In this document: in pieces, positions 1 through 46,688 of the stretch
Position numbering within the stretch: the stretch's first letter is position 1
How the letters are laid out: each line of letters begins with the position of its first letter
Assembly: GCA_017609465.1 (NCBI GenBank)
Contig: JAFCDX010000006.1
Location: 1-46,688, forward strand
DNA length: 46,688 nucleotides
Direction: 5' to 3'
Source: Candidatus Woesearchaeota archaeon
Lineage (GTDB): Archaea > Nanobdellota > Nanobdellia > SCGC-AAA011-G17 > JAFCDX01
Program-made: the position numbers and the translations under genes
Notes under the pieces: model-generated
The model's database searches: none
Told to the model about the DNA's origin: nothing
Seen by the model: only the letters and a program-made list of their open reading frames with translations

Positions 1-35
1 TCAATAAAGTTTATATATTTAGAATCTTTAGTCAT
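1..35 (-). CDS. 5' end of a gene running off the window (MTKDSKYINFI...)
   Basis: ATG at 35 on the minus strand preceded by an SD-like AGAGGTGAT; open to the window edge. Confidence 0.35.
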   Translation of the reverse strand, partial: MTKDSKYINFI

Positions 36-39
36 ATTT

Positions 40-78
40 AATCACCTCTTGGTATTTTCGTAATAACTTGAGGTGATT
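40..78. repeat. 9-bp perfect inverted repeat AATCACCTC / GAGGTGATT
   Basis: AATCACCTC at 40-48 and GAGGTGATT at 70-78; the proximal arm overlaps the SD of the minus-strand gene. Confidence 0.6.
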
Positions 79-120
79 ATATTTTATATAAAATATGGGG
101 TTTCAGCACAGCCTGACAAC

Positions 121-136
121 CGAAAGGTTTAAAAAA
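121..136 (+). promoter_or_regulatory. archaeal BRE/TATA-type promoter (CGAAAGGTTTAAAAAA)
   Basis: Same motif class as 24871 (CGAAAGGTTTAAATA) and 28152. Confidence 0.55.
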
Positions 137-161
137 GGGGGGTTTTTATAGATAATGAAAA

Positions 162-581
162 ATGGCATTAAATTGTGGCGAATGTGGAGCAAAGATTACA
201 GGAAAACCTAAACATTGTAGTAATTGTGGAACTGAAATAATTTATCCTAAAAATATGAAGAAAGGAGAGGGTAATAAACATTACATAGCAATAATTGCAG
301 TTTTAGTCGCATTAGTCTCTATACTTATTTTCTTTATGAGTGGTGGAGCAAAGATTACAGGAAATGTTGTTCATAATATGGGTTGTGAAGAAATAACAAA
401 ATATAGAACAGAATATAAAACAGAGACTTATTATTCCAACTCCAAAAATTGCGATAGTTCTGTAGAATGCACATGTATACATGAAAGTTATTGGGGTTTA
501 GGAGCATGTGATAGTTGTAGGTGTTCCAAAAGAGTTTCATATCAAGTACCTTATACAGAGGAAAAATGTATGTGGGATTAA
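162..581 (+). CDS. zinc-ribbon membrane protein with Cys-rich C-terminus
   Basis: N-terminal CxxC..CxxC zinc ribbon (CGECGAKITGKPKHCSNCG), one TM helix, then ITGNVV and a Cys-rich tail. Confidence 0.6.
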   Translation: MALNCGECGAKITGKPKHCSNCGTEIIYPKNMKKGEGNKHYIAIIAVLVALVSILIFFMSGGAKITGNVVHNMGCEEITKYRTEYKTETYYSNSKNCDSSVECTCIHESYWGLGACDSCRCSKRVSYQVPYTEEKCMWD

Positions 582-583
582 AA

Positions 584-1075
584 ATGAAGTCAAAATTAAT
601 TATTGGATTACTGATAGTTTCAGTATTTTTATTAGCAGGTTGTAATGTAAATACAGGGGAGGTTGTTAAAGAAGTTAGAGAACAACTAACACAAGAAGAT
701 ATTAATAAAGTTATAACTTGTAATCCACCTTATATAAGATATGGTGCAGAATGTTGTTTAGACCAAAATAAAAATAGTATTTGTGATAATGATGAAAATA
801 TTGTTCCAAAACCACAATGGTCTTGTTCAGATACTGATAGAGGAAGTATATATGAAAAAGGAACTATTAAGGGAACTTCAAATGATGGTCAAGAATTTGG
901 TTCTATGACAGATTATTGTTCTAATGAAGATTATTTAAAGGAATACGAATGTGATAGTAAAGTGACAGCAGGGTGGGTTTCTGGATTAGTGCTTTGTGAT
1001 TATGGTTGTTCAAATGGGGCTTGTAAAGAAACATATATCCCGCCGGTAACACCATTACCAATAGGAATGTATTAA
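584..1075 (+). CDS. lipoprotein with CCLDQNxNxxCD motif
   Basis: Lipobox LLAGC after MKSKLIIGLLIVSVF; internal ATG at 584 preferred over the 521 start; paralogous to 10438-11319. Confidence 0.7.
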   Translation: MKSKLIIGLLIVSVFLLAGCNVNTGEVVKEVREQLTQEDINKVITCNPPYIRYGAECCLDQNKNSICDNDENIVPKPQWSCSDTDRGSIYEKGTIKGTSNDGQEFGSMTDYCSNEDYLKEYECDSKVTAGWVSGLVLCDYGCSNGACKETYIPPVTPLPIGMY

Positions 1076-1079
1076 TGCT

Positions 1080-2243
1080 ATGTTAATTCAAATACTTATT
1101 ATTCTTTTATTTATATGGATTATATTAGATTTACCTTTAATTATATATATAATATTTTGTTTATTAAGAAAAAAATCTAAAAAAATAAAAGATGTTAATT
1201 TTTTTGTATCTATTTTAATACCTTGTTATAATGAAGAAAAATACATTAAAAAATGTTTATTTTCTGTATCTAAACAATCCTATAAGAATTATGAAGTTAT
1301 TATAATTGATGATAATTCTAAAGATAATAGTTTAAAATTAATTAAAGAATTTATTTCAAAAAATAAACTTAAAAATTTTAAAATCTCAAGTTTAAATGAA
1401 AATATTGGGAGAGCAAAAGCATTAAATATAGGATTAAAAAAAGCAAAAGGAGAGTTAATTGTATTATTAGACGCCGATACAATTTTAAATGAAAATTCTT
1501 TAAAAAATATAATAAGTTATTTTGATAAAGATGTAGGAAGTGTTAGTGGAAACATACAAACTATTCAAAAGGAAAATAATTTAATAAATAAATTTCAAGA
1601 AATAGAATACGCATTATCACAAGAAGTTTTTAGATATGCACAAGGAATAAGCGGAAATTGTATAATTATTCCGGGTGCATTCTGTGCATATAAAAAAGAA
1701 TATATTGATAAAATTGAAGATGAAACATTATCAGAAGATTTTGATACTTCTTCAAAAATATTATCAAAGGGACTGAAAACTGTATTTGCAGAAGATGCTA
1801 TTGCATATACAGCAATACCTCAAAATTTAATTGATGTTATATCCCAAAGATTAAGATGGCAGCAAGGGGGGTTTGAAGTAGTTTCAAAATATCTTCTTAA
1901 ATTCCCAAGAAATTCCACTAAATTTTGGTATTTTTGGTTTATTTTTTCAGTTTTGCAAGGGAGTTTATTAAGAATGTTTATCTTAACACTTCTTCCTTTA
2001 TACATAATATATTCTAAACCAACTTTAATAATCTTGTTAGCCCATATCATATACACTAATTTTTTATATGCCATATTAATAATAACACATAATCATAAAT
2101 ATAAAAAAGGTAAAATAAGAAATTATTTTGGATTATTGCCTGCTTTAACAATTTATTATTTTTCAATATTCGCATTCGCGACTTATTTAGGGGTGCTTTG
2201 TGCAATAAAAGGAAATAAAGAATGGTTGAAAATAAGAAGATAG
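1080..2243 (+). CDS. glycosyltransferase family 2, membrane-anchored
   Basis: SILIPCYNEEKYIKKCL, IIIDDNSKDNS, LLDADT, QRLRWQQGG motifs of processive GT2; N- and C-terminal TM segments. Confidence 0.9.
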   Translation: MLIQILIILLFIWIILDLPLIIYIIFCLLRKKSKKIKDVNFFVSILIPCYNEEKYIKKCLFSVSKQSYKNYEVIIIDDNSKDNSLKLIKEFISKNKLKNFKISSLNENIGRAKALNIGLKKAKGELIVLLDADTILNENSLKNIISYFDKDVGSVSGNIQTIQKENNLINKFQEIEYALSQEVFRYAQGISGNCIIIPGAFCAYKKEYIDKIEDETLSEDFDTSSKILSKGLKTVFAEDAIAYTAIPQNLIDVISQRLRWQQGGFEVVSKYLLKFPRNSTKFWYFWFIFSVLQGSLLRMFILTLLPLYIIYSKPTLIILLAHIIYTNFLYAILIITHNHKYKKGKIRNYFGLLPALTIYYFSIFAFATYLGVLCAIKGNKEWLKIRR

Positions 2244-2542
2244 AAAAAATAAAGATTGGAATAAAATATATGGTAATAATTATTTTTATTATGTTAAGTA
2301 TAACTATGTTAAATTTATACTTTTTTAAAATAAATTTATCACCAAGTTTATGGACATTGATTTTAATTTATATCTTTTATATAATTCAACCATCAAAGTT
2401 AAGATATAAAATTTTAATGTTTATTCCTTTACTTCCAATAGAATTGTTAACGAGAACAAATATTTTACTTATGATAATTGGTTTTTTAGTATATTCTATG
2501 TATTGCACATTTATTTTATTAATTTATGTTAAAAAGAAATAA
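2222..2542 (+). CDS. small multi-pass membrane protein
   Basis: Hydrophobic ORF overlapping the 3' end of the GT2 gene. Confidence 0.5.
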   Translation: MVENKKIEKIKIGIKYMVIIIFIMLSITMLNLYFFKINLSPSLWTLILIYIFYIIQPSKLRYKILMFIPLLPIELLTRTNILLMIIGFLVYSMYCTFILLIYVKKK

Positions 2543-2545
2543 ATC

Positions 2546-2863
2546 TTAAGCGTCTTCTTCTGTATACCAAAAAGACAAAGTCCCAGAACTAGAATTACTC
2601 CACATGGAATTAATTAACTCTCCTTCTTCCAAGATAATATTCCCGCCTATATTTGCATTTGCTATTTTTCCCATTACTCCAAATTCAACAGCAAAGAAAG
2701 TATCATAATTAGCACCTCTTTTAATTCTCAATGTTCCTGTTATATCTGTGTTTGATTGAAGCATGATATGCCATATTCTCCATCTCTTGCCTGCTGGCAC
2801 TGTTGTTCCTGTTAAATCCTTATTGCCCCCGCCTGCACCAAATACATTTGTTTCTATGTAATT
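2546..2863 (-). pseudogene. 3' remnant of a larger gene (...NVFGAGGGNKDLTGTTVPAGKRWRIWHIMLQ...FWYTEEDA)
   Basis: Frame continues upstream of the GTG at 2800 with no good start until an in-frame stop; 5' end abuts the promoter of the next gene. Confidence 0.4.
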
Positions 2864-2873
2864 GGAAGTTACA

Positions 2874-2892
2874 AATAGAAAGATTTATAAAG
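2874..2892 (+). promoter_or_regulatory. archaeal promoter AATAGAAAGATTTATAAAG
   Basis: BRE-like AATAGAAAG + TTTATAAA about 35-40 nt upstream of the ATG at 2925. Confidence 0.55.
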
Positions 2893-2924
2893 GAATATAT
2901 GGATATTACTTAATAGTGGTTAAA

Positions 2925-4403
2925 ATGGCAGATCATAATATAAAAAAGCCTTTAGAAATACATAGAAAGAGAATAATAGGTGAAATATTCACAAAGCTTG
3001 ATCCACTTAAGTATGAAAAGAAATTAGATATTAAAGAATTTTATGATAATGCTTTAGAATATTTTACTAAGCAAGCTGAAGGAGAATACACAATATTAAA
3101 TATAAATTTAAATCCTGAACAAAATTCTCTGATATATCCTGATTCTGTTATAGATATGAGGTTACCGTTAGTTTATACATATCCAAAAGAGCCATTACCT
3201 GAAGACCTTGAAAAATTAATATCTGAAGGTATGAATAATGGAGATGCATTTACATATGTTCCTGGAAGCTTGGAAAGTTTAAGAGAAGAAAGTATGAGTA
3301 TAGACCAAGAGAACACATTAGCTATAGGAAAAAGTCAAAACAATTATGAAGAAATAAATGGTAAAAAAACAAAATTAATAAAAGAATTGATGGTTGCTGG
3401 AGAAAACTTGGCTACATTAAGAGCATATGGTATTGGAAATGAAGATGAGGAATTTTTAAAATTATTTATTGATTGTTTTAGTGATGTTTTGGATACATTT
3501 GTTGGTATTAATTACCATTTAATGCGTGGAAGAGAATCAAGACTTGCAAATGGTATAAGAAAGGAAAAAGAAGAACAAGAAAAAGAGAAAAAATCAGAGA
3601 TAGAATTAAGGGAACAATCACAAGAAAGACAAAGAACAAAATCAATTGACCAACCAGGTGTTGGATATACAGTACCAAGCAGATTGAATGATACAATAGG
3701 ACAGATGCAATTTGAATTTGATCAAAGCATAGGAATATATGGTTATGTTAACGAATCATTCAGAAAATTATTTGGAGAACCTATAGAATCATTTTATAAT
3801 GAAAAGGAAAGAGAGATTTCCTTATTTAATGGATTTTTAGTTGACCAATTTTGCAAAGATAAAAAATATTCTAATGAAATTAGAGAAAATGCAGTTCTTG
3901 CTGCAATGTCTTTATTGACTCCAACAAACGATAGATTATTCAAAGGGGCAGATAAACAATCTTTGTTTGATAATATAGAAAGATCAACAAACCTTTTAGA
4001 GTTATATGTGGAGAGCAAGGACATTAATTTCACGATATTAAGAAAATTGTTAAAATCTATGGATAACATAATTGGAAATTCACAAAATCCGCTACCTGAC
4101 TTTTTGGAATTATCTAGAAGGTATTCAACATTAGTTCTTCCAAGTAATTATGGTTTTGGAGGACAGGATGAATTCAAAAGAGAATATCCAGTAAAACATT
4201 CTCTTTACAGACTTCCTACTTTGCTTGTAAATGAAAGAAAAAGGTCTGATAAGAACTTTGCAAAAGATAATAAGGAAAAAAGAAAATATGGGTGGAGTGT
4301 AGTAGATTTTATACAAAATAATTTAGTCCCTATTGTATGTGAAGAAGGTTATAATTATAAAGAAGAATTTAAAGACTTTATACAATCAAGTAATTCAAAG
4401 TAA
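2925..4403 (+). CDS. conserved hypothetical protein (493 aa), charged central region
   Basis: Long ORF; start at 2925 placed downstream of the TATA box that lies inside the longer ORF (2862). Confidence 0.6.
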   Translation: MADHNIKKPLEIHRKRIIGEIFTKLDPLKYEKKLDIKEFYDNALEYFTKQAEGEYTILNINLNPEQNSLIYPDSVIDMRLPLVYTYPKEPLPEDLEKLISEGMNNGDAFTYVPGSLESLREESMSIDQENTLAIGKSQNNYEEINGKKTKLIKELMVAGENLATLRAYGIGNEDEEFLKLFIDCFSDVLDTFVGINYHLMRGRESRLANGIRKEKEEQEKEKKSEIELREQSQERQRTKSIDQPGVGYTVPSRLNDTIGQMQFEFDQSIGIYGYVNESFRKLFGEPIESFYNEKEREISLFNGFLVDQFCKDKKYSNEIRENAVLAAMSLLTPTNDRLFKGADKQSLFDNIERSTNLLELYVESKDINFTILRKLLKSMDNIIGNSQNPLPDFLELSRRYSTLVLPSNYGFGGQDEFKREYPVKHSLYRLPTLLVNERKRSDKNFAKDNKEKRKYGWSVVDFIQNNLVPIVCEEGYNYKEEFKDFIQSSNSK

Positions 4404-4745
4404 TTTCTTAGCCATTTTATAGATATCCTTATGAGCTCTTCTTGAAAATTCACCTGAAAAAGTTTTAGGAATATGCAATAACTCATGCAAAATAGTCTGA
4501 TTTTGTTCTCTTTCTGATTCTCTCTCAAAATTATGGTCATTAAATGTTATAACATAAAAAGGATTTATATGAGGGTATGGCAATTGAAGTGTCTTGAAGA
4601 AGCCGGATATTTTTGCAACTGTTTTTGTATTGCATGTATATCTGTAGAAATGAATTCTGTCAAAATCAATATGATTTAAATTCAATTTTCTTGCTATAAC
4701 AATTGCACGCTCTTTCAATTCAGGAGCCTCTTTGTAAGTCACCAT
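4395..4745 (-). CDS. putative zinc metallopeptidase (phage-type metallopeptidase family)
   Basis: HELLH (HExxH) motif in a ~116 aa protein with YRYTCNTKTVAKISGFFK...PFYVITF. Confidence 0.65.
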   Translation of the reverse strand: MVTYKEAPELKERAIVIARKLNLNHIDFDRIHFYRYTCNTKTVAKISGFFKTLQLPYPHINPFYVITFNDHNFERESEREQNQTILHELLHIPKTFSGEFSRRAHKDIYKMAKKLL

Positions 4746-4808
4746 CTATTAATCACCAGTATTACTATGAACAACAAAGTTTAAATATTTAATCAGTATT
4801 TAAAAGAT

Positions 4809-5360
4809 ATGAAAAAATTAATGATATTGTTGATTGCAATTCCTTTCTTGATTGCAGCATGCGGAGATACAACAGGAAATGTAATAAAAGAATCTTGTGA
4901 TGAACCATACATATTCGTTGGGGGAGAATGCTGTTTAGACCAGAATGATAATGATATATGCGACAAGGATGAAGTAGTTAAAGTATTACCTTCAATAAAA
5001 GAAGAATGTGTTATTAATGACAATGCATTATCTTGCATATCTGCAGAAGCTAATTCTGATGGAACTGTGAAAATAACATTAAGGCACAATAAATTTGGAA
5101 TTGCATCACCGACAAAAATATCATTGCCTAATGTAAATTCATGCTCAGAATCTTTTTCAGGGGAAGTTGAAGATGGATTTGATTACAAAGATAGCAAAGA
5201 ATTTGTATTAAATTGTGACATTGACAAAGGATATATTGATTCTCCTATTTATGTAAATTACAAGACATACGAGCCTACAAATTCAAATGGTCCTCAATTT
5301 GCACCATACACAATATGGAACACAGAATTAGAAGGTAGATTAGTAACTGTTGTTTCTTAA
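4809..5360 (+). CDS. lipoprotein with CCLDQNDNDICD motif
   Basis: Lipobox LIAAC; GDTTGNVIK; YIFVGGECCLDQNDNDICDKDE. Confidence 0.7.
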   Translation: MKKLMILLIAIPFLIAACGDTTGNVIKESCDEPYIFVGGECCLDQNDNDICDKDEVVKVLPSIKEECVINDNALSCISAEANSDGTVKITLRHNKFGIASPTKISLPNVNSCSESFSGEVEDGFDYKDSKEFVLNCDIDKGYIDSPIYVNYKTYEPTNSNGPQFAPYTIWNTELEGRLVTVVS

Positions 5361-5953
5361 AATATTGCAGAAGAGAAGAATACAAGAATTATTCCCATTG
5401 CCAATGCTGTAAAGTAAACTGGCTTGTTCCACCTTAACACTTTAGCCCCATCAAAATTACCAAAGGGTATTAAGTTAAATAATCCTAACCATGCATTTAT
5501 CAGGAATCCGTAAGAAGCTATAAAATTTATAACTCCAAAACTTACTGTGTAGAATATTATTAAAAACACTAGAGCTATTATCATATTTGTTAAAGGACCT
5601 GCCAAAGATAATTTTCCGTTTCTTTCCCTTGAAACATATCCTGATATCATTACTGCTCCTGGTGCAGCTATTATGAATCCAAAGAAGCTCATTACCAATG
5701 CTAAAAACAGCATATTGTCAAAACTTCTGAATTCTGCATGACATCCGTATTTTTGCGCCAGTATTTTATGAGCCAGTTCATGAAAAACAAATCCTGTTCC
5801 AACAGATATTGCAGATACTAATAACATGAAAAAGAAACTTACATTAAACAAACCACCAAGACCTCCTGAGAGAACTATACCAAAAGCTATTGAAATCAAT
5901 GCCCATGCCTTAAACAAATCCTTAATTTCCCTGTCAGAAGTTCTCATTTTCAT
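5357..5953 (-). CDS. site-2 protease-like M50 metalloprotease
   Basis: HELAH motif plus NLIPFGNFDGAKVLRW (NPDG-like) within a multi-TM protein. Confidence 0.85.
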   Translation of the reverse strand: MKMRTSDREIKDLFKAWALISIAFGIVLSGGLGGLFNVSFFFMLLVSAISVGTGFVFHELAHKILAQKYGCHAEFRSFDNMLFLALVMSFFGFIIAAPGAVMISGYVSRERNGKLSLAGPLTNMIIALVFLIIFYTVSFGVINFIASYGFLINAWLGLFNLIPFGNFDGAKVLRWNKPVYFTALAMGIILVFFSSAIF

Positions 5954-5985
5954 GTTAAAAATAAAAATTTCATTTATTTAAATGT

Positions 5986-6687
5986 TTACTTTAAATTTTT
6001 CAGTTTTCCGAATTTGAATATCTTATCTTCTACTATGAATACTTCAAAATTTGATAAATCATTTTGTAAAAAAGGGCTTAAAGTTTTTTCATTTGTTATG
6101 TCTATTCCTTGTGTTACTAAATTTAGAGAAGGCATTACAATTAAAATTTTATTTTTCCATTTTCCTTTTAAGAAGCACTTGAATCTTTCATAAGGCCTTT
6201 CCTTGAATGAAATTGCCGGATGTTCGTGTCCTATTATTATTGTTTCTATGTCTTTTAGAATTTCCTTTTTTGGTATTTCATGTCCATGTATTATTAAGAT
6301 GTTGTTTATTTTATAATAATCTATCAATTTTAAATTCTTGAATTTCTTGCTTATGATTTTGTCATGATTTCCTTTTATGACTATTAATTCATAATTTAAA
6401 AATAGATTTAATATTTCAGATATATCTTTTGTTTCCTGAAAAGATGCTGAGCCAAATTCGTGCTTCAAGTCACCATTTATTATTACTTTCTTTATTTCAA
6501 ATTTTTTTAGAATATTTTCTATCTTTTTTATTAAATCTCTTAGCTGAAACTTGGGTATTAGAATTCCTTGTTTGTTTAAAACTTCCTCATAACCCATATG
6601 CAGGTCTGAAAGTATTAATGTTTTTTCCCTTTTTAAATATAAGAACAAATCTTCAGCAATTATGTTATCGTGAATTTTCATCATCAA
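5986..6687 (-). CDS. metallophosphoesterase (calcineurin-like, archaeal COG1407 type)
   Basis: DLHMG, INGDLKH, IKGNHD, IIHGHE, IIGHEHP motifs. Confidence 0.85.
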   Translation of the reverse strand: MMMKIHDNIIAEDLFLYLKREKTLILSDLHMGYEEVLNKQGILIPKFQLRDLIKKIENILKKFEIKKVIINGDLKHEFGSASFQETKDISEILNLFLNYELIVIKGNHDKIISKKFKNLKLIDYYKINNILIIHGHEIPKKEILKDIETIIIGHEHPAISFKERPYERFKCFLKGKWKNKILIVMPSLNLVTQGIDITNEKTLSPFLQNDLSNFEVFIVEDKIFKFGKLKNLK

Positions 6688-6839
6688 AGGTTGTCATCTT
6701 CTATGACTTCCCTCAAAAGAGTTTCTGCATTGTAATCATCCTTTACGTCATTGCTTCCACAAGCAGGGCATTTCTTGGGAATGCTTTCTCCTCTTGTCAC
6801 AAACCTGTATGAGCAGGATTTGCAAAAGTATTTTGTCAT
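6684..6839 (-). CDS. 51-aa zinc-ribbon protein (absent from the ORF track)
   Basis: MTKYFCKSCSYRFVTRGESIPKKCPACGSNDVKDDYNAETLLREVIEDDNL; two CxxC pairs; stop overlaps the start of the metallophosphoesterase. Confidence 0.7.
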   Translation of the reverse strand: MTKYFCKSCSYRFVTRGESIPKKCPACGSNDVKDDYNAETLLREVIEDDNL

Positions 6840-6873
6840 GATATGGAGAATTAAAATTAATATTTAAAGTTTA

Positions 6874-7797
6874 TTATATTAAATCAATATTTAATCTTTC
6901 TTTATTTTCTATGTTAAATATTTCATTGCCAATGCCCTTTCCCATATAATAAAAAGATTCATGAATAATCCCTCCAAAAAGATTAAACACGTTTCTCTTT
7001 TGCCTGTAATAAATTAAATCAGCATCAGTTATGTTTGCCAAATTCTTTGTAAGATTTACAGCAAATTCCTCATCACCAACATAATCTATCAGGCCATTGT
7101 CCTTTGCCTCAACACCAAGGTAAATATAACCGTTTGCAAGATTCCTAACAGTTGATTCAGGCAAATCCCTGTTAATTGAAACCTGCTCCAAGAAATAATC
7201 ATATATCTTATTAATTGTTTTTTCCAACAATGCTCTTTCCTGTGAGGTTAAATTCTTGTAAGGGCTTCCAGTATCTTTGTATTTTCCTGCAGTTATGCTC
7301 TGATATTTAACACCATATTTTTCAAGCAATCCTGAAAACTCAAGATAAGACCCTCTTACACCAATGCTTCCTGTAATTGACATTGGATATGCAACTATTT
7401 CATCTGCTGCAGAAGCAACCCAATAACCGCCACTTGCACCTATGTCTCTTATTAAAGCAACAGTTGGTTTTTTTGCATTTTTTATCTTGTCTGCTATTAT
7501 CTCAGAAGCTATGACTGTCCCTCCTGGAGAATTAATATCAATGATTATTGCCTTAACAGAAGAATCACTTTCAGCTTTATCAATATAACTTCCTATAATA
7601 TCAGGGTCAACCTCTTCTGAACCAATGCCTGAAGAAATTCCTATAACTCCCTCTATTGGAATTACAGCTATTCTGTTTTCCATTTTAACATTTATCTCTG
7701 TAGCTATCAATGAGGCCAAATAGGCAAAAACTACAATTCCAATTATAACCAAGATTATTATCTTGAATTTACTTTTTCTATGTATGTTTTTGACCAT
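6874..7797 (-). CDS. sppA: signal peptide peptidase SppA (S49)
   Basis: INSPGGTVIASEIIADKI, GASGGYWVASAADEIVA, GSIGVRGSY motifs; N-terminal TM. Confidence 0.9.
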   Translation of the reverse strand: MVKNIHRKSKFKIIILVIIGIVVFAYLASLIATEINVKMENRIAVIPIEGVIGISSGIGSEEVDPDIIGSYIDKAESDSSVKAIIIDINSPGGTVIASEIIADKIKNAKKPTVALIRDIGASGGYWVASAADEIVAYPMSITGSIGVRGSYLEFSGLLEKYGVKYQSITAGKYKDTGSPYKNLTSQERALLEKTINKIYDYFLEQVSINRDLPESTVRNLANGYIYLGVEAKDNGLIDYVGDEEFAVNLTKNLANITDADLIYYRQKRNVFNLFGGIIHESFYYMGKGIGNEIFNIENKERLNIDLI

Positions 7798-8246
7798 TTT
7801 TCAGTCCATCTTTTATTTCCTGAGTATAAAACATAAAACAAGTCAATTAAAAACAACAATGATAAGTTAGTTAATGCAAGTGATTTTGTTATGTTTCTTA
7901 TTAATATTTGTCTTAATCTTAATTTCTTCTCATCTGACTTAACCATTATCTTTACAATCATTTTTCCCAAAGTCTGTCCTAACTTGTATTCTAATGCAAC
8001 AAAGTAAATGTATGTTGCAAAAACAGATATTATTGAAATTATGAACAATAACTGATTTAATTCTGCTGATGAGATTCCAGATATGTAATTGTAAGTTTCA
8101 AGAATCCCCTTATCACCCATGTCTCCTACCAATTCATTTATTTTATTTCTAAAAGGCAATGAAACCAATAAATTAACTATGAATATATCAATTACAAATG
8201 CAAATCCTCTTCTCCATAAAGAAACTCTTTTATCTCCTCTTTTCAT
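7758..8246 (-). CDS. RDD family membrane protein
   Basis: WRRGFAFVIDIFIV start and GQTLGKMIVKIMV motif; TM helices. Confidence 0.8.
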   Translation of the reverse strand: MKRGDKRVSLWRRGFAFVIDIFIVNLLVSLPFRNKINELVGDMGDKGILETYNYISGISSAELNQLLFIISIISVFATYIYFVALEYKLGQTLGKMIVKIMVKSDEKKLRLRQILIRNITKSLALTNLSLLFLIDLFYVLYSGNKRWTEKWSKTYIEKVNSR

Positions 8247-8300
8247 TGTTATAGATAAATATATAATATATTTAAATGTTTTTATGAAATATATAATAAA

Positions 8301-9899
8301 ATGACAGAAGAAATTGATAACATACTAAAGAAAATGAGAATGAATCTTGCTAAAAAGCATTCTCTAAAGAAAATTCCATCCAATATTGAAATGTTAAAAT
8401 ATTTGTCTGAAAAACCTAAAAACATTATTACAAAGCCCACAAGAACAATTTCAGGTGTTGCTCCTGTTGCTGTTATGACAAAGCCGATTAAATGTCCTCA
8501 TGGAAAATGTATAATGTGCCCGGGAGGTCCAGATTCTCATTTTGGTAATATACCTCAAAGTTATACAGGAAAAGAGCCTGCAACAATGAGGGGAATAAGA
8601 AACGAATTTGATCCTTATCTTCAAGTGTTTAACAGATTAGAGCATTACATTTTGTTAAATCAAAACCCCGAGAAAGTTGAAATAATAATAATGGGAGGAA
8701 CCTTTCCTAGTTTTGATAAAAGATATCAAGGTAATTTTGTGAAATATGTATTTAAGGCCTTAAATGATTTTTCTGAATTGTTTTATAATAAAGATAATTT
8801 TGATTTTGTTAAATTCAGGGATTTCTTTGAATTGCACAAAGACAAGAATGATGTTGAAAGATTTGAAAGAGTTAAAAGAAAACTGAAAAAATTAAAGGGA
8901 AAATGCGAACTGGAAAAAGAAAAGTTGAGAAACGAGAAAGCAAAGATAAGGTGTGTTGCTTTATGCATTGAGACACGTCCCGATTATTGCAAGAAAGAAC
9001 ATATAAAACAAATGCTTAAACTTGGATGTACAAGAGTTGAATTGGGTATTCAGTCCATTTATGATGATATCTTAAAGAAAATAAAAAGAGGGCATAATGT
9101 TGATGATACTGTCAAGGCAACAAGATTATTAAAAAATTCTTTTTTGAAAGTTGGATATCATGTTATGGTGGGCTTGCCTGGTTCTGACAAGAAAAGAGAC
9201 ATTGAAATGTTCAAGGAATTGTTTTCAAATGAAGATTTTAAGCCTGATGCCTTGAAAATATATCCTTGTCTTGTGTTAAAGGGAACTGAATTGTATAATT
9301 TATATAATAAGAAAAAGTATAAGCCTCTTGATTTGAAAAAAGCTTCTGATATTATATCTGACATAAAAAAATATATTCCGGAATATTGCAGAGTAATGAG
9401 AATTCAGAGGGATGTTCCAACTTATGCTACTGAAGCGGGTCCTGAAAAAACTAATTTGAGGCAGTATGTTGAAGAGCTTTGCATTGAAAAAAATATTAAA
9501 TGTAAATGCATAAGGTGTCGTGAACCCAGAAATAAAAAAATTGATTGGAATAATGTTAAATTGTTGAGAAAAGATTATGATGCTTCTGAAGGTCATGAAG
9601 TGTTTTTGTCTTATGAGGATGTCAAGAACAACATATTGATTGGTTTTTTGAGATTGAGAATCTTTGATAAAAAAGTTGGTGTTAGGGAATTGCATGTTTA
9701 TGGGAAGTCAGTTGAAATTGGAAAGAAAGGAGATGTTCAGCATAAAGGTCTGGGAAAGAAATTGGTTCTTGAGGCAGAGAAGATTGCAAAGAAAAAGAAT
9801 TGTGATAAAATGTATATTATTTCTGGTGTTGGTGTTAAGGAGTATTATAAAAAATTAGGTTATAGAAAAGATGGTGTTTATGTTGGGAAGAGATTGTAA
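8301..9899 (+). CDS. elp3: Elp3-type tRNA uridine(34) acetyltransferase / radical SAM protein
   Basis: CPHGKCIMCPGGP cluster, RxELGIQS-type motifs, C-terminal GNAT domain (GLGKKLVLEAEKIA). Confidence 0.93.
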   Translation: MTEEIDNILKKMRMNLAKKHSLKKIPSNIEMLKYLSEKPKNIITKPTRTISGVAPVAVMTKPIKCPHGKCIMCPGGPDSHFGNIPQSYTGKEPATMRGIRNEFDPYLQVFNRLEHYILLNQNPEKVEIIIMGGTFPSFDKRYQGNFVKYVFKALNDFSELFYNKDNFDFVKFRDFFELHKDKNDVERFERVKRKLKKLKGKCELEKEKLRNEKAKIRCVALCIETRPDYCKKEHIKQMLKLGCTRVELGIQSIYDDILKKIKRGHNVDDTVKATRLLKNSFLKVGYHVMVGLPGSDKKRDIEMFKELFSNEDFKPDALKIYPCLVLKGTELYNLYNKKKYKPLDLKKASDIISDIKKYIPEYCRVMRIQRDVPTYATEAGPEKTNLRQYVEELCIEKNIKCKCIRCREPRNKKIDWNNVKLLRKDYDASEGHEVFLSYEDVKNNILIGFLRLRIFDKKVGVRELHVYGKSVEIGKKGDVQHKGLGKKLVLEAEKIAKKKNCDKMYIISGVGVKEYYKKLGYRKDGVYVGKRL

Positions 9900-9966
9900 A
9901 GTATTTATTATTAATATATGGGTATTTTATTTAATATTTTTAATTTTTATATACAATTCATCATTT

Positions 9967-10104
9967 CTAGATATAATATTTAATAGAATGTCCTAATTCT
10001 CTTTTTATTTCTCCAATATCTCTTCTAAATTGTTTGATACTCATTTTTTTATAATATTTATGTACTCCCATAATATTTAAGTATGTCCCTACTCTAAAGT
10101 TCAT
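9967..10104 (-). CDS. possible 45-aa leaderless small protein
   Basis: MNFRVGTYLNIMGVHKYYKKMSIKQFRRDIGEIKRELGHSIKYYI; TTTTATATAA about 20-25 nt upstream of the ATG. Confidence 0.3.
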   Translation of the reverse strand: MNFRVGTYLNIMGVHKYYKKMSIKQFRRDIGEIKRELGHSIKYYI

Positions 10105-10437
10105 TCTTTTTAAATTGGCTTATATAAAATATATATTAATAGAATACATTTAGTTAAAAATTTCTTTTTTGTACAAAGATACTTCTAATCCAATTTATAT
10201 TACAATATTTTTCTATGTTAGAAAATCCGGTTCTTAACTTTGTTTGTGTTGGTATTTATTTTTACTCTCTTTATAAGATAAAAAAATGTAAATATTTAGT
10301 TACAAGTTATAATAGAACATTGTATGCCTATTTGCTTACAATTTTTATTACAAAATTATCTTTATATGCAACATTATTTGTTAATTCGAAATTTTAACAA
10401 TAATCACTACATTTAAGTTTTTGTTCATCTAAATTAT

Positions 10438-11319
10438 TTACTTACAAGCACCATCATTACAACCATTATCACAAAGCACCATTTCGGATTTCCAACTAGC
10501 TTCTGTATTCTCATCACATCTATATTCTTTAAGATAACTTGAATCTTGTGTTGAACAATAATCATACATTGGACCAAATTCATTTCCTTCGCTTGTAGTT
10601 CCACTTACACTACCTTTTACATATACACTTCCGCCATCAGTATCTATACATTCATTTTCTTGACATTCTTGTCCATAATATTCTGCTTTTCGGTTTTCAC
10701 ATTCAATTATTTCCCCATTAATATTTATCCAAGGATATGCAGTAACTTTTTCATTGGGCCCTCTCCCTCTTGCGATTTCAAATGTTTTTATCTCATATTT
10801 TTTTAATCCCAAACTTTCTCCAATTGTACCAAATTGGTCACATCTATCAAAAGTATAAGTTATTTTTTCTATATCAATATTCCCAGTATTTTTTAATGTA
10901 ACTAATATAGTAAATCCATTTAATTCTGTTTTATATATATGTAATCCCACATCATCACAAGAGGCCTTATTAGATTCTTCAGTAACATTTTCTTTTATAT
11001 CACAAACATTATTAGAATTTTTATCTAAACAACATTCTTGATTATATTCTGTAGAAATATAAGGATATCCACAATTAGATTTAATTTCTTCTTCAATAAT
11101 TAAACTTTCATCTTTGTCACAAATTTTATTATCATTCTGATCTAAGCAACAACCTACCTCATGTCTTATATAAGGGGTTTCACATTTAATTGCCTTATCA
11201 ATATCATCTTCTGTAATTTGACTTCTTATTTCTTTGACAACTTCCCCAGTATCAACATTACAACCAGCTATTAAAAATACTGAAATTACCAATAATCCTA
11301 TTATTAGTTTATTTTTCAT
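10438..11319 (-). CDS. lipoprotein with two CCLDxNxNxxCD repeats
   Basis: Lipobox LIAGC; GCCLDQNDNKICDKDE and ECCLDKNSNNVCDIKE; C-terminus paralogous to 584-1075. Confidence 0.75.
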   Translation of the reverse strand: MKNKLIIGLLVISVFLIAGCNVDTGEVVKEIRSQITEDDIDKAIKCETPYIRHEVGCCLDQNDNKICDKDESLIIEEEIKSNCGYPYISTEYNQECCLDKNSNNVCDIKENVTEESNKASCDDVGLHIYKTELNGFTILVTLKNTGNIDIEKITYTFDRCDQFGTIGESLGLKKYEIKTFEIARGRGPNEKVTAYPWININGEIIECENRKAEYYGQECQENECIDTDGGSVYVKGSVSGTTSEGNEFGPMYDYCSTQDSSYLKEYRCDENTEASWKSEMVLCDNGCNDGACK

Positions 11320-11538
11320 TCTAATTTTTTAAACTTATATACTAGAATATACATATTATTTATAAATCTTTTTGTTTGTTTTTTTCTGTGTAAAAAGTAA
11401 GCCTTTATTTAGACTTTATACACAAAGCCAGTAGATAGCAAAATTGATAAAGCTTTGTTCTCGAAACCTTAAAAATTAAATATAACTATTTGCTATCAAC
11501 CCAAAAAGCTTATAAATAAATTTTATCCCAAATTATTC

Positions 11539-11826
11539 ATGAAAAGAACAGGCGGTTCAGGAAGAAAGAGCAGGCACAAGCTTAAAAAGAGCAAGAGAGA
11601 AAAAGGAAAATTCTCATTAAGCAGATACTTCCAGGAATTCAAGGAAGGAGACAAAGTATACTTAAAAATAGAACCAGCAGTAAAAAAAGGAGTATTTTTC
11701 CCAAGATTTCACGGAAAAGCAGGAGAAATATTAAAAAGAAAAGGAGACTGTTATGAAGTAAAAATAAAGGATGGAAATAAGGTAAAAACAGTTATCTCAC
11801 ATCCTATTCACTTAAAGAGAGTTTAA
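11539..11826 (+). CDS. rpl21e: ribosomal protein L21e (eL21)
   Basis: MKRTGGSGRKSRHKLKKSKREKGKFSLSRYFQEFKEGDKV...FHGKAGEI. Confidence 0.93.
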   Translation: MKRTGGSGRKSRHKLKKSKREKGKFSLSRYFQEFKEGDKVYLKIEPAVKKGVFFPRFHGKAGEILKRKGDCYEVKIKDGNKVKTVISHPIHLKRV

Positions 11827-11827
11827 A

Positions 11828-12154
11828 ATGCCAAAAATAAAAGTCATGGATGAAAGGCCAATAACTTTAGCAGAAGTAAAGGTCATATTAAAGAAAAACG
11901 AAAGGCCATTATCCAAGGGAGTGTCAACATTAGAATATCTTAAGAAGATTCCTATATTAAAAGAAGACAAGGCAAAGGAGCTCATAGAAAAGCTTAAAAA
12001 GCTGGAAATTACAAGATTAAAAGACAAACACATAGTGAAAATAGTTGACATAATGCCTAAAGACATGGACAGCTTAAAGATGCTATTGTCAGAAGATATT
12101 TCACTAAAACAAGAAGAACTTCAAAAAATACTAGATACCATAAAGAAAGCATAA
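11828..12154 (+). CDS. rpoF: RNA polymerase subunit F (Rpb4 homologue)
   Basis: RPITLAEVKVIL..., position between L21e and DUF655. Confidence 0.85.
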   Translation: MPKIKVMDERPITLAEVKVILKKNERPLSKGVSTLEYLKKIPILKEDKAKELIEKLKKLEITRLKDKHIVKIVDIMPKDMDSLKMLLSEDISLKQEELQKILDTIKKA

Positions 12155-12186
12155 AATGTGTTTAAAAATAAACAACAAGACAGAGA

Positions 12187-12738
12187 ATGATGAGAGAAAA
12201 GGAAGAGTATGCAATAGTACTGGATTTCCTTCCAAATGGATATCCGTTCGACAAAAGACCCATGCACAAGAGGTCTTCAATAGCGCAAGCTATAGGCATT
12301 AAGAATTTTGTTCTATTAGAATTAGTTCCGAAAAAAGATCAGTTTCTAAAAGCACATGAAAACGTTTACATAGGAGAAGGCAAGAGAGACAAGATACATC
12401 ACATAGTAGGAAAAATACCATCAGGAAAATTAACAGAAACAGCAAAAGCAGAATTAAATTACATAATCAAGGACATGGTTTCAAAAAATGAAGGGAAATT
12501 CGTTGAATTTTTCAATAATGCTCGTCCTATAAACATGAGAAGGCATCAGATAGAATTATTGCCAGGAATAGGAAAAAGACATATGAATGAGATCATAGAT
12601 GAACGTGAAAAAGAGCCTTTCAAGAGCTTTGAAGATATAAGGAAAAGAGTAAAGTTAATGCCAGACCCTGAAAAGATTGTCATAAAGAGAATATTACTGG
12701 AATTGGAAGGAACTGAAAAGCATAATTTGTTTATATAA
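12187..12738 (+). CDS. DUF655 family protein
   Basis: EYAIVLDFLPNGYPFDKRP, HxIELLPGIGKRHMNEIIDEREKEPFKSFEDIRKR (HhH). Confidence 0.88.
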   Translation: MMREKEEYAIVLDFLPNGYPFDKRPMHKRSSIAQAIGIKNFVLLELVPKKDQFLKAHENVYIGEGKRDKIHHIVGKIPSGKLTETAKAELNYIIKDMVSKNEGKFVEFFNNARPINMRRHQIELLPGIGKRHMNEIIDEREKEPFKSFEDIRKRVKLMPDPEKIVIKRILLELEGTEKHNLFI

Positions 12739-12780
12739 AAATAAAAATATTTATAAAGACAATAAATTCTGAAATTCAAT

Positions 12781-13245
12781 ATGGCAGAGGAAAAAATAAG
12801 GAATATTATAAGAATTCTGGATACTGACATAGAAGGTAATGTAATTATGGAAAAAGGTCTTAGAAAAATAAAAGGAGTAGGCTTCTCATTTTCAAACGCG
12901 ATATGCAATATTTTTGACTATGACAAAAGAAAAAAAATAGGAACTTTAAATGATAAAGACTTAAAACAAATAGAAGAATTAATAAAAAACCCAAAAGACA
13001 AACTTCCTAAATGGATGTTAAACAGAAGAAGAGATATTTATACAGGGGAAGACATGCACTTAACTTCAACTAACTTGAAATTATCAAAAGAATTTGACAT
13101 AAAGAACATGAAGAAAACGAAATCATACAAGGGAATGAGACATGCACAAGGACTTCCCGTAAGAGGACAGAGAACAAAAGGACATTTCAGGAAAGGAAAG
13201 TCTGTCGGTGTATCCAAGAAAGTAAAGAAAGGAAAGAAATCATAA
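12781..13245 (+). CDS. rps13: ribosomal protein S13 (uS13)
   Basis: IRNIIRILDTDIEGNVIMEKGLRKIKGVG... RHAQGLPVRGQRTKGHFRKG. Confidence 0.95.
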   Translation: MAEEKIRNIIRILDTDIEGNVIMEKGLRKIKGVGFSFSNAICNIFDYDKRKKIGTLNDKDLKQIEELIKNPKDKLPKWMLNRRRDIYTGEDMHLTSTNLKLSKEFDIKNMKKTKSYKGMRHAQGLPVRGQRTKGHFRKGKSVGVSKKVKKGKKS

Positions 13246-13246
13246 A

Positions 13247-13819
13247 ATGGGAGCTCCAAGAAAAATCAGGAAAAAGTACAAAACACCTAAACATCCATGG
13301 AACAAGGAAACTATTGATAAGGAAAGAGAACTTTTAAAGATATACGGCCTTAAAAACAAAAAGGAAATATGGAAATCAATTTCAAAATTAAAAAAACTTA
13401 CAAGACAGGCAAAGAACTTGATGGGTAAAGAAAGCGAGCAGGCAAAGAAAGAAAAAGAACAATTGATAAACAAATTAAAAAAATACAATTTAATTGATGA
13501 AAAAAGCAAGATAGAAGATGTGTTAAGCTTAAGCATAGAAGATATTTTAGAAAGAAGATTGCAGACAAAAGTCTTTAAAATGGGTCTTTCAAGAAGCATA
13601 AGACAGGCAAGACAGTTAATAACTCACGGTCATATAAAAGTTTCTGGAAGAAAAACAACAATACCTTCATATATAGTAAAAGACGGAGACTCAATAACCT
13701 TCATAGAAAAATCATCCTTTAATAATCCAGAGCATCCTGAAAGAATCAAGGAAGAAATACCAAAAGACAGGATTGTTGAAAAACCAGGAGAATTAAAACC
13801 AAAACCTATGGAAGAATAA
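13247..13819 (+). CDS. rps4: ribosomal protein S4 (uS4)
   Basis: [16 protein letters not shown]...[35 protein letters not shown]. Confidence 0.95.
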
Positions 13820-13820
13820 A

Positions 13821-14225
13821 ATGGCAAAAGAAAAAAATAAGTTGAGATGGGGTATAGCACATATTTATTCTAGTTACAACAATACAATAATTCATATTAC
13901 TGACATAACAGGTTCAGAGTCAATTGCAAAAGCATCCGGAGGAATGGTTGTAAAAGCTCATAGACTTGAAGGCTCTCCTAGTGCAGCAATGACATGCGCT
14001 AGATTGGCTGCAGAAGGAGCATTGGAGAAAGGAATAAATGCAGTTCACGTAAAAATAAGAGCAAAAGGAGGACACAACGGACCTGTAAGTACTGGACCCG
14101 GTGCAAATGCAGCAATAAAAACACTGTCAAGAGTTGGATTAAAGATAGGGATAATAGAGGATGTAACACCATTGCCACATGACGGGTGCAAGAAAAAATA
14201 CGGAAGAAGGGGGAGAAGAGTATGA
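13821..14225 (+). CDS. rps11: ribosomal protein S11 (uS11)
   Basis: [22 protein letters not shown]...[20 protein letters not shown]. Confidence 0.95.
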
Positions 14226-14995
14226 AAATTGAAAAAATAAAAGAAGACAAGAACAGATTTGTTTTTGTGCTAAAGGATTCCAATGACGTTACTGCAAACA
14301 CGTTGAGAAGAGCAATGATGTCAGAAGTTCCTGTAATGGCAATTGATGAGGTCAATTTTCACAAGAATGACTCTGCATTATTTGACGAAATGCTTGCATT
14401 AAGATTGGGTCTTGTTCCATTAATAACTGACCTTAAATCATACAAACTAAAAGAAGAATGCACATGCAAGGGAGAAGGATGTCCTAAATGTGAATTGATG
14501 TTAATATTAAAAGCAAAAGGACCAATAACTGTTTATGCGAAGGACATTCAAAGTAATGATCCAAAAATAAAAGCTGTATATCCTGATTTGCCAATAGTAA
14601 AGCTTGATGAAAACCAGGAATTGGAATTTGAAGCAAAGGCTGTATTGGGAAAAGGAAAAGAGCATTCAAAATACTCTCCTGGATTAATTTATTTCAAAGC
14701 TTATTCAATAATAGAAACAAAAGGGAATGTTTCAAACATAAAGAATTTATGTCCAAAAGATGTTCTTGAAGTAAAAGGAAATAAAGTTATCATAAAGGAT
14801 TTATTGAAATGTGATTTGTGTGAAGTATGTGCAGAAAACAATAATAACATATTTGTTAAGCCGAGTGAAAAGAACTTTGTTTTTGCAATAGAAACATGGG
14901 GACAATTGCAGCCAAAGCAAATACTGATAGAGTCCTTGAACATAATGGAAAAGAAGTTAGAGAATCTTGCTAAAGAGATAAAAAAGATAAAATAA
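14222..14995 (+). CDS. rpoD: RNA polymerase subunit D (Rpb3 homologue)
   Basis: [42 protein letters not shown]; Cys cluster CPKDV..CDLCEVC; start at 14222 after S11. Confidence 0.93.
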
Positions 14996-15030
14996 TTAGA
15001 TTTAAATAATATTCATAAAAAGTGTCTTAA

Positions 15031-15136
15031 GCGGGAGTGCCGGAGTGGACAAACGGGACACGTTAAGGCCGTGTTGGCTTAGTGCCTACGCAGGTTCGAA
15101 ATAACCTTATGGTTAACGAAATTCCTGTCTCCCGCA
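15031..15136 (+). tRNA. tRNA-Leu (apparent anticodon AAG at 15065-15067) with a 22-nt intron in the T-loop (15101-15122)
   Basis: GCGGGAG/CTCCCGC acceptor, A73, long variable arm GGC-TTAGT-GCC, ACACG-TTAAGGC-CGTGT anticodon arm, T-stem GCAGG/CCTGT; intron removal gives T-loop TTCGAAT. Confidence 0.9.
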
Positions 15137-15146
15137 TTAAAAAAAG

Positions 15147-15566
15147 ATGGTAGCTAACAAAGACGAAAAAATGGCAAGAGACATAAGTTCAATAATCTGT
15201 TTCCTAAGTAGATCAGGAAATAAGGATCTGGCATCCAAAGTACTTATAGCTACCTCCGACAATGGAGGTATGAAAGAAAAAGAATTGATAAATTATTTTA
15301 AAGAGGAATACGGAACTAGCGAGAAGGAAATAAAAAGAATTACAGATTATTTCACAAAGCATGGTGTTTTAATTAAAAATCTAGAAACCAAAAGAGAAAA
15401 AGAGGTTAAAAGACCAAGACCACGTTGCACTCCTGACAATAAAATAGTAGAGGGAAGATCAAAAGAAATAATAGTTACAGAAAAATTATACATGCCAACA
15501 AAGGGATGGAAAAAAAATGCAAGTAAGTTAAAAGAATATTTATCAAATCAAAAAGGTTATGAATAA
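15147..15566 (+). CDS. hypothetical basic protein inside the r-protein cluster
   Basis: ORF between tRNA-Leu and L18e; helix-rich N-terminus. Confidence 0.6.
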   Translation: MVANKDEKMARDISSIICFLSRSGNKDLASKVLIATSDNGGMKEKELINYFKEEYGTSEKEIKRITDYFTKHGVLIKNLETKREKEVKRPRPRCTPDNKIVEGRSKEIIVTEKLYMPTKGWKKNASKLKEYLSNQKGYE

Positions 15567-15567
15567 A

Positions 15568-15930
15568 ATGGCAAAAAGAACAGGACCAACAAATAAAAAT
15601 TTATCAAATTTAATAAGCGAGTTAAAGGAATTAAGCATTAAGGAAAAGGTTAATGTTTGGAAAAGAATAGCAAATGATTTGTCAAAACCTACAAGGCAGA
15701 GAAGGAAAACAAACATTTACAAGATAAACAAGTATACAAAGGAAGATGAGATAGCACTGGTTCCTGGAAAAGTATTAGGCCTTGGTGAATTGTCAAAAAA
15801 AATAACAGTTGCAGCATTCCAGTATTCAGACGTTGCAAAGGAAAAAATAAACAAGATTGGAAAAGCAATAACAATAAAAGAATTAATAAAACAAAATCCA
15901 AAAGGAAAAAAAGTGAGGATCATTGGATAA
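15568..15930 (+). CDS. rpl18e: ribosomal protein L18e (eL18)
   Basis: AKRTGPTNKNLSNLISEL...VPGKVLGLGELSKKITVAAF; ATG at 15568. Confidence 0.93.
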   Translation: MAKRTGPTNKNLSNLISELKELSIKEKVNVWKRIANDLSKPTRQRRKTNIYKINKYTKEDEIALVPGKVLGLGELSKKITVAAFQYSDVAKEKINKIGKAITIKELIKQNPKGKKVRIIG

Positions 15931-15931
15931 A

Positions 15932-16348
15932 ATGATAATAATAGACGGAACAAACCTGTTGATGGGAAGACTTGCAACCTATGCCGCAAAAAAAGCATTA
16001 GAAGGTGAAAAAGTAGTAATCGTTAATTCTGAAAAAGTAATAATATCAGGGAAAAAAGAAATGGTCTTCAAAAAATACAAGGAAAAAAGAGAAAAAGGAA
16101 GTGCATTAAAAGGACCTTACACTCCAAGAAAACCTGACAGAATGCTTAGAAGAACAATAAGAGGGATGATTCCTTATAAAACAGGAAAAGGAAAAGAGGC
16201 ATTTGAAAGAGTAATGTGCTATGTTGAAGTCCCTGAAAAATACAGGAATGAAAAATTGGAAACACTTAAAAGCGCTGATTTTTCAAAATTAAAAACAATA
16301 AATTATATAACATTGGACAGATTAAGTAATATGCTCGGTGGAAAGTGA
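15932..16348 (+). CDS. rpl13: ribosomal protein L13 (uL13)
   Basis: MIIIDGTNLLMGRLATYAAKKAL...RMLRRTIRGMIPYKTGKGKEAFERV; ATG at 15932. Confidence 0.94.
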   Translation: MIIIDGTNLLMGRLATYAAKKALEGEKVVIVNSEKVIISGKKEMVFKKYKEKREKGSALKGPYTPRKPDRMLRRTIRGMIPYKTGKGKEAFERVMCYVEVPEKYRNEKLETLKSADFSKLKTINYITLDRLSNMLGGK

Positions 16349-16740
16349 AGCCAATAAACACATCAGGAAAGAGAAAGTCTGCATTAGCAAAAGCTGTTTT
16401 AAAAGAAGGTAAAGGTGTAATCAAGATTAATTCAAGACCAATTAATGTTTATTTTCATGACATGGCAAGAGACAGAGTTAATGAATTAATAACACTTTCA
16501 GAACCAACAATAAAAAAAGTTGATGTAAATGTGAATGTAAGTGGAGGGGGATGGCAGTCGCAATCAGAAGCTTCAAGACTTGCAATTGCAAGGGCTCTCG
16601 CAAAATATGACAAAAAACTGAAAAAAGTGTTCAGTGATTATGATAAGCATTTATTGATTGCTGATGTAAGAAGAAAGGAAACAAGAAAGCCAAACACATC
16701 AAATAGTGCAAGAAGTAAAAGACAAAAATCTTATAGATAA
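16345..16740 (+). CDS. rps9: ribosomal protein S9 (uS9), GTG start
   Basis: SGKRKSALAKAV...GGGWQSQSEASRLAIARAL...DVRRKETRKPNTSNSARSKRQKSYR. Confidence 0.95.
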   Translation: MKPINTSGKRKSALAKAVLKEGKGVIKINSRPINVYFHDMARDRVNELITLSEPTIKKVDVNVNVSGGGWQSQSEASRLAIARALAKYDKKLKKVFSDYDKHLLIADVRRKETRKPNTSNSARSKRQKSYR

Positions 16741-16771
16741 AGTTATAAACATAAAAAATTTCATATTCAAA

Positions 16772-16966
16772 ATGATAATACCAATAAGATGCATGAGCTG
16801 TGGAAAGCCAGTTGGACATTTATGGCAGAAGTTCAATGAATTAAAGAAATCAAAGTCTGTAAAAGAAGCTATGGATGAAGCTGGTTTAGAAAGATACTGC
16901 TGTAGGTCATTATTCTTAAGTCATGTCGATTTGATAGATATAGTTTCAAAATTCAAAAGATTTTAA
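16772..16966 (+). CDS. rpoN: RNA polymerase subunit N (Rpb10 homologue)
   Basis: MIIPIRCMSCGKPVGHLWQKF...LERYCCRSLFLSHVDLID. Confidence 0.94.
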   Translation: MIIPIRCMSCGKPVGHLWQKFNELKKSKSVKEAMDEAGLERYCCRSLFLSHVDLIDIVSKFKRF

Positions 16967-16990
16967 AAGTTTTTTTTACAAAAATATAAT

Positions 16991-18028
16991 ATGGAAATTA
17001 ATATGAATTATGGAAGTAAAGGTTTATCCAATAAAGAAATAAATAAATGGAATTATGATTCTTTTTTAGAGCTTGAAGAAAGAAAAACAAATTTGTTGAA
17101 GTATATCCAAAGTTTTCCTGATATATATAAAAAAATAAATATGAATGGAGAAGGTTTGTTAATCCCAAAGAAAATAGAAGAAAATGATATAATAAATTAT
17201 AATAATTTAGAAACTTTGGTTAAGAAATTTTCTATTATGATCTCAAGAAAAAGAAAGCATAAAAATTTAAGAGAAAAGATAATTGAAAAGAGAAATGAGA
17301 TAGAGGAATACAATCTGGGCATAGTTCTAAAACGTGCAAGCCATTATAATGTATTTTTAAACAGGTCTTTTTTTGATATATTCCAGGATGGATGTCTTGG
17401 AAGTCAAAGAGCTGTAGAAAAATTCAATTATAAAAAAGAGTATAATTTCTCAACTTTCGCGATATATTGGATAGACCAATCAATAATTAGGGGATATAAT
17501 AATCATGCTTATACCATACGTATTCCTATCCATACCATAACAAAAATTAGGAAGATGGAAAAATTAGCAAGAAAATTAGATTTGGATATAAATAATACTT
17601 ATGATCTTTATATAATTTCAAAAGAGATGAATATGAATATTAAAGAGATTCTAAAACTTAGAGAATATAACATAAAAACAAGCTCTCTTAACAAAGAGAT
17701 TACAAAGGAAGATAGTAAAATAGAATTGGGGGACATTATTGAAGATAAAAACATAAAAAACCCATTTGAAATATACGAAAGCAAAAAAACTAAGGTGGAC
17801 GTACTGAATTTATTAAAATGTTTATCTCCAAGAGAAGAGATAATAATAAAAATGAGATTTGGAATTAAATGTCTTTATTCTGAAGACCCTCCTAGAGAAT
17901 ATACTCTTGAAGAAATTGGAGATTATCTTAATGTTACAAGAGAACGTGTGAGACGAATACAATATAAAGCACTTAAAAAGCTTAGATTGAATCAAGAAAT
18001 TGAGGGAATAACATTACATCAACAGTAA
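16991..18028 (+). CDS. bacterial-type sigma-70 family RNA polymerase sigma factor
   Basis: Region 2: DIFQDGCLGSQRAVEKFNYKKEYNFSTFAIYWIDQSIIRGYNNHAYTIRIPIHTITKI; region 4: LSPREEIIIKMRFGI...YTLEEIGDYLNVTRERVRRIQYKALKKLR. Confidence 0.93.
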   Translation: MEINMNYGSKGLSNKEINKWNYDSFLELEERKTNLLKYIQSFPDIYKKINMNGEGLLIPKKIEENDIINYNNLETLVKKFSIMISRKRKHKNLREKIIEKRNEIEEYNLGIVLKRASHYNVFLNRSFFDIFQDGCLGSQRAVEKFNYKKEYNFSTFAIYWIDQSIIRGYNNHAYTIRIPIHTITKIRKMEKLARKLDLDINNTYDLYIISKEMNMNIKEILKLREYNIKTSSLNKEITKEDSKIELGDIIEDKNIKNPFEIYESKKTKVDVLNLLKCLSPREEIIIKMRFGIKCLYSEDPPREYTLEEIGDYLNVTRERVRRIQYKALKKLRLNQEIEGITLHQQ

Positions 18029-18059
18029 ATTATAAAAATAGAGGATAATTGATAATTCT

Positions 18060-19133
18060 ATGACAAAAGAGGCATTTAATCCATGGAGTTCTAAATCCAT
18101 AAAGAATTATGAGGCTGCATTTGATGAATTTGGATTAAAGAAAATAGATAATAAATTAAAACTAGACCATCATTTATTCAGGAGAAACATAATAATAGCT
18201 CACAGGGACTTTGACAAGGTATTTAATAGAATAAAAAACAAAAAGCCTTTCATACAGATGACCGGAATAGCTTCATCAGGAAAACTTCATTTTGGTCACA
18301 AATCAATAATAGACATGTTCACATTTTTCTCAAAATTCCAAAATTCAAGAAATTATTTTGCAATCTCTGACATAGACGCTTATTGCTCAAGAGAGAAATT
18401 CAAATCCTTTGAAGAAACAAAAGAGTATGCAATAGAAAATCTTGCTAATGTGTTGGCATTGGGCGTTAAAAAGAAATATGTTTATGTTCAGTCAAAAAAA
18501 GAAAGTAAGTATTACAGCTTTATCTTTGAATTGTCAAAGAAAATAACAAGAAAGTCCTTTGAAGCAACATACGGGCATATTGACTTGGGAAAAATACAAG
18601 CCAGTTTAATACAATACGGCGACATATTGCATCCACAATTAAAGGATTATGAAGGAAAAATGCCTTCGTTAACAGGTATTGCGCTTGATCAAGATCCTCA
18701 TGCAAAAATAACAAGGGACATTGCAAGAAAATTCAAGTTAGAATTGCCAAGTTTTATTTATTTACTTCATCAATCAGGATTAAAAGATTCTAAAATGAGT
18801 GCTTCAAAACCAGAAACAGCAATTTTCCTTGATGATTCCAATATAGAAATAAAGAAAAAGATACAACATGCATTTACTGGTGGAAGAGATACTGTAGAAG
18901 AGCAAAAAAGGCTTGGAGGAGATCCTGAAATATGCAAGATTCATGAGTTTTTATTATTTCATCATCTAAAAGACAAGTTCGTTAAGGAAATATATGACAG
19001 GTGCCGTTCCGGGAATTTATTATGCGGAGAATGTAAGCAGTTATGTACTGATTTTATAATAGATTTTCTTGAAAAACACAGGGAAAAAGTAAAGAAAAAC
19101 AGAAAAATAGCAGAGAAAATTATAAATAATTAA
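18060..19133 (+). CDS. trpS: tryptophanyl-tRNA synthetase (archaeal type)
   Basis: TGIASSGKLHFGHK (HIGH-like), KMSAS (KMSKS-like), LTGIALDQDPHAKITRDIA. Confidence 0.93.
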   Translation: MTKEAFNPWSSKSIKNYEAAFDEFGLKKIDNKLKLDHHLFRRNIIIAHRDFDKVFNRIKNKKPFIQMTGIASSGKLHFGHKSIIDMFTFFSKFQNSRNYFAISDIDAYCSREKFKSFEETKEYAIENLANVLALGVKKKYVYVQSKKESKYYSFIFELSKKITRKSFEATYGHIDLGKIQASLIQYGDILHPQLKDYEGKMPSLTGIALDQDPHAKITRDIARKFKLELPSFIYLLHQSGLKDSKMSASKPETAIFLDDSNIEIKKKIQHAFTGGRDTVEEQKRLGGDPEICKIHEFLLFHHLKDKFVKEIYDRCRSGNLLCGECKQLCTDFIIDFLEKHREKVKKNRKIAEKIINN

Positions 19134-19187
19134 TTATTGGTAGATAGTAACATTTAAATACTTATTCTAATACTCAAAAGTAGTAAA

Positions 19188-19979
19188 ATGATAGTTTCAG
19201 ACATATTTTTGAAAAAATTGAGAAGTGCATTCAATTTGAATATTTATGAAGCCAAAATATGGACAGCTTTATTGTCAAGAGGAGTGGCTTCTGCAAGTGA
19301 ATTGGCAGACATAGGAAATGTTCCAAGATCAAGAGCATATGACATTCTTGAGAGCCTTGAAAAGAAAGGTTTTGTAATAGTTAAATTGGGAAAACCAATA
19401 AAATACATAGGAATTAAGCCTGAAGAAGTATTTGAAAGAGAAAAAAAGAAAATAATGGAAAAAGCAAAGAATCAAGCAGAATCCCTGGAAAACATAAAAC
19501 AGACAAACTTATTCAAGGACCTCCAATTGCTATTCAATCAAGGCGTTGAACATATTGATGCCACAAACATATCAGGCTCATTAAAAGGACGTAACAATAT
19601 TTATGAACAAATATCATCAATGGTGAATAATTCAAAAAAAACCATTAACATAGCAACATCAGAAGAAGGCCTTATAAGAAAACATAATAAATTAAAAGAG
19701 GAAATCAAAAAAGCACACAAAAAGGGAGTTCAAATAAGAATAATCGCACCTGTAACAAATAAAAATAAAGATACTGTAAAAGAATTAAGCAAATACGCAA
19801 AGATAAAAAACCAGGATTTAAATGCAAGATTTGTAACTACAGATAAAGCAGAAGCTATTTTCATGACAAATGATGATAAAAATGTTCATGAAAGCTATGA
19901 CAATGCAATATGGATATCCTCACCTTTCTTCGTTAATACTCTTAATAATATGTTCAATGGAATGTGGGTTAAGAAATAA
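19188..19979 (+). CDS. TrmB-type transcriptional regulator
   Basis: LNIYEAKIWTALLSRGVASASELADIGNVPRSRAYDILESLEKKGFV winged helix + effector domain. Confidence 0.85.
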   Translation: MIVSDIFLKKLRSAFNLNIYEAKIWTALLSRGVASASELADIGNVPRSRAYDILESLEKKGFVIVKLGKPIKYIGIKPEEVFEREKKKIMEKAKNQAESLENIKQTNLFKDLQLLFNQGVEHIDATNISGSLKGRNNIYEQISSMVNNSKKTINIATSEEGLIRKHNKLKEEIKKAHKKGVQIRIIAPVTNKNKDTVKELSKYAKIKNQDLNARFVTTDKAEAIFMTNDDKNVHESYDNAIWISSPFFVNTLNNMFNGMWVKK

Positions 19980-20014
19980 AAAACTTTAAATAAACAAAAA
20001 GGAATAAATAAAAA

Positions 20015-20656
20015 ATGAAAAAAACAATATTATTCGGGGGTTTAATAGCTGTTTTGTTCTTATTGGCAGCATGCGGAGATACAACAGGAAATAGTGTTAA
20101 AGATACAGATACGATTCCTAGAGATGATTCTCAAGTGTCTACATGTGGAGATGGAGAATGTACTGAAGATGAAATGTGTGATGTAGATACTCTTAAAGTT
20201 GGCTGTATTGATGATTGCGGACCTTGTCCAACATCATTATATGCAAAAGGATTTGACTGTGCAACATCAAATTGTGTAGAAACAAGCGATAACCATTTTG
20301 ATATAACAGGAGAAGCAAGTGTTGAATTGGAAGTTGTTAACTTAGGTGGTGTATTGGCAAACACATTGGAAATAGATCATGTAAAATGCTATTCTGGAAA
20401 CACAAGAGTATTGGCAAGTTACGGAAAAGCAAATTACAAGGGGTACATATTCTACAATGAAGGTTTTAATGGTGACAATGAAGTTAGATTAGCATCACAT
20501 GGAAGCAAGAGAGACAGAGCAACATACACACTTACATTCCAAGAAGATGACTCTACACCAAAAGAAACACCATTCGAACTTAGATGTGTTCCAGAAATAA
20601 AAACACATAGTCCAATGATTGGTAAAGAACAAACAATCTATTTGAGCTTTAAATAA
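20015..20656 (+). CDS. Cys-rich lipoprotein
   Basis: Lipobox LLAAC; GDTTGNSVK as in 4809-5360; CGDGECTEDEMCD...CIDDCGPCP. Confidence 0.7.
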   Translation: MKKTILFGGLIAVLFLLAACGDTTGNSVKDTDTIPRDDSQVSTCGDGECTEDEMCDVDTLKVGCIDDCGPCPTSLYAKGFDCATSNCVETSDNHFDITGEASVELEVVNLGGVLANTLEIDHVKCYSGNTRVLASYGKANYKGYIFYNEGFNGDNEVRLASHGSKRDRATYTLTFQEDDSTPKETPFELRCVPEIKTHSPMIGKEQTIYLSFK

Positions 20657-20987
20657 GCTTTAACTTTTTTATTATTTTATCTATTTTTTCTTTTTTATCC
20701 GGACCTATTCCAAGACAAGTTATTGTTGGTTTCTTGAAATAAGTTTTTCCTGCGTCTTTTATCAATGCTGTTTTTAACCCAAGAGTTTTTGCTTTCATGT
20801 TATAATTTTTTAATTCATTAAGATCTTTCACTTTTAGAATAATTTTTGGCATTCCTTTATCAACCCATTCGGAAATCTTTCTCTTGTTTGATTTTAGAAC
20901 TGCTTCAACAGATGCATGCGCACATTGCACGGACAGCTTTCCCTTTGGAAGCCTTAGATCACCCCTAACAAGAATCGCCTGTTTCAT
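20649..20987 (-). CDS. pth2: peptidyl-tRNA hydrolase Pth2
   Basis: KQAILVRGDLRLPKGKLSVQCAHASVEA...TITCLGIGPDKKEKID. Confidence 0.93.
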   Translation of the reverse strand: MKQAILVRGDLRLPKGKLSVQCAHASVEAVLKSNKRKISEWVDKGMPKIILKVKDLNELKNYNMKAKTLGLKTALIKDAGKTYFKKPTITCLGIGPDKKEKIDKIIKKLKLI

Positions 20988-21042
20988 ATTATAACTATAA
21001 TTAATCTAATTATTAAATCTTTCTATTTAATAAAAAGAAAAA

Positions 21043-21438
21043 TTAAAAGAAAATCTCTTTTATAGCCCACACAAACAAAGCAATCCACAATAATAATATC
21101 AGCCAGTTTCTTTTTACTATCTTTTTATCCTTAAGCATCTTCTGTGCCAATGACAACACCTCTTTTGAATATGCTCCAAATGCCATTGCCATTAACAATG
21201 CTGTGAAAACCATTGCTGCAAGTATCTGCACAATTGTCAATGTTTGTATAAGATAATACAATACAAATAATGCCAATACAAAAGAAACTACTATCAAGGT
21301 CTTAGGTCTTTGATAAATTGGTTTTGCGACTTTTTCAAACCATATCTTTGGATCTACCAAAATAACAAGAACTTTCAATAGGCCTAAAGAGATAAAAACA
21401 AGGGCTATTATTTCTATAGCTGTTAATACCATTTTCAC
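21043..21438 (-). CDS. four-TM hypothetical membrane protein
   Basis: Hydrophobicity pattern; no recognised motif. Confidence 0.55.
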   Translation of the reverse strand: MKMVLTAIEIIALVFISLGLLKVLVILVDPKIWFEKVAKPIYQRPKTLIVVSFVLALFVLYYLIQTLTIVQILAAMVFTALLMAMAFGAYSKEVLSLAQKMLKDKKIVKRNWLILLLWIALFVWAIKEIFF

Positions 21439-21483
21439 CTCCTTTTATTAATATTTTAAAGAATTACAGGCTTATAAATATTA

Positions 21484-22134
21484 TTATTTGTTCTGACAAA
21501 CAAAAAAGCAATGGTCTTTCTGGAAAGGGTCCAATACTTTCTTATCTATTATTTTCAGCTTATCTTTTAGAGACATTTCAACATCCTTGTAGATATCTCT
21601 TGGATTTCTTGTAACATCAATGGATCTTGCTTTTATGGCAAGTAAAACATGACCTTTTTTTTTCAGGAATTTAAGATTCTTCAATAAAATATTGACCTGT
21701 TCTTTGTGTGCTATGTCCTGATAAATCACATTCACATTAGTTATTCTCTTTTCATATTCTTCTGGGTGAGAGGCATTCGCAAGTATTGGTATCATGTTTT
21801 TTCTTTTTTCACATATTAAATATAAATCTCTTACAACCCTTGGGGCAAAATCAACGCAAAATATCATTCCCCTTTCTATTATGTCTGATATGAAGCTTGC
21901 AGTATAACCGTGAGCCGCACCCAGATATAATATATCCTGATTTCTCTTCAAGGGCAATAAAGAGATGTTTTTTATTATTGCTGCCGCTAATTTAGATCTT
22001 CTTGGGTCAAATTCCCTATATCCGTTTTTTATTTGCTCATTAAAATAAGAAATATTGTCAAGAGATTTTGTATACAAGTATCTTTTCTTGTTTTTCTGAA
22101 TCTCATATATTCCTTTGTATTTTGTCTCTTTCAT
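21484..22134 (-). CDS. flpA: fibrillarin-like rRNA/tRNA 2'-O-methyltransferase
   Basis: FDPRRSKLAAAIIKN, ILYLGAAHGYTASFISDI, VDFAPRVVRDL, VNVIYQDIAHKEQ. Confidence 0.93.
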   Translation of the reverse strand: MKETKYKGIYEIQKNKKRYLYTKSLDNISYFNEQIKNGYREFDPRRSKLAAAIIKNISLLPLKRNQDILYLGAAHGYTASFISDIIERGMIFCVDFAPRVVRDLYLICEKRKNMIPILANASHPEEYEKRITNVNVIYQDIAHKEQVNILLKNLKFLKKKGHVLLAIKARSIDVTRNPRDIYKDVEMSLKDKLKIIDKKVLDPFQKDHCFFVCQNK

Positions 22135-22156
22135 AAGAAATAATTAAATTGTTGAT

Positions 22157-22570
22157 TTAAAAGCCTTCTGATTTTTTAAAGAATTCCTTCATATAATCTT
22201 TTAAATTCTTCCTATCTTCATAAAAAATAACCCTTTCAGATATACCATTTATTCTTTCTGCTTCTTTTCTCTTTTCCTCAGATAATTCTTCAGATGAGAA
22301 AAGAAAGATATATTTTGTATGACCTATAGCCTTTAATTCTCCAACTATGTTTTCAAGACAATCCTCTTTTAATAAGACAATATCTGCAATTAGGAAATCA
22401 TAAAATATCTTCCCGTTATTTTCAGGATTGTAAGATTTTTTAGATTTAATATATTCCAAAGCCATATCATAATTTTCTGCATAATTTAAATTACAATTAC
22501 TTGAACCATTTAAAAATTGAAATTCTTCTGTTGATATGCTTAAACCTTCATATCTTTTATCTGTATTCAT
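22157..22570 (-). CDS. hypothetical alpha/beta protein, weakly receiver-like
   Basis: ATG at 22570 downstream of the Nop5 stop; YDFLIADIVLLKEDCLENIVGELKAIGHTKYIFLFSSEEL. Confidence 0.5.
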   Translation of the reverse strand: MNTDKRYEGLSISTEEFQFLNGSSNCNLNYAENYDMALEYIKSKKSYNPENNGKIFYDFLIADIVLLKEDCLENIVGELKAIGHTKYIFLFSSEELSEEKRKEAERINGISERVIFYEDRKNLKDYMKEFFKKSEGF

Positions 22571-22601
22571 ACTCACTATATAATAACAAAAATATATAAA
22601 T

Positions 22602-23240
22602 TTATTTATTTTTGAAATAATCCTTCTTAACAGCAATAGATATTTTGGAAGCTAGTTGCCTTGCTGCTTTTCCCTTGTTCTCTGCTTTAGAGATTGACTC
22701 ATGATTGAATATAACACCGAATTTAGGAGCTTTTGCTTTTTTTATTAAATGCCTAAAGAGGGCTTTTTCAGCACCAAGAACCTGTATCTTTGAGGAAGGC
22801 ATTTCTGCCAGATTCTTTAATGATCCTCCAAGTTCGATTAATTTCGCCCCTATTATGTCTCCTGCGGTTTCAAGCAGATTAGGACATACTTCTTTCATCA
22901 TATTTTCCATATACCTTCTTTGGGATTCTTTCAGATTTTTCAATGAATTTATTTCATTCAATAATTCTGACATTGACTTCAAATCTCTTTTGCCTAATTT
23001 AACGCTTAGGGCTCCCTCATTAAACTTTTCAACTTCCTTCAAGAATAATTCTGAATCAGGTATCTTTGAATCTTTTATATTATAATAGCTATATCTTTCT
23101 CTTAAATTTGCTATTAATTTATTCATTGATGAATTTAATATATCTACAGTGTGGATTGTGTGAATTATTAAAGTATCCTTTCTAAATGAATTAATCAAAT
23201 CTTCCTTTGTCTCTTTCAGGTTTAATTCTCTAAGATTCAT
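22602..23240 (-). CDS. nop5: Nop5/Nop56/58 family C/D RNP core protein (short form)
   Basis: CPNLLETAGDIIGAKLIELGGSLKNLAEMPSSKIQVLGAEKALFRHL...FNHESIS..NKGKAARQLASKISIA; start 23240 fits the TATA at about 23265. Confidence 0.9.
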   Translation of the reverse strand: MNLRELNLKETKEDLINSFRKDTLIIHTIHTVDILNSSMNKLIANLRERYSYYNIKDSKIPDSELFLKEVEKFNEGALSVKLGKRDLKSMSELLNEINSLKNLKESQRRYMENMMKEVCPNLLETAGDIIGAKLIELGGSLKNLAEMPSSKIQVLGAEKALFRHLIKKAKAPKFGVIFNHESISKAENKGKAARQLASKISIAVKKDYFKNK

Positions 23241-23314
23241 GATAATTTTTATCATATAATGTTTTTAAATGTTTTGAGAGAAACCTTTTTAAATATCCTT
23301 AATTTAAATAATTC

Positions 23315-23788
23315 ATGGGCGAAACCGAATATGTGATAGATGGCCTTGAAGTAAAATATGAAGGTGTTTCTAATATAGAGGAATTTCATGAATTCGTGAG
23401 GAATATTTTGGAAAATCTAGGGTATAGCATTACTGAAAAATCCCACGAGGAAAGTACAAACAAGAAATTTGTTATTAAAGGCAAGGCAGAAAAACCTGTT
23501 GATGATTACACTAAGTTAAAAATTAAGATAGGAATAAATGCTTCTTATGAAAACGTTGAAGTTAAAAACAAAAGAATGCAGAAAGGGAATTTCAAGTTAA
23601 AATTAAAAGGTGTTATTGAAAGAGATTTTCAAGATAAGTGGTCATCACCAATTAAGAGATTTTTAAGAGGTATTTACGACAAGTTTATTTCTCTAGATGA
23701 AAAAGAAAACTATGAAGAAGAATTAAAAGAGGATATTTATACTGTAGCAGAAAAAGCAAAAAGGTTCTTTGGTATGCATAAATTGTAA
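23315..23788 (+). CDS. hypothetical protein
   Basis: Divergent from nop5 with TTTTTAAATATC promoter-like sequence upstream. Confidence 0.55.
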   Translation: MGETEYVIDGLEVKYEGVSNIEEFHEFVRNILENLGYSITEKSHEESTNKKFVIKGKAEKPVDDYTKLKIKIGINASYENVEVKNKRMQKGNFKLKLKGVIERDFQDKWSSPIKRFLRGIYDKFISLDEKENYEEELKEDIYTVAEKAKRFFGMHKL

Positions 23789-23808
23789 TTATATATAAGT
23801 AGTAACAA

Positions 23809-23827
23809 ATAGAAAGATTTAAATATA
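23809..23827 (+). promoter_or_regulatory. archaeal promoter ATAGAAAGATTTAAATATAG
   Basis: BRE/TATA-like motif about 25-30 nt upstream of 23850. Confidence 0.55.
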
Positions 23828-23849
23828 GATATTTCTTTTAAAGATTAAG

Positions 23850-24326
23850 ATGAAATCAGAAACTTTGCTTAAAATATTGTATTTTGTAACATCCCTTATT
23901 ATACTAGATGGTATAATTTTAATTGTTATGGGTTCAAACCTAGTTGTTATCTTAGGGATATTTTTTTCAATATTATTTACATTTTTAGTATCAATATTCA
24001 ACAGTGATCTTTTCACAAGAAAATCATTTTTATTCACGCAGAACACTTCAAGATCTGAATTTAATATGGAAGAATTTGAAAATATATTGCACAAAATAAA
24101 TCATGAAACAGAAAGATCATTAAAAGATGCTGAAGATGTGAAAAAACAGATTAATATATTAAGGAACAATGTTCAAGGAAAATTTGTTGGAAATATAAAA
24201 AGTCATAAATATCACACAAGAGAATGCAGGTTCAGCAAGAAAATGGATGATTCTCATAAAGTCTTGTTAAAAAACAAGCAAATAGCAAAGAGAAAAGGTT
24301 TTATGCCTGGAAGATGCATTAAATAA
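23850..24326 (+). CDS. membrane protein with C-terminal Ada-like metal-binding module
   Basis: Two TM helices; C-terminus FVGNIKSHKYHTRECRFSKKM...RKGFMPGRCIK resembles the Ada Zn-binding domain. Confidence 0.6.
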   Translation: MKSETLLKILYFVTSLIILDGIILIVMGSNLVVILGIFFSILFTFLVSIFNSDLFTRKSFLFTQNTSRSEFNMEEFENILHKINHETERSLKDAEDVKKQINILRNNVQGKFVGNIKSHKYHTRECRFSKKMDDSHKVLLKNKQIAKRKGFMPGRCIK

Positions 24327-24361
24327 AGTTTAAATACTATCTATTTCTAATGATTTTATGT

Positions 24362-24524
24362 GGGGGCATAGTTTAGTGGTAAAATACGAGGCTCCAGTAA
24401 TGGAGCGATGAGTCATAAAGACAATGATATAAACGAGGTAAGTCGCTCTGATGAAGTTACCTCGAGCTCAGGGAAGGTGTTAGAAAAAATCTGCATCTCT
24501 GCAATTCGATTCCCTGTGTCCCCA
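24362..24524 (+). tRNA. tRNA-Trp (CCA, 24394-24396) with two introns: 24398-24458 (37/38) and 24474-24504 (53/54)
   Basis: GGGGGCA/TGTCCCC acceptor, A73; anticodon stem CGAGG/CCTCG; T-stem CAGGG/CCCTG and loop TTCGATT only after removal of the second intron. Confidence 0.88.
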
Positions 24525-24578
24525 CTTTATAATAATTACAAATAATAAATTTTATAAATAAATTATTTTGTTCTTCTC

Positions 24579-24882
24579 ATGAAATTTCCAAGACCTTTAA
24601 AGACATATAGAAATTGGTATACAAAAAGGTAAATGAATATAAAAGCCATCTTCAAGAATTTTTTTATGAATTACAATCAAATGAAAACCTGTCTTTAAAG
24701 GAAAAAGAGGAATATATGGAAGAGGCAATAATAAATCCAATTTCAATATTATTTGGGGAGATTCTCATATTTCTTCTCTAGAAAAGAGAATAGAAGAAAA
24801 AGTCCAAAAGAAGACACCTAAATCCATAACATTAAGAGAATATTTGACACTATTGAACAATAGTAAAAAACGAAAGGTTTAA
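24579..24882 (+). pseudogene. double-frameshifted ~101-aa protein gene
   Basis: Adding one A in A5 (24623-24627) and one G in G4 (24755-24758) restores MKFPRPLKTYRNWYTKKVNEYKSHLQEFFYELQSNENLSLKEKEEYMEEAIINPISILFGGDSHISSLEKRIEEKVQKKTPKSITLREYLTLLNNSKKRKV. Confidence 0.6.
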
Positions 24883-24885
24883 ATA
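24871..24885 (+). promoter_or_regulatory. archaeal promoter CGAAAGGTTTAAATA
   Basis: BRE/TATA motif upstream of the 24924 gene. Confidence 0.6.
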
Positions 24886-24923
24886 CTAAATCATTACTAA
24901 ATAACTACTAAAAGGTAACTAAA

Positions 24924-26411
24924 ATGACATTAAAAAGCTTTTATGATAAATATAAAACAAGGGTTAAAACCGCAGCCGCTATAACTGCATTAGGTTTAGG
25001 ATTAGGATTCTCTGGAGCAAAATATTGTCCTACAGAAGTATATGCGACAGAAAAACCAAAAGAAAAAATAGAAAAAGCAAGACCTGGTTTAGTGAAGGAT
25101 TTCAACCCAAACATGTATGGAGGGGTATTGCATGACATACAAACAGACAATGATTATAGAAAAGTAAATTCTAATGTTCAATACCTTACAGATAAGAATA
25201 TTAAATTAATAGACAAAGACAAAAATGGAAAAGTTGATCATGTTTATCTTGGATTAAGAAAGGATTCTAATGCAACTGTATTGTTAAATACTCATGAGAA
25301 TCCAAACAGATTTTTTGAAGATGGAGAATATCATCTTGATGAAGGACCTTATAATGAAGCTATAAGATTATCTGCAAAAGAAGATGGAATATATAGTGTT
25401 CCTATACCAGAAAACACAAACCTTGGTAAAATATACTTGACAAATTTTGAGAAACAACCTTCAAAAGAAGATGGAAAATGGAATTTTGAATCAGTATATT
25501 TTGGAAAAGGACTCATTTTTTATCCAAATGGAAAACCGCAAATAGTGAAAGATGCTCAAAGAGATGGCAGAAAGGATATTACTAAATGTCCCTCTGCTAT
25601 CCCTCCCTTACCTCAAATAGAAAAAGAAGATGGAAAAGAAGATTCAAAAGAAAAATATCAAGTTCCAGATAAAAAAACACCTAAGAAAGAATTTGGTTGG
25701 GATGGTCTTGAAGAAAAAGTTGAAGAACAGGCTAAAAAAGAACATTATGGTGTAAAGTTGGATGACTTGGTTGATGTTTATGTTAAGTATCCAACAAGCA
25801 TTTATGGTTTAGACCATGAAAAGAATGATGTTGATTTTGAAAACAATGATTCACTTACTATAATACCATATACTAAAGTTAGATTTGTACCAAAAGAAGA
25901 TGATGTAAATATATATGTTGTAAAACATTCAAATGAAGGAGAAATTATTGCAAAAGGAAAAGAAAAGCCAAGAAAAAGCAAGTTTGACGGAAGAAAAATT
26001 GCAGTTGGTGGACCTTTCAATAAATTGGGTGAAGAAACCTTGATTGATAAATTAGAAAGTGATGATATAGTAAGATTTGGATATGATGGAATTAATGTAT
26101 TTGATTATTTCCCAAAATTGACAACTAAAAAAACAAAGAATGGATTCAATGTTCCTGAATTAACATGGGATTATGATGTTGACAAATCAGGAATTGTTTC
26201 AGATGTATATGATATTATAGTTGAGCATGAAGGGAAAAAATATAAGATAACATTTGATATAAGCAATGATCCAGAAGCTATATTCACAACAGGTGCAGTG
26301 GTAGGTAGTGCAGGAGCAAGTGCTTACTTTAACAGCCTTCCGGATAATGGACATGGATCAAAAGTAAATATTCCTGGAAAAAACGGAGGAGACCAAATAG
26401 CTCCAAACTAA
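24924..26411 (+). CDS. secreted hypothetical protein
   Basis: N-terminal export-like hydrophobic segment; no recognised domain. Confidence 0.6.
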   Translation: MTLKSFYDKYKTRVKTAAAITALGLGLGFSGAKYCPTEVYATEKPKEKIEKARPGLVKDFNPNMYGGVLHDIQTDNDYRKVNSNVQYLTDKNIKLIDKDKNGKVDHVYLGLRKDSNATVLLNTHENPNRFFEDGEYHLDEGPYNEAIRLSAKEDGIYSVPIPENTNLGKIYLTNFEKQPSKEDGKWNFESVYFGKGLIFYPNGKPQIVKDAQRDGRKDITKCPSAIPPLPQIEKEDGKEDSKEKYQVPDKKTPKKEFGWDGLEEKVEEQAKKEHYGVKLDDLVDVYVKYPTSIYGLDHEKNDVDFENNDSLTIIPYTKVRFVPKEDDVNIYVVKHSNEGEIIAKGKEKPRKSKFDGRKIAVGGPFNKLGEETLIDKLESDDIVRFGYDGINVFDYFPKLTTKKTKNGFNVPELTWDYDVDKSGIVSDVYDIIVEHEGKKYKITFDISNDPEAIFTTGAVVGSAGASAYFNSLPDNGHGSKVNIPGKNGGDQIAPN

Positions 26412-26412
26412 A

Positions 26413-28140
26413 ATGAAATTTTTAAAACACTTTTTAATGTTGATTGTAGTTTTGGCTAGTGTGCTTGCTGTAACTTACACAGACACTGTAATATTCACAA
26501 ACAATAACAATGAAGAACTGGATGTTGGTTTATTCAATTGTGGTTCAGACACATCATGTGAAAACCCTGATTTGGTTGATGATTATTTCAAGACTATTCA
26601 GGCTGATGAATACACCTTTGAAAGAGAAACATCCGAATACTATGCGGAATTCTTCTTTAAGGAAGGATATGCTCCAAAGGCATATTTAGTTCCTGTTAAT
26701 TATCAGGGAACAGATTATGTTACTTTTAACAAGTTTGAAAACTGTGATGCAGATATATTAAATGCGGACATTAATGAAATAAGTGTTACAGAAGGGGAAA
26801 ACGTTGTTATAAATGTTGAAGTTGAAAGCGCATTTACAAGAGATGAAACAAACCCTATATTGTATGAGCCAAGCGAATATGAAGACTGGTATGATGCAGA
26901 CACAGAAGTAAGATTAATTGTATTGGATTCAGAAAACAATACTGTATATGAAGATGTTGAATTAAGAAACATTTACAGGGATGAAACCGAAAACGTTGAA
27001 TTTATATTAAACACTTCTGAATTGACAGGAGATTATAATATTGTTGTAGAAACAAATGTAATTGATGAAATATGTGAAACACAGGAAACACAGGAATCTA
27101 ATTTTGACTTGACAGTAAATCCATTGCCTCAGGATTTGGAAGCGCCTATAGCAAATTTCACTTATGAATTTGTTGATTATTCAAATGTATCATTTGATGC
27201 TTCAGAGTCATTTGATATTGATGGTGATATAGTTTCATATGAATGGGACTTTGGCGATGGGGAAACAGGCGTTGGAGAAACAATTAATCATGTATTTGGA
27301 GAAGGAACTTACAATGTTACTTTAACAGTTACAGACAATGATACTTTAACAGACAGTATGACAAGAGAAATTACAATAACAATTGAAGATGAAAATATTG
27401 TACCTTCTGTTGAAATAGTTGCAAACCCGGAAGAAGGAGAAGCACCATTGACAGTAAACTTTTCAGCAATAGTTGAAGGGGATTCACCCATAGAATATGA
27501 ATGGGATTTTGATGAAAATGGGATTGTTGATAGCAATGAAGAAGAACCATCATACGAGTTTGAAGAAAATGGAACTTACTTAGTTACATTAAAGATAACA
27601 GATGCTGATGGTGAAGAAGCAGAAGATACAATAGAAATATTGGTTGGAGAAAAACAGGAAGCTAATGAAGATAATGAGCATGAATTATTGGTTGACCAGA
27701 TATTGGTTCCAGAAGACATATACATTGGAGATGAATTTAGTGTTGATATTGAATTGAGAAACAATGGAGATTATACTGAAAAGGATCTTTTAGCAAGAGT
27801 ATATGTTGAAGAATTAGGATTATATGAAATAATAACAGGATTTGATTTGTCACCAAAAAGTTCCAAATGGAAGCAGGTAACCTTTGAGTTACCTTATGGT
27901 ATAGAAGAAGGAGATTATACTTTAAAGGTATTTTTCTTTAATGATGATGCATCTGATATTGCATACAAGACATTTGATGTTAACTTAAGAGAAGAAATTA
28001 TAGTGGAATCTGTTGAAAACACTACCGAAAAGGAACAAATAGATTGGTTAGGTATATTGGAAATTATATTCTTAGGACTATTGATACTTGCTTTTTTAAT
28101 CGGAATAGCTGTATTGATTTACAATTTATTTAACAAGTAA
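26413..28140 (+). CDS. secreted, C-terminally anchored PKD-domain protein
   Basis: SFDIDGDIVSYEWDFGDGETGVGETINHVFGEGTYNVTLTVTDND and a second PKD repeat; CARDB-like region; C-terminal TM. Confidence 0.85.
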   Translation: MKFLKHFLMLIVVLASVLAVTYTDTVIFTNNNNEELDVGLFNCGSDTSCENPDLVDDYFKTIQADEYTFERETSEYYAEFFFKEGYAPKAYLVPVNYQGTDYVTFNKFENCDADILNADINEISVTEGENVVINVEVESAFTRDETNPILYEPSEYEDWYDADTEVRLIVLDSENNTVYEDVELRNIYRDETENVEFILNTSELTGDYNIVVETNVIDEICETQETQESNFDLTVNPLPQDLEAPIANFTYEFVDYSNVSFDASESFDIDGDIVSYEWDFGDGETGVGETINHVFGEGTYNVTLTVTDNDTLTDSMTREITITIEDENIVPSVEIVANPEEGEAPLTVNFSAIVEGDSPIEYEWDFDENGIVDSNEEEPSYEFEENGTYLVTLKITDADGEEAEDTIEILVGEKQEANEDNEHELLVDQILVPEDIYIGDEFSVDIELRNNGDYTEKDLLARVYVEELGLYEIITGFDLSPKSSKWKQVTFELPYGIEEGDYTLKVFFFNDDASDIAYKTFDVNLREEIIVESVENTTEKEQIDWLGILEIIFLGLLILAFLIGIAVLIYNLFNK

Positions 28141-28151
28141 TAATTTTACTA

Positions 28152-28168
28152 CCGTAAGGTTTAAATAT
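28152..28168 (+). promoter_or_regulatory. archaeal promoter CCGTAAGGTTTAAATAT
   Basis: BRE/TATA motif; transcript would have a 5' leader before the ATG at 28222. Confidence 0.55.
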
Positions 28169-28221
28169 TAGTTTATAACTTAAATATAATAACAAAGAGG
28201 TAGACTAGGGGGTTTTAAAAG

Positions 28222-29526
28222 ATGCAAAGAATACAAAAAACGCTAAGCATATTTTTAGCATTTGTAGTAGGATTAGTATTAGTTGCTAACAGTGCTTATG
28301 CATTGACTTTTGAGGAAATACAAGTTAATGACGTTGAGTATGAAGCTGGAAACTCCATAATCCATGTAGATAGAGGAGACACTGTTGACATCAGAGTAGA
28401 AATGAAAGGTGGAGCAGTTGACGAGGAAAGAGTTAGAGTGAAATCATGGATTGGTGGTTACAAATACAACGAAATTGAAGACGCAACAGAAAGATTTTCT
28501 GTATTAGCAGATACTTTATATGTCAAGAATTTGGAATTAGAAATTCCTCATGACATGGAAGCAACAGATGACTATACATTACACGTTGAAGCATACGGAC
28601 CACAAGGAGAATCCATAAAGCATGAACAGTTCACTTTGAAAGTGACACCTACAGAAGATCTTGTAGTAATACAGGATGTTATTGTAAACCCGGGTTTAAA
28701 TGTTGAAGCAGGCAAGCCATTGTTTGTAACTGTAAGAGCAGAAAACCAAGGGGAAAATAAGCAGGAAGATGTAAGGGTTAAGGTAAGCATTCCTAAATTA
28801 GGAATCTCAGCAAGAACTTACATTGACGAATTGGTGTCAGAAGAATTTTGTGATCAGTTTGACTGTGATGACGATGAAGAAACATCTGAATCTTCTGATG
28901 AATTAATGTTAAAGATTCCAGAAGATGCAAAAGAAGGCACATATGAATTAAATGTAGAAGTTGAATATGACAGATTCCATAAATCAACTAGCGAATCAAT
29001 GTTAGTCTTTGTGGAAGGCAAAGAAGTTGTAGAAGATGAAGACGAAGGAGAAGTAAAGAGAGTAATTAACGTGGATACAAAGACACAGGAAATTACTCAA
29101 GGTGAAAAAGGTGTTGTTTACAGAATAACATTGGCAAACCTTGGCGACTCAGCAGAAACATACAACTTAGAAGTAAGTGATGTCGGAACATGGGGAACTG
29201 CAAGAGTAGACCCAAGTTTAGTAACTGTACAAAAAGATTCAACTGGAGAAGCATTCGTATATGTTGCAGCAAACGAGAACGCAGTTGAAGGATTGCATGT
29301 ATTTACAGTAGAAGTGAATAAAGACGGCCAAACTGTTAAGGAAATTACTTTGACAGCAGATGTCAAAGAAGGAAAATCTGGACTTGAATTGACACAAGCA
29401 CTCTGGATAGTTTTTGGTGTTTTGGTGTTAATAGTAATAGTATTGGGAATTGTACTATTAATAAAAAAGTCTGGAGAAGAAGAAACAGAAGAGCCAAGCA
29501 TGACTGAAGGCCAAACTTACTACTAA
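28222..29526 (+). CDS. secreted, membrane-anchored protein with CARDB/NEW3-like repeats
   Basis: Signal sequence; IQDVIVNPGLNVEAGKPLFVTVRAENQGENKQEDVRVKVSIP; C-terminal TM. Confidence 0.75.
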   Translation: MQRIQKTLSIFLAFVVGLVLVANSAYALTFEEIQVNDVEYEAGNSIIHVDRGDTVDIRVEMKGGAVDEERVRVKSWIGGYKYNEIEDATERFSVLADTLYVKNLELEIPHDMEATDDYTLHVEAYGPQGESIKHEQFTLKVTPTEDLVVIQDVIVNPGLNVEAGKPLFVTVRAENQGENKQEDVRVKVSIPKLGISARTYIDELVSEEFCDQFDCDDDEETSESSDELMLKIPEDAKEGTYELNVEVEYDRFHKSTSESMLVFVEGKEVVEDEDEGEVKRVINVDTKTQEITQGEKGVVYRITLANLGDSAETYNLEVSDVGTWGTARVDPSLVTVQKDSTGEAFVYVAANENAVEGLHVFTVEVNKDGQTVKEITLTADVKEGKSGLELTQALWIVFGVLVLIVIVLGIVLLIKKSGEEETEEPSMTEGQTYY

Positions 29527-29527
29527 A

Positions 29528-29551
29528 TTTTTTTTCTTTTTTTCTTTTTTT
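29528..29551 (+). terminator. poly-T archaeal-type terminator
   Basis: T-rich tract TTTTTTTTCTTTTTTTCTTTTTTT right after the stop codon. Confidence 0.6.
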
Positions 29552-29622
29552 AATTAAATTATTATTAATAGAAGATATTATTCCAAAATTATATAAAAGA
29601 TATTGTATTAAGAAAAACTAAA

Positions 29623-30181
29623 ATGTTAAAGAGACTATTCACATCAAAAACAAGAACAAGGATATTAGAATATCTATTTTTTCAAAAGAAAGAGACCTAT
29701 CTTAGAGAAATTGTTAGAGAACTTAGTCTTTCACCCAATGCTGTAAAAAGAGAGATAGATAATCTAATTGCTTTTGGATTAGTTAAAAAGAATAAAATAA
29801 AATTAGTTTAAATGAATCTTGTCAAATAATTAATGAATTGAGAAATATTTTTATAAAAACGATTATTTGGTTTATCCGATTAAGAAAGCCTTAAATAAGA
29901 AAGATATAAAATTTGCTTTAATTTTTGGAAGTTTTGCAAAAGGAAATTATGGTTCAGAGAGTGATATTGATTTACTTGTTATCGGAGATGTTAAACAGAA
30001 AGAAATCTTCAAATTGTTGAAACCTGTTGAAAAATTAATAAAAAGAGAAATCAGCCCTGTTGTTTGGACAGTTGAGGAATTAAAGAAAAATAAAAGCAAG
30101 GGTTTTGTTAAGGATATTGCAAAAAAAAGAAAGATAATGATTAAAGGAGGGGGAGATGAATTTCAGAGAATTATTAAATAA
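29623..30181 (+). pseudogene. winged-helix + MNT-type nucleotidyltransferase, frameshifted twice
   Basis: GSFAKGNYGSESDIDLLVIG motif; frames rejoin by +1 nt in TTT (29807-29809) and in A5 (29855-29859). Confidence 0.7.
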
Positions 30182-30559
30182 TAAAAAAAATAGAGAAAGT
30201 AGAGAAAGAAAAATTTGATGTTGACCTTGCTGAAAAGGATATTAGATCTGCTGAGCATAGTTTTAATTCAGAGGATTATGACTGGGCAATATCAATTGCT
30301 TATAATGCAGTTTTAAGATCTGGAAGAAATTTCATGTTTTATCTAGGTTATAGGCCTATTGGAAGAGAGCATCATAAAAATGTTTTTGAATTCTTAAGAA
30401 AAGCTGGGTTTGATAAAGAATTAACCGATTATTTTGATAATATAAGGAAAGAAAGAAATAAATTTGTTTATGGGGTTGTTGAGGGAGCTTCAAAGGAAAA
30501 TGCTGAAGAAGTAATAGAAAGCAAAAGAATTTGTTCAAAAAATTGGAACAGAAAAATGA
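30156..30559 (+). pseudogene. HEPN domain protein partner, frameshifted
   Basis: MNFRELLNNKKIEKVEKEKFDVDLAEKDIRSAEHSFNSEDYDWAISIAYNAVLRSGRNFMFYLGYRPIGREHHKNVFEFL...RKERNKFVYG; frames rejoin by -1 nt in A8 (30183-30190) and -1 nt near 30518-30520. Confidence 0.65.
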
Positions 30560-30722
30560 AAGGATTAACAAAAATACAAGGGTTTCATTGGAAGAAATTT
30601 TAGAAGTTCTTAAAGAAAATGATATTGAATTCAAGCAAAGATCATCAACAGTTAAAGATAGTATCCCTCATTTCAAAAGAAACAGAATAATAATCAAAGA
30701 CAAAAACATTAAAATATGATAT

Positions 30723-30893
30723 ATGAAAATCTTGGAAGACCTGCTGAATCTTCTAGAGATGAGGATATATGTTTCTAAATGGAAGATAAATTCTGTTAAT
30801 GGTATAAGAGAAATATCCAAAAATTATGATGAATATGTGATTCATATTAAGGATGGCCATATATTGGAAGAGATTTCTTTATGTTATGTGTAA
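30723..30893 (+). CDS. 56-aa hypothetical protein
   Basis: MKILEDLLNLLEMRIYVSKWKINSVNGIREISKNYDEYVIHIKDGHILEEISLCYV; not in the ORF track. Confidence 0.35.
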   Translation: MKILEDLLNLLEMRIYVSKWKINSVNGIREISKNYDEYVIHIKDGHILEEISLCYV

Positions 30894-30895
30894 AA

Positions 30896-30911
30896 AAAAA
30901 GATTTATAAAT
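30896..30911 (+). promoter_or_regulatory. archaeal promoter AAAAAGATTTATAAAT
   Basis: TATA motif ~25-30 nt upstream of the ATG at 30933. Confidence 0.55.
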
Positions 30912-30932
30912 AGTTAAGTATGTTAAAATAAT

Positions 30933-33707
30933 ATGAAAAAGAGGTTATTTTTACTATTATTTTATTTAACTTTAATAGTATTAAGTGTATTTGCTGCTGA
31001 TAAAATTATCATACCTGATGGTGGGGGGGATTATCAGAATTTAACAGCTTGCTTAAATGCTTTAAATAATACAAGAGGAGATGCATGTATTTTTAATTAC
31101 ACCTCTGGAACAAACTCCACTATTTTTACTTTGCCTAAAACTTATTATAACTTAAGTAAAAGTACTTCACATGTAGATACTTCTGGTTCTATTATATTAA
31201 ATAATGTAAATAATATAACAATTGACTGTAATTTCTCTATAATAACAGGTATAGAATATTCCAATGGAAGTGGATTTTTCATTCATAATTCATCCAATAT
31301 AACTATAAAAAATTGCAACATAAAGAATTATATAATTACAGGTATTTATGTAAATGATACTAATAATATCACTATTGATAATTTTAATTTATATAATATA
31401 TCCTATAGTTCAATATATTTTGATAAAACAAATAATAGTTTCATTAGAAATATAAATGTATCTACTAATAGAAAAAGTTGGTTTGAATTATACTCGGGAC
31501 TTGGTTATGCAAATTTTTATGGTATATATTTTAAAAAATCTAATTCAAATATAGTAAATAATTTTACTTTATTGGGTCAGGGTTTTGTAGGAACAGGAAA
31601 TAATGCAGGTTCTACAGGTATCCGCCTAGAAAGTTCTACTAATAATAATTTTTCAAATGGGACCATAGATAGATTTAATTGGAATTCTGCACTTTTTTTA
31701 TATTATGATGATACTGTCAATAATACATTTATATATATTAATTTTACGCATAATAATAATATTCTTGATTTTAGTAGTGGTGGAAAACCTATGTACAATC
31801 TTATAAATAAATCAAATTTTATATGGAATAATAATATAAAAATTTGGGAATGGGGGTTTCCTCATGGATTAAATTGTTCTGAATGTATTATGGATAATAT
31901 AAGAGATGATCAAATATTGATAGGAATAAATAATACACCAAATAAAACTACTGGAGAATTTATTAACTTTAATGTCACATTCAGGGAAGTTTCATTTTTA
32001 AATAATTTAGGAGATCCTAATAATTATAATATATCTATTTATCCAGAGCCAACTAATCTACAATATCATAAATCTGGGCCTTATTTGTTTGGTAATTTTA
32101 CTGCTGAAAGACCAGGTATATATACTATCAAAATCAATATGACAGATAATAAAAGTAATGTTATATTTAGAAATAATCATATATATGTTAATACAACACC
32201 AAATACAATTACATACTATTTTGCTGCAAATAGGACCATGTTACATGGACAGCCAAATGTTATAGGACGTGGCTCTACCGATGCAATTGGGATGTTATTA
32301 ACAATACCTGAAGTAGATGGTGTTGGTTTCTGTAGCAATTGGTGGGCAGCATCCCCTGATGAAATACCCCCATCTCCATTTGGAGTATTAGTTGATTATA
32401 ATTTTAGTATGTATCATAATCAAAGTGGATCAAGTTCTACAACTATGGAATTAGGAAGATATGCTACATATACTGGAGGGGGCAATCCAGATCATGATGC
32501 AGAGGCAAGACCACTTTTTTATGGAAGAGAAAAACCAATGTGGTATAATACTACAAAGATAAGTAATTATTTAATTCCAATAGAATCACAACAAGACTGG
32601 TTCTGGTTACAATTTTTGGAAGAGGATAATTCTGCAGGTACATTAGACCCTCATGTTTTTACAGGTCCAACAAATACAAGTAGTATTAATATAACTTATT
32701 TATACACATATCCAAAAATATCAAATATAACAAATTTAAATGTTAGATTATTATCAGCAACTTTGATTAAAGATAATTCAAAAAATGCGACTATACAATT
32801 AGAAACAAATAAATATAGTTTATTAGATGGTGATACATCTACAAATATAACTATAGAAATGCCTGTTACTTCAACAACTTACAAAGCATATTATGATGGA
32901 ACTTTATGTTTAAGTGGAGGTATATGTAATTATAGTGCAATAGATAATGCAATTACATTACAAATTAATGTAGGCTCCATCCATGAAATTGGGATAGAAG
33001 AAGATATAATTTCTGTTGATACCTTTCCTAATATTGATTTTAGTATGTATCTTAATGATATAAAAGAAGTATCATGTTCAGCATCAAATACTATTGGAAT
33101 AAACAAAGTAGAATTGACAATTGGTAGTGATGTTATATGTAGAGGAACAGATTCATGTTCATCAGATTATAAAGCAAGTGATTTGGGTGTAAAAAAGATG
33201 TTTTGTACAGCAACAGATGATATAGGAAACGCTAAACAAACATTACCAATTGATATAACAGTAAGATCAACAAGAAGTTCAGATGATGGAGGTTCAGATC
33301 CGGGACCAACTACAACAATAACTGAAGATACACAAGACATAACAGTAGACAAAGGAAGAATAATAATGGTAAAAGAAGGTTATTCTATAGAAATAAATAA
33401 TATATTGGGTGATTCAATAGATTATACAATATATGACAGTGGTAAAGAAGTATTAAAAGATAATATTAAATTAAAGGATTCTAAAGATATAGATCTTGAT
33501 AATGATGGAAATAATGATATTAGATTAAGATTAAATTCCATTAAACTTAATAAAGCAGATATTACTATAGAAAGATTGGGTTCTTCTGAAGATATTATTG
33601 AAGAAGTTACAGAAGAAGAAAAATCTTTATTATGGGTGTGGATATTAGTATTTATTCTTATAATTGGTGTTGTTGGTTATTTTGTTTATGATAAGTATAA
33701 GAAATAG
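30933..33707 (+). CDS. surface protein with NosD-like right-handed beta-helix and C-terminal anchor
   Basis: Signal peptide; NNITIDCN..SNITIKNCNIKNY..NNITIDNFN repeats; Ig-like Cys domain; DLDNDGNNDIRLRLN; C-terminal TM. Confidence 0.8.
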   Translation: MKKRLFLLLFYLTLIVLSVFAADKIIIPDGGGDYQNLTACLNALNNTRGDACIFNYTSGTNSTIFTLPKTYYNLSKSTSHVDTSGSIILNNVNNITIDCNFSIITGIEYSNGSGFFIHNSSNITIKNCNIKNYIITGIYVNDTNNITIDNFNLYNISYSSIYFDKTNNSFIRNINVSTNRKSWFELYSGLGYANFYGIYFKKSNSNIVNNFTLLGQGFVGTGNNAGSTGIRLESSTNNNFSNGTIDRFNWNSALFLYYDDTVNNTFIYINFTHNNNILDFSSGGKPMYNLINKSNFIWNNNIKIWEWGFPHGLNCSECIMDNIRDDQILIGINNTPNKTTGEFINFNVTFREVSFLNNLGDPNNYNISIYPEPTNLQYHKSGPYLFGNFTAERPGIYTIKINMTDNKSNVIFRNNHIYVNTTPNTITYYFAANRTMLHGQPNVIGRGSTDAIGMLLTIPEVDGVGFCSNWWAASPDEIPPSPFGVLVDYNFSMYHNQSGSSSTTMELGRYATYTGGGNPDHDAEARPLFYGREKPMWYNTTKISNYLIPIESQQDWFWLQFLEEDNSAGTLDPHVFTGPTNTSSINITYLYTYPKISNITNLNVRLLSATLIKDNSKNATIQLETNKYSLLDGDTSTNITIEMPVTSTTYKAYYDGTLCLSGGICNYSAIDNAITLQINVGSIHEIGIEEDIISVDTFPNIDFSMYLNDIKEVSCSASNTIGINKVELTIGSDVICRGTDSCSSDYKASDLGVKKMFCTATDDIGNAKQTLPIDITVRSTRSSDDGGSDPGPTTTITEDTQDITVDKGRIIMVKEGYSIEINNILGDSIDYTIYDSGKEVLKDNIKLKDSKDIDLDNDGNNDIRLRLNSIKLNKADITIERLGSSEDIIEEVTEEEKSLLWVWILVFILIIGVVGYFVYDKYKK

Positions 33708-33733
33708 TTTCTATTTATAATAGAAAGATTTTT
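33708..33733 (+). terminator. hairpin TTTCTATT-TAT-AATAGAAA followed by T5
   Basis: 8-bp perfect arms directly after the stop codon. Confidence 0.35.
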
Positions 33734-33889
33734 GGGGTAGATATTGAAATAAAATCTACAAATAAACAACTATAACAATTATTTTATATAAATTAAGTTA
33801 AAATAACTATGTTTGCAATATCTATGTTTTTATTAAAGAATATTTATATATTAATGTTTTCTCTTTAAAATGATAAAGAAGGTGAATTT

Positions 33890-36400
33890 ATGCATAGTAA
33901 CAAATATATAATAACTTTAATTGCATTAATACTAATCAGTTCTGCTTCTTCATTAGAATTAAACGCTGGAGAAAATGCTGTTTCAGTATGCCCTAGAAGC
34001 ACTCAATTATTCATAGATAATATAGTAAATGATGAATCTGTTCAAAAGGAATATACAGTTAATGCTGTTGGAGAGGCTTCTGCTTTTGCAACACCAGCAA
34101 CAAATGGTTTTATCCTTGAGCCTGGAGAGTCAAAAGCAATATATACTTATGTAACCCCTTTTTCTGACACTCTTCCTAAGCAATACAGTCTTGATGTTAA
34201 AATAAGCACAAAGGATTCTTTTGTAATCGCATCACACATAGTAAATGTAAAAGATTGTCATATATTAAATACAGCAATAGGACAGATACAAAAAGAAACT
34301 TGTCCTGGAGAAACAGCCCAATTTGAATTTAATATACAAAACAATGGGGAATATCAGGAAATTTATTCATTGTATGCAGAAGGAGAAATATCTGAAAAAA
34401 TATCATTAAGCGAAGAGGTAATAAAATTAAATCCAGGAGAGTCAAAAACAATAATAGCTTATGCTAAAGCAGATCCTGATGATGAAGGGATTTATGAATT
34501 TTCAGTAACTGCAGATTCGCAGGTAAGTAATGCAATATCAACAACAAAAGCAACTCTAAAAGTAAATCCTTGCTATGAATATGATGTTTTTGCTGAAGAG
34601 GATTTTGTTGAAATTTGCGAACATAGTAGAGAAGTAATACCCATAAGAATTGATAATAAAGGCTCTGTTGTTAATACTTTTAATTTGGGCGTTGAAGGTC
34701 CTTCATGGGCCTCTGTATCAAACAACAAAGTAACTGTAAATCCAGGTTCAAGTGCAGTTAGTGAATTAATATTAACTCCTAATTATGAGGTGGAAGATGG
34801 ATTTAACATAGAAGTTGAAGTAACTCCTGAAAAAGGAGAATTAAAAGCAAGACAAACTTTTAAGGCAATTGTAAGAAAATGCCATTCTGTTCTTGTTGAC
34901 ATACAGGCAGATGAAGACAAGATATGCAATTCAATTTCAAACAATTATAATGTACTTGTAAAAAACACAGGGGAAGTTTCAAAGCAATTTGCATTAGAAG
35001 GCATAGGTCCCTCATGGGTTACAACAGATGCACCCGCACAATTTTCATTAGATGCAGGAGAGGAAAAATCATTCATAATAAATGTAAATCCTAATTTTAA
35101 TACAAACCCTAGTGATTATGATATAACTTTAAGAGCAAAAGCATTGGATGATTCAGGAGTATCATCTGAAGACACTTTCACAATAACAACAGTGTCTAAA
35201 GAAGATTGCTACAAGCCAAAAATAATTTTAGAAAAAGACAGTATAGATGTTTATTATGATGGAAGCGCTAAATTGCCTGTTATTGTTGAAAATACAGGAA
35301 CATATGATGCTATTTATGAATTAGGCATATCCGACACTGCTTCATCATTCGTTGAATTAAATCCTTCTGTAGTTGAAATATCTCCTGGAGATTCAGAAGT
35401 TGTTTATGTTTACATTGCACCAAATGCTCAGATTGATGATGGAAGTTATCTTGCAACAATTTCAGCAAAGTTGCCTGATTCAACAATACTTGCTTCAGAA
35501 GATCTTGATATTGAAATAATAAATGTAAAACCAAAGGATACTATTCCAAGAGAAGACAAGGTTTCTTTCTGGCAAAAAATTACAGGATTTTTTGTAAGTT
35601 TATTTTCTTTTGAACCTACAAATGAAACAGAATCCGTCGAAGAGATTGAAATCATTAACGAAACCCCTGATATTGGTTTAGTTGAAGAAGAACCATTAGA
35701 AGATATAACAACGGTTGTTGAGCCTGTGGAAGAAGATATTACTGAAGAAGTTGTTGAAAAGGAACCAATAATTGAGGAAGAACCTGTAATAGAAGAAACC
35801 ATTAATGAAACAGAAGAAATTGTAGAAGAAGTCACAGAGGATGGTTCTGATGTTGAAGAAGAGATTACTGAAGAAGTTGTTGAAGAGAGTGAACCAGTAC
35901 AAAGCGGAGATGTCAAATGCCAGATAAATGGGGTTGATTCTCTTGATTTAGTAGATTCAATAAGCATAACATTAACAGAAGATGAAGATTATGAAATAAT
36001 AGTAAAAGAGCAAAAGCATAATATAAAAGTCAGTGCAATAGATGAAAATAGTGTATTCTTGATAATAACATCTGAACCACAGCAATTGCTAATAACAGAA
36101 GGAGAAACAAAAAATATTGATCTTGATAATGATGGAGGCTTTGATATGAAGATAACATTGAATGAAGCTAATAGGGACAATGCGAATTTTGTGTTTGAAA
36201 AAGTTGAAGAAGAAAATCCTGTATTCAAAACATTAGATTATTTAAAACAATATGAAAATTACATAATAGCAGGAATAATAGCAGTAATAATATTAATCAT
36301 AATAATAAAGACAAAATTTTACCAGAAGGCAATTGATTTCTTTGAAGAAGAGATAGAAGAAGAAGATATTAAAGACGAAGAAAAGAAAGACAAGGAATAA
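33890..36400 (+). CDS. secreted membrane-anchored protein with tandem Cys-containing NEW3/CARDB-like repeats
   Basis: Repeats such as CPGETAQFEFNIQNNGEYQEIYSLYAEG and CEHSREVIPIRIDNKGSVVNTFNLGVEGPSW; Glu-rich linker; C-terminal TM. Confidence 0.8.
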   Translation: MHSNKYIITLIALILISSASSLELNAGENAVSVCPRSTQLFIDNIVNDESVQKEYTVNAVGEASAFATPATNGFILEPGESKAIYTYVTPFSDTLPKQYSLDVKISTKDSFVIASHIVNVKDCHILNTAIGQIQKETCPGETAQFEFNIQNNGEYQEIYSLYAEGEISEKISLSEEVIKLNPGESKTIIAYAKADPDDEGIYEFSVTADSQVSNAISTTKATLKVNPCYEYDVFAEEDFVEICEHSREVIPIRIDNKGSVVNTFNLGVEGPSWASVSNNKVTVNPGSSAVSELILTPNYEVEDGFNIEVEVTPEKGELKARQTFKAIVRKCHSVLVDIQADEDKICNSISNNYNVLVKNTGEVSKQFALEGIGPSWVTTDAPAQFSLDAGEEKSFIINVNPNFNTNPSDYDITLRAKALDDSGVSSEDTFTITTVSKEDCYKPKIILEKDSIDVYYDGSAKLPVIVENTGTYDAIYELGISDTASSFVELNPSVVEISPGDSEVVYVYIAPNAQIDDGSYLATISAKLPDSTILASEDLDIEIINVKPKDTIPREDKVSFWQKITGFFVSLFSFEPTNETESVEEIEIINETPDIGLVEEEPLEDITTVVEPVEEDITEEVVEKEPIIEEEPVIEETINETEEIVEEVTEDGSDVEEEITEEVVEESEPVQSGDVKCQINGVDSLDLVDSISITLTEDEDYEIIVKEQKHNIKVSAIDENSVFLIITSEPQQLLITEGETKNIDLDNDGGFDMKITLNEANRDNANFVFEKVEEENPVFKTLDYLKQYENYIIAGIIAVIILIIIIKTKFYQKAIDFFEEEIEEEDIKDEEKKDKE

Positions 36401-36430
36401 TTTTATAAATAAATAATATCTTATAATAAC

Positions 36431-39400
36431 ATGAAAAAAGAGGCATTAAAAAGTATAACTTTTATATTTGTTTTTTCAGTAGTTTTATTATCAATTTATA
36501 TTTTGATATATCCAGGCAAGGATGATTTATCTCAAATATCTGGTAAATCTGTAAACTCTAAAGACGGTATTATTGATTCTCCTGATTTGATGTTTGGAGT
36601 TCAGCAAGATTATATTAAGCAAACTTACTTTTTGGACTTGAATGGAGATGGTTATACAACAGAATCAGACTGCGACATGATAATATATAGAACCCCAAAT
36701 CCAGATTATAAGTGTGATTTTACCCCAAATTGTAAAACAGGAGATGCAAACCTAGACGGATCAATCTTTGCAACAGATGCTTCTAAGTGTAGAAGTGTAA
36801 CATCTCATCAAAGTCTAAACTTACCACAAACTCTAAACATAAGCGTTGTTTCAAATACATCAAATATAATAACTTTAAGAGTAATGGGAAAACTTTTAGG
36901 TAATGAGAATCCTATGGCAGGAATCATGGTGGAGCCTGAAACAGGAAATAAAAACAATGTATCTTTTAATGTAGATTATAATTATACAAATGATAGTGGA
37001 ATGGTTTCATTTAAATATGTTATTAATCAATTTAATACTCAGCAAGTTCTTAATTTTACAATATATAATGGTTCTGTGATTGGAAAAACTCTTGATGGTA
37101 TGGGAACAACAAAAGAATATAGTATAGGAAATGCTCTGAATACCACATTTAACTTTAGCAAAAAATCTCCTGTTATAATGGATATAAAAAATGTTACACT
37201 TGAGCCAAATATAACAATAATGTATTACTGGGAAAATTTAACCTTTAATTGCTCTGCAACTTTTTATGATACAGAAACAAAATATAATAATATATCATGG
37301 TATTGGTACCAAGAAGACAGTGTTTTTATAAGCAATTTAACAAATGGAATGAATATGAGCAATCACACAAATGTAATAAATGGAACTTATTGGAGCCCTG
37401 TAAATCTAAGTAATGGCACAGGAACTAAAAACTATAAATTTGGGTATAATTATTCCTGCGGTATTGGTATATGGAATGGATCAAACATGTATTTTGCAAA
37501 TTCTTCTAATGTAAGCATTGATGGTGACTTAAAGATTACAAAACTCAAATATCTAGGAAATCCCAGGGCTTTTTCATTAGATATTGAGGATTATGTATTA
37601 GGAGTTAATTCCAATGACACATGGGGCAATTATCATCAATATAATGATGGTTTAAGAGATCTAATGTATATTTATGACAAGACAAATGAAACCAAGTTCT
37701 CAGTAGGATTAATACCAAGACCTTCAACTTCAGAATGGTTAAATAGCTCTAATTTAAGTAGCACAGATTATAATTTCAGATATGTTACTGCAGATTTAAA
37801 TTATGATAGATATATGTATGTTTATCTTGATGGTGATTCGCACAATACTACTGCAGGAATAGAATATGTAGCAAGTACAAGCAAGCCTAATAACTTAACT
37901 CATACCTATAATATAACAATTGCTTCTTTTAATATATTCTCAAGCATTATGGGAAGAAATGCAACTGCATGGAAATTCCCTGACTTTAATAATGGACCTT
38001 TTGGTGATAAAGTAATAAAGTCAAATGAGATATTTCCATTCAAAATTTTACTTAAGTCTCATCCAGAACCAGAACTGCATACAGTGGAAAAAGATATAAA
38101 TAACACATTAATAGTTCATGAAACTCACAAGGAATCAAGTATTCCCACATCTTTTGGATTGAATTATTTCTTAAACACAAACATATGTCCTAATGGAACA
38201 TATGTTTCATGTATAAACAAAACAGATTATGTAAATGATGTAATAAACTTAATAAATTATGCAGAAGCGCAAGAAAATATATCATATGTTGATTACGGGG
38301 AAATAGGAGAATTAAGCTCTACATATGAAAATACTGTATTGAATATACAAAACAACACTATGTTTGAAATAGTTTCTAATAGCAATTGGACTTATAGAAA
38401 AAGAATGGCTATTAATATAACAGGAATATTTACTGCTTCAAATCAATATTTGAATTTAACAACTCCTTCAGGACTCACAATAGCACAAAATATGACCACT
38501 TATACCGATACTGGTAAAGATAGAGCAGCATTAATAATAATACCAGTAGAGGATGGGAATTATACATTAATTCCAATAGATGTGCAAAGCCCTGATCCTT
38601 ATTTTGAAATAGAAAACTTAACAATATATGCAAATAATACTAAGACTACTTTCAATGGAACTGATGCAAATTCTTCTGCTTATGCAATATTCAAGATAAA
38701 ATGGACAGGGAACTCAAATGTATGGGGAGATTACAATAATACAAATATTGACTTTAATTTAACTCATGGATTTAGATTTAATCATTCCAAAGGAGATGAA
38801 TGGTGGGTTGAGCATGACATGAAAACAGGCAAATTACATATATTGGGTAATTCCAGTTCAGGCACTGAATATATAACAGCACAAATGCCATTTGTATTTT
38901 CAAAAACGGTTAATAAGATAGGTAAAAAAGAATATTATATTAATACCACAGGGATGTTCAAGAATATAAGTTCAAATCATATGAACTTAAGCATCCCCGA
39001 GGATTATCATTCTGATTGGACACTGGAAGTAACTTATGCTAATGGAACCAAAGTATCAAAAAGTTTCTATGAATCATCCTCTATTATGTTTGATGTTCCT
39101 AAAATAGAGGAAAGAAGCTCTTTGAAAATAGAGTATTATGATGGAGTAAATCCTTCTATAACTGAGTTAACACCTTCTTCTGGAAATGTTAATTTGAATG
39201 AGGATGTAATTATATCCTGCTCATGCTCTGATAATTTTAATCTATCTACAATTGAAGTTAAAGTTGATGGTAACATTGTATGCTCTGCAAGCGATAATAA
39301 ACAGGGGCTTTCATGCAGTTCAGATTATAATTTTGGAACTCTTACCTCTAATAACACATTTAATATTCTTGGAGATCACACAATAGAATGCACTGCAACA

Positions 39401-39799
39401 GATACAAACGATAATATAGCCACACAATCAACAACAATAACTGTTAGAGCAACAAGCGGTTCTTCAGGAAGTGGTGGTGCTGGAGATGGAACTAGTGACA
39501 GTGGAGAACCTGTTATTGAAGAAGAATCAGAAGAAATAATACAGCCAGGAGAAAGTGAAGAAGGATCATTAACTGCAAGAGTGTTAGGAGAAGACATAGA
39601 AGCTGTATTGGAAGTTGGATTGGTTGATATAGGGTATTACAGAAAGATACCAAAAATGTCTGTTAAATTAAAAGAAAAAATAGAGGATAAATTGGATGCA
39701 GAAAAATTACAGTTTATTCCTTGGAGATTAATTGTTCTAATATTAATATTAATTACTTTAATAGTAGGGATATATTATTATAAAAAGGAAAAATTTTAG
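36431..39799 (+). CDS. large surface protein (1122 aa), dockerin-like N-terminus, Ig-like Cys domain, C-terminal TM
   Basis: DLNGDGYTTESDCDMI and DANLDGSIFATDASKC; SCSCSDNFNLSTIEVKVDGNIVC...CTATDTNDN; TM near the C-terminus. Confidence 0.75.
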   Translation: MKKEALKSITFIFVFSVVLLSIYILIYPGKDDLSQISGKSVNSKDGIIDSPDLMFGVQQDYIKQTYFLDLNGDGYTTESDCDMIIYRTPNPDYKCDFTPNCKTGDANLDGSIFATDASKCRSVTSHQSLNLPQTLNISVVSNTSNIITLRVMGKLLGNENPMAGIMVEPETGNKNNVSFNVDYNYTNDSGMVSFKYVINQFNTQQVLNFTIYNGSVIGKTLDGMGTTKEYSIGNALNTTFNFSKKSPVIMDIKNVTLEPNITIMYYWENLTFNCSATFYDTETKYNNISWYWYQEDSVFISNLTNGMNMSNHTNVINGTYWSPVNLSNGTGTKNYKFGYNYSCGIGIWNGSNMYFANSSNVSIDGDLKITKLKYLGNPRAFSLDIEDYVLGVNSNDTWGNYHQYNDGLRDLMYIYDKTNETKFSVGLIPRPSTSEWLNSSNLSSTDYNFRYVTADLNYDRYMYVYLDGDSHNTTAGIEYVASTSKPNNLTHTYNITIASFNIFSSIMGRNATAWKFPDFNNGPFGDKVIKSNEIFPFKILLKSHPEPELHTVEKDINNTLIVHETHKESSIPTSFGLNYFLNTNICPNGTYVSCINKTDYVNDVINLINYAEAQENISYVDYGEIGELSSTYENTVLNIQNNTMFEIVSNSNWTYRKRMAINITGIFTASNQYLNLTTPSGLTIAQNMTTYTDTGKDRAALIIIPVEDGNYTLIPIDVQSPDPYFEIENLTIYANNTKTTFNGTDANSSAYAIFKIKWTGNSNVWGDYNNTNIDFNLTHGFRFNHSKGDEWWVEHDMKTGKLHILGNSSSGTEYITAQMPFVFSKTVNKIGKKEYYINTTGMFKNISSNHMNLSIPEDYHSDWTLEVTYANGTKVSKSFYESSSIMFDVPKIEERSSLKIEYYDGVNPSITELTPSSGNVNLNEDVIISCSCSDNFNLSTIEVKVDGNIVCSASDNKQGLSCSSDYNFGTLTSNNTFNILGDHTIECTATDTNDNIATQSTTITVRATSGSSGSGGAGDGTSDSGEPVIEEESEEIIQPGESEEGSLTARVLGEDIEAVLEVGLVDIGYYRKIPKMSVKLKEKIEDKLDAEKLQFIPWRLIVLILILITLIVGIYYYKKEKF

Positions 39800-40419
39800 T
39801 TTAATTTTTTTATTTTTTTAAGCAACTCTTCTTTTTTTAGCTTAAACTGCCTTGGATTCAAATCAAGATATTTTATATCATCAAAATTTTTAATTATTTT
39901 TACTAATCTGTCCAAGAAATTTTCCAATTTATACTTCTTAAGCAAGGAAAAATATTTTTCAATGTTAATATCGCTATAAATCAATAGAGTCATTATATCT
40001 ATTTGATCTTTTTTTCCTTTTGTTGATTCACCTCTATCAAGTTCAGCACCCTGCTTTAATACCAAGAGAACTTCAGGAATAACAATATCTATATTTTCAA
40101 TTTTTGCTGAATAATTTTTAATATCTTCTACAGGAATGCTTAATCTTGAAAAATAAGGAACATATATATCTAAATCAATTTCATCAAATTCTATCTCATA
40201 TTTCTTAAGACTATCATTTTTCTTTAAATTATAATTCTCTTTAAGAAATTTTAAATCTTTCATGCTTTTTAATGCAATGTCAATATCTTTTGATTTGTGG
40301 AGTCCCGTCCATAAATATGCGGCCCATCCCCCAATTAGTATAAAATTAAAGTGTTTTTTTGTCAATTCCTTCAATATATTATAACTTTTCTCTGTTAGCA
40401 GACTATTCCAAAATTCCAT
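39796..40419 (-). CDS. AbiEii-like nucleotidyltransferase
   Basis: FNFILIGGWAAYLWTGLHKSKDIDIAL motif. Confidence 0.7.
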   Translation of the reverse strand: MEFWNSLLTEKSYNILKELTKKHFNFILIGGWAAYLWTGLHKSKDIDIALKSMKDLKFLKENYNLKKNDSLKKYEIEFDEIDLDIYVPYFSRLSIPVEDIKNYSAKIENIDIVIPEVLLVLKQGAELDRGESTKGKKDQIDIMTLLIYSDINIEKYFSLLKKYKLENFLDRLVKIIKNFDDIKYLDLNPRQFKLKKEELLKKIKKLN

Positions 40420-40987
40420 TTATTTTTTCCTCCAATGCTTTTAAAAAATCTTTTGCATACCATTCCTTTAAATTCCATAAGTCAACGAAGGTATGCGCGA
40501 TTGTAGTTGTTTTTTCTTTCATAAAATCATCTTTTTTTAATATGAATAAATTAGGGGTTTTATTATTTTCAGGAAATCTCTTTTTTATTTCTTCAACATC
40601 ATTGGAATAAATATAAACCTCTGAGTAATCCGCAGGAACATCCTTAAACTTGTATTTGTATGCTGAATAAGCTCCAAAAACACTGTCAGATGTAACTTCT
40701 GCTTCTATGTTTTTTACTGGTTTGTCAATCCTTGTTTTAAATATTATATCTTTTTCTATGTTCCTTATTGAAGCCCAGTAATATAATATTTTTTTTATAT
40801 CAATGATTTCTAAAGATCTTAATTTTACATTTACTGCATTCATCTTAATCAAAGGTTTTATAGCGTTATTTACAGTGCTCAAAGATATTTTAAGATATTT
40901 AGAGAGCGATAGCTGAGTAAGATTCTTGTTTCCTTTTTCAATTGCTGAAAAAAGCAATTCTCTGTATACATATTCTGATTTTTTCAT
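40403..40987 (-). CDS. AbiEi-like winged-helix regulator/antitoxin
   Basis: N-terminal HTH (LTQLSLSKYLKISLSTVNNAIKPLIKMNAV) and overlap with the downstream NTase gene. Confidence 0.6.
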   Translation of the reverse strand: MKKSEYVYRELLFSAIEKGNKNLTQLSLSKYLKISLSTVNNAIKPLIKMNAVNVKLRSLEIIDIKKILYYWASIRNIEKDIIFKTRIDKPVKNIEAEVTSDSVFGAYSAYKYKFKDVPADYSEVYIYSNDVEEIKKRFPENNKTPNLFILKKDDFMKEKTTTIAHTFVDLWNLKEWYAKDFLKALEEKINGILE

Positions 40988-40988
40988 A

Positions 40989-41037
40989 TTTCTATTTATT
41001 ATTCATAAATTTATAAATGTTTCTATTTTTATAGAAA
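40989..41037. promoter_or_regulatory. inverted repeat TTTCTAT-TTTT-ATAGAAA plus a third half-site around a TATA box
   Basis: TTTCTAT at 40989-40995 and 41020-41026, ATAGAAA at 41031-41037; TATA (TTTATAAATTT on minus strand) between. Confidence 0.5.
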
Positions 41038-41062
41038 TATATTTAAATCTTATATTTAAAAA

Positions 41063-43822
41063 TCAAAACTTCAAACTAACTACTTTTGATATTCCATCCT
41101 GCATTGCAACCCCATAAACTTGATCTGCTTCTGTTATAACATTATCATTGTGAGATATTATTATGTATTGGGCGTTATTTGAATATTTCTTTATTAATTG
41201 TGACAATAATTCTGAGTTTGCCTTGTCAAGGGCAGCATCAACTTCATCGAAGAAATAAAATGGTGCTGGATTATATTCATGAATAGAAAATATGAAAGCA
41301 AGGGCAGTTAATGTTTTTTCTCCTCCAGAGAGAGATTTAATATCCAGAAACTTATTGCCTACTATCTTAACTTTTATCTCAACACCTGAATTAAAAACAT
41401 CTTCCTCATCTTCAATCTCAATATGTGCAGACCCTTTTGTGCTTAATTGAGAGAATATTCTCTTAAAATTATCATTTATTTTCTTAAAAGTTTTCATGAA
41501 TATGTCTTTTTTCTGTTTTTCTATTTCATTTATTGCATTAAGAACATCCTCTTTCTCATTTTTCAATTTGTCTGTTTTTTCAACAAGTTCATTGAATTCT
41601 TTTTCAAGACCTTCATAAATCTCAAGAGCCCTTAAATTAACATTTCCTATTCTCATTATTTCTCTTTCATTTTCCCTTATCTTCAATGCAAGCTCATCAA
41701 ATGAAATATTATTTTTTATCTTAGCGTCCTTGAATTCCTCAAATTCCTTGTCAAGACCTTCCAATTCACCAATCAATTTTGCCTTGTTTATGTTATGCTC
41801 ATTAATAACATTTTCAATTTGTTTTGATTTCTCCTCTTCCTTAATTATCTTTGTTTCTATTTCCTGTATCTTTACTGAAAAAGAATCTCTTTTCTTTGCC
41901 ATGTTCTTGAAGCTACTATGGGTTTTTTGCTCTTCCTTTTCATAGTCTTTCAATGAATTCTTACTTTTTGTTATCTCTAAATTTAAATTCTTTAATTCTT
42001 CCTCAAATTCTTTTTTCTCTTTTTCATATTCCTTAAGAATTTTCTCGCTTCTGCTTGTTTCTGGGATGTACATATTTTCCAATTGCAAAATTATATTATT
42101 TACTTCAGAGCGCATCATCATTATTGTTCTCTCTTTCTCCATTTTTTCTTTTTCAAGAGATTCAAATGATTTTCCAGTTGATTTTAATGACAATTTTGAT
42201 TTTCCCAGATTTCCTTTTCTAACATAACCTCCAATCATTGCTCCGCTTGTTTCCATCAAGTCTCCTTCAAGAGTTACCATTCTTGCTCTTCCTATTCCTA
42301 TTTTTCTTGCCTCTTCTATATTGTTTACTATAAGGGTTAAAGAAAATATATACTCAAATATGTTCTTGAATTTTGAATCAAATTTTATTAAATCTATGGC
42401 GAGACCTTCTGTTTTTTTTGATAATTCTTTTATATCGTTGGAAGGATTCCTGGGTTTTATCTTGTTCAATGGTAAAAAAGTTGCAATTCCCAGTTTTTTG
42501 TTTTTTAATATCTTTATGTACTTTTGTGCTATAAAATCATCCTCAACAACTATGCTCTTTAATCTTGCTCCTGCAGCAGTCTCAATTGCCAATGCATATT
42601 TATTATCAACATCTATCAAATCCCCGACGGTTCCATAAACATTATCATCAGAGGCCTTTATTACTTCCTCAACAGCAGGATTGGGCCTTATGCTTGGGAT
42701 TGTTCTTAATGATTTCAATTGTTTATTCAATTCTTCCAAATCCTTTTCCAAACCATTTATTTTATCTTCATAGGATTTTTTCTCTTCCCTAAGAGATTTT
42801 ATTTTTTTTGAAGTTGAACTTGAATCTGATTTTATCTGCTTGCTTCTCTCTGTTATTTTTTCAATCTCGTTTTTGCAGACATTTATTCTTTCCTCCTTTC
42901 TTATTATTTCTTCTTTAAGATTTTCAATATTTTTTCTTAATTCAAGACTTTCTCTTTCGCCTTTGTCCTCAAGATTCTTGTTTAATTCAGAAATATTATT
43001 CCTTATTCTTGAAATATCTTCCCTATATTTTTTTATGTTGTTATTTATCTTGTTTAATTTTTCCTTTTGTTCATTTATCTTTTTGTCTATACCTTCTTTT
43101 TTCTTTTGTCTGTTTTGAATCTGCATATGAATCAATGTTGCCCTATTATCTTTCAAATCCTTTTCAAGCTTTTTGTATTTTATTGCCTGATCTTTTTCTT
43201 TTTGAAGTTCTCTTAGATTTGCCTTTCTCTCAGTTAATATTATTTCAGCTTCCTTTAATTTTGATTCTACTTTATCAAGTTCTCTCAGGGATTTTTGTTT
43301 TTTGTCTTCATAAATTGATATTCCTGAAGCATCTTCAATGATTCCTCTTCTCTCTTCAGACCTCATCTCTGTGAATTTTACTATGTCTCCCTGGAGCATT
43401 ATATTATATCCGTCAGGGTCCAAACGTGCAGTCCCCAATAGTTCAAGCATTTGTTGCCTTGTAGAAACATTATCGTTTATCTTGTAAATACTCTGTCCGT
43501 TTTGTCTTACTATTCTTGATATTTTCAAATATTCCTCTTCAACAGGAAATTCCTTTTTCTTATTATCAAAGAATATATCAACCTGAGCTTCCTTTGCAGG
43601 AGAGTTGTTTTTTCCACCATTATAAATCAAATTAGCTGATTTCTCAGCCCTCATTCCCTTTGCAGAGCTTTTTCCCAACACAAAACAAAGAGCATCACAA
43701 ATATTACTCTTTCCAGATCCATTGGATCCTATTACTGTTGAGAATCCATTCGGAAATACAAATTCTGTATGTTTTGCAAAGGATTTAAAGCCCTTCAACC
43801 TCATTTTTTGGATAATGGTCAT
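41063..43822 (-). CDS. smc: SMC chromosome segregation ATPase, short form (919 aa)
   Basis: GSNGSGKSNICDALCFVLG, hinge VYGTVGDLIDVDNKYALAIETAAG, LSGGEKTLTALAFIFSI, FYFFDEVDAALD. Confidence 0.94.
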   Translation of the reverse strand: MTIIQKMRLKGFKSFAKHTEFVFPNGFSTVIGSNGSGKSNICDALCFVLGKSSAKGMRAEKSANLIYNGGKNNSPAKEAQVDIFFDNKKKEFPVEEEYLKISRIVRQNGQSIYKINDNVSTRQQMLELLGTARLDPDGYNIMLQGDIVKFTEMRSEERRGIIEDASGISIYEDKKQKSLRELDKVESKLKEAEIILTERKANLRELQKEKDQAIKYKKLEKDLKDNRATLIHMQIQNRQKKKEGIDKKINEQKEKLNKINNNIKKYREDISRIRNNISELNKNLEDKGERESLELRKNIENLKEEIIRKEERINVCKNEIEKITERSKQIKSDSSSTSKKIKSLREEKKSYEDKINGLEKDLEELNKQLKSLRTIPSIRPNPAVEEVIKASDDNVYGTVGDLIDVDNKYALAIETAAGARLKSIVVEDDFIAQKYIKILKNKKLGIATFLPLNKIKPRNPSNDIKELSKKTEGLAIDLIKFDSKFKNIFEYIFSLTLIVNNIEEARKIGIGRARMVTLEGDLMETSGAMIGGYVRKGNLGKSKLSLKSTGKSFESLEKEKMEKERTIMMMRSEVNNIILQLENMYIPETSRSEKILKEYEKEKKEFEEELKNLNLEITKSKNSLKDYEKEEQKTHSSFKNMAKKRDSFSVKIQEIETKIIKEEEKSKQIENVINEHNINKAKLIGELEGLDKEFEEFKDAKIKNNISFDELALKIRENEREIMRIGNVNLRALEIYEGLEKEFNELVEKTDKLKNEKEDVLNAINEIEKQKKDIFMKTFKKINDNFKRIFSQLSTKGSAHIEIEDEEDVFNSGVEIKVKIVGNKFLDIKSLSGGEKTLTALAFIFSIHEYNPAPFYFFDEVDAALDKANSELLSQLIKKYSNNAQYIIISHNDNVITEADQVYGVAMQDGISKVVSLKF

Positions 43823-43877
43823 TATTAAAAATAGAGATGATTGTTTTAAATAGTTTACTGTGAGAGAAAATAAATAA

Positions 43878-44204
43878 TTAAGATAGACCCTTTAATTTAT
43901 TAACTAACTCATCAAATACTTTCTTTTTCTTTTCCTTGGATAAAGAAAATAGTAACTTTTCCACCATTTCCTCAGATATTGTAAAGATATAGTTTAATTT
44001 TATAATGCTGTCCTTTACTGCACCTTCTCTTTTAGATAAAGATATTCCCTTCATTTCAGTATTGCTAGTTATCCCAGCAACAATAAGATTATCAAAATCT
44101 TTGAATAAAATCAATGCTGGTCTTCTTTTAACCTCAAATGTATCTGTATATTGTATTTTAGTTAGAATAATATCTCCTGATTTATACATTATCCCATACC
44201 TCAT
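43878..44204 (-). CDS. MazF/PemK-like toxin
   Basis: GDIILTKIQYTDTFEVKRRPALILFKDFDNLIVAGITSN. Confidence 0.8.
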   Translation of the reverse strand: MRYGIMYKSGDIILTKIQYTDTFEVKRRPALILFKDFDNLIVAGITSNTEMKGISLSKREGAVKDSIIKLNYIFTISEEMVEKLLFSLSKEKKKKVFDELVNKLKGLS

Positions 44205-44406
44205 CCTCTTTATTATCCCATAACTCCCTCATCTTTGATTGCTGGATTTTATGAAGAAACTCATCATATTGATTATTTTTCTTTATATTTTTGAATATAT
44301 GGATCATATTTTTTATTAACTCATTATAAGTCTGCCTGGGATATTCTCTAACTTCTTTTAAAGAATCAACAATTTTTTTATTAAGTTGTATTGTTGTATT
44401 TTTCAT
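44182..44406 (-). CDS. cognate antitoxin
   Basis: Small ORF MKNTTIQLNKKIVDSLKEVREYPRQTYNELIKNMI overlapping the MazF-like gene. Confidence 0.65.
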   Translation of the reverse strand: MKNTTIQLNKKIVDSLKEVREYPRQTYNELIKNMIHIFKNIKKNNQYDEFLHKIQQSKMRELWDNKEDEVWDNV

Positions 44407-44456
44407 TATATATCACCTATAAATATTATATAATTAATTATATATAAATCTTTTGG

Positions 44457-45104
44457 TCAGAAATCAAGTATATTTTTTTGTTTTTTTGCATGTTTTTTGT
44501 AAGGAAGCCATGATTTTCTGAATATTCCATCATGTTTCTCATAATTTTCTTTTAGAAATTTTTGAGTTCTCTCATCAGACATATATCCTGAGCCAAAATC
44601 CTCTTTAATTTTCTTTTTTATTTTTTCAATTTCCTCTTCTCTTATGAATTTTGACAATACTGATGCTGAAGCACATTCAATGAAATTTAAATCTGCTTTG
44701 TGCTCTATCATTAATTCTGCTTCATGCTTGAGAAAAGTTCTTAAATAATTCTTGTATTCTTCCTTGTTTGGAGAAGGACAATCTATTATTACCTTGTCTG
44801 GCTTCAGATGATTTATTATCTTTGCTGTATTTATAGCTTCTAATCTGTTAAGATTTAAATTTTGAGAATTCAGTGCATCATCAATCTCTTCAACAGGAAC
44901 TATGAATGTCTTGTAATCTTTTACTATTTTCTTAATTTCCTTGTACAAATAATCTCTTTGTCTTTTTGTAAGTAATTTAGAGTCTTTTACTCCTAATTCT
45001 TTTAACTTAAAAACATCTTCCTCATTTATTAAAATACCCGACATTATTAAAGGACCGATGATGCAACCTCTTCCAGCTTCATCTATCCCGCATATTGTTT
45101 TCAT
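44457..45104 (-). CDS. rnhB: ribonuclease HII
   Basis: CGIDEAGRGCIIGPLIM, VKDSKLLTKRQRDYLYKEI, FIECASASVLSKFIREEEI. Confidence 0.93.
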   Translation of the reverse strand: MKTICGIDEAGRGCIIGPLIMSGILINEEDVFKLKELGVKDSKLLTKRQRDYLYKEIKKIVKDYKTFIVPVEEIDDALNSQNLNLNRLEAINTAKIINHLKPDKVIIDCPSPNKEEYKNYLRTFLKHEAELMIEHKADLNFIECASASVLSKFIREEEIEKIKKKIKEDFGSGYMSDERTQKFLKENYEKHDGIFRKSWLPYKKHAKKQKNILDF

Positions 45105-45300
45105 ACATATAAGAAAAATAAATTTATTATAAATTTATCTATTAGAAAAAGATTTATAAATTAATTTATATGTAAAAATATTAATATAGAAGGTACTGTA
45201 ATAATGTTAAAAAAGAGGAATTTAAAATTAATATATAATATTAATTTTACTTATTATTCTTGGTGCTTTAGGATATTTCTTATACTATAAGTATAATAAA

Positions 45301-45591
45301 TTATACTTCCTTTATTTCTTTTTCTATCTTTCTAATCTTTTCAAGTCTTTCATTAAGTTTTTCATACTTAGAATTAATCTTTTCCTTGCTTTCACTAAGT
45401 TTTGATTCTCTTTTCATTAAATTAGAAATTTTGTTTCTTAATTCAACTTCCTGACTTTTTGTAGAATTAAGCTTTTCTTTTAATCTGAATAAACTCCTTA
45501 CTATCTCTCTTTTTTGTTTATTTAATGCTGACAGCTCTTTTTTAATATCTTTTAGAGCCTCATTAAGCATCTGCTTTTGTTTCTTAGGCAT
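45301..45591 (-). CDS. coiled-coil hypothetical protein
   Basis: Heptad-rich Lys/Glu sequence. Confidence 0.55.
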   Translation of the reverse strand: MPKKQKQMLNEALKDIKKELSALNKQKREIVRSLFRLKEKLNSTKSQEVELRNKISNLMKRESKLSESKEKINSKYEKLNERLEKIRKIEKEIKEV

Positions 45592-45615
45592 AATTATTTT
45601 TATATTTTTTAATAT

Positions 45616-46311
45616 TTAAAGCTTTCTGTTATTTATCTTTGACATTATCTTGTTTATCTTATTCTTGCTTGAGTTATAGGTTTTTTTAGATATATATTTA
45701 GATTTGTATGCTTTTTGAAGCAATTTTTTCTTTTTTTCAAGTTTTTTAATTACTTCTTTTTTCTTCTGCCTTTTCATGAAATTCTTGTAAATTCTATCCA
45801 ATTTTGAATCAAGATTTTTGCTTATGTTTTTTAACTTCAATCTCTCTAATATTACAAAAACCAAGACAGAAATTATAATTAAGGTTATTATTATTGATAT
45901 AAGATAATTAACATTTCTAGATATTTTGCTACTTTTACTCTCATATAATTGAAATGTTTTTGATTCAGTATAAGTTTTGTTATTATGTTCTATGTTAACA
46001 GAAAATGTGTATATCCCGGGTTCTGTTTTTGGTATGTAAAATCCTCTTGTGAGATTCAATTCATCATCAAGAATTAATGTCTTTGTCTCTTTCATTATTA
46101 TTTTTTCATCATGAACAACAAAATCCACAATCAAGGGAGTCTTTATCATGTCAACATTATCTCTTATTATTATATTTGCATCAAGACTTTCATCAAAAGA
46201 AATATTATTGTTTTCCAAATTCACTTCAAGACCGATATCTAAAATACCATAAACCAATGGCATCAATAGAATTATTAAAAATAACCACCCCTTCATTTTT
46301 AAGAATAACAT
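45616..46311 (-). CDS. exported/membrane protein with extracellular beta domain and basic cytoplasmic tail
   Basis: Signal sequence, central TM, Lys-rich C-terminus. Confidence 0.6.
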   Translation of the reverse strand: MLFLKMKGWLFLIILLMPLVYGILDIGLEVNLENNNISFDESLDANIIIRDNVDMIKTPLIVDFVVHDEKIIMKETKTLILDDELNLTRGFYIPKTEPGIYTFSVNIEHNNKTYTESKTFQLYESKSSKISRNVNYLISIIITLIIISVLVFVILERLKLKNISKNLDSKLDRIYKNFMKRQKKKEVIKKLEKKKKLLQKAYKSKYISKKTYNSSKNKINKIMSKINNRKL

Positions 46312-46327
46312 ATTTTAATTTATAAGT

Positions 46328-46687
46328 TTAACGTTTCTTACTTTTTTTTATTAATCCTTTCTTGTAATATTCTTTTACTAATCTCACCTTTTTGCTTAAA
46401 TCAGTTTTCTTTTTTGGAGATTTTGTCCTTGCATATCTTATTTTTCTTATTGTTCTTAAATTAAATATCATTATTGTTAATATTATTGCTATCATCCCAA
46501 TAAATAACAAATATTTTGCTATATCAAACTTTTCTAGTCCAAGAACAGTTCCTTTAATTTTAAAAGAAGCACTTGCAACAGATGTTATGTTTTCATGCTT
46601 TACCAAGATACCAATAATATAATCTCCTTCTTTTAATTTTAAGTTTTTGAAAGATTTTCCGTAATTAACAAGATCTTTAACTGTCAA
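46328..46687 (-). CDS. C-terminal part of a membrane protein, truncated at the window end
   Basis: Open to the window edge; domain-TM-basic tail layout like 45616-46311. Confidence 0.5.
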   Translation of the reverse strand: MTVKDLVNYGKSFKNLKLKEGDYIIGILVKHENITSVASASFKIKGTVLGLEKFDIAKYLLFIGMIAIILTIMIFNLRTIRKIRYARTKSPKKKTDLSKKVRLVKEYYKKGLIKKSKKR

Positions 46688-46688
46688 A

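Follow-up and report, generated by a model that had tools for sequence, protein, structure and literature searches.

Textbooks divide bacterial from archaeal transcription by the sigma factor on one side and TFB on the other. What, then, is a bacterial-type sigma-70 gene doing directly behind rpoN in the genome of a Candidatus Woesearchaeota archaeon? We addressed this question for the gene at positions 16991–18028 of a stretch of 46,688 nucleotides (contig JAFCDX010000006.1; the window). A sequence-only reading of the window had described the gene product as an apparently complete sigma-70 factor whose presence may not be new. The latter is correct because sigma-70 has already been published for Woesearchaeota, in which it is 'particularly prevalent', with mis-binning excluded and no anti-sigma factor found alongside it (Castelle et al. 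2021, PMC8204110). A search of open-licence papers yielded no functional study of such archaeal sigma factors.

The open reading frame starts with ATG and is free of internal stops, and the encoded protein contains the following domains in order, each of them exceeding its Pfam gathering score:

16991–18028, + strand: sigma-70 family protein of 345 amino acids with regions 2, 3 and 4 (ORF, Pfam, NCBIfam, PDB, AlphaFold/Foldseek)
17366–17497, + strand: Sigma70_r2 (core binding, -10 recognition, melting), residues 126–169 (Pfam, 1.1e-8, and RpoD alignment)
17615–17770, + strand: Sigma70_r3, residues 209–260 (Pfam, 1.4e-7)
17810–17986, + strand: Sigma70_r4 (-35 helix-turn-helix), residues 274–332, with TRERVRRIQ at 17936–17962 (Pfam, 1.7e-15, and RpoD alignment)

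Pfam matches were obtained neither for regions 1.1 and 1.2, which is why 'complete' is valid for regions 2–4 only, nor for TFIIB repeats. The protein is also devoid of a signal peptide or membrane segment. RpoD is its nearest NCBIfam model, yet the cut-off of this equivalog (TIGR02393) is not reached (184 versus 354 bits), while the general sigma-70 superfamily model is passed (84.6 versus a cut-off of 42.9 bits). The nearest PDB relatives are SigA/RpoD (E 4e-38, alignment over residues 91–333). An AlphaFold2 model based on a 33-sequence alignment has a mean pLDDT of 77.5, and pLDDT exceeds 84 over most of the sigma2 and sigma4 domains. Its top Foldseek matches are without exception SigA/RpoD-type sigma chains from bacteria (best E 3.5e-15, probability 1.00); the global TM score is low (~0.36), which presumably reflects a different arrangement of the domains. 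The motif residues quoted in the sequence-only reading hold up in an alignment to E. coli RpoD: Q406, F427, W434 and Q437 are kept as Q132, F153, W160 and Q163, as is R-E-R-x-R (R584/E585/R586/R588, here R317/E318/R319/R321). The melting aromatics Y430 and W433 correspond to F156 and Y159, and changes are found at E407 (D133), R436 (D162), E458 (T184) and Q589 (R322). The presence of an intact sigma-70 protein comprising regions 2–4 at 16991–18028 is confirmed.

The gene is preceded by an archaeal cluster rpoD-L18e-L13-S9-rpoN (the ribosomal protein labels being assigned from sequence and position) and followed by genes for archaeal TrpRS, TrmB, PTH2, fibrillarin and Nop. Spacers of 24 nt and 31 nt separate it from rpoN and trpS, respectively, whose claimed identities were borne out by Pfam and NCBIfam:

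16772–16966, + strand: rpoN, archaeal RNA polymerase subunit N, start taken at an internal ATG (Pfam RNA_pol_N, 2.6e-22)
16955–16969, + strand: BRE/TATA-like element AAAAGATTTTAAAAG, at -36 to -22 of the sigma start codon and overlapping the rpoN stop codon (model from the genome's own promoters)
16970–16977, + strand: T8 run behind rpoN, a possible archaeal terminator (sequence)
18060–19133, + strand: tryptophanyl-tRNA synthetase, archaeal type, with its own TATA-like element in register (Pfam/NCBIfam and promoter model)

A 247-kb sample of the genome shows a peak of TATA-like hexamers 29 nt ahead of start codons (58 versus ~10 elsewhere), and a purine-rich stretch precedes this peak. By this signature, the bulk promoters of the genome are of the leaderless archaeal type with TATA at -29. 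Scored with a position-specific model derived from the genome's own promoters, AAAAGATTTTAAAAG reaches 9.3 bits at the canonical -29 register, which is the best register of the scan (same-composition shuffles, P = 5e-5), a score equalled by only 5% of the other promoters. The promoter scans took ORFs of at least 90 amino acids, and the 'gap 250' that they report for the sigma gene therefore skips rpoN, the true gap being 24 nt. Because a BRE/TATA element is present in the leaderless register, the sigma gene appears equipped for transcription by TBP/TFB. Similar elements precede the sigma genes of several relatives, which as a set score slightly higher than other genes (P = 0.05). A predicted archaeal BRE/TATA element ahead of a sigma gene is new here. 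Codon usage of the gene is host-like (47th percentile of sampled genes), and its GC content of 26% lies at the low end (11th percentile).

The genome (801 kb, 36 contigs, 89% complete) harbors a single sigma region 2. A homologue occurs in 29 of 99 order-level genomes, its own included, and most relatives are without one. Across the phylum the cut-off of the sigma-70 superfamily model is exceeded in 134 of 371 genomes, and many of the sigma-bearing assemblies are independent, near-complete and made up of few contigs; it was reached in none of four archaeal control genomes. In the S9 loci of 29 relatives of the same order, 20 of which have a recognisable rpoN behind S9, neither sigma nor TrpRS follows within the fetched stretch, and the surveyed synteny with rpoN and trpS was thus not found. 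The sequence-only reading had named absence of the gene from this locus in all close relatives as a refutation. The gene is indeed missing there in the relatives examined; this does not refute the claim because relatives hold such genes elsewhere. Within one family (f16) the gene neighborhoods are conserved, which argues for inheritance of the sigma gene in that family. The proximity of PTH2 to sigma genes in six loci is, by a rough estimate, about what chance and shared descent would produce.

Sigma copies diverge considerably, with ~40–50% identity even between close genera and 40% between two copies of the same genus. Between relatives' sigma genes, dN/dS is ~0.3–0.6, i.e. synonymous changes exceed non-synonymous ones, with dS being near saturation. 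In a tree of 78 DPANN, bacterial and viral sequences the DPANN sigmas cluster yet interleave with bacterial and viral ones, and at least three changes follow from the branches with good support; the window sigma forms a long branch whose placement the tree leaves unresolved. A scan of viral contigs with the window protein alone detected no relative, and an alignment-based search returned many phage sigmas, none of them close to the window protein. The best explanation for its origin is a bacterial or bacteriophage gene that is now chromosomal in a Woesearchaeota-like DPANN archaeon. Some DPANN genomes contain several sigma genes, and adjacent tandem pairs were seen at five loci (L079, L090, L100, L102, L104). 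Elsewhere, sigma domains are embedded in proteins of 984–1741 amino acids that have no other Pfam domains (L087:516-5741 in G197; L097:1829-4828; L098:15951-18905). The sigma gene of one relative (L004/L066, G083:C1) has an in-frame TAG just ahead of region 4, which may reflect decay, readthrough or a sequencing error.

Which polymerase could such a protein serve? The sequence-only reading had suggested that it may occupy the archaeal RNAP clamp instead of TFB or compete with TFB there, or read bacterial-like promoters. The genome encodes a single TBP, TFB (G000:C26), Rpo1N and Rpo2, and a replacement of TFB by sigma was rejected because TFB and TBP are both present. When 16 sigma-bearing genomes were searched with E. 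coli RpoB and RpoC, archaeal-type subunits alone were retrieved, at one place each, and a second, bacterial-type polymerase was not found in these genomes. Extra matches to the largest subunit were noted on separate contigs of two genomes (G073:C32, G073:C77 and G081:C5; frames of 1149, 564 and 1174 amino acids) and represent either bacterial contamination or a second polymerase. In E. coli, residues R275, E295 and A302 of the beta-prime coil matter for sigma-70 binding; read from the alignment, these positions are I, L and H in the archaeon's own polymerase. Wherever it could be read, the coil of the further sigma-bearing genomes (all but G103) is near-identical and lacks the bacterial sigma-binding residues. 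The clamp coil hardly differs between 24 sigma-bearing genomes, this one included, and 11 relatives without sigma, and co-adaptation of the coil to sigma was thus not seen. The docking site of sigma4 is the beta flap-tip helix (PMC8131849), and this helix is absent from the archaeon's own Rpo2 as well as from Rpo2 of 15 further sigma-bearing genomes. Judged from these searches and alignments, the occurrence of an archaeal-only polymerase lacking sigma contacts in sigma-bearing genomes is likewise new.

On the sigma side, we compared classes of contact positions (-35, -10, coil, flap) following the E. coli literature. Among DPANN sigmas, the six positions of -35 contact stand above the bacterial/viral trend in conservation (the residual is +0.22 for the window's order and +0.12 elsewhere), and fewer than 1% of random position sets are as conserved. 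Contacts with the coil and the flap lie on the trend, with the window's order slightly but not significantly below it, and the extended -10 residues fall short of the expected conservation. Among class-level relatives, some have 8/8 coil positions and 10/10 -10 positions intact; the window protein retains 4/8 and 6/10. Conservation by position class thus suggests that DPANN sigmas are selected for reading DNA and that the core-binding face is not clearly lost, although the cell's own polymerase lacks the bacterial counterpart.

The idea that the protein reads bacterial-like promoters is favored only by the conservation of the -35 helix; a genome-wide TTGACA/TATAAT signal was not seen. In 29 sigma-bearing genomes TTGACA-N16-18-TATAAT occurs 32 times versus 40 times in the reversed control, and an excess of consensus promoters was therefore rejected. 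The archaeon's own genome contains four such sites versus none in the reversed control, three of the four inside ORFs. The sole perfect site outside an ORF (L252:1501-1530, G000:C11) overlaps a good archaeal TATA-like sequence and precedes an ORF that by eye resembles a YhhQ-type transporter. A slight excess of TTGACA/TATAAT ahead of sigma genes, potentially autoregulatory, cannot be separated from the effect of AT-rich spacers and of TATA boxes and was not used. There is no sign of wide TTGACA/TATAAT use, and a small regulon or another consensus is possible.

Taking these data together, we propose, at a rough probability of 45%, that the protein is a domesticated accessory promoter-recognition factor which acts inside the archaeal cell on few genes and does not replace TBP/TFB. 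Its gene would probably yield a leaderless mRNA that starts from an archaeal BRE/TATA promoter of its own. Sigma2 would contact the archaeal RNA polymerase, the only one in the cell, at its clamp coiled-coil and read or open -10-like DNA, the helix-turn-helix of sigma4 would read -35-like DNA, and transcription of a small gene set might thereby be initiated or modulated, either independently of TBP/TFB or together with them. This proposal is based on the intact regions 2–4 with their DNA-contact residues, on -35 contacts conserved beyond the trend and core contacts that are on it and not clearly decaying, on the promoter in the -29 register, codon usage, f16 neighborhoods and dN/dS below 1, and on the single set of TBP, TFB, Rpo1N and Rpo2 together with a protein that has no export or membrane signal. 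Arguing against it are the polymerase without known sigma contacts and with the same coil whether or not sigma is present, the missing promoter excess, the extended -10 residues below expectation, the fast evolution of the protein and the absence of the gene from most relatives. Only tentatively do we suggest a hybrid system in which an archaeal polymerase devoid of sigma contacts is steered by sigma to private promoters via a re-invented interface.

The polymerase lacking the flap-tip helix and the bacterial coil contacts would suit a protein that is a DNA-binding regulator only, whose sigma4 occupies -35-like sites and hinders or assists TBP/TFB there, and which never becomes part of a holoenzyme. 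The -35 helix as the best-kept part and the decayed extended -10 residues agree with such a role, which we nevertheless consider unlikely given that most copies retain region 2 with its melting aromatics and core-contact residues and that some class-level relatives preserve all coil and -10 positions. Patchy presence at differing sites, interleaving with bacterial and viral sigmas (the at least three forced changes) and the internal TAG in one relative could instead mark a repeatedly acquired, fast-drifting bacterial or phage gene with little function of its own. An intact frame, an archaeal promoter element, a -35 helix conserved above expectation and synteny in one family render this improbable.

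DPANN archaea are generally predicted to be symbionts (PMC8204110), and surfaces fitting a bacterial polymerase are kept while the archaeon's own polymerase lacks the partner residues; a sigma factor delivered to a bacterial partner cell and acting there in trans on its RNA polymerase is therefore conceivable. It would surprise us, as none of 51 sigma proteins scanned (47 DPANN, 4 bacterial) has a signal peptide or transmembrane segment and no delivery gene is linked to the sigma gene. An assembly chimera or contamination, to which the low GC content might point, was rejected as hardly credible: two breakpoints would be required between close archaeal neighbors, the promoter element is in register, codon usage is typical, sigma genes recur in many independent assemblies, and mis-binning was excluded for such genes (PMC8204110). 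The claim of a real sigma-70 in a real archaeal genome is thus borne out by domains, neighbors, codon usage and the copies of relatives.

Among known systems, the sigma-70 family fam00359 of DPANN/Woesearchaeota belongs to the same kind of organism and protein superfamily and likewise occurs alongside TBP/TFB/TFE; its presence alone was reported (PMC8204110), whereas the window copy has no region 1.2 and sits behind rpoN. Bacterial RpoD/SigA shares with the window protein regions 2-3-4, the -35 and most -10 residues, the overall fold and the best sequence matches. Unlike RpoD/SigA, the window protein has no regions 1.1/1.2, falls below the RpoD NCBIfam cut-off, is only ~30% identical to E. coli RpoD and is encoded in a genome with an archaeal-only RNA polymerase. 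Phage-encoded sigmas are of similar length (~27–40% identity) and interleave with DPANN copies in the tree, but are presumably used with a bacterial polymerase, whereas the window gene is chromosomal and located beside ribosomal and RNA polymerase genes. Archaeal TFB is a possible functional competitor, from which the protein differs in having no TFIIB match; the genome has its own TFB. With sigma genes in about one third of a phylum, a conserved DNA-reading helix and archaeal promoters, DPANN sigmas make it testable whether two initiation systems operate in one cell or sigma has been turned into something else. Further downstream in the window (24924–39799) lies a run of large proteins (434–1122 amino acids), several with PKD, Ig-like or beta-helix domains, which are probably cell-surface proteins.
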